Notes under the pieces: generated by a model
Seen by the model: the letters and a program-made list of their open reading frames with translations, nothing else
Databases searched by the model: none
What the model was told of the DNA's origin: nothing
NCBI RefSeq assembly: GCF_000614105.1
Contig: NZ_BAKH01000005.1
Span: 1 to 64,000 of the forward strand
DNA: 64,000 nt
Direction of reading: 5' to 3'
Origin: Prevotella micans DSM 21469 = JCM 16134
GTDB lineage: Bacteria; Bacteroidota; Bacteroidia; Bacteroidales; Bacteroidaceae
Shown here: in pieces, positions 1 to 64,000 of the stretch
How positions within the stretch are numbered: the stretch's first letter is position 1
Layout: every line of letters starts with the position of its first letter
Translations under genes and position numbers: made by a program

Positions 1-165
1 CGCAGACACTCTGTGACGAAAAAACAAAAATGATTTTCGGCCGCAGACACTCTGGGATAGAAAAACAAAATTGATTTTCGGCCACAGACACTCTGGGACG
101 GAAAAACAAAAATGATTTTCGGCCGCAGACACTCTGGGACGGAAAAACAAAATGATTTTAATTCA
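1..165. repeat. 41-bp tandem array (about 4 copies, enters from left edge)
   Basis: Units start at 1, 42, 83 and 124, an exact 41-bp period. Each has a GCAGACACTCTG core, a GGGACGG-type block, an A-rich run and TGATTTTCGGC. The last unit decays after about 160. The first unit sits at the window edge, so the array probably continues to the left. It ends 16 bp before the start codon at 182, so it occupies the promoter or leader of that gene. No variable spacers are present, so it is not CRISPR. Confidence 0.9.
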
Positions 166-181
166 ATAAACATCCAAGACA

Positions 182-1546
182 ATGAAAATAATCTTTACGC
201 TTGCTGCCATACTCATTTCGGGCACGATAGCTGCGCAAACATTCACTTTCTCGGGAGGTTCCGGAACAGAATTCGACCCGTATTTAATTAGCAACCACGC
301 CGACCTCAACGCCCTGAATACGATGACAAACAAGGGCCAAACAATAAACAGATATTATCTGCTAACGAAAGATTTAACCGAACCCTATGACGGACTAATC
401 GGAACCGAGGCCAGCTTCAACGGCCATTTCGATGGCGGGGCGCACTGCATAACCCTCAATATAGATAGAACGTGGGACAGATATCCCGCCGGATTGTTCG
501 GCACCGTTACCCACGGTTCAATTCGTAATCTTGCCGTCGACGGTAAAGTGCGCATCTTCAAAGGCGCCGCCATCGTAGGCAATCCCAGCGGCGAGGCAGT
601 GTTCGAAAATCTGGTGAATTATGCCGACGTCATAGCCACCGACAAATCAGTCCTTTCCGGAGTAGGAGGCGTACTGGGCAATATCGTAGCATTGAAGAAA
701 GACAAATCGGGCGTCACCGTAAAGAACTGCGCCAACTTCGGCACCATTAGCTGTGAAGGCAGCACAGTGGGCGGCGTTATAGGCTACAGCGGACAACAGC
801 AAGGCAACATCCTTCATAATCTGGCAAACTACGGACATGTGGACGCCATGACCCAAATAACTCCTTTCGGTTCACGTCGCGTAGGCGGCGTGGTGGGCAA
901 TCCGCTATTCGAAGACAAGGTACACGGACTAGCCAATTTCGGCACCATTTCTAACGATTCTATTTCGGGCTGCATCGGCAACGCCAGTCCCACAGATTTC
1001 GGCGAACTGTTCTACGACAGTCAATATTCACCCACGTGTTTCACCATTCCGTCGCAAGCCCGTTCAACCTCCCGAATAATAGGCTATGCACTGAAAGGCG
1101 AGCTGTCCGATTCAGCATGGCTATTCGAAGAAGAAATGTTTCCACGCCCCAAAATGAACGGTATGGAATTGTCGCTGAGAGTGAAACTCTATGCCACACC
1201 CGTAATCCTCGACGAGGCCGATAGATTGGATAACATAACCCACCCGTTCAAAGTCGTAATGAGGAACGGCGTAACGTGGCAGTCGGAAAACGGACGGGTG
1301 AGAATCGCAAACGACGGACAAACTACGCTCGTCAGCGCCGGAACCGATACTCTCGTAGCCCGTTTGGGCAAATATTCGCGTCGCCTACCCATCAAGGTCA
1401 ACCTACCAACGGGAATAAACGATGTTCAGACTTCCTCAGAATCCGAATACAACACATGGTTCACCCTCACCGGCATAAAACTGTCGGGCGCGCCTTCAAC
1501 CAAGGGCGTGTATATCCATCGCGGACGAAAAATATTGGTGAAATAA
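182..1546 (+). CDS. Secreted GLUG-motif protein with T9SS-like tail
   Basis: A 454-residue exported protein. Residues 1-19 form a signal peptide ending AAQ. The mature N-terminus (GGSGTEFDPYLISN) is the usual opening of GLUG-motif surface proteins, and Gly-rich repeats of the type GGVIGYSG and GGVLGNIV follow to about residue 260. Such proteins are generally beta-helical adhesin-like surface proteins; the ligand is unknown. The last 50 residues (a TLTGIKL segment, then GVYIHRGRKILVK) resemble the short beta-strand sorting tails seen in Bacteroidales. It heads a run of three exported proteins with short gaps (25 bp to the next). Function is inferred from architecture only. Confidence 0.75.
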   Translation: MKIIFTLAAILISGTIAAQTFTFSGGSGTEFDPYLISNHADLNALNTMTNKGQTINRYYLLTKDLTEPYDGLIGTEASFNGHFDGGAHCITLNIDRTWDRYPAGLFGTVTHGSIRNLAVDGKVRIFKGAAIVGNPSGEAVFENLVNYADVIATDKSVLSGVGGVLGNIVALKKDKSGVTVKNCANFGTISCEGSTVGGVIGYSGQQQGNILHNLANYGHVDAMTQITPFGSRRVGGVVGNPLFEDKVHGLANFGTISNDSISGCIGNASPTDFGELFYDSQYSPTCFTIPSQARSTSRIIGYALKGELSDSAWLFEEEMFPRPKMNGMELSLRVKLYATPVILDEADRLDNITHPFKVVMRNGVTWQSENGRVRIANDGQTTLVSAGTDTLVARLGKYSRRLPIKVNLPTGINDVQTSSESEYNTWFTLTGIKLSGAPSTKGVYIHRGRKILVK

Positions 1547-1571
1547 ATAACCTTTATAACATAAAAACAAT

Positions 1572-2623
1572 ATGAGAAAATTTTATCTATCCCTGTCGGC
1601 TCTGCTCCTTGCACTCAGCGCATCAGCCCAGTCGACATTGCCCCAACCAATGATTGGGAAAGCAACAAACATCAGCTCGGACGGCTTCACAGCCAACTGG
1701 AAACCCGTGCCAAAAGCCGACGGCTATTGTGTGTTTGTCTACACACAAACACCCGTGATGGCCGACGGCGAACAGGTCATCAACGAAGAAACCTTCTCGG
1801 GCATCACCTCCGGCAATATGAACAATCCGCTCGGCGGCGATGAAGATTATGTCGACCTGGCAGCAAAAGGCTACAGCGACACCTATGCTGGAGCGCCTAC
1901 GCCCTGCCCACATTCGTAAAAGGAATGGTGGCCGGATTAGTTTATTCACCCTACCTCGACCTTCGGGCCAACGGCGGGAAATATAAGATAATCCTAACCA
2001 CCCTCAGCACGAACGGCGACATCATCAGAGTTGAAAGTCATGGTCGCGGCGAAAAAGTGGTGCGCGAATATAAAACCCGCATTCCCGGCGGCAATCAAGG
2101 AACAAGCATCGATACACTCGAGTTCGATAACGGTTCAAAAGACCTCTTCTTCTCAGTTATAAATATGACCGCAACACCCGGTCGGGCCGACTATCTCGAC
2201 GGCGTAAAAGTGATACAAAATATGCGAGCTGGCGAGGTAATAAACTCCATGATAACATCCGAGGAAGCCATCGATGCATGGGACGATACAGCGATGGACT
2301 CCGTGAAATCATGCCGAATCTCAAAGCTCACATATGCCTACGGAGCAAAGACACTGTTCTACGATATGTACGCAACTCGGCACGACTACTCGCGCCCAAA
2401 CGGAAAGGTTCCCTACACAGCCATCTACAGTTCGTACTCGGAAATGGTAAAAGTTAATCTCGATGACAAATCATCCGAGATAGTCGACGGCATTGAGCAC
2501 ATATCAAGCGATGTACGTCGGGCCCGTCGGATGCAAGGCGTCTATAACCTGTCGGGACAACGCGTAGATGAAAACTATCGCGGTATAATAATCAAAAACG
2601 GAAAGAAAATTATTAATCAATAA
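1572..2623 (+). CDS. Secreted protein with T9SS-like tail (one frameshift near 1887)
   Basis: The N-terminal part (1572-1919) has a signal peptide (LLLALSASAQ) and an FnIII-like strand pattern (ISSDGFTANWKPV, ADGYCVFVY). The C-terminal part (to 2623) is a beta-rich domain ending in NLSGQRVDENYRGIIIKNGKK, a sorting-tail-like end. The two reading frames join if one base is restored near 1887 (TATGCTGG becoming TATGGCTGG), which gives SDTYGWSAYALPTF with no stop. The joined product is about 350 residues. It lies 25 bp after the GLUG protein and 12 bp before the next exported protein, so the three are probably one transcript. The biochemical role is not recognised. Confidence 0.7.
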
Positions 2624-2635
2624 ACATTCAAAATC

Positions 2636-3547
2636 ATGCAAAAGAAAATTCTACTCGCATTCATGCTCTTCGGTTCCATCGCAACCGCAGGAGTTCAAGC
2701 ACAAACAAACAACGAACAGAAGCCCGATTCAATTGAAATCGGAGACTTCACTAAATTCATGGACGAGGGCGACAGCGGTAATAACGACCGCACCTATTTC
2801 GACGGCATTCCGAACTTTGCACCCGGTTGCTTCGCGTTCGAATACACCGGTTCGCAAATCATCTACACAAAAGACGAATTGCAAGCCGTGGCCGGAAAAG
2901 AAATAACGGCCATCAAATATCTCTACATAAACGAGGGCGGATTCGCTGAACGTAACTTCAAGGTGAAAGCCTATCTGCAAGAAATCGACGAGAACAAATT
3001 CGTGAAGAATGAGGATAAAAACAAATACGAGTATTTCGACTTCGACGCAACACTCCCGCAATCCTCTTTCGATTACACTTTCTCAGGTTCCGATTCTTAT
3101 GGACAAAACGTTGAATTCAAACTCCCAATTGAGGAGCCGTTCTTCTATAGCGGCAAGAAAAATCTGCTCGTAACTGTTGTTGTCACCGGTGGCGACAATT
3201 CGGATTCATTCAACTATTCAGACGTGCGTTTCTTCAAGATTAAAGACGTTAAGAACAAGTTCGACCACCGTGCAATGACCTTCGCAAGCGACAATCGCAA
3301 GTTCGAAGCCTTCCACGAATCAGCTGAATGGCCTATCGATACGAAAGACACTGGCGTGGATGTAGACCAGCCCGTAACGAAGTTCATCTTCCGAGCCAAA
3401 TCCATTCCGAACGGAATCTCCACCGCCTCAACTTCGGTCGACACTCCCGTTGAATGGTTCACTCCTAGCGGCGTCCGTGTAACTAACCCCAGCCGCGGAA
3501 TCTTCATTCGCAAGCAAGGCACTTCAATCAGCAAAGTGATTCTATAA
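2636..3547 (+). CDS. Secreted protein with T9SS-like tail
   Basis: A 303-residue exported protein. The signal peptide is about residues 1-23 (IATAGVQAQ). The body is acidic and beta-rich, including AGKEITAIKYLYINEGGF, a pattern common in beta-sandwich parts of Bacteroidales surface proteins. The end (VEWFTPSGVRV, then GIFIRKQGTSISKVIL) has the same layout as the tails of the two preceding genes, so all three probably share an export route. No catalytic motif was found. A promoter box for the next gene follows at 3627, so this gene probably ends the first transcript. Confidence 0.7.
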   Translation: MQKKILLAFMLFGSIATAGVQAQTNNEQKPDSIEIGDFTKFMDEGDSGNNDRTYFDGIPNFAPGCFAFEYTGSQIIYTKDELQAVAGKEITAIKYLYINEGGFAERNFKVKAYLQEIDENKFVKNEDKNKYEYFDFDATLPQSSFDYTFSGSDSYGQNVEFKLPIEEPFFYSGKKNLLVTVVVTGGDNSDSFNYSDVRFFKIKDVKNKFDHRAMTFASDNRKFEAFHESAEWPIDTKDTGVDVDQPVTKFIFRAKSIPNGISTASTSVDTPVEWFTPSGVRVTNPSRGIFIRKQGTSISKVIL

Positions 3548-3626
3548 ACCACCTTTTGCCGGGCGCACATCATGTATGTACGCCCGGCAACGATAACTGT
3601 AAAACCTGTTTCTAAAGTTTTCTATT

Positions 3627-3634
3627 TACATTTG
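3627..3634 (+). promoter_or_regulatory. Bacteroidetes -7 box TACATTTG
   Basis: TACATTTG matches the Bacteroidetes -7 consensus TAnnTTTG and lies 29 bp upstream of the start codon at 3664. It is the likely promoter of the DUF6242-DUF6089-uppS-bamA-ompH transcript. No clear -33 TTTG was found. Confidence 0.5.
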
Positions 3635-3663
3635 CAACCAAAATTTCCATATATAACAATTCG

Positions 3664-5040
3664 ATGAAGATTGAAATACGTTCCCTTTTCATAATGTCTC
3701 TCACTGTTGCGTTGCTCACATCATGCCTGAAAGACTACGACGAAACAGGCGGAGAAGGCTATAGCGACAGCGCTATTATTTCGTTTTCGTTAGGCATATT
3801 GAAACAAAAACGCGATACCTTATCAAAACGCGGTACAGACAGTACCTACACAGCTAAAATCAAGGGGGATAAATTCAAATTCTATATTGACCAAAACAAT
3901 TCAATCATATACAATCCTGATTCACTGCCTTATGGTACGAAAACAGACCATGTTCTCACTATCATAAAAGCAAAGAATGCTGGAAGCATAATGTGGAAAT
4001 CTCTCAAGAGCGATTCAACGAAATATTATTCGTCCAAAGACTCAGTAGACCTTCGTCAATCTCGTATACTAAGAGTTCGTGCCCAAAACAGAACCGGCTA
4101 CAGGGACTACACTGTCAAAGTGAATGTCCACAAGCAAAAACCCGAAGTGTTCGTGTGGATGGCTTTGGGAAGCAATGCAGACTTGGCCTCGCTGACGGCG
4201 ACAAAGGCCATTGTTTGCGGTGACAATGTGTTTGTATTTGGTCAGAATGGTGGTCAGACTGTAGGCTATAAAACCTCAATAACTGATGGTCGTACCTGGA
4301 CGGCTCTACCCGTTACATTTACATCGGATGCCTATAAAAGTGCGATTGTTCAAGGCAAAACGGTTTATATCTCTGATAACGGTACGGTTAAATATTCTTC
4401 AGATGGCAACACCTGGCAAACATCAGGTACGAATACAGATTTAGTACGACTTGTTGCATCAAGTACGAAGGAACTCTACGGCCTATCGACTCATGGTGGT
4501 CTTATGGTTTCCAAGGATAACGGAGCAACCTGGACTGACGAACAATTGGACGATAGCAAAACTCTCATTCCATCGGACAATATTGCTTATACCTATCGAC
4601 CAATTACAACTAACGATTCTATAGACCGTGTTTTGCTAGCTGGAAGTGCGACAGGGCAAGATAAACTTGTTGTATGGACTAAGCTGGCAGATTATTCCAA
4701 AAAGGCTTTCAACTATGCTTGGGCATACGTAGACATCGCTGATAATCATTATGCTCTCCCTATCCTCACAGGATTGTCAATGGCTACATACGACAATGGA
4801 ATCATAGCTTTAGGAATGAAAGACGGCAAGATGATAGAACCAATGATTAGTCGCGACGGCGGAATCAGCTGGCGAAAAGCTAAAGCACACACAGTACCCG
4901 CAGATGCCGCGAATTTTACCACATTCACAAGTACGGTAGACAGTTCGAACTTCATTTGGATTATAGGCAATGGTAAGGTTTGGCGTGGTAGGCTTAACCG
5001 CCTAGGATGGACAAGCCCGCAGAAATCGTTTGAGAGATAA
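3664..5040 (+). CDS. DUF6242-type lipoprotein with BNR/Asp-box repeats
   Basis: A 458-residue predicted lipoprotein whose lipobox (ALLTSC) places the lipidated Cys at residue 21. Residues about 25-160 form an N-terminal beta domain. After it come blades with Asp-box signatures (SSDGNTW, SKDNGATW, SRDGGISW), indicating a beta-propeller. It resembles the DUF6242 family found beside DUF6089, uppS and bamA in Bacteroidales. Its position suggests an envelope role, but no function is established here. The downstream barrel gene begins 25 bp after this stop, if its internal ATG is used. Confidence 0.75.
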   Translation: MKIEIRSLFIMSLTVALLTSCLKDYDETGGEGYSDSAIISFSLGILKQKRDTLSKRGTDSTYTAKIKGDKFKFYIDQNNSIIYNPDSLPYGTKTDHVLTIIKAKNAGSIMWKSLKSDSTKYYSSKDSVDLRQSRILRVRAQNRTGYRDYTVKVNVHKQKPEVFVWMALGSNADLASLTATKAIVCGDNVFVFGQNGGQTVGYKTSITDGRTWTALPVTFTSDAYKSAIVQGKTVYISDNGTVKYSSDGNTWQTSGTNTDLVRLVASSTKELYGLSTHGGLMVSKDNGATWTDEQLDDSKTLIPSDNIAYTYRPITTNDSIDRVLLAGSATGQDKLVVWTKLADYSKKAFNYAWAYVDIADNHYALPILTGLSMATYDNGIIALGMKDGKMIEPMISRDGGISWRKAKAHTVPADAANFTTFTSTVDSSNFIWIIGNGKVWRGRLNRLGWTSPQKSFER

Positions 5041-5065
5041 ACATTACACCTTTACTATTAGGGGT

Positions 5066-5752
5066 ATGAAGCATCTCGTTATTTTCATCCTACTTCTCAT
5101 AGCGTCTGCACACACTAAAGCGCAAAGCGATCCGGAATATAGAATGGAATTTGGTGTAGGAATTGGAACTATGGGATATATCGGTGATTTCAATAATTCA
5201 CCTTTCAAATCGCTTAAGCCGATGGGCAGCATTATATTTCGCTATGTATTGAATCCTTATATGGGAATGCGAGTAAATGCTTCGTATGGAAAAATAAAAG
5301 GGACATCGAGAGGCGTCAAAAGCTATTATCCGAACTTTACCCTCCAACCTTATGAATTCAACAACACAATGATAGGTTTGGATGTGGGTTATGAATACAA
5401 CTTCTGGCCTTATGGCACCGGACGTGATTACAGAGGCGCAAAACCAATAACCCCGTTTCTCACTGTAGGGCTTGGAGCAAATTATGTAAAATTGAATAGT
5501 GGAAGTACAATATTCTCGGCCAACCTTCCGTTAGGGGGCGGAGTAAAATACAAGATAAATGAACGTCTGAACCTCGGCTTGGAGTGGTTGATACACTTTT
5601 CGTTCAGCGATAAGTTAGACGGACAAAAAGACCCTTACGGAATACAGAGTAGCGGTTTATTCAAAAATACCGATTGCTATTCAACTCTTCACTTGACACT
5701 TACCTACAGCTTTATGGCTAAATGTATAACCTGTCATAATGAAGATGAATAG
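5066..5752 (+). CDS. DUF6089-family outer-membrane beta-barrel protein
   Basis: A 228-residue predicted outer-membrane barrel. The frame is open from 5030, but the ATG at 5066 was chosen because it opens directly into a clean signal peptide (MKHLVIFILLLIASAHTKAQ) and avoids overlap with the upstream gene. The mature part has alternating aromatic/Gly strands (GVGIGTMGYIGDF, GLDVGYEYNFWPYG, LGLEWLIHFSFSDKL) and ends in strand-like LTLTYSFM followed by a short Cys-containing tail (KCITCHNEDE). It resembles DUF6089 proteins encoded next to uppS and bamA. A structural or porin-like role is inferred. Confidence 0.75.
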   Translation: MKHLVIFILLLIASAHTKAQSDPEYRMEFGVGIGTMGYIGDFNNSPFKSLKPMGSIIFRYVLNPYMGMRVNASYGKIKGTSRGVKSYYPNFTLQPYEFNNTMIGLDVGYEYNFWPYGTGRDYRGAKPITPFLTVGLGANYVKLNSGSTIFSANLPLGGGVKYKINERLNLGLEWLIHFSFSDKLDGQKDPYGIQSSGLFKNTDCYSTLHLTLTYSFMAKCITCHNEDE

Positions 5753-5790
5753 CTCAACAGTACATACACAATAGATAATTCTTGTAAGAC

Positions 5791-6564
5791 ATGGCGGAAG
5801 AACTGGATAAGACACGTGTCCCACAGCATATAGCTATCATTATGGATGGTAATGGCAGATGGGCGACAGAACGCAATAAGCCTCGTTCATATGGGCATCA
5901 GGCTGGTGTCGATACAGTACGTCGAATCACTTCGGAATGCGTTAGGTTAGGGGTAAAATATCTTACTCTGTACACTTTCTCTACGGAGAATTGGAATCGA
6001 CCTGTCGATGAGATTTCCGCTCTTATGGGATTAGTTCTATCATCGCTTGAGGATGAAATCTTCATGAAAAACAATGTTAGATTTCAGGTTATCGGTGATA
6101 TACAAAGACTTCCTCGGGAAGTTCAAGATAAACTCCGAGAAACAATGAAACATACCAGTCGGAACTCGGCCATGACAATGGTAGTTGCACTTAGCTATTC
6201 ATCACGTTGGGAAATAACAAAGGCATGTAAGGCTATAACGAAAGAAATATTGGCTAAATCTGGAAACAAAAGTATCTCGAAAGATGAGTTAGCTAACTTA
6301 ATTACAGAAGAAAATATAAACGGGCATTTAGAAACAGCTTTTATGCCCGACCCAGACTTGCTGATACGTACCGGCGGCGAACTTCGCATATCAAACTATA
6401 TGCTTTGGCAGTTAGCCTATTCGGAATTGTATTTCTGCAATACCTATTGGCCAGATTTCGATGAAAACGACTTGCACAAGGCCATATCAAGTTTCCAAAA
6501 CAGGCAACGCAGATTTGGAAGAACGGAGAAACAAGTTGAAAACGAGAAACAAGACACTGAATAA
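5791..6564 (+). CDS. uppS: Isoprenyl transferase (undecaprenyl diphosphate synthase)
   Basis: A 257-residue cis-prenyltransferase that condenses isopentenyl diphosphate onto farnesyl diphosphate to make the C55 carrier lipid for peptidoglycan and surface polysaccharides. [13 protein letters not shown] lies at residues 13-25, with the catalytic Asp at 19. The C-terminal signature ([20 protein letters not shown]) is complete. Length is normal for the family. Its stop codon directly abuts the bamA ATG with no gap, so the two are co-transcribed and probably translationally coupled. Confidence 0.96.
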
Positions 6565-9201
6565 ATGAACAATATATATAAAGCCATCATCTTTTTGATA
6601 TTCTTTGTTGGAACAAGCCAACAACTAAAAGCACAGCAAACAGTAGTGAAACCTTCGGTGACATATGCAAGTAATCCGGAGACATACAGATTGGCTGGAC
6701 TTATAGCATCAGGAGTCGAAGGCTATGAAGATTATGTTCTAACTGGAATCTCGGGACTTGTTATTGGGCAAACAATAGAAATACCAGGGACTGCGATAAC
6801 CGATGCTGTTAAGCGATATTGGAAGCACGGACTCTTTTCGGATGTAGCTATAACAATCGATTCGATTATCGGAGAAAACATATATCTGCAAGTACATCTC
6901 AAAACACGTCCACGCGTGTCGTCTATCAACTATATTGGATTGAAGAAAAACGAAATGAACGACATGGAGAAGAAACTAGGATTACTTAAAGGTGGACAAA
7001 TCACTCCCAACATGATTGCGAGGGCTAAGAAAATTGCTAAGAAATATTTCGATGATAAAGGTTACAAAGATGCAGACATAGATATCCGTCAATGTGAAGA
7101 TGTGACAAACAAGAATCAGGTTATACTAGACATTGAAATCGATAAAAAACAAAAGAAAAGAATCCGCCAAATCATAATCGACGGCGACAAACAGCTCGGT
7201 GACAAAAAAATCAAAGGAACGTTCCTCACTAAGGGAGCATTCAAAAAAACGCATGAAGCCGGTAAGTTGGCTAACATCTTGAAATCTAAGAAATACACTC
7301 CTGAGCGTTGGGCCGAAGATAAGAAAAACCTCATCAACAAATACAACGAATATGGTTTCCGCGACGCCACCATCATCCGTGACAGCATTTGGAATGCTGA
7401 TGATAAGCATGTGAGTATTTATATAAAAGTCGACGAGGGGAAAAAATATTATATCCGTAACATAACATGGGTTGGTAACACAGTTTATTCTACCGACTAC
7501 CTATCACGGTTGCTCAACATAAACAAAGGAGATGTTTACAATCAGAAATACCTTGACAAACGTCTACGCGAAGATGAAGATGCAGTGGGCAATGCCTATT
7601 GGAATAACGGCTACATGTTCTATAATCTACAACCCACAGAGGTTAATATTGTAGGCGATTCCATCGATCTGGAAATGCGAATCTTTGAAGGACAACAGGC
7701 TCACGTAAACCACGTGCGTATCAACGGAAACGACCGCATTTATGAAAATGTTGTTCGTCGTGAGATTCGAACTAAGCCCGGTGACCTTTTCTCAAAAGAA
7801 GCATTACAAAGATCTGTGCGTGAGCTTGCATCCATGGGACACTTCGACCCAGAAGCCATCGAGCCCGACATCAGACCGGATTATGAGAATGGAACGGTCG
7901 ATATAAACTGGAATCTCAAACAAAAGTCTAACGACCAAGTAGAGTTCTCACTTGGATGGGGACAAACAGGATTACTGGGACGCGTCGGCCTTAAGCTCAA
8001 CAACTTCTCCATGGCAAACCTCTTCAACAAGAATCGTGACCGACGCGGAATTCTGCCTGTCGGAGATGGAGAAGTTCTCTCTCTCGGACTCCAAACAAAT
8101 GCAAGATACTACCAAAGCTACAATGCTCAGTATTCTACAAACTGGCTCGGGGGCAAGCGTCCCGTGCAATTCTCGGTCGGCATCTACTTCTCAAAGCAAA
8201 CCAACGTAGCCAGCAATTATTATAACAGAGGTTACATGCAGAACTATTATAACTATCAGTATGGCTACGGAAGCTATGGCAACTACTACAACAACTACGA
8301 GAACTATCTTGACCCGAATAGCTACGTGAAGCTCTTCGGAGCGAATGTAGGATGGGGTAAACGGCTCAGTTGGCCCGACGACTATTTCACACTCTCGCTA
8401 ATGATTTCCTATCAGCGCTACATGCTCAAAAACTGGAGTTATTTCATAATGTCGAACGGTTCTGCAAACAACTTGAACCTCAACATATCGCTCAACAGAA
8501 CATCGACAGACAACCAGTTATTCCCCCGCCGAGGCTCCGAGTTCACAACATCATTAACAATCACCCCACCATGGTCGAGCTGGGATGGAAAAGACTACCG
8601 TAACCTGGCCAACGACCCCAACTCACCAAACTATTCGCGAGAGCAACAAGAAAAATACAAATGGGTGGAATACCATAAATGGAAATTCAAAGCTCGTATG
8701 TTCACCCCGCTCACAAACGGAACGAAATGCTTTGTGCTGATGACTCGCGTAGAGCTCGGTTTGCTCGGAAACTACAACAAATACAAGAAGAGTCCTTTCG
8801 AAACCTATTATGTCGGAGGCGACGGTATGAGTGGCTATACCGCTAACTATCCCACCGAAACTATAGGTTTGCGAGGTTATGAAAACGGCTCCCTAACCCC
8901 ACGCGGACAGGAAGGTTACGCCTACGATCGCTTCACACTTGAGTTACGCTATCCGTTCCTACTCGGCAATACCACTGTATACGGACTGGGATTTGTCGAA
9001 GCTGGTAATGCATGGAGCAGTGTCAAAGACTTCAATCCATTCGACATGAAACGTTCGGCTGGTGTGGGTGTTCGCATCTACCTGCCGATGATAGGCCTGA
9101 TCGGGTTCGACTGGGCATATGGATTCGACAAAGTTCTAGGAGAAAACGGATTCGAGAAAGGCGGAAGTAAGTTCCACTTCGTGCTCGGACAGGAATTCTA
9201 A
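6565..9201 (+). CDS. bamA: BamA, outer-membrane protein assembly factor
   Basis: The 878-residue Omp85-family core of the BAM complex, which folds beta-barrels into the outer membrane. A signal peptide (about residues 1-24) is followed by POTRA modules to about residue 450 (for example GLFSDVAITIDS, YYIRNITWVGN, VNHVRINGNDRIYENVVRREI). A 16-strand barrel completes the protein, with the lid-loop motif GLRGYENGSLTP and a terminal Phe. Residues about 550-588 are an unusual loop made almost entirely of Tyr, Asn and Gly. It is followed within 60 bp by two OmpH/Skp chaperone genes. Confidence 0.95.
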   Translation: MNNIYKAIIFLIFFVGTSQQLKAQQTVVKPSVTYASNPETYRLAGLIASGVEGYEDYVLTGISGLVIGQTIEIPGTAITDAVKRYWKHGLFSDVAITIDSIIGENIYLQVHLKTRPRVSSINYIGLKKNEMNDMEKKLGLLKGGQITPNMIARAKKIAKKYFDDKGYKDADIDIRQCEDVTNKNQVILDIEIDKKQKKRIRQIIIDGDKQLGDKKIKGTFLTKGAFKKTHEAGKLANILKSKKYTPERWAEDKKNLINKYNEYGFRDATIIRDSIWNADDKHVSIYIKVDEGKKYYIRNITWVGNTVYSTDYLSRLLNINKGDVYNQKYLDKRLREDEDAVGNAYWNNGYMFYNLQPTEVNIVGDSIDLEMRIFEGQQAHVNHVRINGNDRIYENVVRREIRTKPGDLFSKEALQRSVRELASMGHFDPEAIEPDIRPDYENGTVDINWNLKQKSNDQVEFSLGWGQTGLLGRVGLKLNNFSMANLFNKNRDRRGILPVGDGEVLSLGLQTNARYYQSYNAQYSTNWLGGKRPVQFSVGIYFSKQTNVASNYYNRGYMQNYYNYQYGYGSYGNYYNNYENYLDPNSYVKLFGANVGWGKRLSWPDDYFTLSLMISYQRYMLKNWSYFIMSNGSANNLNLNISLNRTSTDNQLFPRRGSEFTTSLTITPPWSSWDGKDYRNLANDPNSPNYSREQQEKYKWVEYHKWKFKARMFTPLTNGTKCFVLMTRVELGLLGNYNKYKKSPFETYYVGGDGMSGYTANYPTETIGLRGYENGSLTPRGQEGYAYDRFTLELRYPFLLGNTTVYGLGFVEAGNAWSSVKDFNPFDMKRSAGVGVRIYLPMIGLIGFDWAYGFDKVLGENGFEKGGSKFHFVLGQEF

Positions 9202-9226
9202 TCAACAAATCAAATTTATTAAGGTT

Positions 9227-9769
9227 ATGAAAAAAACAGCAGTAAAACTAACGAAGGTCCTGTTCCTTCTGTGCATCTTGGCTCTTTTGCCTATGAAGAC
9301 TAACGCACAAAAGTTTGCATTGATCGATATGGAATACATCCTTAGTCAGGTGCCAGCCTACGAACGCGCCAACGAACAGCTCAATCAAGTGAGTAAAAAA
9401 TGGCAGGCCGAAGTCGAAGCCCTTAACACCGAAGCAGGCACAATGTATAAAAACTACCAAAACGAGGTTGTTTTCCTCTCGCAAGAGCAGAAGAAGAAAA
9501 AGCAGGAAGAAATAATGGCTAAGGAAAAGGAAGCCTCCGAGCTGAAACGAAAATATTTCGGCCCCGAGGGTGAGCTTTTCAAAAAACGCCAAAGCCTCAT
9601 CTCGCCCATTCAGGACGAAATATACAATGCCGTGAAAGACATTTCCGACCAACGCGGTTACAGTCTCATCATCGACCGCTCGAGTGCCTCTTCCGGAATA
9701 ATCTACGGATCACCCAAGATAGACATAAGCAACGAAGTGCTTCAGAAATTGGGCTATGCCAATCAATGA
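9227..9769 (+). CDS. ompH: OmpH/Skp-family periplasmic chaperone (copy 1)
   Basis: A 180-residue exported protein with a signal peptide to about residue 27 (LLPMKTNAQ), then KFALIDMEYILSQVPAYE, the typical start of OmpH/Skp proteins. A long charged coiled coil follows (residues about 45-125, rich in K, E and Q), then a return strand (YSLIIDRSSASSGIIYGS). Skp proteins hold unfolded barrels on the way to BamA, which fits the position 25 bp downstream of bamA. It is slightly longer than the next two paralogues. Confidence 0.9.
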   Translation: MKKTAVKLTKVLFLLCILALLPMKTNAQKFALIDMEYILSQVPAYERANEQLNQVSKKWQAEVEALNTEAGTMYKNYQNEVVFLSQEQKKKKQEEIMAKEKEASELKRKYFGPEGELFKKRQSLISPIQDEIYNAVKDISDQRGYSLIIDRSSASSGIIYGSPKIDISNEVLQKLGYANQ

Positions 9770-9818
9770 GCATTTCAACGTTCACAAGAAATAGAAATCA
9801 TTTAAACATAAAAGAAAG

Positions 9819-10322
9819 ATGAAGAAACTAGTTTTAATGTTGATGTTGTGCGCACCCATGACGATGTTCGCACAGAAGTTCGGACACCTCGACTCACAAG
9901 CCCTTTTACAATCGCTTCCCGAAGCAACCGCAGTGCAGAGTAAACTCGAAGCCAAGGGCAAGGAATACGAAAAACAGCTCACCGACATGCAAAACGAGCT
10001 ACAACGTAAGGCCGAGGAATACGACAAAACAAAGAGTACAATGAATGCCACTAAGCAAGCCGAAACCGAGAAAGAGCTGCAAGATATGTACACCAAAATT
10101 CAGCAAACGGCTCAAGACAACCAGAAAGCATTCACCGAAGAGCAGCAGCGCGAGCTAGGCCCAGTACTCGACAAGGTTCGCAACGCCATCGCAGCAGTAG
10201 CCAAGGCTGGAAACTATGTCTACATAATGGAGAAAGCAGCCGGTCAGCCGCTCTACATAAACGAAACTCTCAGCAAAGACGTAACAGCCGAAGTTAAGGC
10301 TCAACTAGCAAAAGCAAAGTAA
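9819..10322 (+). CDS. ompH: OmpH/Skp-family periplasmic chaperone (copy 2)
   Basis: A 167-residue paralogue of the preceding gene. It has a short signal peptide (APMTMFAQ), the opening KFGHLDSQALLQSLPEA, a long coiled coil with Gln- and Lys-rich heptads, and a C-terminal strand (GNYVYIMEKAAGQPLYIN). The gap of 49 bp points to the same transcript as copy 1. A Rho-independent terminator follows 27 bp after the stop codon, so the bamA transcript probably ends here. Confidence 0.9.
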   Translation: MKKLVLMLMLCAPMTMFAQKFGHLDSQALLQSLPEATAVQSKLEAKGKEYEKQLTDMQNELQRKAEEYDKTKSTMNATKQAETEKELQDMYTKIQQTAQDNQKAFTEEQQRELGPVLDKVRNAIAAVAKAGNYVYIMEKAAGQPLYINETLSKDVTAEVKAQLAKAK

Positions 10323-10349
10323 ACTTCAAGTTCAGAGAATTCAACCCAG

Positions 10350-10396
10350 GGTGAGGCCACCGCATGAGAATCCTTTCAGCGAAGCCTCACCTTTTT
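10350..10396 (+). terminator. Terminator after the bamA-ompH transcript
   Basis: An 8-bp stem (GGTGAGGC at 10350-10357 with GCCTCACC at 10384-10391, allowing one-base slack at the ends) closes a 26-base loop and is followed by TTTTT. It separates ompH copy 2 from copy 3. Confidence 0.7.
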
Positions 10397-11110
10397 AATG
10401 CCAGATCGGATATGCTCGCTATTCCGATGCCGTTACCCCCAAACGATCATTAAAAAGACGTGCGTTCGGCTTAAGAATCACGATAGCATCGCTTCTTGGT
10501 AAACGGACATCATAACATAAGTCTCATAGGGATGACACGGACTCTCTACCGTACTCATTGTGTTCTCATAATTTGAGGATTGCCCTGCCCACCTACAGCC
10601 TGTCGCCCCCTTCGAGATTCTATGAGTTGCGCGTTTATTTACACAAAGATTGCGCCTTATCGGACTTTACCGCCAGCTTGTAATCTATCGCCTCTCCCAA
10701 GCCTACCTGGAACGGTAATCGTTCTCTCAACGAAACAGCAAGTGTTGACTCGACGAAACAGCAATCATCCTCAATCTAATCGACATTTGTCGTTTAGGTT
10801 AATCGGCATTTGTCGTTTAAGTTGGTCGACGTTTGCCATTTAAGTTAATCGGCGTTTATCGTTTAAGTTGGTCGATAACTACTCTTCGCCAGTATTGACG
10901 GAACCCCGAAGGGGTGGCGAGACCACAGGCAGGCGGTAGAGCGACAGCAGAACCCCTGCAACTCACACCATCAAATAGAGAGCCACGAAAGGGCGACGGA
11001 CTCCCCAAATTATACCCATTCCGACGCCCTTTTAGTCGCAAAAGAATATCTTTACACTCCGAATCCTCATTCAGAGAAATAGACACAACTTCAAATAACA
11101 AACAAAGAAC
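10397..11110. other. Long intergenic gap inside the ompH cluster
   Basis: About 700 bp without a convincing gene. The only clear structure is the 23-bp tandem array at 10778-10878. A short related motif (CGAAACAGCAA) occurs twice just before it, at about 10731-10765. Open frames on both strands are short and lack start context or family resemblance. Confidence 0.6.
10778..10878. repeat. 23-bp tandem array (4 units plus a partial)
   Basis: Units start at 10778, 10801, 10824 and 10847, with a partial unit from 10870: an exact 23-bp period. The unit has the form (AA/GG)TCGRCNTTTGYCGTTTAAGTT. Unit ends alternate between TTAATCGG and TTGGTCGA types. The CGACATTTGTCG core is weakly dyad-symmetric. 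Confidence 0.85.
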
Positions 11111-11614
11111 ATGAAAAAGATTATCCTCACCATCATCTGCGTCGTCTTCCCCTTGATTGCGGGCGCGCAAGGAATCAAATTTGCCTATTTCAGCTACGAA
11201 GAAGTACTGAAAGCAATGCCCGAATACACCACGGCTACAAAAAGTGTAGCCGAACTACGGGCCAAATACGATGCCGAACTCAAACGCGCCGAGGACGATT
11301 TCAATAGCAAATACGAAGACTTCCTCGACGGACAACGCTCTTTCGCACCCTCTATCCTCCGTAAACGACAAGCTGAACTGCAGGACATCATGGACAAGAA
11401 CATCGTCTTCAAACGTGAAGTCGACAGACTCCTAAAACAGGCCGAAGCCGATGCCTATACACCAGTTAAACGCAAACTCGACGCTGTTCTGCGCGAGATG
11501 GGCAGACAAGCAGGATACGCTTTCATTATCAATACTGACAATAATTCGCTGCCCTATGCGAACTCGGCCATGGGCGAAAATATAACCGAATCTCTCAAAG
11601 CCGCCCTTAGATAG
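11111..11614 (+). CDS. ompH: OmpH/Skp-family periplasmic chaperone (copy 3)
   Basis: A 167-residue third Skp-like protein. The signal peptide ends at LIAGAQ and the mature start is GIKFAYFSYEEVLKAMPEY. A charged coiled coil occupies residues about 45-125, and the C-terminal part is GYAFIINTDNNSLPYANS. It is separated from copies 1 and 2 by about 790 bp containing a terminator and a 23-bp repeat array, and lies 20 bp upstream of murI, so it probably has its own promoter and is co-expressed with murI. Confidence 0.88.
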   Translation: MKKIILTIICVVFPLIAGAQGIKFAYFSYEEVLKAMPEYTTATKSVAELRAKYDAELKRAEDDFNSKYEDFLDGQRSFAPSILRKRQAELQDIMDKNIVFKREVDRLLKQAEADAYTPVKRKLDAVLREMGRQAGYAFIINTDNNSLPYANSAMGENITESLKAALR

Positions 11615-11634
11615 ACCGAACAATCAGCAAATAA

Positions 11635-12480
11635 ATGAAAGAAAACCTAGCACACGGCCCTGGCCCAATCGGAATATTCGATTCGGGATATGGTGGACTG
11701 ACAATTCTCCACTCCATACGCGCCTTGTTGCCCGAATACGACTATGTCTACCTAGGCGACAACGCCCGTGCACCTTATGGCTCACGGTCGTTCGACGTTG
11801 TCTATCAATTCACCCGGCAAGCAGTGATGAGACTCTTCAGAATGGGTTGTCAACTGGTTATCCTGGCTTGCAACACCGCCTCTGCAAAAGCTCTGCGAAC
11901 CATTCAAATGAACGACTTGCCGGCCGTAGCCCCAGCCCGACGCGTACTAGGCGTAATCAGACCTACGGCCGAAATCATCGGCCATCTCACCCGCTCTGGT
12001 CACGTGGGAATCCTCGCAACCGAAGGCACAATCCGCAGCCAAAGCTATTCTATGGAGATAAAGAAACTCTGGCCAAACATTACAACAACCGGGGTTGCAT
12101 GCCCACTCTGGGTTCCGATAATCGAAAACAACGAAGCCGATAGCCCGGGTGCCGACTACTTCGTACAAAAACGCATCAACACCATCATGCAGCTCGACTC
12201 GGCAATCGATACCATCATCCTCGGCTGCACGCACTATCCCATACTTTTGCCGAAGATTAACCGCTACATTCCCGCAAGCGTGTCCGTCGTGGCACAAGGC
12301 GAATACGTTGCTCGAAGCCTACAAAATTATCTGGTTCGCCATCCCGCGATGAACGAACTATGCACACGCGGTAGAACAGCACGCTACTTTACAACCGAAA
12401 ACAAAACTAAATTCAAAGAAAGCGCCCGAATATTCCTTGCCGAAGATATCGACGTAGCGCACATAGAACTGGAACTATAA
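11635..12480 (+). CDS. murI: Glutamate racemase
   Basis: A 281-residue cofactor-independent racemase that supplies D-glutamate for peptidoglycan. GIFDSGYGGLTI (Asp16) is the N-terminal signature. The two catalytic cysteines are in LACNTASA (Cys79) and LGCTHYPIL (about Cys198), both intact. Length is normal. It follows ompH copy 3 by 20 bp and ends at the strong hairpin at 12502-12533 that faces the convergent ABC genes. Confidence 0.95.
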   Translation: MKENLAHGPGPIGIFDSGYGGLTILHSIRALLPEYDYVYLGDNARAPYGSRSFDVVYQFTRQAVMRLFRMGCQLVILACNTASAKALRTIQMNDLPAVAPARRVLGVIRPTAEIIGHLTRSGHVGILATEGTIRSQSYSMEIKKLWPNITTTGVACPLWVPIIENNEADSPGADYFVQKRINTIMQLDSAIDTIILGCTHYPILLPKINRYIPASVSVVAQGEYVARSLQNYLVRHPAMNELCTRGRTARYFTTENKTKFKESARIFLAEDIDVAHIELEL

Positions 12481-12501
12481 AAACCTCGTGCAAAAAAGTG
12501 T

Positions 12502-12540
12502 ATAGCCTCCTGCAATGTCTTGCAGGAGGCTATCTTTCTT
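12502..12540. terminator. Bidirectional terminator between murI and the ABC operon
   Basis: A perfect 14-bp stem (12502-12515 with 12520-12533) and a 4-base TGTC loop. It is followed by CTTTCTT on the plus strand and an ACTTTTTTG stretch on the minus strand, so it can stop both convergent transcripts. Confidence 0.9.
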
Positions 12541-12572
12541 GAATATTTCAACTCTGGGGAACTCTACCGAGT

Positions 12573-14246
12573 CTAAAACTCAGTTTCTTTATCTTGAACG
12601 TGAACCTTACCGTCGCGGAGAGTTACAATCTTGTCGGCGCCCGACACCGTGCGCATTCGGTGAGCAATAACCAGTACGGTTTTATTCTCAATGAGCTTTG
12701 AGAGCGACTCCTGTATCATTGTTTCGTTTTCAACGTCGAGCGAGGCCGTAGCTTCGTCTAGCAGGATTATTGGGGCGTCTTTGAGGAATGCTCGGGCGAG
12801 AGAAATGCGCTGACGCTCGCCACCGGAGAGCTTTGAACCGTTTTCGCCAATCATTGTGTTCCATCCGTCGGGTAAGCGCTCGGCAAACTCGTCGCAATGC
12901 GCCATTCGGGCTGCCCGAAGCACTTCGTTGTCGTTAGCGTCTTTACGACCGATACGTATATTCTCCATCACGGTGTTGTTGAAGAGAGTCACGTCCTGGA
13001 ATACGATTGAGTAGAGCGAGAGTAGAGTTTCGGGGTCGATAGTAGTGATGTCCATTCCGCCTACAGTGATTCGCCCGGCGAGCGGATCCCAGAAGCGGGC
13101 AGCTAGGCGAGACACGGTAGTTTTACCACCACCCGACGGGCCGACAAGCGCAGTTACCTGTCCCTGGTAAGCGGTGAACGACACGTCCGTGAGCACCGGT
13201 TCGGAGGAGTCATAGGCGAAGCTAACATGGTCGAATACGATGTCATAACCCTGATTGGTGAGCTGAGACGTTCCGCTCTGAATAGGATGTTCGAGGATTT
13301 CGTTCATGCGATCGGTTTGCACTTTAAGACTTAGCATTGCGGCAAGGTTGATGAGGACGGCGGCGAGCGGGTCGTACATTCGCGCAACAACGAGCAAAAA
13401 CATGAAAAACAGAATAACATTGAGCTGTCCCTGAACAAGCAGTGTCCCGCCGGTGAGAATCACGGTAACGATACCGAGTTTAAGAATCATCTGAGCGCTA
13501 ACTACGAATAGTGACATGCCTAACTCGTTTGTGAACGAGCGTTTTTCAACTGTAAGAATCTTCGCGTCGAGCCCGTCGAGATATTTCATTTCAGCATTGT
13601 TAGCATGGAGGTCGCGTAGGGTTTCGAGGCATTCCTGAATGCCGTCGGCGCAAGCCATTTTCGCTTTCATCTGTCGCCGGCCCAGTTGGCTTCGCACGGT
13701 GATATAGAGCAGTACTACGCACATGCTCACAGGCAGTACCCACAGGGCTGCCGTAGCCATACGCCAGTCGTATAAGAATAATCCGATGCCCACCGGGACG
13801 ACGGAGAGAATGGAGCCGAAGAACTCTGGGATCCAATGCGACGAGGCGTTTTCGAGCGTAGCACAATCAGTCATGATGGTGCTGGTAAGGTCGGAAAGAT
13901 CTTTTTTCCCGAAGAACGAGAGGGGCAGGAGGCGTAGGCGTTCGGCAATGGAAACGCGTCGCACGCCACTTTCTACATAGGTTGCAAAGAAGGTGGCATT
14001 GTATTGAATGTGGGTTGTCAGGATGATGAGCCCCACACATGCAGCCGTGAGAACTGCATACCACATGGCGTGTGTAGAGTCTATTCTGCCGTTCTGCAAC
14101 AGGTCGGCCACGATGAAATAGAGCAATCCGACGGGCATAATAAGCACTAGATTTGAGAACATGCAGCTTATACAGGCTTTGAGCATGTCGTGTGCCCCCT
14201 GTTCGGAGAGCGCATATTGATGTTTCAGGGTTTTGATGATATTCAT
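12573..14246 (-). CDS. ABC exporter subunit (permease-ATPase fusion), second gene
   Basis: A 557-residue half-transporter. Residues 1-310 carry the six-helix ABC membrane domain. The ATPase domain has Walker A GPSGGGKTT, signature LSGGERQRISLARAF and Walker B IILLDEATASLD, so the ATP site residues look intact. Its ATG overlaps the stop of the upstream partner by 4 bp (ATGA), pointing to a heterodimer. The pair resembles IrtAB/YbtPQ-like type IV exporter-fold transporters often linked to metal-chelate transport, but the substrate cannot be read from sequence. Confidence 0.9.
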   Translation of the reverse strand: MNIIKTLKHQYALSEQGAHDMLKACISCMFSNLVLIMPVGLLYFIVADLLQNGRIDSTHAMWYAVLTAACVGLIILTTHIQYNATFFATYVESGVRRVSIAERLRLLPLSFFGKKDLSDLTSTIMTDCATLENASSHWIPEFFGSILSVVPVGIGLFLYDWRMATAALWVLPVSMCVVLLYITVRSQLGRRQMKAKMACADGIQECLETLRDLHANNAEMKYLDGLDAKILTVEKRSFTNELGMSLFVVSAQMILKLGIVTVILTGGTLLVQGQLNVILFFMFLLVVARMYDPLAAVLINLAAMLSLKVQTDRMNEILEHPIQSGTSQLTNQGYDIVFDHVSFAYDSSEPVLTDVSFTAYQGQVTALVGPSGGGKTTVSRLAARFWDPLAGRITVGGMDITTIDPETLLSLYSIVFQDVTLFNNTVMENIRIGRKDANDNEVLRAARMAHCDEFAERLPDGWNTMIGENGSKLSGGERQRISLARAFLKDAPIILLDEATASLDVENETMIQESLSKLIENKTVLVIAHRMRTVSGADKIVTLRDGKVHVQDKETEF

Positions 14247-16033
14247 TTTGTTCCTCCCAGTTTCCAGTTAATCGATTGATTATATTCTCGCCACATGTTG
14301 GCATACAGGCCTGCGCTCGAGGTCAGTTCGGCGTGTGAGCCTTTTTCGCATATTCTTCCGGATTTTAGCACGTAGATGCAGTCGGCTTTGGTGACGGCCG
14401 ACAGGCGATGGGCTATCATGATGACCGTTTTGCCAATCGACAGGGTGTTGAATGCTGCTTGTACACGTGTTTCGTTATCGGGGTCGGCATAGGCCGTTGC
14501 TTCGTCCAGAATAACGATTGGTGTGTTCTGAAGCATTACTCGGGCGATGGTTATGCGCTGTTGTTCGCCGCCGGAGAGATAGGTTCCCTCACTACCGAGG
14601 ATGGTGTTGATACCTTCGGGTAGCTTGGCGATTATGTCGTCACATTGTGCCTCAGAAAGTGCACGCCGTACTTCGTCGTCGGTGGCATTGGGCCGACCGA
14701 GCCGGACATTGTCGAGGATGCTTCCTTTGAGCAGTCGACTGTCTTGGAACACGAACGACACCTGTTGCATGAGGTCGTCTTTGCGAATGTTGCGAACGTC
14801 GGTTCCACCGATGTTCACGCTACCTTTCGTTGTGTCCCAGAAGCGGGCTATCAGGCAAGCGAGGGTGGTTTTTCCGCTGCCCGACGGGCCTACGAGAGCT
14901 ATGTGCTCACCTGCTTTGATAGTCATTGAAATGTCGTTGAGCGCGTCGGTGTCGGCATCTTTATATCGGAAACTTACGCCTCGGAGTTCCACCGAATTAT
15001 CGCGTGGTTGGATTGTTTCGAGTGGTTCTTCGAGCGGTTCAACGTCTAGCACGCTGTCTATCCGTTTGAGTGCGCTTTCGACGATTATTTTGTCCTGGCT
15101 CATGTACATCACTCTCATGAGCATCACAGTCATGGCGGGTGTGATGATGATATAATAGAGTAGGTTCGACAGGAACTGCCCATCCATCCGTTCTCTGCTG
15201 GTGCCCACAAAGAGTGCGGCTGCCACCAGGATGGCGAAGACGCTGTTGATTATCGTAGTGAAAGCTACCATCGGAGAGTGCAGCGAGCGGGTGTAGCCGA
15301 TAACCCATTGCTGGTAGCGATCGATTGCGCATTTGAATCGTTTGAATGAGAAGACGGTTTGTCCGAAGGTTTTCACCACTGGAATGCCGCGCACATATTC
15401 CACTGCTTCGTTGGACATCGTGTCAAGCGCTTGCTGATATTCTTCCATAGTTTTCCGAAGACTGCGCCCGGTCATGAAAAAATACATAATTCCGTAAGCC
15501 AGCACAGCGGGTGCAATGCTGAGCAATCCTAACCGCCAGTCGAAATACATCAACATGCAGAGCAGTCCTACGGGCGTTGCTATTCCTCCTGCATTGTCAG
15601 GCAGTCGATGTGCGAGATAGGTTTCGGTTTCTTCGCTCGACTCGTTAACTATCTTGCGCAACTTACCACTTCCGATGCTGCTCACAAATCCCATCGGCAG
15701 CTTTGTGATGTAATGCATCAGTATCGTTCGGATATTTGTGGCTACCCTGAAGGCGGCTTTATGCGAGCAAAGCAGAGCTGCTATATATACAAGGATGGAA
15801 CCTATGGCCCACATGAGTGCTGCCCAACCATAGGGTACGATGTTTTCGGCTTGCTCGAAGTGCGGTGCAACGTTAATTATGTCGCGCAGAATCATCCAGA
15901 TGTAAACGAATGGGGCTAAGGCCATTAGTGCGCTCACAGCTGAGAGAATCCACGAAGCATAGGTGAGAAATCTAAGTGGCCCGGCATATTCGAGCAATCG
16001 TCTCAGATTTGATTTTCGGTTTTCTTTTTCCAT
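14243..16033 (-). CDS. ABC exporter subunit (permease-ATPase fusion), first gene
   Basis: A 596-residue half-transporter with an N-terminal membrane domain (about residues 20-310) and a C-terminal ATPase with Walker A GPSGSGKTT, signature LSGGEQQRITIARVM and Walker B IVILDEATAYADPDNE. The variant ATA(Y/F)ADP(D/E)NE after Walker B is typical of the YbtQ/IrtB branch rather than MsbA. It is the promoter-proximal gene of the two-gene operon. The 16077-16084 box with a TTG 21 bp further upstream is its likely promoter. Confidence 0.9.
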   Translation of the reverse strand: MEKENRKSNLRRLLEYAGPLRFLTYASWILSAVSALMALAPFVYIWMILRDIINVAPHFEQAENIVPYGWAALMWAIGSILVYIAALLCSHKAAFRVATNIRTILMHYITKLPMGFVSSIGSGKLRKIVNESSEETETYLAHRLPDNAGGIATPVGLLCMLMYFDWRLGLLSIAPAVLAYGIMYFFMTGRSLRKTMEEYQQALDTMSNEAVEYVRGIPVVKTFGQTVFSFKRFKCAIDRYQQWVIGYTRSLHSPMVAFTTIINSVFAILVAAALFVGTSRERMDGQFLSNLLYYIIITPAMTVMLMRVMYMSQDKIIVESALKRIDSVLDVEPLEEPLETIQPRDNSVELRGVSFRYKDADTDALNDISMTIKAGEHIALVGPSGSGKTTLACLIARFWDTTKGSVNIGGTDVRNIRKDDLMQQVSFVFQDSRLLKGSILDNVRLGRPNATDDEVRRALSEAQCDDIIAKLPEGINTILGSEGTYLSGGEQQRITIARVMLQNTPIVILDEATAYADPDNETRVQAAFNTLSIGKTVIMIAHRLSAVTKADCIYVLKSGRICEKGSHAELTSSAGLYANMWREYNQSINWKLGGTK

Positions 16034-16076
16034 ATAATATTTTGTTTAAGAAATGTGGTTGGTTTCCAACACTCTG

Positions 16077-16108
16077 CAAAGATAGAACGCGCCGGTAACT
16101 CCTTGCAA
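16077..16108 (-). promoter_or_regulatory. Promoter of the ABC exporter operon
   Basis: On the minus strand, TATCTTTG (16084-16077) fits the -7 TAnnTTTG box. TTG at 16108-16106 is placed 21 bp upstream, the expected -33 spacing. The ABC start codon is 44 bp downstream. Confidence 0.6.
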
Positions 16109-16248
16109 TACCTAAAAATCAGGAATTCTGGGGGTGATGTAGAGCGATTTTACGCAGAATTTCGTCTTTGGAGTGGATTGATAGCAATCATTCCGGATTT
16201 TCGCCCGGGGGCGGATTTTCCAGGGATTATGGTATTATAAGATGTGGG

Positions 16249-17674
16249 TTACCGCCCGATGTTCATGAGTTTAACTTGTTCTTTTAGCAGTTGCATAAGC
16301 GGTTCACGTTCGTTGGGTACGCGGTTGTCGAGCACAGCTTCTTTTAGTATTTTCTTTAAGTTGCCGACCTCACGACCGGGCTTGAGGTTGAACATCTTCA
16401 TTATTTCGTTACCATCTATGCATGGCTGGAACTCGCGTTCGTAATCGCGCTTTTTTAGGTCGGCCAGCTTTTCGCGAACTATTCTGAAGTTCTCGGTGAA
16501 TTGTTTTTTTCTAATGGCATTCTTGCTCGTTATGTCGGCCTCGCAAAGTGTCATGAGATCGTCGATATCTTCGCCTGAGTCGTTGAGAAGTCGCCTGACG
16601 GCCGAGTCGGTCACCTCGTCATCGGCAATAGCGATTGGTCGCATGTGCAATTCGACCAGCTTCTGGACATATCGCATCTTAGCATCGAGTGGAAATTTCA
16701 TTCTCCTGAACAAATGTGGAATCATTTTCGCTCCGATTGTATTGTGGCTGTGGAAAGTCCATCCGACCGATGGTTCCCATCGCTTGCTTCTGGGTTTTCC
16801 GATGTCATGAAACAGTGCGCTCCATCTGAGCCATGGGTTTTGGGTGTGTAGTGCGATGTTGTCGAGTACCTCGAGTGAGTGGAAAAAATTGTTTTTGTGG
16901 GCTTTTCCGTTTTTTGTTTCCACAATGTCCATAGCGGTGAGTTCGGGCATGATTATATGGAGCAACTTTGTGCGATAAAGCTCCACAAAGCCTTGCTGGG
17001 AGTGGGGGTCATGATTATCTTGTTGAGCTCGTCGGCAATTCTTTCTCCACTGACTATTTTGATTCTTTCGGCATTTCGCTCAAGAGCTCGAAGGTTTCGT
17101 CCGCAATGTAGAAGTTTAGCTGGGCGGCAAACCTAATGCAGCGGATCATACGCAGCGGGTCGTCTGAGAAGGTTATGTCGGGGTCGAGCGGTGTACGTAT
17201 TGTTCTGTCCCAAAGGTCGGCCACGCCGTCGAATGGGTCGACGAGTTTTCCAAATCGTTTTTTGTTGAGGCAAACAGCGAGGGCGTTTATGGTGAAGTCG
17301 CGTCGATTCTGGTCGTCTTCTAGAGTTCCATTCTCCACGATAGGTTTTCGGCTGTCATGAGTGTAGCTTTCCTTTCGTGCTCCCACGAATTCTATTTCCA
17401 TGTCCTTGCTTTTCACTTGCGCGGTTCCGAAATTCCGGAACACAGAAAGATTTGCTTTTCGTCCGAGTTGTTTTTTCAATTCGGTTGCCAGACTGATTCC
17501 ATTTCCCACCACGACGACATCAATGTCGTCCGAAGGCCTTTCAAGAAAAAGGTCGCGCACATATCCTCCTACAACATAACACTCCAGCCCAAGGCTGTCG
17601 GCAGCGTCGGAAATCCGGTGGAAAATGTCTTTGTCTAGAAGTTTCGCCAGTTCGGCGTCAGAGAGTTCTCTCAT
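16249..17674 (-). CDS. cca: CCA tRNA nucleotidyltransferase (two frameshifts)
   Basis: Class II polyA polymerase-type enzyme that adds or repairs the tRNA 3' CCA end. The N-terminal part (17674-17054) has the nucleotidyltransferase head (VVGGYVRDLFL, DDIDVVVVG, RRDFTINALAV, DDPLRMIRCIRFA). The C-terminal part (16986-16249) has the HD domain (LFHDIGKPRSKRW). Two single-base losses interrupt the frame: near 17081 (TTGAGCGA instead of TTGGAGCGA) and near 16988. Restoring both gives the unbroken linker ELLERNAERIKIVSGERIAD followed by LVELYRTKLLHIIMPEL, about 475 residues, normal for the family. The gene is essential or nearly so in most bacteria, so sequence error is likelier than decay. Confidence 0.85.
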
Positions 17675-17747
17675 CTTATTATTGCTTCACAGAATACTTT
17701 TTGAGTCACGAATTTAGGAAATATTTCCAATTTAGGATTGAAATGGA

Positions 17748-18821
17748 CTATTCGTTCATAACTCCGCATTTGGGACAGCGACCTTTGCGACGAAGGCGGG
17801 CGGAACAGTTGCCGCAGATATAGATTTCTACGCCGTTGCGGAAGAAAGTGCGGAGAGCAAATATTATGTAGACTAAAAGAAGGAAATAGCCTACATAATA
17901 AAGCGTGAGAATGGAAAATACAATATAGTTGATGGCGCAAACGGCTGTCAAACCGCAGAGATAGAGCAGTGTATCGGCCGAACCTAAGCGTCTACGCACA
18001 TCGTCGATTGTTGCCAGGGCAGTTATAAGCATAGACCAAACGAGAATAAGGAAAATGTTAAGCAGGAGCGGTTGTGAAAATGGATTGAGCGACGGATGAA
18101 AATAGAATTCACGCCAGGTTTCAGAAGCGAAAAGCTGGATACTAGCATAGAAAGTGGCCGAAATGGCTACGAGTATGGCGAGCGCTGTGGGATAGAACGA
18201 GTTTATGTCGTTGAAGTGGACAATGTGTGCGTTTTGGCGCAGAATTTTTCGTGCAAGATAGCCCACAGCGATAAGTAATATGACCACGAGGAAGATTATC
18301 AGGTGGCGGTTGGAGAACATAGAAATAAACTGTGAAATAGGATCATCGGGATCTACCTTCTTCAATAAGTTGGTTTCGTGAACCCATCCGAAAGTATTGT
18401 TTTCCGTTGCAATCTGCACCCATACGGAGTCAGTTTTATCGGCTGGGATAATCCTAATGTCGGCTACAACTAACGATTTTCCGTTCCTAACAGCGAACGA
18501 ATCTGTAGGCATTCCGTTGACAACCTCCTCTGGTTGTTGCCTGAAGAGCATGAGTGAATCTGAAGTGACAATAAAGTTGAAGCCCTGTGAATAGTGATGC
18601 CGCACGCGAAAGGCAAATGAATCGATCGGACTGGTAGTGTTGTACCAATTGGCTGCGGTATCGGTTTTTGAAAGCGAATCTCCACGAGCTTGCAGATGGC
18701 GCGAAATCTGCGCCTCCTGAATACTGTCGGGCAAGTGAAAGCGTGACGGACTTTTTTGATGATAACAACTGGTGAGCACGAGTAATAGCACCAAATGGAG
18801 GAAGAAGAATGTTTTGCGCAT
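17748..18821 (-). CDS. Membrane lipoprotein with C-terminal zinc ribbon
   Basis: A 357-residue protein with a lipobox (LVLTSC, Cys19). An SH3-like region follows (residues about 85-150, ending TFGWVHETNLL). Four to five membrane helices span about 170-330, and a C-terminal zinc ribbon has CGNCSARLRRKGRCPKC. The ribbon probably faces the cytoplasm. The gene starts 6 bp after the U32 peptidase stop and lies 73 bp before the CCA enzyme, so it is co-transcribed with RNA-modification-type genes. No function is established; a sensor or scaffold is possible. Confidence 0.7.
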   Translation of the reverse strand: MRKTFFFLHLVLLLVLTSCYHQKSPSRFHLPDSIQEAQISRHLQARGDSLSKTDTAANWYNTTSPIDSFAFRVRHHYSQGFNFIVTSDSLMLFRQQPEEVVNGMPTDSFAVRNGKSLVVADIRIIPADKTDSVWVQIATENNTFGWVHETNLLKKVDPDDPISQFISMFSNRHLIIFLVVILLIAVGYLARKILRQNAHIVHFNDINSFYPTALAILVAISATFYASIQLFASETWREFYFHPSLNPFSQPLLLNIFLILVWSMLITALATIDDVRRRLGSADTLLYLCGLTAVCAINYIVFSILTLYYVGYFLLLVYIIFALRTFFRNGVEIYICGNCSARLRRKGRCPKCGVMNE

Positions 18822-18827
18822 AATGAG

Positions 18828-20708
18828 TTATGAATTTGTGACAATGATGTTCATTTGACAATGTTCGCAATCGAAATCCAATTTAAAGCGCCGTCCGTCG
18901 GCCAATTCTAGGAAGAGAGGTTCGCGCCATGAGGGACGGCGGCCACCGTGTCGCAAACAATAGCCGAGCGAATATTTTATGCAGTGCCGGCATTGCATCA
19001 GCAGCGATTCTTTTGTTGTGGGCACGGCGCATTCGAAAGCCGGAGCGGGAGAAGATAATCCCTGACGGCGATAGAATTCGGCAGCTGCACGATTGGAAAT
19101 ATTATAGAGATAGGGATGGCGGTCGTATTCGCTAGCATTAACCGATTCGAACGACTGCGGCCTAATTGTTTTGCGAGTATCTGTTCGATTGACTGCAATA
19201 AGCCTCTTGTCAAGCTCGTCGACGGCTTTGCGGCGTAGCTCAGCCAGAACACTGCTCGGAATAAACAGCTTTTCAACGCTGCTTTCGAGCGTAATATCGT
19301 TGCAGACATAGACGGTGGTGCCGAGTTTAGTAAGTTGGTGTCGAATATTATCAACCTGCGGATGCTGTGCCGATTGATGCTCGAAGTCAACTCTGCCTGA
19401 AGCATAAATGTCAGTCCCGGACACGCGAAGTTTAAGTAGGAATCCATTCTCCGCTAAACATAAGCGCATGTTGAGCGGAATACGTCTACGGGCAGATTGA
19501 GTGCCGAGTAATTTTTCGAAAACATGGTCTTCGTTACGATATAGCGACATGCCACGGCGTAATCTTTTGGGCATTCTGAACGGATAGAGCCTATTACCTA
19601 TAGCCCGATTAATACGGAAACCCTCAAGTATCGGCACAGAATCTGGCCCGTCGCAAACAAAGCACATTCCGTCGCCGTTACTGAAAGCGGCCGTGCCAGC
19701 TACGGTTAACGAATCGCGACCTATTTCCTTGACCCTCCCAACAAATTCGCCGAACGCCTTGGGAGTATCAGGAGAAAAGATATCGGGTTTCCTGCCATCG
19801 AAGAAATAATCCGTGTATCCGCGATTGAACGTACGATTCAAATTAGGTTCGAAGAAATAATCAACTCGACCGAGCGACGCGCGTTTGAATTTGTCAGGAT
19901 GCTGCGCAATAATCTCGTTCAACCGCCTACTATAGGCCGAAACTACATTCTTAACATAAGCCACATCCTTCAACCGCCCCTCTATTTTGAAAGCGCAAGC
20001 CCCGGCGCGCATCAATGTTTCGAGGTTATTTATTTGGTTCATATCCTTAAGCGAAAGCAGATGCCGGGCATGTTCTATAATCTTTCCGTCGGAATCTTTC
20101 AAGTCGAACGCTAACCTGCAGAATTGCGCGCAGGTTCCGCGATTGGCCGACCTTCCGAAACAATGTTGCGAGGCATAGCACACGCCGCTGTAACTCACGC
20201 ACAACGCTCCATGCACAAACACTTCGAGTTCCACATCCGGCACAGCCTTATGGATTGCCATAATTTCAGGAGCCGACAACTCGCGGGCCAGAACAACGCG
20301 TTCGAATCCCAGACCGTTCAGCCAGCGCACCTTATCTGGCGTTCGTGTGTCGCATTGCGTACTGGCATGCAAAGCCATCCTCAGCCCGAGTTTGGAACGG
20401 CATTCGGCTAGCAACCCCATGTCCTGAATGAGTAGTGCATCGGCGCCCGCCTCTTCGAGCTGCTCGATAAGACGGAGCATCTCCGGCATTTCGTTGTCGT
20501 AAACTATTGTGTTCACCGTGACATGCACTTTCGCGCCGAATCGATGGGCATATCGGCACAGCTCCGCAATGTCGTCGACACTATTACCCGCAGCCTGTCT
20601 GGCACCGAATTTCGTAGCTCCGATATACACGGCGTCGGCGCCGTGGTCGATAGCCGCAATGCCGCATTCAATATTCTTGGCCGGAGCCAGAAGTTCGATA
20701 GTCTGCAT
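18828..20708 (-). CDS. Peptidase U32 family protein
   Basis: A 626-residue U32 protein. LLAPAKNIECGIAAIDHGAD begins the TIM-barrel-like core, and FVHGALCVSYSGVCYAS and NRGTCAQFCRLAF carry the conserved cysteine signatures near residues 165-190. The C-terminal extension ends in a Cys-rich patch (CRHCIKYSLGYC and DCEHCQ). U32 members such as RlhA and TrhP act in rRNA or tRNA hydroxylation rather than proteolysis, so an RNA-modification role is likely but inferred. Length matches the long RlhA-like branch. It heads the transcript through the zinc-ribbon protein to the CCA enzyme. Confidence 0.85.
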   Translation of the reverse strand: MQTIELLAPAKNIECGIAAIDHGADAVYIGATKFGARQAAGNSVDDIAELCRYAHRFGAKVHVTVNTIVYDNEMPEMLRLIEQLEEAGADALLIQDMGLLAECRSKLGLRMALHASTQCDTRTPDKVRWLNGLGFERVVLARELSAPEIMAIHKAVPDVELEVFVHGALCVSYSGVCYASQHCFGRSANRGTCAQFCRLAFDLKDSDGKIIEHARHLLSLKDMNQINNLETLMRAGACAFKIEGRLKDVAYVKNVVSAYSRRLNEIIAQHPDKFKRASLGRVDYFFEPNLNRTFNRGYTDYFFDGRKPDIFSPDTPKAFGEFVGRVKEIGRDSLTVAGTAAFSNGDGMCFVCDGPDSVPILEGFRINRAIGNRLYPFRMPKRLRRGMSLYRNEDHVFEKLLGTQSARRRIPLNMRLCLAENGFLLKLRVSGTDIYASGRVDFEHQSAQHPQVDNIRHQLTKLGTTVYVCNDITLESSVEKLFIPSSVLAELRRKAVDELDKRLIAVNRTDTRKTIRPQSFESVNASEYDRHPYLYNISNRAAAEFYRRQGLSSPAPAFECAVPTTKESLLMQCRHCIKYSLGYCLRHGGRRPSWREPLFLELADGRRFKLDFDCEHCQMNIIVTNS

Positions 20709-20830
20709 GGATGAATATTTTCACAGCTTCGCCTTTTCTTTCCTTAGGCTGTTTTCTAACTGAATTGTTAAAAGAAGATGACCAAAACGGCAGAAAAATC
20801 AACTTGGTAACTCGTTGATAATAAAAGACT

Positions 20831-20920
20831 CGGGAGAGTACTAAACTTTCTGCGCAGAAAGTTTAAATTAGATGCGCAGAAAGTTTGAACTTGGTGCGCA
20901 GAAAGTTTTACCGACTCCCG
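20831..20920. repeat. Nested palindrome and 22-bp repeat element
   Basis: A perfect 24-bp palindrome (20842-20865) centred on TGCGCA is followed by two more TGCGCAGAAAGTTT half-sites, so half-sites start at 20851, 20873 and 20895, a 22-bp period. The whole is bracketed by CGGGAG (20831-20836) and CTCCCG, which can pair as an outer stem. It lies between the start of the U32 gene (123 bp away) and the end of cdd, within a gap of about 300 bp that holds nothing else clear. Confidence 0.85.
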
Positions 20921-21006
20921 CATCTACTTCCGCCTGGCTTTAACACAATGGTTACTAAACATTAAAAAACGGATGAATTGTGAGCATCTACTTATTCATG
21001 TTCTTT

Positions 21007-21495
21007 TTAGAGTGTTTCAATCATTGAGTCGCCGATGAACGAAAGCGGTAGTAAATCTTTCACTGAGTTTACGATATAGACCCCCTCAGTGCCGCAAAGA
21101 AGAACTTTCATCGGACGTTTATAACGTTCCTCGATTTCGATGAGCGACTGCCTACACGCTCCGCATGGAGCCACCGGACGAGCTGTAGGCACTCCGTTGT
21201 TTTTGGCTGCAATGGCCAATGCTACGACCGATTGCGACGGGCATTGGGCTTGGGCCGCAAACATGGCCGTCCGTTCGGCACACAAACCGGATGGGAAGGC
21301 GGCGTTCTCCTGATTTGCACCGATGATAATCTCGCCATCTGACAATCTGAGAGCTGCCCCTACGCTGAAATGACTGTAAGGCGAATAGCTGTTTGCCGTT
21401 GCCTGCCGAGCTGCCTCAACAAGTTCGCGGTCGGCTTCCTTGAGTTCATCAACACTACAGAATCCTATTTCTATTTTCAATTCTAAAGTTTTCAT
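21007..21495 (-). CDS. cdd: Cytidine deaminase
   Basis: A 162-residue zinc enzyme converting cytidine and deoxycytidine to uridine forms in pyrimidine salvage. The catalytic motif is CAERTAMFAA (Cys ligand and Glu), with the second zinc pair in PVAPCGACRQ. The ATG at 21495 was preferred over a GTG six bases upstream. It follows the beta-helix lipoprotein stop by 16 bp and is probably co-transcribed with it. Confidence 0.93.
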   Translation of the reverse strand: MKTLELKIEIGFCSVDELKEADRELVEAARQATANSYSPYSHFSVGAALRLSDGEIIIGANQENAAFPSGLCAERTAMFAAQAQCPSQSVVALAIAAKNNGVPTARPVAPCGACRQSLIEIEERYKRPMKVLLCGTEGVYIVNSVKDLLPLSFIGDSMIETL

Positions 21496-21511
21496 GAGCA
21501 CATATCGCTTT

Positions 21512-22969
21512 TTAGTTCTTTATATATTCAAAACATCCCACATCAGGCTTGTTGTCGCGTGTGTGCCCCAGACGGTCGGTTTCGCTGAATCCGCTCCAGA
21601 AATATGCCGAGTCGATTGCGGTCGACACAGAATCGAGCCTGAAATCGTAGAATTGTTTCGCGCCATCAATGTTCCGGAAGTTCTTTGCTCCGCCTCGAAC
21701 CGTGTCAGTCGGCTCCTCCCACCAAACGTAATTCATTTTAGAATAGTCTATCGTTTCTGGGCGCGGAGTTCGGAGAATACAGCGGAAGAAACGATAACCG
21801 GCTGCCACGCCATCTTTCGTTTTTATGTCTATCACGTCGTTAGCTAAACCCGTTACGAGCAAATTATCGCCTTGAAATCGAACGAGCGGATAATCAACCT
21901 CGCCATTACTGTTGCATAGCCTCAGTGCCACGCCTCGCCTACTGTCGAATGGATAGAACTGAGCTATTGTGCAATGAACCATCGCTACGTCCCCGCCCAG
22001 AAAATAAACGCAATCGGCTAGTGTGTTCGTAATTTGCGAGTTACTTACGCTTACGGCGCAATTCGTCGCACGTAACCCATAGCCCTGGCAGTTGTGAATT
22101 GTACTGTAGTTCATTTCAAGCTTCATTCGGCTCACGTCCGACGAATCGCATACTACCCCATCGTAGGCCGAATGAATATCGGCATAAATGATATAATTGT
22201 CGTAGCTCGAGGGGCGGAATCTGATTCCGCGCCATTGTCCGCTCACCCGGTCGTATGGCAAATAACTAAACATTCGGTCGAGCCGGTTGCCACGCAGGAT
22301 CACGTTACCATCGGCTGTTCCAATGATTCGCAGCGAACCGTATACGTCGATTCCCGCATTGTTTGCGAAGTATATTGTTGTGTTAGATGCTATCGTGAGC
22401 CTTACTGCCGAGTCTACCTTTATTCCGCCACGAATCACGATTGGCTTTCCCGATGAAATCATTGTGTCGCGTTTCACAACAAGATTATCAATCAGTTCAG
22501 CATCCCAGCTCCATGCATCGAGATTAATCTTTTGCACTGCTCCGCTCTCTAGGGTGAAAACAAGATTATCTTTCACTCTCTGTGGAGTGGCAAAGTTATT
22601 TCGTGGTGTGGTTAGCTTTACAAACACTTGCAAACTGTCGTTGCGTCTCACCTCCAGACCGCTTGCCTGAAAGCCGTTCTCCTGTTTGAGCGGAATACCG
22701 TCAACGTTCACAGCAAAGCCTGTTTGATTACCGCTTTCGAGTCTTATACTTGCAATTCTCAACCCTTTCCCCCCCCTATTTCTCACCCAGACGGTTTTTG
22801 TGGGCGTTGTGACGGTTGAGAAAGTGGTGTCTAATTTAACAGTATCTGTAGAGAACTCGAGCCGGACAGCAGGATCGACTGTGAATATTTCGTCGCTGTC
22901 GGAACATGCAGTCCAAAGCGTAGCAACGGCTAGTATTACTAAAATGAATTTAATTTGTATTCTTTTCAT
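21512..22969 (-). CDS. Right-handed beta-helix lipoprotein
   Basis: A 485-residue predicted lipoprotein. The ATG at 22969 gives a clean signal with lipobox ATLWTAC (Cys22); the frame is open 7 codons further upstream. Residues about 40-170 form an Ig-like domain. The rest shows short beta-helix rungs (TIASNTTIYFANNAGIDVYG, NYSTIHNCQGYGLRATNC) and ends DVGCFEYIKN, the typical close of Bacteroidales choice-of-anchor/parallel-beta-helix proteins. A carbohydrate-binding or surface role is possible, with no catalytic residues recognised. Confidence 0.75.
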   Translation of the reverse strand: MKRIQIKFILVILAVATLWTACSDSDEIFTVDPAVRLEFSTDTVKLDTTFSTVTTPTKTVWVRNRGGKGLRIASIRLESGNQTGFAVNVDGIPLKQENGFQASGLEVRRNDSLQVFVKLTTPRNNFATPQRVKDNLVFTLESGAVQKINLDAWSWDAELIDNLVVKRDTMISSGKPIVIRGGIKVDSAVRLTIASNTTIYFANNAGIDVYGSLRIIGTADGNVILRGNRLDRMFSYLPYDRVSGQWRGIRFRPSSYDNYIIYADIHSAYDGVVCDSSDVSRMKLEMNYSTIHNCQGYGLRATNCAVSVSNSQITNTLADCVYFLGGDVAMVHCTIAQFYPFDSRRGVALRLCNSNGEVDYPLVRFQGDNLLVTGLANDVIDIKTKDGVAAGYRFFRCILRTPRPETIDYSKMNYVWWEEPTDTVRGGAKNFRNIDGAKQFYDFRLDSVSTAIDSAYFWSGFSETDRLGHTRDNKPDVGCFEYIKN

Positions 22970-23091
22970 CGATTCTCCTAACGCATACACTTACAAATTA
23001 TTGCTTCGGCATTTTATTCAGATGAAATACCCAAATCATTTGATTTAATATTTGCGGAACTTCCACAAGACCAAAACCTTTTGGTTTTACT

Positions 23092-24375
23092 CTACAACCT
23101 ATTAGTCTTGCCTGAATAGAATACATGTGCTGCGGCAAGAACAGGTAAACCGAGCAAAGTTACAATTATAAAGAACTGACGATATCCGATGTACTCCTCC
23201 AAAATACCGGCAATGAGTGAACCGAGAAATATCGAGAAAGCAATCAAGGATATCGCAAAGGAATGAGAAAACATGGCACGCGAACTAGAAGATATTTCAA
23301 AAACAATGGTGGTATAGACCATTATGCCGAAACCCAAACATAATTGCTCAACGAACATACAGCTATTGATGAGCCACAACGACGAGGTAAAACTATAACT
23401 AAGGTAGATATATAGCGCTTTTGGTAATGTAATAGCCAACGCCATTGGCCAGAAACTTCGACGCAAGCCCTGGATTCGAATTGCTCGAGCACCAAGGATA
23501 ATGCCGATTATCAAAGAGAATGTTCCAACCGTTCCAAGTACGAGAGCAATCTCCTGAGGCGACAAACTTAAACCGCCATTACTTCCCGGATCAATGAGAA
23601 ACAGCGGTACAACACGCGAAAACATACTTTCAGGAAGAATGAAAACAAAAAGAGCCACGAGAAGCATATTATTCTGCCTCGCAAGGAGGTTTATCCTGGC
23701 TTTTAAACGGAACTGCAAACTTTTCCAGGCCGAATGCGATGGCATGTCGACCGGATGCGGAAGAAAAACAATATGAAAAATAAGCAACACCAACATTATC
23801 GCGGAAACAATATGGAATGCGGCCGTCCACGACGACTGAATAGTACGATTGATAACCTCCAAATTACCAGCTACCATTGCCGGAAGAGCAAACAACACCG
23901 CAATAGACATCAGACAAATCACGGTTCGAATGATTATGCTTGCCCGCCGTTGTCGGCGCACCGTCGAAAGACGATAGAAATACTTTATGGCAACCGAATG
24001 GATTTCGCCGGCCGTGACTATCGCTACTAACAGAAATACAGAAATCGGCAACCAAAATCGGGAGTAGAGAGCTAATGCCAATATCTCGACTGCAACAATC
24101 ACAGCAAGCTCGGTTAAAATAATCCATCTACGCTTCGTACCATACCACACCACAACTCGTTCGAGCAAAGGACGCAAAGCAATGGGTAGAAAACAGAGCG
24201 CACTTACAAACGAAATTGCACTGTTCGAAAGTCCCATTCGATTGAAAAACACAATTGCAGTAAAAAATACCGTGACATATGGCACACCGCAAGCTAAGTA
24301 AAGCGGTAAACTCCACAACCAATTGCTTTTCCGCCAGCCGGCGATTGGGATTCCATTAATTATTTTATCGTTCAT
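23092..24375 (-). CDS. AmpG-like MFS permease
   Basis: A 427-residue transporter with about 12 hydrophobic helices. SLPLYLACGVPYVTVFFTAI and the basic loop WYGTKRRW between helices 2 and 3 fit the PAT/AmpG-like MFS branch. The ATG at 24375 lies 2 bp after the stop of the fusion gene containing a SpoIID domain, so the two are translationally linked. AmpG imports anhydro-muropeptides in other bacteria. A wall-fragment recycling role is inferred from this context and is not proven. Confidence 0.75.
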   Translation of the reverse strand: MNDKIINGIPIAGWRKSNWLWSLPLYLACGVPYVTVFFTAIVFFNRMGLSNSAISFVSALCFLPIALRPLLERVVVWYGTKRRWIILTELAVIVAVEILALALYSRFWLPISVFLLVAIVTAGEIHSVAIKYFYRLSTVRRQRRASIIIRTVICLMSIAVLFALPAMVAGNLEVINRTIQSSWTAAFHIVSAIMLVLLIFHIVFLPHPVDMPSHSAWKSLQFRLKARINLLARQNNMLLVALFVFILPESMFSRVVPLFLIDPGSNGGLSLSPQEIALVLGTVGTFSLIIGIILGARAIRIQGLRRSFWPMALAITLPKALYIYLSYSFTSSLWLINSCMFVEQLCLGFGIMVYTTIVFEISSSSRAMFSHSFAISLIAFSIFLGSLIAGILEEYIGYRQFFIIVTLLGLPVLAAAHVFYSGKTNRL

Positions 24376-24377
24376 GG

Positions 24378-27300
24378 TCAATATTGCCTGTCTATCGTGG
24401 TGTCGGAATAATAATGTGCCAGAATTTCGTGGTATTTATAACCTTTTTCGCCCATCACGGCAGCACCTATTTGACATAGACCAACACCATGTCCCCAACC
24501 GGCTCCGTGAAATACGAATCGTGAGGGGATACCGTCGACCGTTTCGAGTGCGTCGACAACAAACGCCGAACTGTAAAGATGGGTTTCGCTTAAAGCACGA
24601 CGAATCTCGAGCTCTTTTCCGATGATAAACGTACGATTAGATCCTACAATTTTCAGTCGGCTTATACGACCGCTTCGCCCTCGCTCAAGCGGAATAAGTT
24701 CGCGAATAGTCCCAAAATCTATTCCAGTTTTACGTTTGATTAGGCCGATAGTTCGCTTTGCTCGATTGTAAATCTCCACCTGTAAAAATCAGGCGTTTCC
24801 TGATCATAGTCATTAAGTACCTGTTGCAGTACTTCCTTGTTTTTAGTGTTGCAAAAAGCCTCAGGTTCGGCAAGAATCCATCGGCGCGCCTCGTCTTCGC
24901 GAGTCAGATTGGGCAGGTCGCCAGCTACAGATTTGTCGGCTACAGCTGTAAGGTAAGGCTTATGAATATTCTCCCAACAGTAAGAATATTCCTCCGTTGC
25001 GCCGCCGCAACATTTACTGAAACGCGCATCGCACAATTCACCATCATGCATCAACACTTGTCCACGCGTCAATTCCACAGCCTCGGCCACTCGCCGGTTA
25101 CTAGCTTTGGTTATACCTTGATAGCGCTGGCAATGGTCGTCGGCACACACGTCAAAGAACTTATGGTCGTCGCGATCATACCATTTTGTCAACTCATCCT
25201 CGGTACACTGCTCGGTTGTTTTCGTGCCGTTTCGCTTACCTATCTGTGCCATTATCCAGCTGCGCGAAATCACGGCGTGAGCTTTGAGGAGTTCAGTTGA
25301 AGCGGTTGCACTCATTTCGCTCGAAATAACACTCACGAGATATTTTTCGATTTCCACATCGTTCACAGCACAAATACGGTTGTTATCCACTATCAGCCGA
25401 AGTGCACCGCAGAAGGTTTGCGATTCGTGCCGCTGCCAATGGAATTCTTTACCAATGACGACATCATTGAGCTTGAATGAGCTTTCAGGAGAGTCGGGCC
25501 GAAAGATTATTTCCTTGCTTATCTGCTTCTGCCATTCGATTCCGCCGTTTGTGAATACAACCTTATGCGAACCGCTTATCTTGACCCCATCAACAGTGTA
25601 ACAGCCATTGAGAGTAAAGCTGATTTCAGATGCACTCATTATACCTACGGCTACAATTGGTTCATTTCTTTTTATTTGTTCGACTAAGCGTGCCATTTTG
25701 CTTTCCGAAAGACTCACTTCCTGCAATATATTCGTAGCAAGTTCTTCGGTGAGACGTTCAAAATCTGTTTGACGCGGCGTGATGAGCAGCCCGCCCATAT
25801 CGAGCGCACCCGGACTCACAAGCAGTTGTTCAGAACCCTCGGAATAATAACAATCAGGCCGATGTTTCGCCCGCGGAAACACAACTGTGAACTGTACTCC
25901 CAACTGACGCCAGGCTACAATATTCATCATCGGTTCAATGTTGTCGGCAGGCCATGGAAGCACATAATAGACTCGCTTGAACAAACGTTTGAAACTCTCC
26001 TCGTTCTTGCTTTTAACTAGTAACGCCGGACAAACATATCCCTTAACTCGGGCGATATATTCATCGCTCCCGAGTTCGAATATACGCTGTAGATTATAGG
26101 CCTTTTCACATGCCAACTGAATAGGTAGAACCAGTCCGCTCCCAGCCTGCAAATGCAGATGGTCGGGCGCACTGGCTCCGCATTTCGGCCCGTTGTAAAA
26201 CACTATCGTTTCGGGATAAGCGTTGAGGAAACGATTAATCGTGACATAGCTGTCCGCAATTCTCTGCGGCTGATGATTCCGTGACGGTAGAGTGAAATGC
26301 ATCGGTAAAATGGGGAACGGATTAATAAGAATGTCGAACTGCTCATCGAACTCCAGCTTCATCTGTTCAGTCGGTCTGTTTTCCTCACAAAGGAAGCATG
26401 GGCGTGCCTCTATTGCAGCTTTGTTTATCTTGGCGCCAGTGCTTGTAATTCTTCCTGGATTGAATTGAACAGAAAGCATCCCCAGCTGTCGCGTTTGTAC
26501 GTTTTTAAGTTCATTGAATCGCCTGGCCGCGTCGGGCCAACGCCGAAATTGTTCGCTAGCGAATCGTTGCAATACCGAACAACCTAGTCTCTGTCTCTGG
26601 CGAGCGAATATTTCAATTGTGCGTAGCCGATCCTTATAAAGATTGTTTGCGTTGATTTTGTCGATACTTAGAGCTGCATCGCTATTGCCACTCCATCGTC
26701 GACAGAGATATAACTCATCATAAATTCGCCCGATTCTATGACTTCGGCAAATCGCCAATCCCATGGCATAGTCCTCGCCATAGCTCGTATTCGGGAATCC
26801 AATCTTGCGAGCAAGCGGAGTGAAGAATGCTCGCGGTGCACCGAGTCCATTTATGCGAAGGGCATTATTACAGCCGTTAGCTTCTGTCCATTCGTCGTGA
26901 CTGATGAGTCCGGGTGGCAGTGTTTCAAGCTGAAAGTTGCACATTCGATAGCTGCCGATAATCATGCCCGACTGTTGTTCATGAAAGGCATCGACAATGG
27001 TCTGCAACGTCGCAGACGATGAATAGAGGTCGTCGCTGTCGAGCTGCACTGCAAAGCGTCCGCATCGCTTGTCGGCCAACGCCACATTCCAGCATCCACC
27101 TATCCCGAGGTCGTTTCTACCGGGTATAATGTGCACAAGCTTCGTATTCTCAGCTGCCAGTCTAGCCAGAATATCCGTTGTCCCGTCAGTTGAATGATTA
27201 TCCACAACGATAACATTATACTCGAATTTAGTTTCCTGCTCGAGAGCCGATTTCACCGCATCTGTAATGGTATGCTCGCGGTTATAAACAGGAATAATCA

Positions 27301-28063
27301 CCGACGCCTCTACCGGGAACTCCTCCGTATCGAAGTTGGGCGATTTATATTTAGTTGTGTCTACCAGCGCCCCAATTTCGGCCAGATGATTCGTCACCAC
27401 ACGTTCCATCTCGAGCTGGACCTGCTTGTTATGCGGATTCACATAGTCGAACTGCTTCTCGCCGCTCGTCCGGAGGTCATACTCCTCTTCGGTGTAAAGA
27501 AATTCGTTGAGATGCACCAGTTCCCCCCGACGGCTAAGAAACAGCCGAAGGTCGAACCATCCGGCGTGCGCATAATCGGTTTCTTGCCGAGCATATTCAT
27601 GTAGATAATCAGCCCGAATCAAAACCACCGATCCGAAGTCAAAGTCGTCGCGCACACTTCCAGGCTGATAATCTATGACCGGATGAGCCATCCTTTCACC
27701 GCCCTTTATGGAATAATAGTCGGCATAAACCATTGCTGCACCCGACGCTACTGCCACCTGTAGCATCCGCTCCACTGCACGATAGCCCATCACAATCGGT
27801 GTTGTTCTGAGGAACAGCATAGCATAATCGCCCATTGTTTCGTGAGCGATGGTTCTCATCGTAACCGATGACAGCAGTCCATCGACCGTCATTACATTAG
27901 GCATATCTTCTGCCTGGCTATCTGTGAGAGTCGCCATTTCCCCGTTTGTGAGAATATTCAGTCGACCAACAGTGTCACAACCGCTCATTTCTTTAATTAC
28001 ATTCTCCGCCTGCTCCCTACTAACGCAAGGCACGAAGCAATCTATTTTTTTTTCGCAATTCAT
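24378..28063 (-). CDS. Glycosyltransferase - DUF4922/HIT-like - SpoIID fusion (one frameshift)
   Basis: About 1228 residues once one base is restored near 24744 (TCGGCCTAATC to TCGGCCCTAATC), which joins [14 protein letters not shown] to [11 protein letters not shown]. Residues 1-230 are a degenerate GT-A-like module. Residues about 250-500 are a GT2 domain ([32 protein letters not shown]). Residues about 520-790 are a DUF4922/HIT-like nucleotidyltransferase-fold region with the triad DHLHLQAG near 635. Residues about 800-1228 are a SpoIID/LytB domain ([39 protein letters not shown]). Several steps of wall or nucleotide-sugar metabolism seem to be fused. There is no signal peptide, which is odd for SpoIID. 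Confidence 0.8.
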
Positions 28064-28094
28064 TTGGTTTTCGATTTTTCTAATCTTATGCGTG

Positions 28095-28102
28095 CAAAGG
28101 TA
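28095..28102 (-). promoter_or_regulatory. -7 box of the GT-HIT-SpoIID / MFS operon
   Basis: TACCTTTG on the minus strand matches TAnnTTTG and lies 31 bp before the ATG at 28063. No good -33 element was found. Confidence 0.5.
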
Positions 28103-28319
28103 AACAACTAAAGAAATTCCAGTCCTGCCCTCTTCATTCCCAATCAGTCATTAAGAAATAAGACGGTATCCGCGCCTCTCATCCATATTCGACACGTGTC
28201 CGGCGAACTCAAAACACTTCATGTCGTGAAGCCGTACAATTCCAACATCCCTTATTCTCATATTTCTATCTATCCGGTTAACGCGACCTTGCTTGCATGC
28301 CATTCGACAGACGTAGAAA

Positions 28320-28613
28320 CCAAATATTATGTCTTTCTGCAAGTGAATATCGATATAAAACATACTCAATATGTATTTCTGCAAATGAATATTGACACAA
28401 ACCATACTCGATATGTATTTCTGCAAGTGAATATTGACACAAACCATACTCAATATGTATTTCTGCAAGTAAATATTGATATAAAACATACTCAATATGT
28501 ATTTCTGCAAGTGAATATTGATATAAAACATACTCGATATGTATTTCTGCAAGTGAATATTGACATAAAACATACTATGATGTATTTCTGCAAGTAAATA
28601 TCGACATAAAATA
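28320..28613. repeat. 42-bp tandem array (7 units)
   Basis: TTTCTGC anchors fall at 28334, 28376, 28418, 28460, 28502, 28544 and 28585: five exact 42-bp steps and a last one of 41. Each unit contains AATATTGA...TCAATATG-type inverted arms around ATAAAACATAC. Variation is limited to a few positions. The first and last units are the most diverged. It sits between the promoters of two divergent genes. Confidence 0.93.
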
Positions 28614-28838
28614 CTCTTCTGACCCCTTTAGCTCGTATAATAAACCTAGACTTTAATCGCGTTAACCAGAAAAACGCCGAGAAATGATGAGCCACAGAAT
28701 GAGGGACGGTCTCTCACCCCGTCAATCAACGTAAACTCGGCACAGAGACTATATATAAATGTGTCTTAACCTATCTAAAATCTTAATTAGAGATTCCGCA
28801 TAAACAAAACATAAGGAAATCTTGGTCGACATAAACAC

Positions 28839-28868
28839 TTTGACTATTTTCGCGCCGTAATAATTTAC
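28839..28868 (+). promoter_or_regulatory. Candidate promoter of the large secreted protein
   Basis: TTTG (28839-28842) and TAATTTAC (28861-28868) are 18 bp apart and lie 35 bp before the ATG at 28903. The -7 box departs from TAnnTTTG at its last two positions, so this is moderate evidence only. Confidence 0.4.
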
Positions 28869-28902
28869 ACAATCTTAATTATCAATTTTATTCCAACACA
28901 AC

Positions 28903-31900
28903 ATGAAAAGAAAAACATTTCTTTTAGCCGCACTAGCCTTTGTAAGTACAATGCTTGTGCCGGCGTCGGCACAAACGGAGCCGAAAACCGAAGTACCTTT
29001 TAAATTTGAAAAGGTGCTACCCGGAACGAGAAAACCGGGCGGAGAGCTAAAGAAGACTAATGCCTTTCCGATGTTCAACCAAATGATGCTGAACCATGCA
29101 AAAACATCGCTTATGCGCGAACCGGTGAATGGAGCGTCGCTCTACGCGCCTCTCAAGGCAGGCGAGGTACTAACGGTATTGCCTAATCTGGAAATATGGG
29201 CAGATATCTTGTCGAATAACTTCACTGGAATTTGCATGTTCAATCCTGTAAGCGACATCTCATTCACAAGATTAGCCTCCTATGAAAAAGGCTATTTCAA
29301 CGCCGGAAGCGGCCTAGTGGAGGATGCCGAACAGCTGCACGGAATATATCTCGATACAACCTATTCGGGCTGGGGAATAATACTCATTATTCATTTCGCT
29401 TTCGATACCCAGACATGGGAAATGATTGGCGAACCGCAAGTGGTGAGAGATTATAGCGTGGTGGCAACTGAAACAGCTAACGACCCGCAAACTGGCGAAG
29501 TGTTCGGCGAGTTCTATAGCTCTGATTTATCTCGTAAAGAATTCGGCGTGATAGACTATCAAACCATGACTCGCACAACCATTGGACCGGCCACACATCA
29601 ATATGTCGCAATGGGAATCACTAGCGACGGTAAAGCCTACGGTGTTGCCAATGATGGTAATCTTTATCACATCGACCGCAACACAGGAGAGGAAACTCTT
29701 AAAGGTTCTACCGGCATCCAGGTGGCCCGACACGACGGTAATGCCTATTTCCAGAGTGGCGAAATCGACCCTCGTACCGATGAGTTCTATTGGGCTTCAG
29801 TAGACTCTACCGGATTATCTATGCTCTACACGGTCGATCTTAACGACGGTCATGTGACCCAAGTGGGCAGCTTGCTCAACGCTAATGTTATGGGTCTAAC
29901 CATACCCGCTCCGAAGGCTGCCAACGCAGCTCCGGCCGCGATAGAAAATCTTACTAAAGAGTTTACAGGTTCATCGCTCTCCGGAAAAATAAAATTCCGT
30001 GCCCCCAATAAAACATTCGGTGGTTCAGCATTGAGCGGAGCATTGACCTACAACATAACCAGCAACAAGAACGAAATAGCAACGGGCACCGTCCAGGCCG
30101 GTAGTGAATGCGAAGTGGACGTCACTCTGCCAGAGGGAATCAATAGGATTGCCGTGACGGTGAGTAATGGCGTAGGCCGGAGTCCGAAAACCAAGATGGA
30201 AACCTACATTGGCTTCGATATTCCCAAAGCTGCAACCAACGTAAAGCTCGAAATAAACTCGGCCAATAAAGCCACCGTTACATGGGACGCTCCTACCGAA
30301 GGCGTGTACGGAGGTTTCCTTGGTACGCTGAAATATGACATCTACAAAATATCCGGCAGCGACACCACTCTCATCGTAAATGACTATACCGGAACAACCT
30401 ATACCGGAATTATCCCCTCAGAGACTCTGAAGAAATACATCTATGCCGTTCGCGCCAAGAATGAAAAACACCAGAGTAGTCTTGCTTTTAGTAACGGCGT
30501 GGAAGTGGGGTCGGCATTCAGCATTCCATTCTTCGACGACTTCCTAACCGAAACTGATGCTGCCCTCTACACAATTATCGACGCCAACAACGACGGCTCA
30601 ACATGGAAATGGCTCAGCGGGAGTACCAACTGTTTCTTCTACAAATTCAGCGATGCGAACCGCGGCGATGACTGGCTCATCACCCCGCCCATACATCTCC
30701 ATGGTGGTAAGAACTATACATTGAGCTTCCGTGCACGCAATTCGCTTAAATCGTGTATTGAGCGCATCGAAGTGATGTATGGACAAGGTAACAAGGCCTC
30801 CGACATGGCCAACCAGATTATGGGGCCAACCGAATTATCATCCATTGCCTACACCCCGCTAAGCAGTACATTTTCTCCCAGTGTGGATGGCGATTACCAC
30901 TTTGGATTCCACGCCATATCCGACGCCGAGATGTACTACCTCTACATGGATTCGCTCATGATTGAATCGGCAGAACCCACAAGGCCCGCAGCCGTGACCG
31001 ACCTCACAATTTCGCCCGACCCATCAGGCACGCTAAAAGCATTGTTCTCATTCAAAACGCCAACCCAAACAACTGGTGGAACAACTCTCTCTACAATCTC
31101 ACGAATTGAAATACGCAAGGGCAACTACATCATCAAAACTATTAACAACCCAACTCCCGGAGCTAACATAACAGCCACTGACGACAAGGCTACTAAGGGA
31201 CGTAACGAATACTCCGTCATTGCCTTCAATGGAGAAGAACCCGGAGAACGCGCCACTGGCAAGGTGTTCATCGGAATTGATAAACCAACCGTACCGATTG
31301 TTCGGGTAATCGACCAGACAACATCGGCTAAGATTACATGGCAGCCTGTCGAGGGCGCAACAGGTGGAATCATAATTCCGTCGGAAGTAAGATACGATAT
31401 ATACAACGTGACCGATGCCGGTGCTGTGGGCGAAAAGATAGGCTCGGTTAAAGGCGGAACGGAATATATTGTAAGCGGACTAAGCAACAACGATGGGCCG
31501 CAAAACTACAAGCAGTGGGCCGTGAACGCAAACACCGATATGGGATCGAGTCTCTACGGAGTCGGTGCAATTGTTGTAGGCGCGCCATATATTCTGCCAT
31601 TCCATAACAGTTTCAAAGAGCTTTCACTTGAAAACCAGTTCTTCGCCATCGAGCGTCCCAACAAGGAAACAACCTGGGAAATCATAGGCGACATGACGGT
31701 GGATAATGACGGTGGAGCAATCGTCTTCCGTCCTCAAAGAGCTGGCACTGCATCAATCGTCAGCGGAAAAATAAGCCTCAATGGAGCCACACTGCCCAAG
31801 CTACTCTTCGACTATCGCGCACTGTCAGGAACGAAGGGAGCCCTAGAGCTCGAGATTATCAAGAAAGACGGAACATCAAGCAAAATCTGGGAATCGAACT

Positions 31901-33357
31901 TTGCAGCCTTACCGGCAGGTGAGACCAAGTGGAACCATGTTATATTGGATTTACCATCCGACCTTATAGGGCAGGATTATATCCGCGTTAGGATCCGCGG
32001 TATAGCAAATGCCTCACTAGAGTCGACCCCGATATACTTCGATAATATCAACATTACCGACCCGCTCCAGAAAGATGCTGCCATATCCATGACAACCGTT
32101 GAAAGCGTCAAGAAAGGACAGCCCATAAACCTCAACATCAGAGTAACCAACGTTGGCATCGATAACATCCGCGGCTCGAAAGTCATCGTCACCGCGAACG
32201 GAAAAGAAGCTTTCACAACAACCATCAACCAAGATGTTCAGCTAATGCAACAGGTGGAAATTCCCGTGACCGTGAGGACCAGCTCGCTCGACCAATCATC
32301 GAACATGAAGATTGTAGCACGAGTTGAAACAGAAAACGACCTCGAGGATGCCAACAACTCCCAGGAAGAAGACGTGAAACTCAACACAGCCAACCTTCCA
32401 CAGCCAACCAACCTCCGAGCCGAACAAGCAGCAGGAAACAAACTGAAGCTCACATGGAAAGAGCCCAACATCGAAACAAATATCGTGAACGACGACTTTG
32501 AAACCTACGAAGCATGGGCAACATCCTTCGGTGATTGGACAACTGTCGACGCCGACCACGGTCATGCAGGCGCTCTGTCTGAAAAAGGAACTTATCCGCA
32601 CCAAGACGAGCAATTCGCCTTCCTCAACTGGCAGCCTAGCGATATATTCGGCGCCGGACAAGGCCTCGACCCACACTCCGGAAAGCACGCTCTCGTGTCA
32701 ATATATCAATTCACTAAAGACGGAACAAAATATGTCGACGCCAACAACTGGCTCATCAGTCCACTCCTCTCCGGTCGTGAACAAACAATCCGCTTCTGGG
32801 TGAACAACTTTAAGCCGAAAACCGGCGGACGCGAAACATTCGATGTCCTCGTTTCCTCAACTGACATCGACACCGCTAGCTTCGTCAAAATCGGCGACAC
32901 CCGCGTACAAGAGTCGGGCAAATGGACCGAAATAAGCGTTAAACTACCCGCAGGCACACGCTATTTCGCCATTCACCACAACACCTCGAAAGACCAAGCA
33001 TCCATCTTCATGATTGACGACGCAAGCTACGAAACAGGTAACATACTCACGAGCTACAACATTTATTGTGACGGGGCTTATTGCGGTAACACGTCGGAAA
33101 CCAATTACTCCGACATACCGTTCGCTCCCGACATGATTCACGACTACAGCGTCACGGCTGTTTATTTCGACGGCTCCGAGTCGGCCCCGATAACCATTCA
33201 CTTCACAACCGACATCGAAACCATCGAACGCGATAAGCCTGCCGCCCACGACATCTACACACTTGGCGGCGCCCTGGTTCGTCGTAAATCAGAGAGCCTT
33301 CATAACCTGCAACCAGGCATCTACATTGTAGACGGCAGCAAGTGCATCGTGAAATAA
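28903..33357 (+). CDS. Large secreted multidomain protein (FnIII and choice-of-anchor-J-like, T9SS tail)
   Basis: A 1484-residue exported protein. The signal peptide ends at VPASAQ. Residues about 80-340 look like a propeller or NHL-like domain (GKAYGVANDGNLYHIDRNTG). FnIII-like domains follow (ATVTWDAPTEGVYGG, SAKITWQPVEGATGG, KLKLTWKEPNIETN), alternating with two jelly-roll choice-of-anchor-J/cleaved-adhesin-type domains (DDWLITPPIHLHGGKNYTLS and NWLISPLLSGREQTIRFW). The end (DIYTLGGALVRRK, then GIYIVDGSKCIVK) is a T9SS-like sorting tail. It is probably a surface adhesin or glycan-binding protein and has no protease motif. Confidence 0.8.
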   Translation: MKRKTFLLAALAFVSTMLVPASAQTEPKTEVPFKFEKVLPGTRKPGGELKKTNAFPMFNQMMLNHAKTSLMREPVNGASLYAPLKAGEVLTVLPNLEIWADILSNNFTGICMFNPVSDISFTRLASYEKGYFNAGSGLVEDAEQLHGIYLDTTYSGWGIILIIHFAFDTQTWEMIGEPQVVRDYSVVATETANDPQTGEVFGEFYSSDLSRKEFGVIDYQTMTRTTIGPATHQYVAMGITSDGKAYGVANDGNLYHIDRNTGEETLKGSTGIQVARHDGNAYFQSGEIDPRTDEFYWASVDSTGLSMLYTVDLNDGHVTQVGSLLNANVMGLTIPAPKAANAAPAAIENLTKEFTGSSLSGKIKFRAPNKTFGGSALSGALTYNITSNKNEIATGTVQAGSECEVDVTLPEGINRIAVTVSNGVGRSPKTKMETYIGFDIPKAATNVKLEINSANKATVTWDAPTEGVYGGFLGTLKYDIYKISGSDTTLIVNDYTGTTYTGIIPSETLKKYIYAVRAKNEKHQSSLAFSNGVEVGSAFSIPFFDDFLTETDAALYTIIDANNDGSTWKWLSGSTNCFFYKFSDANRGDDWLITPPIHLHGGKNYTLSFRARNSLKSCIERIEVMYGQGNKASDMANQIMGPTELSSIAYTPLSSTFSPSVDGDYHFGFHAISDAEMYYLYMDSLMIESAEPTRPAAVTDLTISPDPSGTLKALFSFKTPTQTTGGTTLSTISRIEIRKGNYIIKTINNPTPGANITATDDKATKGRNEYSVIAFNGEEPGERATGKVFIGIDKPTVPIVRVIDQTTSAKITWQPVEGATGGIIIPSEVRYDIYNVTDAGAVGEKIGSVKGGTEYIVSGLSNNDGPQNYKQWAVNANTDMGSSLYGVGAIVVGAPYILPFHNSFKELSLENQFFAIERPNKETTWEIIGDMTVDNDGGAIVFRPQRAGTASIVSGKISLNGATLPKLLFDYRALSGTKGALELEIIKKDGTSSKIWESNFAALPAGETKWNHVILDLPSDLIGQDYIRVRIRGIANASLESTPIYFDNINITDPLQKDAAISMTTVESVKKGQPINLNIRVTNVGIDNIRGSKVIVTANGKEAFTTTINQDVQLMQQVEIPVTVRTSSLDQSSNMKIVARVETENDLEDANNSQEEDVKLNTANLPQPTNLRAEQAAGNKLKLTWKEPNIETNIVNDDFETYEAWATSFGDWTTVDADHGHAGALSEKGTYPHQDEQFAFLNWQPSDIFGAGQGLDPHSGKHALVSIYQFTKDGTKYVDANNWLISPLLSGREQTIRFWVNNFKPKTGGRETFDVLVSSTDIDTASFVKIGDTRVQESGKWTEISVKLPAGTRYFAIHHNTSKDQASIFMIDDASYETGNILTSYNIYCDGAYCGNTSETNYSDIPFAPDMIHDYSVTAVYFDGSESAPITIHFTTDIETIERDKPAAHDIYTLGGALVRRKSESLHNLQPGIYIVDGSKCIVK

Positions 33358-33418
33358 GCAACTAACTCCTCATCAAAGGTTCGACGGTTCAACCATCAAA
33401 CCCGAACACAATCCACAG

Positions 33419-33453
33419 GGCTGATTTCCACACCGGGAATCAGCCTTATTCTT
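33419..33453 (+). terminator. Terminator after the large secreted protein
   Basis: An 11-bp stem with one G-T pair (33419-33429 with 33435-33445), a 5-base loop, then TTATTCTT. Confidence 0.75.
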
Positions 33454-33500
33454 GCATGGCTAGAAAAAACATCACATATAATGACGTTATTTCTTTTTTG

Positions 33501-33508
33501 TATTTTTG
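33501..33508 (+). promoter_or_regulatory. Possible -7 box TATTTTTG
   Basis: TATTTTTG fits TAnnTTTG and is 21 bp before the chosen ATG (33529). If used, it excludes the upstream ATG at 33481. No -33 element was found. Confidence 0.35.
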
Positions 33509-33528
33509 TTACAAAAATACAAAAGACA

Positions 33529-34872
33529 ATGACGCAAGACGGAAGAACACTCTGGCAGGTCGTAAAGGGATACTTTAATGCTCTTCCCGATAAGGAAAGC
33601 GAGGCGGAGACAATCAGCCAGATCAGTAGTGGGGTCAGGTTTCACGGTTCCAACCTTTGGGTATTAATCTTTGCCATCTTTATTGCCTCATTGGGATTGA
33701 ACCTCAATTCCACCGCAGTAATCATCGGTGCCATGCTTATTTCTCCACTCATGGGTCCGATTATCGGCATGGGGCTGTCTGTAGGGATCAATGATTTTGA
33801 ATTGCTCAAGCGGTCTATCAAAAACTATTTGGTTGCTACCGTCATCAGTGTGATAACGGCAACCATCTACTTTGTCATCACGCCACTTAATGAGGCACAG
33901 TCCGAGTTGTTAGCGCGCACTTCACCTTCGTTGTATGATGTGCTCGTGGCTATTTTCGGTGGTGCTGCCGGTATTCTTGCCATAGCCACCAAGGCCAAGG
34001 GAAACGTAATACCGGGGGTAGCCATCGCCACGGCACTAATGCCCCCACTATGCACAGCCGGGTATGGTTTGGCTGTTGGAGATTTTTCATTCTTTTTCGG
34101 AGCGTTCTATCTTTATTTTATCAACACTGTTTTCATAGCCCTTTCTACTTTTGTCGGGGTTAGAATGTTACGGTTCAAGCGGAAGACATTTGCTGACACC
34201 CGACGACTAAAAAAAGCAAAGAAATATATTATTGTAATTACAATCACAACTATGTTGCCAGCTATCTATATGACGATACAGATTATTCGAATGAGTGTGC
34301 GAGATAGCAATACGCAGCAATTCATTAAGAATGAACTCACCTTTAAAGGTACGCAGATACTCTCCCATAGTCGCAACGACGACAAGAAGACCATAAGAGT
34401 CGTGGCTATAGGAAAATCCATTGAGAAAAATGCCATTGACAAGGCAAACCTTAAGCTGGAGAACTATCATCTTTCAGGGTATCGTCTGAATGTTATTCAG
34501 GGATACCAATCCGACAGCCTCCTGTTGCTTGAAGGGCAAACGATGCCACAGGCATCAAAAGCAATCCAGCAGCAGCTAATAGAACAAACAGCGCAACTGA
34601 ACACAGTGAGCAAACAGTTACAAGAATATACCGCTTATGAGAATCTGGGGAAAGAGATTTCCCAAGAGGTGAAAGCCGTCTGCCCTAAGGTGAGAAGAAT
34701 AAGTCTTTCGCAAGTGTCAGAAGCCCGCACCGATACTTCGACGACACTCCGCTACACGATAGCCGTTGCCGGCTGCAACAATCCTTTGTCTGGTGCTGAA
34801 CGCACGCAACTCCAACGGTGGTTGAAAGCGAGGTCGAAAGCAGACAGTTTGCGACTCATCACCACACAATAA
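33529..34872 (+). CDS. DUF389 family membrane protein
   Basis: A 447-residue integral membrane protein. The frame opens at 33481, but ATG 33529 (MTQDGRTLWQ) follows a promoter-like box and removes a non-conserved leader. Residues about 40-240 hold the DUF389 core with conserved Gly-rich helices (AVIIGAMLISPLMGPIIGMG, GVAIATALMPPLCTAGYG). The C-terminal 200 residues are a soluble, partly coiled domain (AIQQQLIEQTAQLNTVSKQL). No function has been fixed for the family. Codon choice is less biased than in the flanking housekeeping genes, in line with an accessory region. Confidence 0.85.
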   Translation: MTQDGRTLWQVVKGYFNALPDKESEAETISQISSGVRFHGSNLWVLIFAIFIASLGLNLNSTAVIIGAMLISPLMGPIIGMGLSVGINDFELLKRSIKNYLVATVISVITATIYFVITPLNEAQSELLARTSPSLYDVLVAIFGGAAGILAIATKAKGNVIPGVAIATALMPPLCTAGYGLAVGDFSFFFGAFYLYFINTVFIALSTFVGVRMLRFKRKTFADTRRLKKAKKYIIVITITTMLPAIYMTIQIIRMSVRDSNTQQFIKNELTFKGTQILSHSRNDDKKTIRVVAIGKSIEKNAIDKANLKLENYHLSGYRLNVIQGYQSDSLLLLEGQTMPQASKAIQQQLIEQTAQLNTVSKQLQEYTAYENLGKEISQEVKAVCPKVRRISLSQVSEARTDTSTTLRYTIAVAGCNNPLSGAERTQLQRWLKARSKADSLRLITTQ

Positions 34873-34995
34873 TTATCTGTGCCGGTTTTCAATCTTTCCG
34901 GCAATGCTGTCTAATCTGATTTAAGATAGATAATCATCACCTATGTATGTTTATATATTGTAGGCGGAATCGTTATTTTAATTATTAAGAGAGAG

Positions 34996-35315
34996 ATGAA
35001 TTTCAAAAAATCAACTTTTACACGTAGCGTTGCCTATCCCGGGTTGTTTGTCCTGATAGGTTTATCATTGGTTTGTGCTTTTTCCCAAAGTGGACGAATG
35101 CGGCGCTAACCTCGGTTCAGTCTGGTATTTACAGAAACCTTAGCTGGTCTTATATCCTTTTAGTGTCGTTTTTCTTCATCTTCCTTGTGGTACTTGCGTT
35201 CAGCAAGTTAGGGAACATTCGTTTGGGCGCGGATAATATCTTAATTATCACTGATACTGTTTTACCAAGCTTCAGCCCTGCCGATACAGTGATTAAGGGA
35301 AATAAAATGAATTAG
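34996..35315 (+). pseudogene. Truncated BCCT-family transporter remnant
   Basis: Starts MNFKKSTFTRSVAYPGLF. If one T is restored in the T-run at 35079-35083 it continues FFPKWTNAALTSVQSGIYRN and ends the family-like part at LAFSKLGNIRLGADN. This is the first 80 residues of betaine/carnitine/choline transporters, including the conserved (I/D)(R/K)LG turn. After about 35237 the frame encodes an unrelated 22-residue tail and stops, whereas full BCCT proteins have about 500 residues. The missing base may be an artefact, but the truncation is real. The junction marks a past recombination between the DUF389 gene and the two unknown genes. Confidence 0.75.
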
Positions 35316-35316
35316 T

Positions 35317-35832
35317 ATGAGAACTCTTATAATAATATTTCTCCAGTTTATATTTCAGCAATGCTTTTGCCAGATAAGCATTGACAGTGATTGTTTGGAA
35401 CGTAATTCAATGACGGTTTCCCGAATCATGCTGGAACTTTTAGGACAAGAAACCGTACAACAGATGTTAGACAACAAAACACGTATGCTTTTCATTCTGG
35501 GAGTAGACTCATCAGGCTATGTGTCTGAGATAAAAAGGATAAGAATTCAAAACACCTTGGACAAGAATGTAGAGAAGAAGCTTAAGCGATATTTTGGAAA
35601 GCATAAAATACAAATGAGAATTTGTTATTCTATTGACTTGAGTAGCGTCTCATACGAAAGAGGATTACAAATAGCTAGGAGTGATTTTCAGAATTCAAAA
35701 AAGAAATATATCATAGTAGGCTTCCCTGGAGAATTATTCACTCATTATGAATACTATAAGACACGCGGTTACAAGGGCATCGCTTTCAATTCCAAGTTAG
35801 AATATCTCATGTTACGGTTGAATGACAAATGA
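35317..35832 (+). CDS. Uncharacterised exported protein A
   Basis: A 171-residue protein of unknown family. Residues 1-19 look like a signal peptide (IIIFLQFIFQQCFCQ). The segment MLFILGVDSSGYVSEIKRIR, then a helix with basic residues, loosely recalls the beta-hairpin layout of TonB C-terminal domains, but no signature is strong enough to assign it. The gene is AT-rich compared with its neighbours, starts directly after the BCCT remnant, and overlaps the next gene by 4 bp (ATGA). The pair therefore appears to be a co-translated accessory unit. Confidence 0.6.
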   Translation: MRTLIIIFLQFIFQQCFCQISIDSDCLERNSMTVSRIMLELLGQETVQQMLDNKTRMLFILGVDSSGYVSEIKRIRIQNTLDKNVEKKLKRYFGKHKIQMRICYSIDLSSVSYERGLQIARSDFQNSKKKYIIVGFPGELFTHYEYYKTRGYKGIAFNSKLEYLMLRLNDK

Positions 35833-36392
35833 AAATAAAAGTCCTCATTTTACTTTTTAGTCTATGTTCACAAGGCATAGCCCTAGCCCAGAAGCTCACA
35901 ACATACAGTGTGAATGAACGAGACTCTTCCTTATACCGCTCTACCGAATATGAGTTCAAAAAACTTAGCATCAGCAATGCCAGGCTAGATTTATACACTA
36001 TAATCGAAAAGCTATCTGCCGAGCACTCCTCGGAGATGTATGTTATCAGATTCAGCCACCGGCATAATCGTATTTTCATTACAATACAGAATTGGGAATA
36101 CAGAGGAATAAACTCAATAGCAGAAAGTAACACATACGGCATGTTTCGATCTAAGAACAATAAAGATTTTCTAGTTTGTTACGATGACACTAAAGAATTA
36201 AGCTACGTAAATAAGTACTTCAGCATCACCAAAGAGAAAATAAATATTTCCATACGCATAAAAAGCATCACCAACAACATGTACATACTTTCAAACGACC
36301 TCACAACCTATTACGAAGGAGTTATAGTACATAAAAAGCTGAAAACAATAAAGTTGATTATAAACAACAAATTGATACACAATCAAACATAA
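35829..36392 (+). CDS. Uncharacterised exported protein B
   Basis: A 187-residue protein with a clear signal peptide (LILLFSLCSQGIALAQ). The remainder is Tyr-, Ile- and Lys-rich and predicted beta (MYVIRFSHRHNRIFITIQNW, NNMYILSNDLTTYYEGVIV). No family is recognised. It is AT-rich and coupled to protein A by a 4-bp overlap. The two may form an exported partner pair. Nothing here identifies a toxin, enzyme or receptor. Confidence 0.6.
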   Translation: MKIKVLILLFSLCSQGIALAQKLTTYSVNERDSSLYRSTEYEFKKLSISNARLDLYTIIEKLSAEHSSEMYVIRFSHRHNRIFITIQNWEYRGINSIAESNTYGMFRSKNNKDFLVCYDDTKELSYVNKYFSITKEKINISIRIKSITNNMYILSNDLTTYYEGVIVHKKLKTIKLIINNKLIHNQT

Positions 36393-36405
36393 CCAATATA
36401 AGAAT

Positions 36406-36843
36406 ATGGATAAGCTATCATTCAACTTCGACTCCATCCCACCCACCTGGAAGCTCTGTTTCAACGAACCATGTCCGATGAAGGAAACCTGTATGCGCTA
36501 TTTCGCCGGCCAGCACCTGCCAGCCGACAAAACAACAGGCCCCGCAGTCTATCCCAACGCCTTGCAAAAAGGCAAGTGCAAGCTATTCGTCGAGAAACGA
36601 GTAATACGCGCCGCATGGGGATTCCGCAAGATATTCCTCAACGTAAAGCGCGTAGACGACACGCCGATACGCAGAGAAATTCAACAATATCTCGGCAGTA
36701 GGCCCACCTACTATCGCTACATGAACGGTCAGCTCACCCTCATGCCCAAGCAGCATACGGATATTATAAACATCTTCCGAGAGTACGGATACACCGAAGA
36801 TTTGGAGTTCGACAACTACATCGACCGTTACGCGTATGAATAG
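36406..36843 (+). CDS. DUF6078 family protein
   Basis: A 145-residue cytoplasmic protein without signal or membrane segment. Residues 15-35 hold the conserved cluster LCFNEPCPMKETCMRYFAG, with three cysteines spaced as if for metal or Fe-S binding. A conserved basic middle follows (VIRAAWGFRKIFLNVK), then RPTYYRYMNGQLTLMP. These match DUF6078 proteins of Bacteroides and Prevotella, whose function is unknown. The gene starts 13 bp after exported protein B, yet its codon use is like the core genome. Confidence 0.75.
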   Translation: MDKLSFNFDSIPPTWKLCFNEPCPMKETCMRYFAGQHLPADKTTGPAVYPNALQKGKCKLFVEKRVIRAAWGFRKIFLNVKRVDDTPIRREIQQYLGSRPTYYRYMNGQLTLMPKQHTDIINIFREYGYTEDLEFDNYIDRYAYE

Positions 36844-36883
36844 ATTAGAGTATCAGGGAAATTTCAGGCATTGAGACGCACAG

Positions 36884-36980
36884 TTTCGTCCTATGAAACG
36901 CAGGATTCCATCCTATGAAACCGTGCGTTTCATAGGATGGAACGCACAGTCTCAAAGCATGAAATCTTCTTGAGACTCTT
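36884..36980. repeat. Inverted-repeat cluster around TCCTATGAAAC
   Basis: Arms at 36906-36921 and 36927-36942 are a perfect 16-bp inverted repeat with a 5-base loop. A third copy of the TCCTATGAAACG core lies at 36889-36900, and ACGCACAGT occurs before and after the hairpin (36876-36884, 36942-36950). A further GTCTCAA/TTGAGAC pair lies downstream. There is no T-run, so it is not an ordinary terminator. Confidence 0.8.
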
Positions 36981-37306
36981 ACCTGATGGCCCCACGACCA
37001 TATCTGCAACCATCTAAACCGTCTGATAAAGGCAAACGGCAAGGCAAAGAATACATCGTACGAAGAGACGATGACCTTCGGGCAGATAAGCGAATCACTC
37101 ACCAATGTACAGCAAGTAGACTCTATCAAGACGGCACAGTCTTATAGAACCCACTTGTTGGGCACACCATTCTGGCATCGTCATCCCCAATGATGCCATA
37201 AAAAGAAAAGTACTATGGTATAAGTTGTTAATCAGCACTTATCGACAAAAGGCCTGAAAACAGTGGTCAATCTAGAACTCTTTAATCATAAACATCTACT
37301 TACCGT
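36981..37306. other. Gene-free stretch, possible coding remnant
   Basis: No intact gene. A short plus-strand frame near 37069-37195 (MTFGQISESLTNVQQ...) looks protein-like but is stopped after about 40 codons and has no recognisable family; it may be the relic of a gene. Confidence 0.3.
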
Positions 37307-38649
37307 TTACTCCTTGATACGAATGAAAGCATTGGCTAGAATCGCCGTCAAACCGCCGGTTGTTATACCGCTTGCGAAAATACTCTTCACCAGTTCGGGC
37401 ATCTGGTCGAGTATTCCCGGAACAAGCTCCACACTAAGACCGGTGGCGAAGCTCACAGCCATAACCAAGACAGCTTTCCGGCTTATCTCGGTTGCGGCAA
37501 TGATTCGGATACCCGCCGCAGCAACCGTCCCGAACATCAGAAGGGTTGCGCCACCAAGCACACTGTCGGGAATAAGCGAGAACAACTGCCCAACAACAGG
37601 AAATAAACCTAGCAGTACCAACGCACCGGCAATGAAATAGCCACATATCGACTAGCCACACCCGTGAGCTGAATCATTCCGTTGTTTTGAGCAAAGATAG
37701 AGTTCGGGAAACTGTTGAAAATAGCGGCTAGAAAACTGTTGAAGCCATCGGCCAAAATTCCGCCTTGCGCCCGCTTCATAAATACGGGGCCCTCTACGGG
37801 TTCGCCCGAAATAAGAGAGTTCGCCGTGATGTCGCCGAAAGCCTCGACGGCTGTAACAAGATATATCAAACCCAACGCGATTATCGAACCTAAATCGAAT
37901 CGCAACCCATATTTGAATGGAAGAGGAATATTCAATGCGCCAGCACCCTCCAGTCGGCCAAAGTCTATCATATCAAGAAAATAAGCAGCAACACAACCTA
38001 TAAGAAGTCCTAGAACGATAGAGCTCATGCGCAGAAACCGATTGCCCGACCGATTAAAAACAATTATACTCACCAAAACGAGCAAAGCTAACCCTAAGTT
38101 TTGCATCGAACCGAACTGGCCGAGTTCCATTGCAACCTGTCCACCACCGCAGGAGTTTATTCCAGCCTTAATGAGGCACATTCCTATAAGCGAAACAACG
38201 ATTCCGGATACCAACGGAGTAACAATCTTTCGAATATAAGGCAGCAATCGGCTCACAACCATTTCGACAACCGAAGCAACCAAACACGCACCGAGAATAT
38301 AACTGAGAGCCATTTCCGTGTTGAGCTTTCCACCCACCATACCAAGCATTCCTGCACCGATGATTGGACTTATGAAGGAGAAAGAAGTACCTTGAATGCA
38401 TAGCAAACCAGCTCCCACAGGGCCGAACCGTCGACATTGCACAAACGTGGCCAACCCGGACACAAAGAGAGACATCGAAACAAGGAATCCGGTAGTCTCA
38501 AGATCGAACTTCAAGGCCGAACTGATGATGAGAGGAGGGGTTATGATAGCTACGAAAATGGCTAACAGGTGCTGAACAGCCGCAAAAAGAGTCTCCCGGA
38601 GTGGTGGCCTGTCATTAAGACCGTAGATGAGTTCTTTCGACTTCTCCAT
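37307..38649 (-). CDS. Xanthine/uracil permease (one frameshift)
   Basis: A nucleobase:cation symporter-2 protein of about 447 residues once one base is restored near 37641 (TATGTGGCTATT to TATGTGGGCTATT), which joins GVASRYVG to YFIAGALVLLGLFP. The conserved motif FAQNNGMIQLTGVASR lies near residue 330. The segment GDITANSLISGEPV is also typical. It starts 6 bp after xpt, so salvage enzyme and transporter are co-expressed. Xanthine is the likely substrate from this pairing; uracil cannot be excluded. Confidence 0.87.
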
Positions 38650-38655
38650 ATATTA

Positions 38656-39225
38656 TCAATATTTCAATTTGATTTCACAATTATCCAACGACTCGATTAT
38701 CGCAAGGCTCTCACAGCGTATACCAGCCTGCTCTATAACTTCTCTACCGTGCTGGAAAGCCTTCTCGATAATGAACCCCATACCCACGAGCTCAGCACCT
38801 GCTTGGCGACATAGGTCTATAATTCCTTTTGCGGCATTGCCATAGGCCAGGAAGTCGTCTACGAATAAAACTTTGTCTTTCGGACCAAGATATTCCTCTG
38901 AAAGAACAATGTGATACTCCCTCTGCTTAGTGAACGAGAACACTGTTGTTGAAAGCATTCCACTCATGGTCGATGGTTGTTTCTTTTTTGCGAACACAAC
39001 AGGCAGATCTAACAGGAACCCCATCATAATCGCAGGCGCAATTCCGCTTGCCTCAACGGTAATGATTTTATTTATTTCGCTAGAAGCGTATCGTCGGATG
39101 AACTCAACCGCTATTTGTTTCATCAAATTCGGGTCTAGCTGATGGTTAATAAACTTATCAACTTTCAGAATGCCGCCCGGAAAGCACTTCCCATCTTTCA
39201 GGATGCGGTCACGTAATGTTTTCAT
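38656..39225 (-). CDS. xpt: Xanthine phosphoribosyltransferase
   Basis: A 189-residue purine-salvage enzyme converting xanthine and PRPP to XMP. ATG 39225 ([18 protein letters not shown]) matches the family start; the frame is open for 15 further codons upstream. The PRPP-binding motif is [17 protein letters not shown], and [11 protein letters not shown] is the conserved loop before it. A promoter box lies 43 bp upstream. A purine riboswitch was looked for in the leader and not found. Confidence 0.92.
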
Positions 39226-39267
39226 TGTCGTTAGGATTATTATGAGATTTGTGAGGTGAGATGCGCA

Positions 39268-39275
39268 CAAAAGTA
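39268..39275 (-). promoter_or_regulatory. -7 box of the xpt-permease operon
   Basis: TACTTTTG on the minus strand fits TAnnTTTG and lies 43 bp upstream of the xpt start codon. Confidence 0.55.
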
Positions 39276-39297
39276 GTGAAAATATGGAAAAATAAAT

Positions 39298-39325
39298 GGG
39301 GGCTGCTCACTGCTTGAGCGCCCCC
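39298..39325 (-). terminator. Terminator of the five-gene BACON/S8/PorV-like operon
   Basis: Read on the minus strand, GGGGGC...GCCCCC arms with an inner GCTCAAGCAGTGAGC-type pairing are followed by ATTTATTTTT. It lies 28 bp after the last stop codon of the operon and ahead of the xpt promoter. Confidence 0.75.
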
Positions 39326-39352
39326 TAGAGAAAATTTTGCTATTGTGCTTGG

Positions 39353-40909
39353 TTAGCGATTGGAAATTACTTTTATGATTTTTCCGTCGGACCGACGCAC
39401 AATGTTTAAGCCTGGCTGGAGAGCACTTATACGACGTCCGTCAGTGGAATAAATTTCCTTTACGGCAGTTGTGTTCTCTTGTACATTCTCAATTCCGGTG
39501 TTGACAACCTCTGCGCGCATAACAGAACTGCGATATGTGTTTGTTCCGTCACTGTAGACCATCTGGACACCGAGTTTATTGATATTGTTTTCGTAGAAGT
39601 GCAGATATCGTTCGTTATTTATGACTTTGATGTCGCGGTTGTAGGAATCTTTATAAGCAAACGGAATATCGGTCATGTCAGCTGCATTGTAGTTATACGT
39701 TTTTTTGAGGAATGTGTACGGTGTCGGAGAGTCATTGACAAAAACATTGTAATACATTTTGTCAGGGTCGAGGTACTTACCTTCCGTACTTTCATTTTTT
39801 ACGTAGAATGCGAGCGTCGTATTTGTCGTAGAATAATCATAGCTCGGAGATGCAGAGCAATAGTATAGCTCCGGAGCTACAGGAGTGCCTGCTGCTTCTG
39901 AATAGGGTGTCAAAGTGAACCTAGGCATGGACTGTTTGATATTGTCCGAGGGAGGATTTTGTGTTCCGAGCGTGATGCAGATGCTTTTGTCTGTGGAATA
40001 TTTTCCGGTGACGGCATCCTTTTTCAGTGTAACATTATTAACTATGGCCGAATCGCCAGACGATTTCTTCTCATAAGCCACAGCGAAGACGTGGTATGTA
40101 TTCTTGTCGCTGCTATAACCGCCAAAATCTTCGTGTTTTGCTTGTCCGAGATACTGACCAGAGGTAAATGAGAGTCCGTCGGCAGTTGTTAGCATCTCAA
40201 CCCACTTATCTTTTAGTTTTGGAGCAGTCGAGAGGCCTTTAAGATAGACTTTTCCATCCTTTTCAATCGCATCTACAATAACCGCACCCGTGCTACCGGT
40301 GTAATTTACCTGGAATTTAGACTGCACACCATCCGTTGGCGGAACAATTTCGCCTGTTGTGAGCTTCATGACTGAGATTGACCAATCGCCTTTGTTCTGC
40401 CACTCACCTTTGCTGTCCACCATACCGAGAATAATGTTATTATTCCCTGCGTCGTTCACCATTTTGAGGCTTACTCCGTCCCAGGTGAACTCAACTTGAC
40501 TGGTTTTCGACAAAACTTTATAACTCGTTCCGCTTTTGAACATTCGTTGAGCGAAGAATTCATGCTTCACGCTCTGTCCACCTTCGTCATCATCGTCGTC
40601 TTCATAACTGTAGATGAGTTGGGGAAGCTTTGCTACGTATTTTCCTTCACTCTTTTTCTCTAGTTTAAGCCAACTTTTACTGTCGAGAGAAGCTATGGGG
40701 TTGTAGAGATAGAGAGCGCCGTCAGTTCCCTCAACCATTTTGGTTACTACACCGTCGTATGCGCCTTCTTTTGCACTTGTCCATGTTGCGACCCACGAAT
40801 CGCTATATCGATAAAGGTTTTCATGAAGCGTACCCTCTGGTGTTTCTGTGATTTGTGCCGAAGCTGCAATGCTCACCATTGCAATAATTAGAAGAAAAAT
40901 CTTTCTCAT
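39353..40909 (-). CDS. Secreted protein with T9SS-like tail
   Basis: A 518-residue exported protein. The signal peptide ends at SIAASAQ. A long beta-rich body has an acidic run (YEDDDDDEGGQ, residues about 101-111). The C-terminal region (YSTDGRRISALQPGLNIVRRS) has the strand-Gly-strand layout of Bacteroidales sorting tails. No enzymatic motif was found. It is the last gene of the five-gene operon, 38 bp after the PorV-like barrel, and may be cargo or substrate of the same surface system. Confidence 0.7.
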   Translation of the reverse strand: MRKIFLLIIAMVSIAASAQITETPEGTLHENLYRYSDSWVATWTSAKEGAYDGVVTKMVEGTDGALYLYNPIASLDSKSWLKLEKKSEGKYVAKLPQLIYSYEDDDDDEGGQSVKHEFFAQRMFKSGTSYKVLSKTSQVEFTWDGVSLKMVNDAGNNNIILGMVDSKGEWQNKGDWSISVMKLTTGEIVPPTDGVQSKFQVNYTGSTGAVIVDAIEKDGKVYLKGLSTAPKLKDKWVEMLTTADGLSFTSGQYLGQAKHEDFGGYSSDKNTYHVFAVAYEKKSSGDSAIVNNVTLKKDAVTGKYSTDKSICITLGTQNPPSDNIKQSMPRFTLTPYSEAAGTPVAPELYYCSASPSYDYSTTNTTLAFYVKNESTEGKYLDPDKMYYNVFVNDSPTPYTFLKKTYNYNAADMTDIPFAYKDSYNRDIKVINNERYLHFYENNINKLGVQMVYSDGTNTYRSSVMRAEVVNTGIENVQENTTAVKEIYSTDGRRISALQPGLNIVRRSDGKIIKVISNR

Positions 40910-40947
40910 GTTTGTAATGTGTTGTTAATGTTATGATTTTGTTTATC

Positions 40948-41901
40948 CTAAAAATCGAATCCGAGCCCTACGACAAAATTATTGCTTCCTTGATTATTGG
41001 TTTTGAGCAAATAGCCGGCATTTAGGCGCAGTCCCTTGTAGCACAAGCCCGCTCCGAGCGTTATGTGCGAGAGGTTATGCTGTGAGAGTTCGTAACCGGC
41101 TCTAACTGCTACAGTGCGGTTGTACATGTATTCCGCACCGATTCCGGCAGTGAGAAGTTTATCGTGTGAGGGCATAAAATAATATCGCGAAGCCACTGCT
41201 GCTGTGAGCATGTGTTCTGGCGCGAGATCCATTTCCAATCTCCCGCCGATGGCTGCCGATGCTGGAAGATTTACCTCGGTGCTGCCGTAGTCGAGCTTCG
41301 GTCCGAGGTCTGATACACGAGTGCTGATGGAATAACGTGCCGGAACAGAGCCCAGTTTTACATTCTCCGAGTTATAGACTGCGCCAAATGATACCGAGCC
41401 ACCGCGGGCGTTCTTTGCAAGATGACTATAAACAGCCGAGCCTGCGATGAAGGCTGCAAAACGAGTGCTAAAACGGTATGTGTAGGCAATATCGGCCGTC
41501 CAGTCATAGGGTTTATAATCTTTTGTCGGATTCCCCAATGCGTCGAAACCGGCGATTTTCAATCCGCCGGCATATCGGAAGCCTGCAAGAATGGCATGCC
41601 GACCGGCTACACGATATGCGGCGCCTGCAGAATAGACTCCGAACTGCCCGACATCGCCCTCTTGTTTCGAGAACATGGCTGCCGAGACGTCGACAGCGCC
41701 CTTGTTCTCTCCTAGAACGAAAAATGCTGGATTGGTATAGATGTGCATTCCTCCGGAACCCGTTACTGTAATTGCGCCCATACTTGCCGAGCCAGCTTCA
41801 TTGCTAACCGACAGCACGGGGAGAGTTCTGTTTTGTGCAACTGCGCCTGCGGTCGATAAGATTGCGACCATGCAGGCCGCGAATATGCTTTTTTTATTCA
41901 T
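40948..41901 (-). CDS. PorV/PorQ-like outer-membrane beta-barrel
   Basis: A 317-residue exported barrel. The signal peptide ends AGAVAQ. SGSGGMHIYTNPAFF gives the NPA-type motif seen near the start of PorV/PorQ-family barrels, followed by regular amphipathic strands (AILAGFRYAGGLKIAGF, TLGAGLCYKGLRLNAGYLL) and a terminal Phe (FVVGLGFDF). PorV is the T9SS outer-membrane shuttle. Assignment as PorV/PorQ-like is moderate. The position between an S8 protease with a sorting domain and another tail-bearing protein favours a role in their surface delivery. Confidence 0.65.
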   Translation of the reverse strand: MNKKSIFAACMVAILSTAGAVAQNRTLPVLSVSNEAGSASMGAITVTGSGGMHIYTNPAFFVLGENKGAVDVSAAMFSKQEGDVGQFGVYSAGAAYRVAGRHAILAGFRYAGGLKIAGFDALGNPTKDYKPYDWTADIAYTYRFSTRFAAFIAGSAVYSHLAKNARGGSVSFGAVYNSENVKLGSVPARYSISTRVSDLGPKLDYGSTEVNLPASAAIGGRLEMDLAPEHMLTAAVASRYYFMPSHDKLLTAGIGAEYMYNRTVAVRAGYELSQHNLSHITLGAGLCYKGLRLNAGYLLKTNNQGSNNFVVGLGFDF

Positions 41902-41916
41902 TTTTCTACTTGTGCT

Positions 41917-44683
41917 TTATCGTTTAATGAAAACCTGCTTATAGTTTCCAATCTCCGTGTTGACAGACAAGCGATAAGTGCCAGGAGAAAGGCGGCTGAG
42001 GTCTATGGTTGCCACATTTTTATTATTGGTTTTCACTCTTGCGCGCATCACCTCTTCGCCCGTTTGCGAATTTATGACAAATTCGGCCTGCTTGAGTCTG
42101 GAATTTAGAAGTGCGTTGAGATTTGTTTGCACCGGGATTGGATAAATCATATAAACCGGGTCAGACTCATGCTGCACAACTCTTACCTGGAATGAGTTTT
42201 GTGATGTATTCTGTCCGTCGGTCACGCTTACGGTTATGCGAGAGGTACCCTTGCTCAATGCACGAATGCTAAACGTGCCGCCTCCCGACGCAGCCGAAGG
42301 CTCCACAACTGCCACCGCAGGATTAGACGACACGGCCGAATAGGAAGCGACTGCAGGATTACTCATATTATAATGTGTAGAAACTTTCACGACATGGTTT
42401 TGCATATCCATTCCGAGGATGATGTCATTGAACGGTTCAATTAAAGTTGGCGGAACATACTTAACTATCCTGAACTTCACCTTTTTTTCTGAACGTGCGC
42501 CATACTCGTCGGTTGCAACAACGGTAAATTCATAGTCGCCTGCACTCAAGATGGGCCAGATTGTGACTTCAACCTTCTTTTCATCAATCTTGCGTGTTGA
42601 TACTCCCCTTGTGTCGCCGCGGAGAGCATACGTCCACTCATGACCATCGGCATCCTGAATCGTGAACTCGAACGATTTCTTTGCATCACTGCCAACTGTA
42701 ACCGTTTCGGCTGGCGTGCCCTCTATGGATGGGGCGTGATTGAGTTTTGTTTTACCTTCGGCGAATGCGGCTGGCGATTCGTGACCCCATCTGTCGATGG
42801 CGACGATTGCGAAATAGTAGTTTGTATTATCGCGAAGATACTCGAAGTTGTGATTAATCGTTCCGCCGACCGAATAACCGATTCCGTTGACTCGTTGAGC
42901 CTCCATCGATGCAAGCGAAGCGGTTGTGATTGGTGCATCACTTATATATATATTGTAGAAAGCAGCTGTTTTGTCGTCGGCATCGGAAACTGCTTTCCAT
43001 TTTAGACTCACACTGGAGTAAGAGGGCGAAATTTCGATATTTTCAACCTTTTGCGGTGCGATTCCCTGGTCTTGAGCGAATGCAGCGTAGGCATCGATAA
43101 AGCCGGTGCCCAATTTTCCTTTATAAGATGGGTTGAGCTCATCGATATTGTAAGGCAGGAATGAAGACACGATTCTCTCTTTGAGCATATCTGCCGTAAA
43201 GCCTTGTTTTCCGAAGTATGAAACCACCAACCCAGCAATTCCCGACACATGAGGCATGCCATAGACGTACCCTGCATATATCCGTAGCCAGATGAGGCAA
43301 TCTTCTTAGGCATGGTACTCAAAACGCCGGCTTTTAGCCCAAATGCATCCTGATCGCCTCCCGGCGCGCTTATAGAAACCCAGTCTGCATAGTTAGAGTA
43401 GCTTGCTTTTTGAAAATTCCAGGCAGTCGAAGCCACCGAGATTACTTTCTCGTAGGCAGCAGGGAATTCCTTGAAGTTCATGTTCTCATTTCCGGCGGCA
43501 AAAATCATTACTCCTCCCTTCATGGGTGAATCCGAGCGTTGCGCACCGTGAGCATCGCATCCCGCGAACGTTATAAAATAGTCGATTGCCTCTTTCAGAG
43601 ACTTCGGAAGTTCTTTCACGTTCTCTTTTGAGGCATATCCCCACGAACACTGTGCAATCACGGCGCCATTATCGGCAGCATACTTGATGGCTGCCTCGCG
43701 CTGCCTTCTTCTTTACTCTTGCGGAATATTTGACAGCTTAAAAGCCTCACGCCAGAATTCGTGCTACCATCGCCTCCGGCAATTCCGGCCACGCCAAGAC
43801 CGTTGTTGTTTCGGGCTGCCACGGTTCCGGCCACGTGTGTTCCGTGGCCAGCATCATCTGGCTCAATTTTTCCACCGACAACATCCGATGCCTCTACGAA
43901 ATTGTATCCGTAGACGTCGTCGACGAAGCCGTTGCCATCATCATCGACTCCTTGCGTTCCGTTAAGCTCTGCGGTGTTGACATGAAGGTTATCTTTCAAA
44001 TCTTCGTGAGTCACGTCTATTCCACCATCGATAATTGCGACAATTACGTTAGGCTTGCCGGTTGTATAATCCTTCCAAACGGGCCAAACATTACAGTCGG
44101 AGCCTGCACGACTCCTGGAATCAATCGAGCCGTCGTTCTTGTAGTGCCATTGAGCGCCAATTTGCGGGTCGTTGAAGGGTGCGCTGGCTGGGCCTTTGGC
44201 TTTTAATGGCTCGGCAGGCATAGCTGCAGTCGTAGTCTCCGGAAACGAAAGGCATGCAACCTCTTCGGCTACCTGAACCTCGTCTAACGACTGAAATTTT
44301 TTGAGAGCTGCTGTTAAATCCTGTCTCGAATCGAAGTGAATTGTGAACCATCTATCGAGCCCGAATGCAATCGAACGTTCCTCGAACTGTCCTGCAGGTG
44401 CAAAGAGTCGTTCAATGCGATAGGTTCCGATGTCGTTCATTGCGCGCGACAGCCTTGTAGGCGCACTTTGCATGGAGATGACTCCGCTTGTGCCCGGTTT
44501 CATTTTCCGAACGGCCTCGGGCGACACTTTTATGTGCATTCTGCCTGCCAGAGCCTGTATGCCGCCCGGTAGCGACACGGTTCGGGTTTCAGAATATGAG
44601 TCGCGCAGGTCGTCGCTGCTGCTACACGACGAAATTATCGGCAGTGCGAGTGCTAACGCCAGGTATAATATATTTTTTTTCAT
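41917..44683 (-). CDS. S8 subtilisin-like surface protease with FnIII and T9SS domain (two frameshifts)
   Basis: About 922 residues after restoring one base near 43698 (giving GSAEAAIKYAADNGAVIAQC) and one near 43253 (giving GTSMACPHVSG). Lipobox SSC at Cys20, then a propeptide-like region to about 150. The catalytic triad is complete: Asp219 in IVAIIDGGID, His280 in HGTHVAG, and Ser in GTSMACPHVSG. An FnIII domain (SPSYSSVSLKWKAV), Ig-like repeats and a C-terminal YPIPVQTNLN...GTYRLSVNT sorting domain follow. A lipobox together with a sorting tail is unusual. The enzyme is probably surface-exposed; substrate unknown. Confidence 0.85.
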
Positions 44684-44695
44684 GTTGTGTTGTTG

Positions 44696-46309
44696 TTATC
44701 TGTTGTTTTTCATCTTCAGAAGGCACTCATGCAGTGCGCGTCTGGCCTCCGAACTGTTTTGAGAGAAGAGACTCGGCTTGTAGAGTACGCCTATTTGAAG
44801 CACGGGCTTATTGTTATTTATGTCGGAGAACTTATCGCCTTTTATTGCGAGCACTAGCTTGTCGCTCTTGCGCCCGTAGACATGAAATTTGCCACTGCTC
44901 TCAATGAACACGAAGCCATTTGCTTTCAGAAGGCTATCGAACTGGCGGGTGATGTCCCAATTATTTCCATTTTGCCACACGCCCAGTGTGGGAGTGTCGA
45001 AATTTAGCGTGTATTGCTCCACGCTACCTATCTTCGAGTTGGAAATTTGCGGACTATTGCTCTTGGAATAGAAGAAGTAGCTCCTATTTATGAGCGGATT
45101 GCGATTGGTGTTGAACGACAAGGCCTCTATTTCGCCATTTTCGTTGGTATGCTTGGCCATCAAGCTGCTTCCTTGCGAATTTTCCCAGGCTTCGACATCG
45201 GACGACTTCTTACTATCGTTATTTAAGAGTTCTAGCGGACCGAGGTTCAGGGTTTCAAACGTCGGATAGTCCTGCTGCTGTGTGCGCACCTGGTTAAAAA
45301 AGAGCACGACGCTATGGTTCGATTCGAGAATGTCTATTCGCATGGCTTGTTTTTCAAGCTCGCTAACATAGATATTCGTGTCTTGCTCACTTCTCACATA
45401 TCCGCGCTCTGCAAGATAGGCTTTGAACTCGGGCGAGCGAACCGCTTTTATTCCTTCATCGGTAAACGAACGCGTGAAAACTCTCGTGGCCACTCCGGTT
45501 CGCGTGTCGTGAACATAATATATGTCCTTGAAGAGCGGTGAAGTGGTGTGAAAGTAAAAACTTTCTTCCGTGAGGTCGAAACTTGCGTCGGGCGCGGCAT
45601 ATTCGGCGAGTATGCTACCTCGACGATGCTCAAAATCCATCATTTTATAGATGTCGAACGGTGTACCTGGGTTGCATGCCAGAATGAAAAGTGATATGCC
45701 CGGTTGGCGAACGATTACTTCAGCCGTTTTTCCACTGCCTACGAGTGCGAGCTTGGCAACACGGTCGTTGGTGCTGCGGTTTACAGGTGCAACAAACTTC
45801 ACGGAGTGTTTTTTGGGAATCACGGTGAGCCAGTCGGCCGTTTCGGTTTTCTTGATTTCATAGCCCGACAGGTTGGATGTGATATATGCCGTTACGTCGC
45901 CACCCTTTTGTGGTAACAGAACCTCACCGCCTTCGATTCCGAGAGTCGCGACGGCTGCAGCTTGCGAAACCGTGATTTTTTTTACGGCTCTGCTGGCATT
46001 GAGAATGATATAAGTTTTGCGAATTTCGCCCGTGACGTTCTCTTTTGCCTTAACTACGAGCTTTCCGGCACTCTTTTCGAGTGAGAGCCAGCTTCCTTCG
46101 GCTGGCGAAGAGGGCATCCAGTCGGCAAGATTGGTTTCAACGGTAACGATTTTCTCTCCTGCACTCTGCTCGAATGCTAATTCGGTTTCGGAAACCGCAA
46201 ACTCGGGCTGCACAACCTCAGCTGTATCCGAACATCCGGCAGCTGCAAACAATAAAACAAAGAATGATGCAGCCGCGAGTAAGCGGTTTTTATTAATGAG
46301 TAGTTTCAT
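44696..46309 (-). CDS. BACON-domain lipoprotein (second of a tandem pair)
   Basis: A 537-residue predicted lipoprotein (lipobox FAAAGC, Cys26). Residues about 35-115 and 120-205 are BACON-type Ig-like domains (WMPSSPAEGSWLSLEKSAGK, GGDVTAYITSNLSGYEI). The C-terminal 330 residues are shared with the upstream gene, including NPGTPFDIYKMMDFEHRRGS and FFYSKSNSPQISNSKIGSVE. BACON domains usually bind mucin or glycans on the Bacteroidetes surface. It is separated from its paralogue by 5 bp and from the S8 protease by 12 bp, so all are one transcript. Confidence 0.8.
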   Translation of the reverse strand: MKLLINKNRLLAAASFFVLLFAAAGCSDTAEVVQPEFAVSETELAFEQSAGEKIVTVETNLADWMPSSPAEGSWLSLEKSAGKLVVKAKENVTGEIRKTYIILNASRAVKKITVSQAAAVATLGIEGGEVLLPQKGGDVTAYITSNLSGYEIKKTETADWLTVIPKKHSVKFVAPVNRSTNDRVAKLALVGSGKTAEVIVRQPGISLFILACNPGTPFDIYKMMDFEHRRGSILAEYAAPDASFDLTEESFYFHTTSPLFKDIYYVHDTRTGVATRVFTRSFTDEGIKAVRSPEFKAYLAERGYVRSEQDTNIYVSELEKQAMRIDILESNHSVVLFFNQVRTQQQDYPTFETLNLGPLELLNNDSKKSSDVEAWENSQGSSLMAKHTNENGEIEALSFNTNRNPLINRSYFFYSKSNSPQISNSKIGSVEQYTLNFDTPTLGVWQNGNNWDITRQFDSLLKANGFVFIESSGKFHVYGRKSDKLVLAIKGDKFSDINNNKPVLQIGVLYKPSLFSQNSSEARRALHECLLKMKNNR

Positions 46310-46314
46310 GATTC

Positions 46315-47937
46315 TTATCTCCCGGTTGTTTTGCGTGCGGCTTTGCCCGACAGAAGATTTTTCAGAGTCGGTATGCCTCTCTCTGCGCTTCCGCTGGCTG
46401 CTGCATCGCCGTAGTTGAAGAGGAGAGCCAAAACTGTTTCGTCGTCGTCCTTTATGGGCGTAACAGCTATGCGTAAATGGTCGTACGAACGAATGAAGAA
46501 GTGTTTGTTTCCCGAACTGCTGTTAAATTCGAAACCCTCTTGACCTAAGAGCTCCTTAAATTCTTCGGTTACGTGCCAGTCGGTGCCGTTACGCCAGAGT
46601 CCAAGGTTCACATTCTTAAATAGGAGCACTCCGGTTTCCACACTTCCGATGAATTTTGCATCTACGGGCACTTTCGGATCGGTTGTGAAGAAGAAATAAG
46701 CACGGCCGTAGAACGCATCTGTGCTTCCGGCTTTCATTTTGTATTGCATGATGGAAACCTCTGAGGTATTTATTTCGCTCATCGTACGGCTGACGAGTGT
46801 ACTTCCGGCTGCGGTTTCGTAGGCAACAACCGCGGGCTCTTTCTTATTTTCTTTTCGGAGCAATTCCAGGGGGAAGTACGGCATGGCTTCGAAAGTTGGG
46901 TATTTTTTGTCTTGCTTGAGGAACGGACGGAAGGTTAAATTTACTCCTTCGTTACCCTCTCGCTCTGATATTGTGACATTCAGAGTCAATCCGGCACTCT
47001 CGTTCACAAAATCTTTCGCAGAATTGGCGTTTACACGTCGGTAGCCGTTCTCTTCAAGGAAACGCTCGAATGCTTTGTCCTTGCAGGCGTTAACAGCAAT
47101 CATTCCGTCGCCTACGGTTGTAATTCCGGAGGGCACAACTCCGTCGTAGCTGCTGTATTCAATGAGCTTGAAGATTGGAGATGCCGTTACGAACGTGTAC
47201 ATCTCGGGCATGCCGAAGTTGGGATAGGCTGCCTGGTAATTTCGGAGATAGCTGCCGCGCGAGAGCTCGAAATCCATCATTTTGTGGACGCTCATGGGGT
47301 TTCCGGGATTGATTGCAAGAATGTATTTTAAACGGCCCGACTGTGCGACAACAATTTCCTTGGCCTTTTCGCCACTCCTGGCGTATAACTTTACGCTTCT
47401 TGCTCGCTCGGTGTTATTCGCTTCGGCTCGGAGCTTCACATCTTCGTCGTGTTTGTCGATTGTGAGCCAGTAGGTTGTTTCTTCCGGCACGATTTCGTAG
47501 GAGGTGGCGTTTGTTGTAATGTCAACTGTTCGTTCGCCGCCAGTCTGTGGCATGTATATAGTGTCGGGAATAACGTCAAGTGTAATGTCGGCCGCACTCT
47601 GAGTAACTTCCAGCTTTGCCGAAGCTCCGCCGGCGTTAACAAGAACGTAAGTTTTTCGCTCTGAACCACGGGTGTTCTCAAGAACTTTGATTTTCAGAAC
47701 ATTTTCCTCGCTCGTTACTGCAAGCCAATCGCCTTCTGCTGGCGATGAGGCAATCCAGCTGGCTTGGTTAGTGGTTATTGTAACGGTTTTTTCACTCATG
47801 CCTTTATCGAAACTCATTGCTGTTTCCGATAAAGTAAGCGTGGGCTCGTCGAACCCGTCTTCTTTTGTGCACGATGCTGCAAGTGCAATTACGCCACCAA
47901 GAAAAATTGGCAACGATTTCCTGATAAAGTGTTTCAT
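46315..47937 (-). CDS. BACON-domain lipoprotein (first of a tandem pair)
   Basis: A 540-residue lipoprotein (Cys23 in IALAASC). It has the same order as its neighbour: two BACON domains (WIASSPAEGDWLAVTSEENV, PQTGGERTVDITTNATSYEI) and a large C-terminal domain with NPGNPMSVHKMMDFELSRGS. The two proteins are clearly paralogous but diverged, so the duplication is old. The conserved MMDFE(L/H)xRGS block in the C-terminal domain is a useful family marker that I do not recognise as a named domain. It heads the operon. Confidence 0.8.
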   Translation of the reverse strand: MKHFIRKSLPIFLGGVIALAASCTKEDGFDEPTLTLSETAMSFDKGMSEKTVTITTNQASWIASSPAEGDWLAVTSEENVLKIKVLENTRGSERKTYVLVNAGGASAKLEVTQSAADITLDVIPDTIYMPQTGGERTVDITTNATSYEIVPEETTYWLTIDKHDEDVKLRAEANNTERARSVKLYARSGEKAKEIVVAQSGRLKYILAINPGNPMSVHKMMDFELSRGSYLRNYQAAYPNFGMPEMYTFVTASPIFKLIEYSSYDGVVPSGITTVGDGMIAVNACKDKAFERFLEENGYRRVNANSAKDFVNESAGLTLNVTISEREGNEGVNLTFRPFLKQDKKYPTFEAMPYFPLELLRKENKKEPAVVAYETAAGSTLVSRTMSEINTSEVSIMQYKMKAGSTDAFYGRAYFFFTTDPKVPVDAKFIGSVETGVLLFKNVNLGLWRNGTDWHVTEEFKELLGQEGFEFNSSSGNKHFFIRSYDHLRIAVTPIKDDDETVLALLFNYGDAAASGSAERGIPTLKNLLSGKAARKTTGR

Positions 47938-48068
47938 CTTGAACTGTTTAATTTTTTTGTAATATTCCTATAGCTTTACTCCCTATTCTATGAAGATTTT
48001 TCCTGTTGCTCTGCGCACATCCCAGGTTTATAATCAAAATTTCTAACTCGTGTGGAGAGCAACGCAGG

Positions 48069-48076
48069 CAAAATTA
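48069..48076 (-). promoter_or_regulatory. Possible -7 box of the BACON/S8 operon
   Basis: TAATTTTG on the minus strand fits TAnnTTTG. It is about 130 bp upstream of the first ATG, which would leave a long leader. No -33 match was found. Confidence 0.35.
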
Positions 48077-48204
48077 ATGTTTTGTAAACATCTTTTTTCA
48101 TCTTGAATGACTTTTCTGAACAAAATACCTACTTATTATGTGCCTCGAATGCTATAAAAACCCAAAATCACTCATAAGCACTCATCGGCTGTGTTTTCAT
48201 TCTA

Positions 48205-48375
48205 GTAGACTGCATTCATGTAGCCTGCATAAGTGGTTTCTTGACGAAATAATACGGTCATGCAGCCAGCATAAGTCGCTGAAAATTAAAAGGATATATT
48301 CATGCATCCGACACAAGTGGTTTCTTGACGAAATAATACGGTCATGCAGTCTTCACAAATGGTTTATGATGATTT
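48205..48375. repeat. 42-bp tandem array downstream of the DUF6261 gene
   Basis: Anchors (TGTAG/TGCAG/TGCAT) fall at 48219, 48261, 48303 and 48345, an exact 42-bp period. A 35-bp segment is identical at 48231-48265 and 48315-48349, so units alternate and the higher-order period is 84 bp. A unit aligns with the upstream array at 49515-49800 at roughly 60% identity by eye. The array lies in the 550-bp gap between the BACON operon start and the DUF6261 stop, where no gene is seen. Confidence 0.88.
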
Positions 48376-48491
48376 TTTTGCAGAGAATTGGAGTCCGAGA
48401 CCCTCATTTTTAGTGATTTTCGGTGGGGTGTTACATGAAAAAGCGGAGACAACCTCCAAGAAGTGCCTCCGCCAAGCATATGAACAAAAAA

Positions 48492-49331
48492 TCAAATTTT
48501 GTCTTCCCCAGGGTCTTCCTCCCGACCTGGTTTTTGTTTGTCGTCGGGCTTCTTCTCGGGCTCCTTACCTTCCGGCTTTTTGTTTTTTCTCTTTTTCGCA
48601 GCCTTCCTCTGTGCAATACTTTCATTGCGAGAGAGCTTGATCTCATTGCTTACCACGTTTAAGCCATCGATGAGGTCGGAGATGAGGTGTTGGTCTGCCT
48701 CATTTGCAGCATAAATCAGAGACGCTTCGATGTGGGAATAGACTTTTTCAATCATTTCGTCATTCTCCTTGCGCACATCTCTGCTTTTATTGATAACGTG
48801 GAGCTTCTTGCTGTCTGCACGCCTGGAAAAAATCATTTCGAATTCCTCATTCTTTGCCTTCAAGACATCAATCGCATAACGAAGATCGAGAGCCGCAATG
48901 TGCGGAACTAGCTCCGGCTTCTCCAAATCGATGAGCAGCCCCTTCACCGTCTGCGTTTGGAGGGTTGTGTTTTCTCTCTGGATGTTCTTGTAAGTGTCAA
49001 CAATGAGCTTCAATCGCACTCCTGCTTGGTGCTTCTCTGCTTTAATCGACTTAATTCCCTGTCTGATGTCGCCAAAGAGCGATGTCAACGCTCTCGAACG
49101 CGCATGGTCAATGTGATTGAGCTTCGCCGTGTCTTCAGAAGCCACAACTGTTCGCGCCGCATCATCCTCATAATCGATTCTTTTCCTCCATTCGGCCATC
49201 TCCTCTGGAGTCAACTTGATTTTTTCGGGAGCTACAGTGCTCACAAGTTTAAAAACTCTGTTCTGCATCAATGCGTGCAGTCCGATGGTTAGCGTTGAAC
49301 CGCTAATCCGCTTAATTTTCTTGTTCTTCAT
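48492..49331 (-). CDS. DUF6261 family protein
   Basis: A 279-residue cytoplasmic protein without signal peptide. Residues 1-235 are helical (TIGLHALMQNRVFKLV, DIRQGIKSIKAEKHQAGVRL, EKVYSHIEASLIYAANEAD) and match the DUF6261 layout seen in Bacteroides and Prevotella. Residues about 240-279 are a low-complexity Lys/Glu/Pro/Asp tail (KKRKNKKPEGKEPEKKPDDK), a shape typical of nucleic-acid or protein scaffolds. It stands alone, flanked by 42-bp arrays of related sequence on both sides. Function unknown; the repeat context hints at an array-binding role, which is inference. Confidence 0.7.
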   Translation of the reverse strand: MKNKKIKRISGSTLTIGLHALMQNRVFKLVSTVAPEKIKLTPEEMAEWRKRIDYEDDAARTVVASEDTAKLNHIDHARSRALTSLFGDIRQGIKSIKAEKHQAGVRLKLIVDTYKNIQRENTTLQTQTVKGLLIDLEKPELVPHIAALDLRYAIDVLKAKNEEFEMIFSRRADSKKLHVINKSRDVRKENDEMIEKVYSHIEASLIYAANEADQHLISDLIDGLNVVSNEIKLSRNESIAQRKAAKKRKNKKPEGKEPEKKPDDKQKPGREEDPGEDKI

Positions 49332-49514
49332 TGTTTTTCTAAATGAATTTTTCAGTTAATGAATACTATTGATTGCCTTTTTGTGTCAAGTGGCGATTCT
49401 TTTAGTGAGCATGGCTCCAAAAATTCGCGGTTTTACATGACGTGCCAAAGAAGGCCGTTGAATAAAGGTTAGTTACTCCACTCTTGAAATGGTCTGCTGT
49501 GCAATTCGAGCCCT

Positions 49515-49800
49515 CGTTTCGACTTGTGCAGTGTGCAGAAGTGCTTTCTGTAACCATTTTTCGACTTGTGCAGTGTGCAAAAGTTAAATCTAGTTCACAT
49601 TTCCGACTTCTGCAGTGTGCAGATGTTAAATCTAGTTCACATTTTCGACTTCTGCAGTGTGCGAAAGTTAAATCCGATTCACATTTCCGACTTCTGCAGT
49701 CTGCATGAGTCATTTCTTGGCTGAATTTTGCGGTTATGCAGTCTGCACGAGTCATTTCCTGGCTGAATTTTGCAGTTATGCAGTGCGCACGAGTCTATTC
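49515..49800. repeat. 42-bp tandem array upstream of the DUF6261 gene
   Basis: TGCAG anchors lie at 49527, 49569, 49611, 49653, 49695, 49737 and 49779: seven units at an exact 42-bp period. The core TGCAGT(G/C)TGCA is near-palindromic. The first five units have a CGACTT(C/G)-type left end and the last two a GGTTATGCAG form like the array at 48.2 kb. Thus the array grades from one subtype to another without losing phase. Confidence 0.93.
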
Positions 49801-50298
49801 GCAGTCCATTTTTGGGGTTTCGGAGACGGAAAGAGCTGTTTCGAAATCTCGTTTTACGCTCTCATAGTGGGAGAGAGTCGTCTCGAAGGCTAGTTTTCTG
49901 CATACGGAGAGGTTTTAAATGATTGTGAGGGTCTACTACTGCATCCGTAGCTAAAAACAAGTTGATTTAGGCTCCTGATTCCCGCTCTCTGCGTGAGAAC
50001 AAGCGGAAACAGTCTCTTTTTTTCCGTTCTCCGATAGAGCATGAGTGTCATTCTGTAAGTTGTTTTTGCGGTCAGAGAGGAAGAGTGTCCAATAAAGAAC
50101 GTTTTTCACTGTCATTGAGTGTCCATCTCCTCCGCTGGTTATATAGCTTCATATCTCTGTGCCGTGAGAGTATTTTTTTTATTCTATTTCCCAAGTTCAC
50201 TCTCGTCTGCTTGCAAAGATAGGGAAAATTGTGATATGGTGGCGCCAGACAAGCATTAAATTTTGATTTTTTCTCATCGGTCGAATTCTGCATGAATC

Positions 50299-50337
50299 AA
50301 AAAAATGTCTGTCAACGATTCACATCGTCTGACAGAC
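50299..50337 (-). terminator. Terminator hairpin of the candidate small RNA
   Basis: GTCTGTCA (50307-50314) pairs with TGACAGAC (50330-50337), and ACGAT pairs with ATCGT around a TCAC loop, with one bulged base. On the minus strand it is followed by seven T residues. Confidence 0.75.
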
Positions 50338-50456
50338 TGAAAAGTATCAATAAAAATGTTATTTAGGGATGATAACGAATTCTTTCCAAATAAAAGATGA
50401 ATACGAATGGCACGCCTGCCTATCAGAAACAAGATGATACTTCACAGCATCGTGCC
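50299..50456 (-). ncRNA. Candidate small RNA (about 158 nt)
   Basis: On the minus strand, TACTTTTG (50465-50458) matches the -7 box and is followed by a region that ends at a terminator hairpin with T7 (50299-50337). The 5' end can fold: GGCACG (50456-50451) pairs with CGTGCC (50414-50409), enclosing TATCA...TGATA. No open reading frame is evident. It does not match an RNA family I can name; expression is unproven. Confidence 0.4.
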
Positions 50457-50457
50457 A

Positions 50458-50465
50458 CAAAAGTA
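50458..50465 (-). promoter_or_regulatory. -7 box TACTTTTG before the candidate small RNA
   Basis: An exact TAnnTTTG match on the minus strand, ending just before the GGCACG stem that would form the RNA 5' end. A -33 TTTG is not evident. Confidence 0.4.
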
Positions 50466-50593
50466 GAAAAAGCGGATTAAAAACCACAGATGCAGTCGTC
50501 GTATATGGAAAATTTTTTCTGTATTCCATTCATGTTCCGGTTACGAGGGCTGGCCAGTTCAATTTTTCGACTTGTGCTCTTTTAGTGAGTGGC

Positions 50594-50628
50594 AAAAAAA
50601 TCTCGCCGACGATTCACATCGTCGGCGA
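50594..50628 (-). terminator. Terminator of the HmuY/TonB-receptor operon
   Basis: An 11-bp perfect stem (50603-50613 with 50618-50628) and TCAC loop, followed on the minus strand by seven T residues. It lies 70 bp after the last stop codon. Its CGATTCACATCG apex is shared with the hairpin at 50299-50337. Confidence 0.88.
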
Positions 50629-50697
50629 AGAACAAAATGAAAAACTTAATATCATTTTTGGAATTAATCCATTTCAAAGAATCAAGATAAAAACGTA

Positions 50698-51600
50698 CTA
50701 ATCATATTGAGAAATTTCCCGTCGGAGTTTTCTCCTTGATGCTTTGAGCCACAAATATACAAAAAGTGCGATAAAAACCACAAGTATAGTCACCATCTGC
50801 GGTATATAATGTTCAGGTTCCACCCATATTTCGGTAAAGAAGTTCATCCGACCGAGAATTTCCACAGGTGTCCAGAAAATGATTACTGTCGCGATGGCCA
50901 TTCGGATGTTTGCACCCCACGACCCAAGGTAAAGTTGCCTCTTAAACATGAAGAGCGAGCCGATGAGGCAGCCTATTCCAACAATAAAGGTTACGGGATG
51001 ATGGTCGCCCAGGAAATTTTTGTCGTAACAGAACATAAGGAGTAAGTACATGGCCCATAATATCATATTTAACTCCATAAACGTAACGATTGAGGTGTGT
51101 CTTGTCATTGGTTGAGGAACTATTTCTGCTCTACGACTGCGAAATAACTTCTTTTGAATCCAGGTGATGAAGTCACAACCGTTCTTTGTGCTGAAGATAT
51201 ACATTGTCATAACCATCATCCACATTCCAAACGACGCCGGAAGGATTAAATACTCCGGCTTGGTTACAATTTCACCATTCTCAATCTCCGGCTGCACACC
51301 GAACCTGCGGGCATAATACATAAAAAGGAATTCAACCCATCCGGTCCAGAACAAAAGTCCACCGAAAAATCCCCAGAGCGTTTGTCGAGTATCGCTTTTT
51401 ACGAACACTCCGACGATTACCATGAGTAAACCTGCCAATCCCATGAAAAATGCAGCGTAGTGCATTGGTCCGGGAGTCATAAATTTTTCCATGAGAATCA
51501 TCAGTGCATGCCCAAGAGGCATCGAGAAGAGTACGATTGTGAATGATGCAATGGTACGCCACCAAAATTTTTTCTTTTTTGTGTTGTGTTCTTGTTCCAT
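50698..51600 (-). CDS. Polytopic membrane protein of the HmuY-type locus
   Basis: A 300-residue protein with about seven hydrophobic helices. The ATG at 51600 (MEQEHNTKKKKFWW) puts a basic segment before the first helix; the frame is open 23 codons further upstream, which would overlap the receptor gene. Segments include LGHALMILMEKFMTPGPMHY and a C-terminal basic tail. It follows the TonB receptor by 13 bp and closes the operon. It may be a family specific to these receptor loci; I do not recognise a named function. Confidence 0.7.
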   Translation of the reverse strand: MEQEHNTKKKKFWWRTIASFTIVLFSMPLGHALMILMEKFMTPGPMHYAAFFMGLAGLLMVIVGVFVKSDTRQTLWGFFGGLLFWTGWVEFLFMYYARRFGVQPEIENGEIVTKPEYLILPASFGMWMMVMTMYIFSTKNGCDFITWIQKKLFRSRRAEIVPQPMTRHTSIVTFMELNMILWAMYLLLMFCYDKNFLGDHHPVTFIVGIGCLIGSLFMFKRQLYLGSWGANIRMAIATVIIFWTPVEILGRMNFFTEIWVEPEHYIPQMVTILVVFIALFVYLWLKASRRKLRREISQYD

Positions 51601-51613
51601 AAGTGCTTTTATC

Positions 51614-53572
51614 TTACTTGAATAGCTGGTCGACATCGAGAGATAGACCCAGCATGAAATTTGCGCCATCAGTGAGCGGACAGTTGAGATAATAGTAGCT
51701 AGGTTTGTAATTCAGTACGTTGTCGACTGCCGCTGTGAGCTTTGCAAACTTACGGATTCTTGCTGCAACCGAGAATTTCCAAAGCGTGTATGGGGGATAG
51801 TGAACTGACACAAGTCCTTTCGACACGTCATAATAATCAACATACTCCTTATTGTCTACTGCCGAGAGTATTCTTCCGTCAAGTGCGATGCACAGCCCCA
51901 GATTTTTATTCAAATTTTTGTCCCAATCGGTATGCACGACTATCGAATGTTTCCGTGCGGGGATGTATTGATTGTTCACCTGTGCTCCCTGTTTGTTTTT
52001 GGGCAGTTGTTCGTGCGTAAAAGCATAAGAAATTCGTGCCGAAAGGCCGCATTTCCACCGCGCCTGTGCTGTCGCTTCTGCTCCGAGGGCAGAGTATCCG
52101 GCCAAGTTTATGTATGGAAGCCTTGGAAGGCGGTCGGAGGGGGTGGCGAAGTAGGGTGCACCGGCTGCAATCTTGTCGTCCACTCTGTTGTAGTAGGCAC
52201 ACACGGTTAAATTGTAGGGGTTACGTGTGTATTCGGCCGAAATATTGAAATTATGGCTCACCTCCGGTTTGAGCGAGGGATTTCCTTCGACAATCCAGAT
52301 ACCGGACATGTCGAAGTTGTAGTATTTCTCTTTCAAAGTTGGTGAGCGGAAGCCCATTCCATAGCCTAAACGAATGTTGAGATTTCGGCGGGGGCTGTAG
52401 CGAGTGCTTAATTTGGGCGTGATTCGTGAGGAGCGACCGTCGGAAAAGTAATCATAACGCAAAGCTCCCACTAATTCCCACTGCTGCCCCAGATTCATAT
52501 CATATTGTGCGAATGCATCGAACGAATCCTGTATTTTCGTTGAACCGTTTAGCCGGTTGTTGAATAAGTAGTCGTGCAAAAAATCGGCTCCGATTGAGAG
52601 CAGGTCATCGCCGACGAGCATTTTGTTGTATAAAACTCGGAATGAGTTCTGAACATTTGAGTATCCGCGGATGTCGAGACGAGTTATTGCCTGGTAGTCC
52701 GACTTATCATACTGGTCGAAAGCATATGCACCCTCGATATAATCGTTTTCTGCAATTTGCCATTGCGCTCTCACACCTCCAGAGAAATCGCGATAGCGTT
52801 CTTTCGTGCCTGGAGTTCGCTCCACCTGTCTTATAAAATATCCAGCTCGGCCTGTTAGTATCAGCTTGCTTATCGGTGTGAAGGTAAATTGCTCTTTCAC
52901 ACTTGTTACATCGTCGCCATAGATTGTTGAGATGACTCGTGTGATGGGCTGGTTTGCGTTTTTGACATTATAATTGTCTATTGTGTTACGACTGAGTGTC
53001 AGCAAGTTTGTGAATTTGCCGGATGCGAACTGCAGCACAGCTCCGTTGCGCCATTCTTTGTGTCGTGCGATACGCGAGTTTAGATTCAGACCGAATTTTT
53101 TGGCTCGTTCCTTGGTAATAATATTTATTACGCCTCCGTTTGCGTTTGACCCGTAGAGCGCAGATGCTGCACCTTTTATTATTTCGATTCTCTCGACATT
53201 TTCCATTCCTATCCTGGTGAAATCAACGTCGTCCATAGTCTCACCGGCCAGTCGCTCGCCGTCTATAAGTACAAGCATACTCTGCCCGCCAAAGCCCGAG
53301 AAATTAAAATGCACTTGCTGATTCATAGCATATGAAAACTCAACGCCCGGAATGACTTGTTGAAGTAGGTCGCGTAGATTCGTGGCATCGGTTTTCTGAA
53401 GGTCGGAGGCCGTGATTACTTTCGTAAGCACCGGAGCGCTAGAGAGCAGTTTGGGGGTGCGGGTTCCGGTAACAACAACCTGCTCCATCTCTACGGAGTC
53501 GAGCATTTCTTGTGCTTGTAAGGCTGTTGTGCATAGCAGGACTGTGGAAAAAATCGGTATGATTCTATTCAT
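51614..53572 (-). CDS. TonB-dependent receptor (HmuR/BtuB-like)
   Basis: A 652-residue outer-membrane receptor. The signal peptide ends at TALQAQ, and a TonB-box-like EMEQVVVTGTRTPK follows. The plug domain (LRDLLQQVIPGVEF, VERIEIIKGAASALYGSNA, GGVINIITKE) leads to a 22-strand barrel ending GLSLDVDQLF. It sits directly downstream of an HmuY-like lipoprotein (6 bp), the arrangement of haem-uptake hmuYR loci. Haem or a related metal chelate is the likely ligand, inferred from this context. Confidence 0.9.
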   Translation of the reverse strand: MNRIIPIFSTVLLCTTALQAQEMLDSVEMEQVVVTGTRTPKLLSSAPVLTKVITASDLQKTDATNLRDLLQQVIPGVEFSYAMNQQVHFNFSGFGGQSMLVLIDGERLAGETMDDVDFTRIGMENVERIEIIKGAASALYGSNANGGVINIITKERAKKFGLNLNSRIARHKEWRNGAVLQFASGKFTNLLTLSRNTIDNYNVKNANQPITRVISTIYGDDVTSVKEQFTFTPISKLILTGRAGYFIRQVERTPGTKERYRDFSGGVRAQWQIAENDYIEGAYAFDQYDKSDYQAITRLDIRGYSNVQNSFRVLYNKMLVGDDLLSIGADFLHDYLFNNRLNGSTKIQDSFDAFAQYDMNLGQQWELVGALRYDYFSDGRSSRITPKLSTRYSPRRNLNIRLGYGMGFRSPTLKEKYYNFDMSGIWIVEGNPSLKPEVSHNFNISAEYTRNPYNLTVCAYYNRVDDKIAAGAPYFATPSDRLPRLPYINLAGYSALGAEATAQARWKCGLSARISYAFTHEQLPKNKQGAQVNNQYIPARKHSIVVHTDWDKNLNKNLGLCIALDGRILSAVDNKEYVDYYDVSKGLVSVHYPPYTLWKFSVAARIRKFAKLTAAVDNVLNYKPSYYYLNCPLTDGANFMLGLSLDVDQLFK

Positions 53573-53578
53573 GTGTTT

Positions 53579-54369
53579 CTAGTAAGGATATTTATAATTA
53601 ACGGTTAGCTGGCATTTTGTGCCCGTGAGTCCGATATAGTTTTCCAATTGCACAGCTGCACACTTCCCGTCACTGAATCGGATTATGAAAATGTGATTGT
53701 TGTGCTTGAATGAGGGGGCATGGGAGGAATTTCGAGAGTCAACCACGAGGAGAGAGTGCGATTTATACTTATTCCCTGACAGCCGATGAGCATAGAAAAC
53801 ATTTTCGACTGGTCGGCCCACACTTGATTCTCGGTAAACTCATCTTTTTGGAAGCTCGCACCCATAAATGCAGAGCTAGTCTTCGGCAATTCGTCCATTG
53901 AAGTGTAGTTTGTTTCGAGCACAGCTGCTCCATTTGTCCTAACATTGTCTCGATGAATGGCAATGCTCCATTTCTTTGGTTCGGGTTGTGAGGATGTTTG
54001 GTAAAAGCCTCGTTTTTCATTTTTCGAAATGCCTTGTCCAAACACATCGAACCAATATGTGTAGATTCCCGTCTGTGTTACGGTTTGCACGTCTGTCGAA
54101 TCAAGCGGAATAGGATAAGGTACGAACTGCGTCTGTGCTTTCGCAAGTGCCAACGAGTCTCCAGATTGAGCAATGAGTGCTAGCGAATCGAAATCAACGT
54201 AGTACCAATCGGTCCAACTTGACGCATCTATTCTTAATTGCCCTTTCTTTGTGAGCAGCTCAGCCGTCGGCTTGTCGTATATGCCTTCTAGAATACCGTT
54301 ACAGGCTGTAATCGTTACGAAAACGACACAGCCTGCAAGAATATTTAGCGTATTGAATACAAAACGCAT
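53579..54369 (-). CDS. HmuY-family lipoprotein (one frameshift)
   Basis: About 263 residues after one C is restored in the run at 53714-53718 (ATGCCCCCTCATTC), joining SWLTLEIPPMPP to SFKHNNHIFIIRFSDGK. The lipobox is TITAC (Cys23). HmuY hallmarks are WTDWYYVDF, KKWSIAIHRDNVRTNG and the C-terminal YKYPY. HmuY proteins bind haem or related porphyrins at the surface and hand them to the TonB receptor encoded next. Without the restored base the C-terminal 45 residues are lost. Confidence 0.82.
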
Positions 54370-54388
54370 GTGTGCTGGGAGTTGATGA

Positions 54389-54960
54389 TTATTCTTTTGT
54401 TCCTACGAAAGTTGCGGTGATTTCGAAAGGCATTCTTCCAATCTTGAACACGTTAGTGACGTGAAGCTTTCCGTCGGAGTCAAGACTGGCGGTAATCTTG
54501 CCGCTGGTGAAACTGTATTCTCCATCCATTCCCGTGCTCGATTTGAAACGCACTCTCACTCCGTCGCTTGTGTAATCGCGCACGTAGGCTTGGGCTGCGT
54601 TATCGTAGGAAATGTTTCGAATCGTGAAAGCTCCGAGCTTGAGATCGCCCATCTGAGTTCCTTTGTATTCTTCGTCGGCAGTAGTTATATTAATCGTGCC
54701 GTCGGAGTTGCTCTCAACATGATAGGTCACGTTGTTCGCTACATAGGAACCGGGCATCGGACCAACCTTCAAAGTGTTCGAGCTTCATAGTTGCCAGCTA
54801 TTCCTACGGACGTTGAGGCCGGATTGAAAGCTATGTTTTGAACTTCCGAGACATTATAGGTCACTGATGTACCGTCTGTCTTGTTAATGACCACTGTTTG
54901 CGCCTGTGTGGAGACTGCTGCTGTGAGAGCGATTATTACCAGAGTAAAAATTTTCTTCAT
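54389..54960 (-). CDS. Calycin-like exported protein (one frameshift)
   Basis: About 190 residues once one base is restored near 54782 (GAAGCTCGAAC), joining VGIAGNYEA to NTLKVGPMPGSYVANN. The signal peptide ends VSTQAQ. The body (DGTINITTADEEYKGTQMG, GEYSFTSGKITASLDSDGK, FEITATFVGTKE) matches the calycin-like beta-barrel proteins that accompany HmuY loci in Prevotella. A small hydrophobic ligand is plausible. It overlaps the upstream gene by ATGA and lies 19 bp before the HmuY gene. Confidence 0.78.
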
Positions 54961-55430
54961 TTCTTGATGAATTTGAATGTTTTGGATGATGATTTAACGA
55001 TTAAGACACCAGCGAAAGAGCTGATTTCGATTTCGGCTGTACCGTTGTTTGCTACAACAGTGCTTGCCAGAAGTTTTCCGTCGATACTAAATACAGCGAG
55101 TTTACTTCCGGGGTTTAATCCTTCGCCCTTGAGCGTGTTGCCAAACGAAAATTTAGCCGTTTCGACATTTGTGCTTTCAACACCTGCACTTTCGTTGACA
55201 AATTCAAAGGAGCGATAACTTACAAGAGGATATTCCACAACTTGCGAGGTTGTTGTGAGTACTAAAGATGTGGAATTAAACGTAACTACAGGTTTCTCTG
55301 ACAGTGCAAAGAAAGTTGCCTTACCGTCGGAATCACTTACCTTCACATAGTCTGCGGCAAAAGCAACTAGATTTGCTGTAGCCAACAAAACCACCGTAGC
55401 AAATGCACGGAGAAATGTTCTCTTTCTCAT
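54957..55430 (-). CDS. Small secreted beta protein with sorting-like tail
   Basis: A 157-residue exported protein. ATG 55430 (MRKRTFLRAFATVVLLATA) gives a proper signal peptide; the open frame extends 17 codons upstream into the promoter and is rejected. The body is beta-rich, and the end (SKLAVFSIDGKLLASTVV, LIVKSSSKTFKFIKK) has the layout of a T9SS tail. Its stop overlaps the calycin-like start codon by 4 bp. It heads the five-gene HmuY-like operon. No further function can be assigned. Confidence 0.7.
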   Translation of the reverse strand: MRKRTFLRAFATVVLLATANLVAFAADYVKVSDSDGKATFFALSEKPVVTFNSTSLVLTTTSQVVEYPLVSYRSFEFVNESAGVESTNVETAKFSFGNTLKGEGLNPGSKLAVFSIDGKLLASTVVANNGTAEIEISSFAGVLIVKSSSKTFKFIKK

Positions 55431-55478
55431 AATACAATTATTATTTGTGAATAAAAACAGGTTTATACAATTTGCACG

Positions 55479-55486
55479 CAAAGGTA
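55479..55486 (-). promoter_or_regulatory. -7 box of the HmuY-like operon
   Basis: TACCTTTG on the minus strand fits TAnnTTTG, 49 bp before the ATG at 55430. This placement supports the shorter start for that gene. Confidence 0.55.
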
Positions 55487-55725
55487 GACAACGCAGAAAA
55501 ACACCGCAATACCTATTACTTATGATTCTATTTTACATTTTTCCACTCGTTAGAAAAGTCCAAATCAAATCTTGAAAAAATTTACTGCTCATTTTATATC
55601 CAGAAGTGGCATTATATATTTTAATTATGGTAGAGAGTTATGAATGACTGACTTACGAATCTAAAGAAAGTTAATAATACGGAGCACATGTACTATCTGA
55701 GCTCTACACATCGGAACATTTATCT

Positions 55726-55733
55726 TATCTTTG
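55726..55733 (+). promoter_or_regulatory. -7 box of the second TonB-receptor locus
   Basis: TATCTTTG on the plus strand fits TAnnTTTG and lies 70 bp upstream of the ATG at 55804. Confidence 0.5.
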
Positions 55734-55803
55734 CCCGTGCTTGACGATAATTGTTCAGAATCGCCAAGAATATCTTGAGAGTGACAAATAAAACATAGTC
55801 TGG

Positions 55804-56127
55804 ATGCATATCAATAAACAAAAAAGAGTGCTATTAGCCTGGATGTTGCTTGCAACATTCATGTTTATGCATGTTTTGAAAGATGTGCATATCCATCACC
55901 CGCTGGAAAAAGCAGGGAAAGCTATGTCGACCAATGAAGATGGCCCTTCTGCGAAAGGTAATTGCTTCATTTGCGACTTCACTCTAAATCAAGCGACACA
56001 AACCGGAGGAGTGGAATTCCGCCCAATGATTTCATTCGTTGCTTTCACACTTAACCACTTCGAGACACTGATTGTTTACAGACTGGTTGAATCCGTGAAC
56101 AGTCACTCTCCGCCAACTATGGCCTAA
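55804..56127 (+). CDS. Small His/Cys-containing exported protein
   Basis: A 107-residue protein with one N-terminal hydrophobic segment (LLAWMLLATFMFMHVL) acting as anchor or signal. It is followed by a His cluster (HVLKDVHIHHP) and a Cys pair (NCFICDF). Small proteins of this design often precede TonB receptors in Bacteroidetes and look like metal-binding accessories, similar in layout to DUF2946. It lies 98 bp upstream of the receptor gene. Metal or haem handling is inferred from the residues only. Confidence 0.6.
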   Translation: MHINKQKRVLLAWMLLATFMFMHVLKDVHIHHPLEKAGKAMSTNEDGPSAKGNCFICDFTLNQATQTGGVEFRPMISFVAFTLNHFETLIVYRLVESVNSHSPPTMA

Positions 56128-56225
56128 AAACAATCGTATACTTTCCATTCAAGTTTATTCCACGTGTGTTTCGCGGAATTAATTGCGCGATTACTGTAGA
56201 ATAAAAATAATTTTTCAACACACAG

Positions 56226-58402
56226 ATGAAATACAATGCATTGCAGCTTTGCAGATGCGTGTGGTGTGTACTGCTAATGTTGGGTTTTGCCATTCAAGTT
56301 CCTGCTCAGAACATTGCAGGAGAAGGAAACGACAACACTTTTGCGGTAGACACAATTAAGACGACATCGAAAAAGCAGAAAAAAAAGTCGGCCTTGAACA
56401 GCGAGCAAACTCTCGGCGAGGTTGTTGTGACTTCCGAGCGACGCCAAACCAGTATAAACAGCGTCAGCAGCAAACTCTCGGCAAATATGATTGATCGCTC
56501 GATGGGAAAAACCTTAGCCTCACTACTTGAACATGTGAGCGGAGTTAGCTCAATTCAGACGGGCACAACAGTTGCCAAGCCTGTGATTAACGGAATGTAT
56601 GGGAATCGCATCCTGATTGTGAATAATGGTGCCCGGCAAACGGGACAGCAGTGGGGAGCAGACCATGCTCCGGAGATAGATCAGAATAGTAGCGGTTCAA
56701 TAGAAGTTGTCAAGGGGGCCGAATCGGTGAGATACGGTTCGGAGGCCCTCGGCGGCATCATCGTAATGGAACAAAAGATACTCCCATATCAGCAAAAAGA
56801 GATTACGGGACACACTCGTGCACTCTACGGGACTAATGGGCGCCGCTTCTCTTTCGTTGGGCAAGCAGAGGGAACCATTCCTTTCGATCGCAATTTTGCA
56901 TGGAGACTACAAGGAACTGTGGCTAATGCAGGCGACCAAGCACTGCCAACTATCTACTGAACAACACCGGCTATCGAGAACACGACTTCTCTGCATCGCT
57001 CGGCTATCGTCGAGGTAAATTAAGAGTGGAAGGTTTCTACAGCATGTACAATCTTAAACTGGGCGTGATGAGAAGTGCGCAGATGGGGAGTGAAGATATG
57101 CTGAAAGAGCGCATCAAACTTGGGCGTCCCATGGATATATCCCCGTTTAGTAGAGAGATTGACTATCCATATCAGCATGTTGTACATCATACGGCAATCG
57201 GGAAGATATATCTTGATGTCGGACGACTCGGAAGACTGTTCTGGCAGACTGCATATCAATATGACGACCGAAAAGAATACAGAAACCGGCGCATGGACTA
57301 TTCGAAAATTCCCGCAGTTAGTATGATACTATCATCGTTTCAGAATCAATTGAAGTGGAATGTGGATTATGCAGGGTGGAACACTGAAACAGGCGCATCA
57401 TATTTACACATAAACAATACGAATCAGGAGGGAACGGGAGTTGTTCCGATTATCCCGAACTATACGGAATACGATTTCGGATTGTATGCACTGCAAAAAT
57501 ACCGCGCAGGTGCGTTCGACGCGGAAGCAGGAGTACGTTTCGACCATCAGGCAACTCGTGCAGTGGGTTATGATTACACTTTCAAAACCTACGGCGGTCA
57601 TCACCATTTCAGTAATTTCTCTTACAATTTGGGTATGAACTACAGACCAACTGAAAATTGGAAATTCACATCCAACATAGGTCTTGCCTGGCGCGCACCG
57701 CATGTTCATGAGCTCTACAGCAACGGAAACGAACTCGGTTCGGGCATGTTTGTCAGAGGCGACTCAACAATGCACTCCGAGAAAAGCACAAAATGGGTAA
57801 CATCGATTGCCTACAGAAACGATTTTCTCGATGTCCGCCTCGACGCCTATCTCCAATGGGTGGGCGGATACATCTACGATGAGCCTTCGCACCAGTACAT
57901 AACAGTTCTTTCGGGGTCGTATCCCCTGTTTCAGTATAAACAAACCGATGCTTTCTTCAGAGGCATAGACATCGACCTGCATTTTGAACCCATAAAGCAT
58001 CTGGAATATCATATACTCTCCAGTTTGATATGGGCGAACGAGCAGAAAACACATGCCTATCTGCCTTATATCCCATCAGCACGAATCGATCACGATGCAA
58101 GTCTCACCGACATAAAACTGGGAGCGCTCACGGGCTGGCTACAAGTGAAACATCGATTCGTTTTCAAGCAGAGACATTTCGACCCCGCTCGCGACCTGGT
58201 GTCGTTCACGCCACCTTCCTACAGCCTGTGGGGATTCGAAATAGGCGCTGACTGGAAAATATCCGAGCGCAACAAACTACGCATTTTCATTTCGGCCGAC
58301 AACCTGTTCAACAAAGAATATAAAGAATATACAAACCGGTCGCGCTACTACGCCCACGACATGGGACGTGACATACGCTGCTCGATCGGATGGTTCTTCT
58401 AG
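56226..58402 (+). CDS. TonB-dependent receptor (one frameshift)
   Basis: About 725 residues once one base is restored near 56944 (GCACTGCCAAC), joining NAGDQAL to ANYLLNNTGYREHDF. Signal peptide to about residue 28 (IQVPAQ). Plug domain: LGEVVVTSERRQTSINSV, LASLLEHVSGVSS, GSIEVVKGAESVRYGSEALGG. Barrel strands follow, including GMNYRPTENWKFTSNIGL and WRAPHVHELYSNG (with the conserved RAP motif), ending CSIGWFF. The neighbouring His/Cys protein and the downstream lipoprotein suggest metal or metal-chelate import; the exact ligand is open. Confidence 0.87.
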
Positions 58403-58441
58403 GAAAAACTTCATTTATAATAACTTCAAAACAAAACAAGA

Positions 58442-59476
58442 ATGAAAAAAAATCTGTTTAAATCGGTTATGCTGTTGCTAGGAGCAGCATTCATGACCGT
58501 GGCTTTCACAGCCTGCGAAAAAGACCCCGTAGTTCCAACACCAGGACCCGACAAACTTCACGAAGACCCCGTCAAGGTGTCCATTAAACTTGTGGAATGC
58601 CACCTGCACAATCCATGGGATAAAATTGATACCGAAGGCGGCCCTCACCAAAATCCAGAAACCAAGGCCAAATACCTCAAACGAATCCAGACGATAACAT
58701 ACGAAAACAAACCTGGAAAGGGATGGGGACTGGCAGACGGAAGCCAAAGTAAATTCTATGTAATCGGGGCATACGACTACGACAATGGTAAAGGCCCGAT
58801 ACCCACCCCGATGTATCTCATGTTCATCAAGTATTACAACATCAAGGGCGAGCTAATGAACAGTCAGTTCATTTTAAATAATCAGGACGCCATTCATCAG
58901 CACTTCTTCACAATTGAAAATGCGAAGAATCTCATGACAGGCCAAGAACTGGCCGACAAAGCCACGACCAGCTTTATCGATTATAAATATGTTGACACGA
59001 CTCCCTGGGATACGACCTATCACAGCGGCTTAGCTAAGCTGACCGGAAGAACCAATCCACTCGGATTCAAAGGCGCCATTACCTTCCTGAAAGATCGCAC
59101 GACAATGGACATGAGAATCCGACTGCTACACGATAACCGCGGAAAGAAAGACCCGAAAGCCAACGGTTTCAGTCCTTTCTATAAGCCCTCGGCTTCGCAG
59201 GTTCAGGTTGGTTCGTGGGACATCAACATAACCGTCCCGGTAGTGGTGTTGATGAACAACAACGAATACCTCGAAGAGTTCGATACGACCATGGGTGTCG
59301 AAGGCATCGAACCATATGTAAAGAAAACTCCTGAAAACAGCTTAAGCGCAGGCAGCAACAGTGTGCTTCAGGCCATCATGAAAGCCTTCAATATTTCGTG
59401 GAGCGAAGCTCTAACCGACTATCTCACGAAATATTTCACACAAGGCTCTTCAGAGTCAGGTTCCATCTGGCTATAA
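58442..59476 (+). CDS. Lipoprotein partner of the second TonB receptor
   Basis: A 344-residue lipoprotein (TVAFTAC, Cys25). An N-terminal Pro-rich spacer (KDPVVPTPGPDK) is followed by a globular region with conserved-looking His residues (VECHLHNPWDKID, GGPHQNPETK, DAIHQHFFTIEN) that could ligate metal. It starts 39 bp after the receptor and ends at two strong terminators, so it is the last gene of the locus. It is probably a surface substrate-capture lipoprotein for the receptor; I do not recognise the family by name. Confidence 0.7.
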   Translation: MKKNLFKSVMLLLGAAFMTVAFTACEKDPVVPTPGPDKLHEDPVKVSIKLVECHLHNPWDKIDTEGGPHQNPETKAKYLKRIQTITYENKPGKGWGLADGSQSKFYVIGAYDYDNGKGPIPTPMYLMFIKYYNIKGELMNSQFILNNQDAIHQHFFTIENAKNLMTGQELADKATTSFIDYKYVDTTPWDTTYHSGLAKLTGRTNPLGFKGAITFLKDRTTMDMRIRLLHDNRGKKDPKANGFSPFYKPSASQVQVGSWDINITVPVVVLMNNNEYLEEFDTTMGVEGIEPYVKKTPENSLSAGSNSVLQAIMKAFNISWSEALTDYLTKYFTQGSSESGSIWL

Positions 59477-59482
59477 TTCTTC

Positions 59483-59518
59483 GCCAGTCGGCCAGCCCGA
59501 CTGGCTTGGTATTTTAAA
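59483..59518 (+). terminator. First terminator after the receptor locus
   Basis: A perfect 9-bp stem (59483-59491 with 59497-59505), a 5-base loop, then TTGGTATTTT. Confidence 0.75.
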
Positions 59519-59541
59519 AACATTATATTCAAACACCCCAC

Positions 59542-59573
59542 AAGAGCTGCCCTTTTTCGGGCAGCTCTTTTTG
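59542..59573 (+). terminator. Second terminator after the receptor locus
   Basis: A perfect 11-bp stem (59542-59552 with 59559-59569) and 6-base T-rich loop followed by a T-run: a textbook Rho-independent site about 40 bp after the first hairpin. Confidence 0.9.
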
Positions 59574-59739
59574 TGCTCATATCTAATTCACATTGTTTTA
59601 AGGATATGGCAATACCAGATTACGCAGTTTCATCTTATCGGCGGAGATATTCGCAATCGATGAGCAATAATTACAAATGAAAAACCTCGGTGCGAACAGA
59701 TCTCCCTGTTATTATCTTGGATTTTATAATGTTACTTTA

Positions 59740-60149
59740 AGATAAGTGTGAGAAAACCTGCTTTTCACACAAGCATCTTAAGTTCCCTGTGAGAAAACTC
59801 TGTTGTTACACAGAAATCATAAGTTCCTTGTGTAGCAACAGTGTTGCTACACAGGGAATATAAGTTCTTTGTGAGGAAACACTGTTGCTACACAGAAACC
59901 GTAAGTTCCCTGTGAGAAAACACAGTTGTTACACAAGCAGTTTAAGTTCTTTGTGTAGCAACAGTGTTGCTACACAAAAACCGTAAGTTCTCTGTGAGAA
60001 AACACCGTTGTTACACAAGCAGTTTAAGTTCTTTGTGAGAAAACGCTGTTTCTACACAAAAACTATAAGTTCCTTGTGTAAAAATATTATTGTTACACTA
60101 TCTGTTTAATCTCTTTGTGCAACACAATATATTTCTAGGGTTATCCTCC
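59740..60149. repeat. 41-bp tandem array with alternating dimeric units (10 copies)
   Basis: Anchors (AGTTCYYTGTG) lie at 59740, 59781, 59822, 59863, 59904, 59945, 59986, 60027, 60068 and 60109: a strict 41-bp period over about 410 bp. Each unit carries a dyad core; in two units it is perfect (GTGTAGCAAC, 3-base centre, GTTGCTACAC). Unit tails alternate between AACCGTA/AACTATA and GCAGTTTA types from 59863 onward, giving an 82-bp higher-order period. The array lies between terminators of two convergent transcripts, in an 850-bp gap without genes. Confidence 0.94.
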
Positions 60150-60255
60150 ATGAATACTAAATTACACAGAGTGTTATTCCTCATTTTTCTAGCGTAGCTC
60201 TTCTATCGCAGTATGAAATAAGGCCCGGAAGCAGACGGAATGTGGAGATAACAGA

Positions 60256-60302
60256 CAAAAAAAGCAGGCATAAGTTGAACAATCATGCAACTTATGCCTG
60301 CT
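60256..60302 (-). terminator. Terminator of the POT transporter transcript
   Basis: A perfect 15-bp stem (60263-60277 with 60288-60302) and 10-base loop. On the minus strand it is followed by seven T residues. It lies 31 bp after the transporter stop codon. Confidence 0.9.
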
Positions 60303-60333
60303 TATTAAATCCCCAAAGGGAATTGATTGTAGA

Positions 60334-61886
60334 TTATGATTTGGTTACTCTTTCGAGCCATTTAACCATGCCGAACATCACCGACATGGAGATTATGCAC
60401 ACAAGAGCAAACACTAACCAGCATATCCAGAGAGAATATTTGTTGTACATCCACGGACCTATCCAAAGAAGAATGTTGCCAACGGCCGTTGCACCCAACC
60501 ATAATCCCTGACATAGACCTTGGAGATGCTTCGGGGCTACCTTGCTCACAAAACTGAGACCTAGAGGCGAAATAAACAACTCGGCCATCGTGAGCAGGAA
60601 GTAGGTTAGAATGAGCACCCATGGGCCAACTTTCATCACGCTGGAGAGTTCGGGCGATATATTTCTGAATGTTTCGGCTGAAGGATAACCCATCGTCATC
60701 GACAGGGCCATGAGGAACAGATAGGCCAGGCCGGCAATTCCCATTCCGTAGGCTATCTTCTTCGGTGTTGAAAGAGGCTTGCCTTTCTTGGTGAAATAAG
60801 AGAACACCCACATAATAACGGGGGTTAAGAATATCACAAAGAAAGGATTAACAGCTTGCCATACTTCGGGTGCCACGGAATCGGTTTTCACAAAGTCGCG
60901 AGCGAAGAACGATAAACTTTGTCCGTTTTGATGGAACGAGAACCAGAAGAACACACTGATGCCAAGCACTGCAAAAAGAGCATACATGCGCTGCTTGATT
61001 TCCTTGGCCATGGTGATTTTTTCTTCTTCGGTGTATTCCTGAACCACTACTTGTTCTTTCTTACCTGGCATTGGGAAGAGGTGTTTCGAGGTCATGAAGA
61101 TGATTAGCGAAACGAGCATCATCACCACGCTGGCAATGAAACTGTAGTGCACGCCGGTGTTGAACACGTCGAGATATTGTGGACAGAACGATGCCAGGTC
61201 GGCCGCATTTCCACCGACTTCGGCGGCTAGTTTCTGTAAGTTGCCAAGGTTTCCGCCAATACTTCCGTTTATAAAGTCGTGGCATAGGCGGGGGAGGTCG
61301 GCATTGTAGACAAATCCGTTTCGGTTGAGCCACCAGCTACGCAGAAGCGGAGCGATGAAAGGAGCCACCAGGCACCTACATTTATAAAAACGTAGAAGAT
61401 TTGGAATCCGGCGTCGCGTTGTCCAATTGCCCATTTAAGTTTTTCGGGCGATTCTTTTGCGGCTTCGGCTTCAAAGTCGTCGTACATCTGTCCGACAATA
61501 GCTTGAAGATTGCCCTTGAACAATCCGTTTCCACACGAGATGAGCACAAGTGCGAAGATCGTGAACGCAAGCAGATAGGAGTTGTTTTGAGGTGTTGCAA
61601 GAATCGGAATGGATAGCGCAACATAACCTATGGCCATGATGACGAGTCCACTTTCGATTGTTCTTTGATAGTTTTGCGTTTTGTCGGCGATGGCTCCTCC
61701 AACCAGACTCATAACATAGATTGCTGCGAGGAAGAACGCGGCAATCAAGCCGGAGGTTTCGTCGGACAAGCCGAACTTTGAACACAGAAACAGAGCCAAT
61801 ACGGCATTCATGATGTAGTAGCCAAAGCGCTCTCCCATATTGCTGAGAGCAGCTAGCAGTAGACCTTTCGGATGATTTTTGAACAT
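60334..61886 (-). CDS. POT-family peptide:proton symporter (one frameshift)
   Basis: About 517 residues once one base is restored near 61372 (GGTGCCTGGTGG), joining YVFINVGA to LVAPFIAPLLRSWW. The N-terminus (LLLAALSNMGERFGYYIMNA) holds the ERFGYY-type motif of POT/PTR transporters. About 12-14 helices are present. The C-terminal half keeps family features (GKPLSTPKKIAYGMGIAGLA, FISPLGLSFVSKVAP). It imports di- and tripeptides in the inner membrane. It follows the outer-membrane barrel by 5 bp and the LysM protein before that, so the three form one operon. Confidence 0.9.
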
Positions 61887-61891
61887 ATTAT

Positions 61892-62626
61892 TTAATTGCT
61901 TTTGATTAAGTCGAACAAATAAGTTGCCTTGATAATGATGTTTCCGAAGTTTGACTTCCCAAAGTAGTCACGCTTCGAATTTCCGTAGATATTTCCGAGC
62001 CCGTAGTAGTAGCGTGCCTCAAGGATAAATCTCCCTGCTTTAGGGATGTACCATTCGGCTCCGAGTCCGGCTGTTATTCCGTAATCGAATTTGTTTTCCA
62101 CGGGCATTTCTTCTTGTTTAACGATAGTATTGCTTCTGCCAGTCCCATCGTTCGCGAGGTTTGGTTGGGTGTAGTTTTTCGTTGTCGATTCCCCCAGATA
62201 TATTCCAATCTGCGGACCGGCCTGAGCGAAGATATTCACTCCGTTTTGTTCTTTTCCCCAGGCAAGATGGGCCATGACGGGAATCTGAATATAGTTTATC
62301 GTGCGTGAATATTTCTCGGCTTGCCCATTGGAATTAATCACAGGTTGGTCGGTTCGGGTGAGAATTTTTTCTTTCCATCCAATCGAGGCGTAGTTCACTT
62401 CGGCCTGCACGGAACAGATGGTTTTGAAATATTTCTCACACACATATCGAAAGCTGGCGCCAGCAATGAGTCCACCGTGTTGTGATTGCGACACGCGGGG
62501 GTCGAATCCCACGTTTGACATAACATATCCTCCCCCGAATCCAATGGAGAATTGATTTCTGTGCTCGCCAACTTGCGCAAAGGCCATAATGGGCAGGAAC
62601 AGGGATAGAAGGAGGAGATTCTTCAT
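61892..62626 (-). CDS. Outer-membrane beta-barrel protein
   Basis: A 244-residue exported protein of the PF13568-type barrel group. The signal peptide ends IMAFAQ. Strand patterns include FSIGFGGGYVMSNVGFD, YIQIPVMAHLAWG and ARYYYGLGNIYGN, and the protein ends IIIKATYLFDLIKSN. Its ATG lies one base after the stop of the LysM protein, so translation is coupled. It may form a small channel or anchor for the peptide-uptake operon; this is contextual inference. Confidence 0.8.
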   Translation of the reverse strand: MKNLLLLSLFLPIMAFAQVGEHRNQFSIGFGGGYVMSNVGFDPRVSQSQHGGLIAGASFRYVCEKYFKTICSVQAEVNYASIGWKEKILTRTDQPVINSNGQAEKYSRTINYIQIPVMAHLAWGKEQNGVNIFAQAGPQIGIYLGESTTKNYTQPNLANDGTGRSNTIVKQEEMPVENKFDYGITAGLGAEWYIPKAGRFILEARYYYGLGNIYGNSKRDYFGKSNFGNIIIKATYLFDLIKSN

Positions 62627-62627
62627 G

Positions 62628-64000
62628 TTAGTAGATGAGGTTGTCTATCGTTTGGTCTGACTTGAAATGAATCAGTTGGAAATGATTGTTGCGATAACCG
62701 CCCTGACCAACTTGCTCGAAGTTGTAGCGTGTTTGTAGAGGTTTATATTTCACTTCAGAGTTCATTCCTCGGAATGACTGTCCGCTATTTTTGAGTCCGC
62801 GCACGAAGAATTCTGCCTGGTCGTAGCCCACAAGTGCCATGCGCGGAATATTGGTTTTCTCCATCGGCTCACCATAGGTTTCCTTATAGAGTTTCTCGAA
62901 CGCCTCGGTGCGATTGGCAACCTTGTTATAGTAGTAGGTCGTGGGGATATAAACATTATACTTAAAGAAATTCTGCAGCGCGTGGTCTTGATACATGAAC
63001 CATTGTGTGTAGCCATAGGTTACTATCGCTGCTCCCGGTCGAATACGCTTAAGCGAATCCATCTTCTCGAATACCCGATTCATTTGCGGACTTTTCTCGG
63101 TATTAAGCACAACCACATTCGGACGTGCTGTGTGGAAGTGTTTCGCAAAATCGTAAATGGGCGAGTTCAAGTTCGTGAGGTCGTATTTGACATTCATAAC
63201 CTCAAGTTGTTTCCGCAATCCGCTTGTGAACGCTCCCACTCGACTGTGCAGGTCGTTACAATTAATGAAGATGATATGGTGCGTACTTTGGAATCGCTCC
63301 AGAAAGCAAGCAATTGCACGCTCGTTGAGCTGCATTTCCGGCTGATAAACCTGAAATACATCGGGGGTCTGCGCTAAGTTTACACCTTCAACCGAGAACG
63401 GAATTACCAATTTCGTTCCGCGTGCACGACAGAAATCTTCCAACGGCTTAACCTGGAACGAATAAAGCGGACCGAAAATTATGTCGAGATTCTCCGCATT
63501 CTTGTCCATCAGAGTAGTTTTAATATCGCCATCCTTAGGTACATTCCACGCATGAACATCGGTTGTAATCCCTTCGCTTTTCAGCTGTTCCAATGCAAGA
63601 AGAATACCGCGATAATATTCAACCATTCGCTTTCCGTCGCCATCCAGATTGTGGAGTGGCAACATGATTCCTATTCGTATACCTTTTCCTTGCACAGTTT
63701 GTTTAGCGGCGGTTCTGTTGATTGTTGATTCGGTGCGCGATTCATTTTTTTTCGAATCCTTGCCTTTCGCAAAAGGCACGAGGATGAGGTCGCCTTTCTT
63801 GAGCTCATAGCCCTCCTGTTTCATTTCAGGGTTAGCATCAATTAGTTGTTGAATGGTCACGCCATATTCCTTAGCCAATCCGAATATGGTTTCGCGTTTG
63901 TTTACCTTGTGCAGGTGTTGCCATTTGTGGCTTTGCGCCATCGCCTCGAAACCGAATGTCAAAGCGACTGCCAACAGCAGAAACCTGAGAAAACATTTCA
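62628..64000 (-). CDS. LysM plus periplasmic-binding-protein fusion (start just outside window)
   Basis: About 457 residues are visible. The frame runs to the window edge, where (A)TG AAA TGT TTT places the first base of the start codon at the next position outside. This gives a signal peptide KCFLRFLLLAVALTFGF...AMAQ. A LysM domain follows (HKVNKRETIFGLAKEYG, LIDANPEMKQEG). The remainder is an amino-acid-ABC/receptor-type ligand-binding fold (IRIGIMLPLHNLDGDGKRM, VPKDGDIKTTL, VLNTEKSPQMNRVF). LysM would tether it to peptidoglycan. The ligand is unknown; operon context suggests peptides or wall fragments. Confidence 0.85.
   Translation of the reverse strand, partial: KCFLRFLLLAVALTFGFEAMAQSHKWQHLHKVNKRETIFGLAKEYGVTIQQLIDANPEMKQEGYELKKGDLILVPFAKGKDSKKNESRTESTINRTAAKQTVQGKGIRIGIMLPLHNLDGDGKRMVEYYRGILLALEQLKSEGITTDVHAWNVPKDGDIKTTLMDKNAENLDIIFGPLYSFQVKPLEDFCRARGTKLVIPFSVEGVNLAQTPDVFQVYQPEMQLNERAIACFLERFQSTHHIIFINCNDLHSRVGAFTSGLRKQLEVMNVKYDLTNLNSPIYDFAKHFHTARPNVVVLNTEKSPQMNRVFEKMDSLKRIRPGAAIVTYGYTQWFMYQDHALQNFFKYNVYIPTTYYYNKVANRTEAFEKLYKETYGEPMEKTNIPRMALVGYDQAEFFVRGLKNSGQSFRGMNSEVKYKPLQTRYNFEQVGQGGYRNNHFQLIHFKSDQTIDNLIY

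What the first reader, a model, noticed from the sequence alone, without database searches (positions are those of the whole stretch)
48205..49800. DUF6261 gene bracketed by two related 42-bp tandem arrays
Seen: seven units at 49515-49800 (upstream) and four at 48205-48375 (downstream), both with an exact 42-bp period. Units of the two arrays align over their full length at about 60% by eye, sharing the ATGCA...AGT...TTTC skeleton. The lone gene between them encodes a helical protein with a Lys/Glu/Pro tail. Inference: gene and arrays are one unit, with the protein binding or maintaining the repeats, or the repeats acting as its regulatory or mobile ends. I know of no described system like this.
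Basis: partly seen in the sequence, partly recalled or inferred. Interest (0 to 1): 0.78.

Follow-up and report, generated by a model that had tools for sequence, protein, structure and literature searches.

The report
Gene family with private 41-42-bp arrays
In some Bacteroidota a gene of unknown function (DUF6261) is usually preceded by its own block of head-to-tail repeats, 41 or 42 bases each, whose sequence mostly differs from gene to gene while the spacing stays fixed, which points to an undescribed protein-plus-repeat system that may bind or organise DNA.

Summary
The window gene (48492-49331, minus) is DUF6261 (PF19775), with a 42-bp array upstream and a weaker, partly related one downstream. 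Its genome holds about 32 DUF6261 genes; all 27 loci with at least 240 bp upstream show a 41-43-bp array there. By one rule, 82 of 94 loci from 40 genomes have it upstream and 4 of 97 downstream; every upstream hit (periods 15-100 scanned) is 40-43 or its double. Units are mostly private to each gene (4 of 351 own-genome pairs related), even beside 81%-identical proteins. Intergenic arrays, most without a DUF6261 gene, are common in two DUF6261-rich genomes (6.2 and 5.8 per 100 kb), but not in single stretches of six other copy-rich genomes, and nearly absent where the family is absent. Units often carry inverted repeats whose arms change together without G-U bias, favouring double-stranded DNA over RNA. 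Best reading: a gene-plus-centromere-like-array module whose protein binds dyads four helical turns apart. Binding is inferred, not shown. ToxIN, ParABS and RAYT fail on tested defining features. The searches made found no description.

The parts
48492..49331 (-). DUF6261 (PF19775) gene, 279 aa, predicted all-helical (weak model), Lys/Pro/Asp-rich tail ending KPGREEDPGEDKI
49515..49800 (.). upstream array, seven 42-bp units; array edge 184 bp before the start codon
49522..49542 (.). example of the dyad in a unit: 9-bp arms around a 3-bp spacer (one arm mismatch in this copy)
   Evidence: sequence; consensus arm 9, spacer 3 for L025 (this locus)
48205..48375 (.). downstream array, four degenerate 42-bp units partly related to the upstream array; exceptional for the family
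1..159 (.). solitary 41-bp array, same unit family as the solitary array L061:9643
28328..28611 (.). solitary 42-bp array, same unit family as L046:19609, no DUF6261 gene beside it
59747..60119 (.). solitary 41-bp array between convergent genes, same unit family as L064:4008

Best explanation
A DUF6261 gene and the 41/42-bp array in front of it form one module. Shown: the array is upstream, its period is fixed while its sequence is mostly private to each gene, its units often carry dyads whose two arms change together, and in the window's genome unit types recur as solitary arrays. Inferred: the helical DUF6261 protein binds the dyads as a symmetric multimer. A period of four helical turns puts every bound copy on one face of the DNA, so that the array nucleates a regular protein-DNA complex, like the 43-bp repeats of the F-plasmid centromere. 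The array in front of the gene would serve as its autoregulatory operator, and solitary arrays of the same unit would be further binding sites through which the protein bridges or marks the chromosome or controls neighbours. The array DNA turns over and homogenises much faster than the gene, like a satellite.
For: Upstream array at 82 of 94 loci from 40 genomes against 4 of 97 downstream; own genome 27 of 27 with at least 240 bp upstream. No upstream hit at identity 0.60 has a best lag (15-100) other than 40-43 or a double. Also in the named Hoylesella saccharolytica and Parabacteroides distasonis and at 5 of 8 loci outside the order. Intergenic arrays per 100 kb: 6.24 in G000 (about 32 genes), 5.75 in G242 (38 genes), 0.50 in one 20-kb stretch each of 20 other genomes with the family, and 1 array in 747 kb of nine genomes without it. 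18 of 45 solitary arrays of G000 match a DUF6261-linked array of the same genome, 1.4 expected from equal samples of other genomes' arrays. Arms of 6 or more: 13 of 23 and 20 of 47 linked units against 1.8 and 2.5 in shuffles. Arm mismatches in linked arrays: G-T 43, A-C 52; when both sides change, the pair is kept 22 times and lost 12; between related arrays kept 10, lost 2, pairs of arrays counted in both directions.
Against: No binding was measured, and no known DNA-binding domain was found. Array similarity does not follow protein similarity (Mantel rho -0.04, p 0.74, n 26; 81%-identical L017 and L019 have unrelated arrays), so specificity would have to shift very fast, or recognition is of spacing rather than sequence. 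In G242 none of 22 solitary arrays matched the 8 linked arrays held, of 38 genes. 12 of 94 loci lack an upstream array at the threshold, four of these 12 with a lag of 42 or 83 at 0.56-0.60. 37 of 70 linked units have no arm of 6 or more; in G242 solitary units the dyad excess is small, 4 of 22 against 1.2.
Confidence: 0.42

Rival explanations
1. Type III toxin-antitoxin-like: the array is transcribed and cut into 41/42-nt RNAs that bind and silence the DUF6261 protein, a toxin.
For: Same layout as ToxIN: short tandem repeats directly upstream of one gene, mostly private to each gene (layout in PMC5086642, passages seen). In 13 of 85 loci the array ends less than 40 bp before the ATG, so there the array or part of it is probably transcribed. 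Terminator-like sites between array and gene exceed shuffles (8 of 85 against 1.4).
Against: No bias to G-U pairs on either strand (43 G-T, 52 A-C); sense strand not more stable than antisense (23 of 64 arrays). The terminator that the review makes part of the definition was found at only 8 of 85 loci, and 13 have under 40 bp there. No ToxN match in Pfam or PADLOC for the proteins scanned. Solitary arrays are not expected.
Confidence: 0.15
2. Selfish or mobile cassette: array plus gene spread as a unit and solitary arrays are non-autonomous offspring, as REP elements are of RAYT genes.
For: Unit types shared between linked and solitary arrays in G000. L019/L020 similarity runs through array and gene and stops at the stop codon (L020 begins at a contig end, so the other limit is unknown). 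Partial DUF6261 matches beside two solitary arrays.
Against: No transposase or integrase match in the proteins scanned; no shared ends seen; flanks of arrays share a separate REP-like repeat. Close proteins have unrelated arrays, contrary to joint movement. With the window protein or a profile of close paralogues as query: no match in the phage collection, none confirmed in viral contigs, one plasmid record.
Confidence: 0.13
3. Array maker: the protein, or machinery it recruits, creates and homogenises tandem copies of whatever DNA lies at hand with a 41/42-bp ruler, so sequence is arbitrary and spacing is fixed.
For: Fixed spacing with mostly unrelated sequence, arrays unrelated between near-identical proteins, high array density in two gene-rich genomes, similar homogeneity of linked and solitary arrays.
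Against: Dyads and paired arm changes are not expected of arbitrary DNA; recurring unit types in G000 argue for copying or targeting of particular sequences; no nuclease or recombinase domain found; six other gene-rich genomes show few arrays in short samples.
Confidence: 0.13
4. Ordinary copy-number-variable promoter repeats that tune expression; the protein has nothing to do with them and arrays are a by-product of replication slippage.
For: Arrays often end close to the start codon (median 98 bp), and tandem repeats can alter promoters (general knowledge).
Against: Does not explain why one gene family has them across the phylum, why the period is 40-43, why almost always on the upstream side, or why such arrays are nearly absent where the family is absent.
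Confidence: 0.12

Closest known systems
F-plasmid centromere sopC (parS_F) with ParB_F (SopB)
   Same: Tandem repeats of about four helical turns (twelve of 43 bp) with 16-bp inverted repeats bound by ParB_F (PMC6238139, passages seen); here 41/42 bp, about 3 to 14 copies, dyads in many units.
   Different: The gene matches only DUF6261 and the window neighbours are not ParA or ParB; the array precedes the gene; dozens of different arrays per genome in the richest cases; unit sequence mostly private to each gene.
Type III toxin-antitoxin (ToxIN, CptIN, TenpIN)
   Same: Short tandem repeats directly upstream of a single protein gene.
   Different: No ToxN-type match, terminator mostly absent, dyads behave as double-stranded DNA, many solitary arrays in two genomes.
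RAYT genes with REP/BIME elements
   Same: One gene family plus dispersed short palindromic elements in the same genome (recalled comparison).
   Different: No Y1 transposase match; tandem arrays with fixed period; paralogues mostly have their own unit.
BrickBuilt minisatellite MITE of Porphyromonas gingivalis (PMC4596501, passages seen)
   Same: Tandem repeats in intergenic DNA of a Bacteroidota species.
   Different: A miniature inverted-repeat element by its title; a term search of the text found no 41-bp, 41 bp or 42 bp, and DUF6261 is not in that paper (one search lists only one other paper).

Membership tests
DUF6261 (PF19775) | profile match above the curated cut-off | tested here: met
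   105.3 bits, cut-off 27
Type III toxin-antitoxin | tandem repeat array upstream of the toxin gene | tested here: met
   82 of 94 loci
Type III toxin-antitoxin | Rho-independent terminator between array and gene | tested here: not met
   terminator-like site at 8 of 85 loci (1.4 in shuffles); 13 of 85 have under 40 bp there
Type III toxin-antitoxin | ToxN/CptN/TenpN-type toxin | tested here: inconclusive
   no Pfam or PADLOC match to such a toxin for the proteins scanned; fold comparison not decisive
Type III toxin-antitoxin | array acts as processed RNA | not testable with these tools
   no transcript data; no RNA pairing signature
ParABS / sopC centromere | tandem repeats of about 43 bp with inverted repeats | tested here: met
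   period 41/42 and dyads in 33 of 70 linked units
ParABS / sopC centromere | ParB-family protein and ParA ATPase encoded alongside | tested here: not met
   gene matches only DUF6261; the four nearest window genes are two BACON proteins, one without a Pfam match and a TonB-dependent receptor; neighbours at other loci not scanned
RAYT/REP | Y1 transposase domain | tested here: not met
   no such match in Pfam, NCBIfam or PHROGs for the proteins scanned
Known structural fold | confident match to a solved fold | tested here: inconclusive
   AlphaFold model from two sequences, pLDDT 67; no Foldseek hit at E 0.001; best VIA Z 9.2 to designed helical bundles

The most novel reading that the evidence does not exclude
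A bacterial satellite-DNA system: a phylum-wide family of array-binding proteins, each with its own fast-evolving, self-homogenising centromere-like satellite in front of its gene and, in some rich genomes, many solitary copies on the chromosome. Only the four-turn spacing is conserved, so protein and satellite evolve as in eukaryotic centromeres, and the arrays organise or segregate the chromosome.
Probability: 0.25. Interest if true: 0.9.

Novelty: categorically new. Interest (0 to 1): 0.8.

Why it matters
It turns a family of unknown function into a module with a testable partner. The fixed 41/42-bp spacing with free sequence is a strong geometric rule found in several orders of Bacteroidota, including the named Hoylesella saccharolytica and Parabacteroides distasonis. 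If the protein binds the arrays, some of these genomes carry dozens of paralogous protein/satellite pairs, a natural experiment on how DNA-binding specificity and tandem repeats evolve together, and a possible new layer of chromosome organisation or gene control.

Tried and rejected
Genome-wide feature unrelated to DUF6261: rejected, because such arrays are nearly absent from nine genomes without the family (1 intergenic array in 747 kb) and rare beside other genes.

Some other shared gene family beside the solitary arrays: their neighbours show no common family. Two solitary arrays have a partial DUF6261 match beside them; a profile search found one of the two.

Protein and array sequence co-vary: tested and not found within the genome. 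Structured sense RNA: not supported. Rfam: no match in window 46000-52000. Promoter motif TAnnTTTG: about twice the shuffled count both before the array and between array and gene, inconclusive. Coding repeats: 4 of 27 arrays in G242, 2 of 55 in G000 and 3 of 6 in the other sets may lie in reading frames and were set apart. Plasmid DNA search: no match. The second structure model was too poor to use. Fold matches are generic helical bundles; the YicC endoribonuclease rows (Z 7.0-7.6) were not followed, as such Z is common for helical bundles. Ori-side bias of DUF6261 genes in G242: Rayleigh p about 0.08, not claimed.

Rows dropped: L083 (second piece of the gene in L075), L232 (below the family cut-off, reads as a histidine kinase), and for want of upstream sequence L009, L010, L022, L074, with L007 also below the 250-bp rule. 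Two of the 33 own-genome matches (on C68 and C36) were not delivered as loci and not tested.

Full report
What is in the window. The gene at 48492-49331 (minus) is a 279-aa DUF6261 protein. Upstream lie seven 42-bp units (49515-49800), downstream four weaker ones (48205-48375); both exceed every one of 500 shuffles, and the downstream array is related to the outer half of the upstream one, not detectably to the inner half. The upstream units carry a dyad (consensus arms of 9 bp, spacer 3). The nearest genes are two BACON proteins, one without a Pfam match and a TonB-dependent receptor.

The family in this genome. The window is contig C103 of a 2.42-Mb assembly in 107 contigs. The profile finds 33 matches, two of them halves of one gene, so about 32 loci, of which 30 were delivered. 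I oriented these and asked, without fixing a period, which lag (15-60) best matches the upstream DNA to itself. All 27 loci with at least 240 bp upstream gave 41, 42 or 43 at identity 0.60-0.99; the three others lie at contig ends with under 160 bp, and one of these (L010) shows part of an array by eye. The units are mostly unrelated: of 351 pairs of linked arrays (one per gene, 27 genes) 4 score 22 or more (99.9% of shuffled pairs score about 18 or less).

The family elsewhere. In the same genus 10 of 59 other genomes have the family, in the order 47 of 392 others, and in a phylum sample 11 of 393 others have a match, one of them below the cut-off. Loci came ranked by profile score, not by arrays. 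With one rule (within 700 bp, identity 0.60 over 82 bp, best lag of 15-100) the upstream array is present at 25 of 26 loci in the own genome, 11 of 12 in the genus, 26 of 29 in the order and 20 of 27 further loci of three copy-rich genomes of one other genus: 82 of 94, from 40 genomes; downstream 4 of 97. Upstream hits have no other best lag than 40-43 or doubles. Of the 12 without, L021, L160, L161 and L182 have lag 42 or 83 at 0.56-0.60 and the rest nothing. Outside the order 5 of 8 loci have an array at this identity, two more a weak lag-42 signal and one none; one further locus of the own family (L227) has none. Named examples are Hoylesella saccharolytica JCM 17484 and a Parabacteroides distasonis plasmid (there annotated as DUF6261 family protein), both with 42-bp arrays upstream.

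Controls. Among other genes an array stands within 700 bp upstream of 24 of 638 in the own genome (21 of 144 with a gap of 300 bp or more), 18 of 283 in G242, 2 of 279 in 20 other genomes with the family and 3 of 514 in genomes without it (for these genes only lags 40-43 were scored, which favours a hit).

Solitary arrays. In 849,790 bases of the own genome, window included, there are 53 intergenic arrays of period 40-43; most have no DUF6261 gene. G242, with 38 genes and of another family of the order, has 23 in 400 kb; all four DUF6261 genes that fall in its sample have one upstream. One 20-kb stretch each of 20 other genomes with the family gave 2 in 400 kb, and nine genomes without it (seven of the same genus, one of the family, one of another family) gave 1 in 747 kb. 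So arrays go with the family, but richness does not simply follow gene number: six of the 20 genomes have at least nine matches (G320 33, G146 18, four capped at nine) and gave 1 array in 120 kb. In the own genome 18 of 45 solitary arrays match a DUF6261-linked unit of that genome against 1.4 for equal samples from elsewhere; in G242 0 of 22, with linked arrays held for 8 of 38 genes. Solitary arrays are as homogeneous as linked ones and share no neighbour family; 15 of the 38 with genes on both sides lie between convergent genes, against 28 of 132 long gaps in general.

DNA or RNA. Inverted repeats with arms of at least 6 occur in 13 of 23 own-genome and 20 of 47 other linked units (units with three or more copies) against 1.8 and 2.5 after shuffling; in solitary arrays 14 of 45 against 4.1 in G000 and 4 of 22 against 1.2 in G242. 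Among arm pairs of linked arrays, G-T (allowed in sense RNA) occurs 43 times and A-C (allowed in antisense RNA) 52; in solitary arrays 44 and 39. When both sides change, pairing is kept 22 and 21 times and lost 12 and 12. In three pairs of related arrays the backbone is kept while both arms are largely replaced together (L005 and L051:16475, L006 and L057:14550, L018 and L062:7662). This is what a symmetric double-stranded site predicts. The sense strand is not the more stable RNA (23 of 64).

Against. Array similarity does not follow protein similarity. No known binding domain was found, the fold model is weak, and its matches are generic. Binding, autoregulation and chromosome role are inference. 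That 41/42 bp equals four turns of B-DNA is general knowledge.

Prior description. 'DUF6261' occurs in one paper of the held library, on Streptococcus oralis daptomycin resistance (search listing). Searches for tandem repeats with these periods or in these bacteria listed no such system (listings only, apart from passages of PMC4596501). The library lacks most subscription journals, so this is not proof of absence. Of PMC6238139 and PMC5086642 I saw passages only.

Verdict. A real, conserved gene-array module of unknown action that fits none of the systems tested. I hold the module itself for near certain, and the DNA-binding, centromere-like mechanism for the best of several possibilities at 0.42.

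Noticed in passing
L031-L070 and window 10777-10875, 20851-20908, 36872-36921: A second class of tandem arrays with period 22-23 (and 44-46) is spread through the same genome; no tie to DUF6261 was looked for.
   Followed up: no
L042:4865-5104 and relatives: A dispersed REP-like repeat lies near 41/42-bp arrays (34 of 53 hits, self hits included, within 600 bp, where 8.6% of bases lie) and downstream of many DUF6261 stop codons; probably a separate element of long intergenic gaps.
   Followed up: partly
window 48495-48530 and many own-genome paralogues: The peptide GREEDPGED ends many paralogues behind a variable Lys/Pro repeat tail; in L026 the reading frame ends early and the peptide lies in another frame. 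It looks like a docking tip.
   Followed up: no
L005, L008, L016, L021, L022, L084, L114: Some DUF6261 proteins carry, instead of or before the tail, a second region with a shared pattern (SGSLSF or similar, then WV-I; by eye; strands in a low-confidence model).
   Followed up: no
L040:15419-15658, L047:483-809: Partial DUF6261 matches beside solitary arrays of the same unit type as an intact DUF6261-linked array.
   Followed up: partly
G242 chromosome: Only 2 of 38 DUF6261 genes lie between 1.72 and 2.58 Mb, around the GC-skew switch at about 2.4 Mb (Rayleigh p about 0.08).
   Followed up: partly
window 44696-46309 and 46315-47937: Two neighbouring genes of similar length (537 and 540 aa), both BACON-domain proteins with lipoprotein-like starts, apparently a tandem duplicate.
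   Followed up: partly
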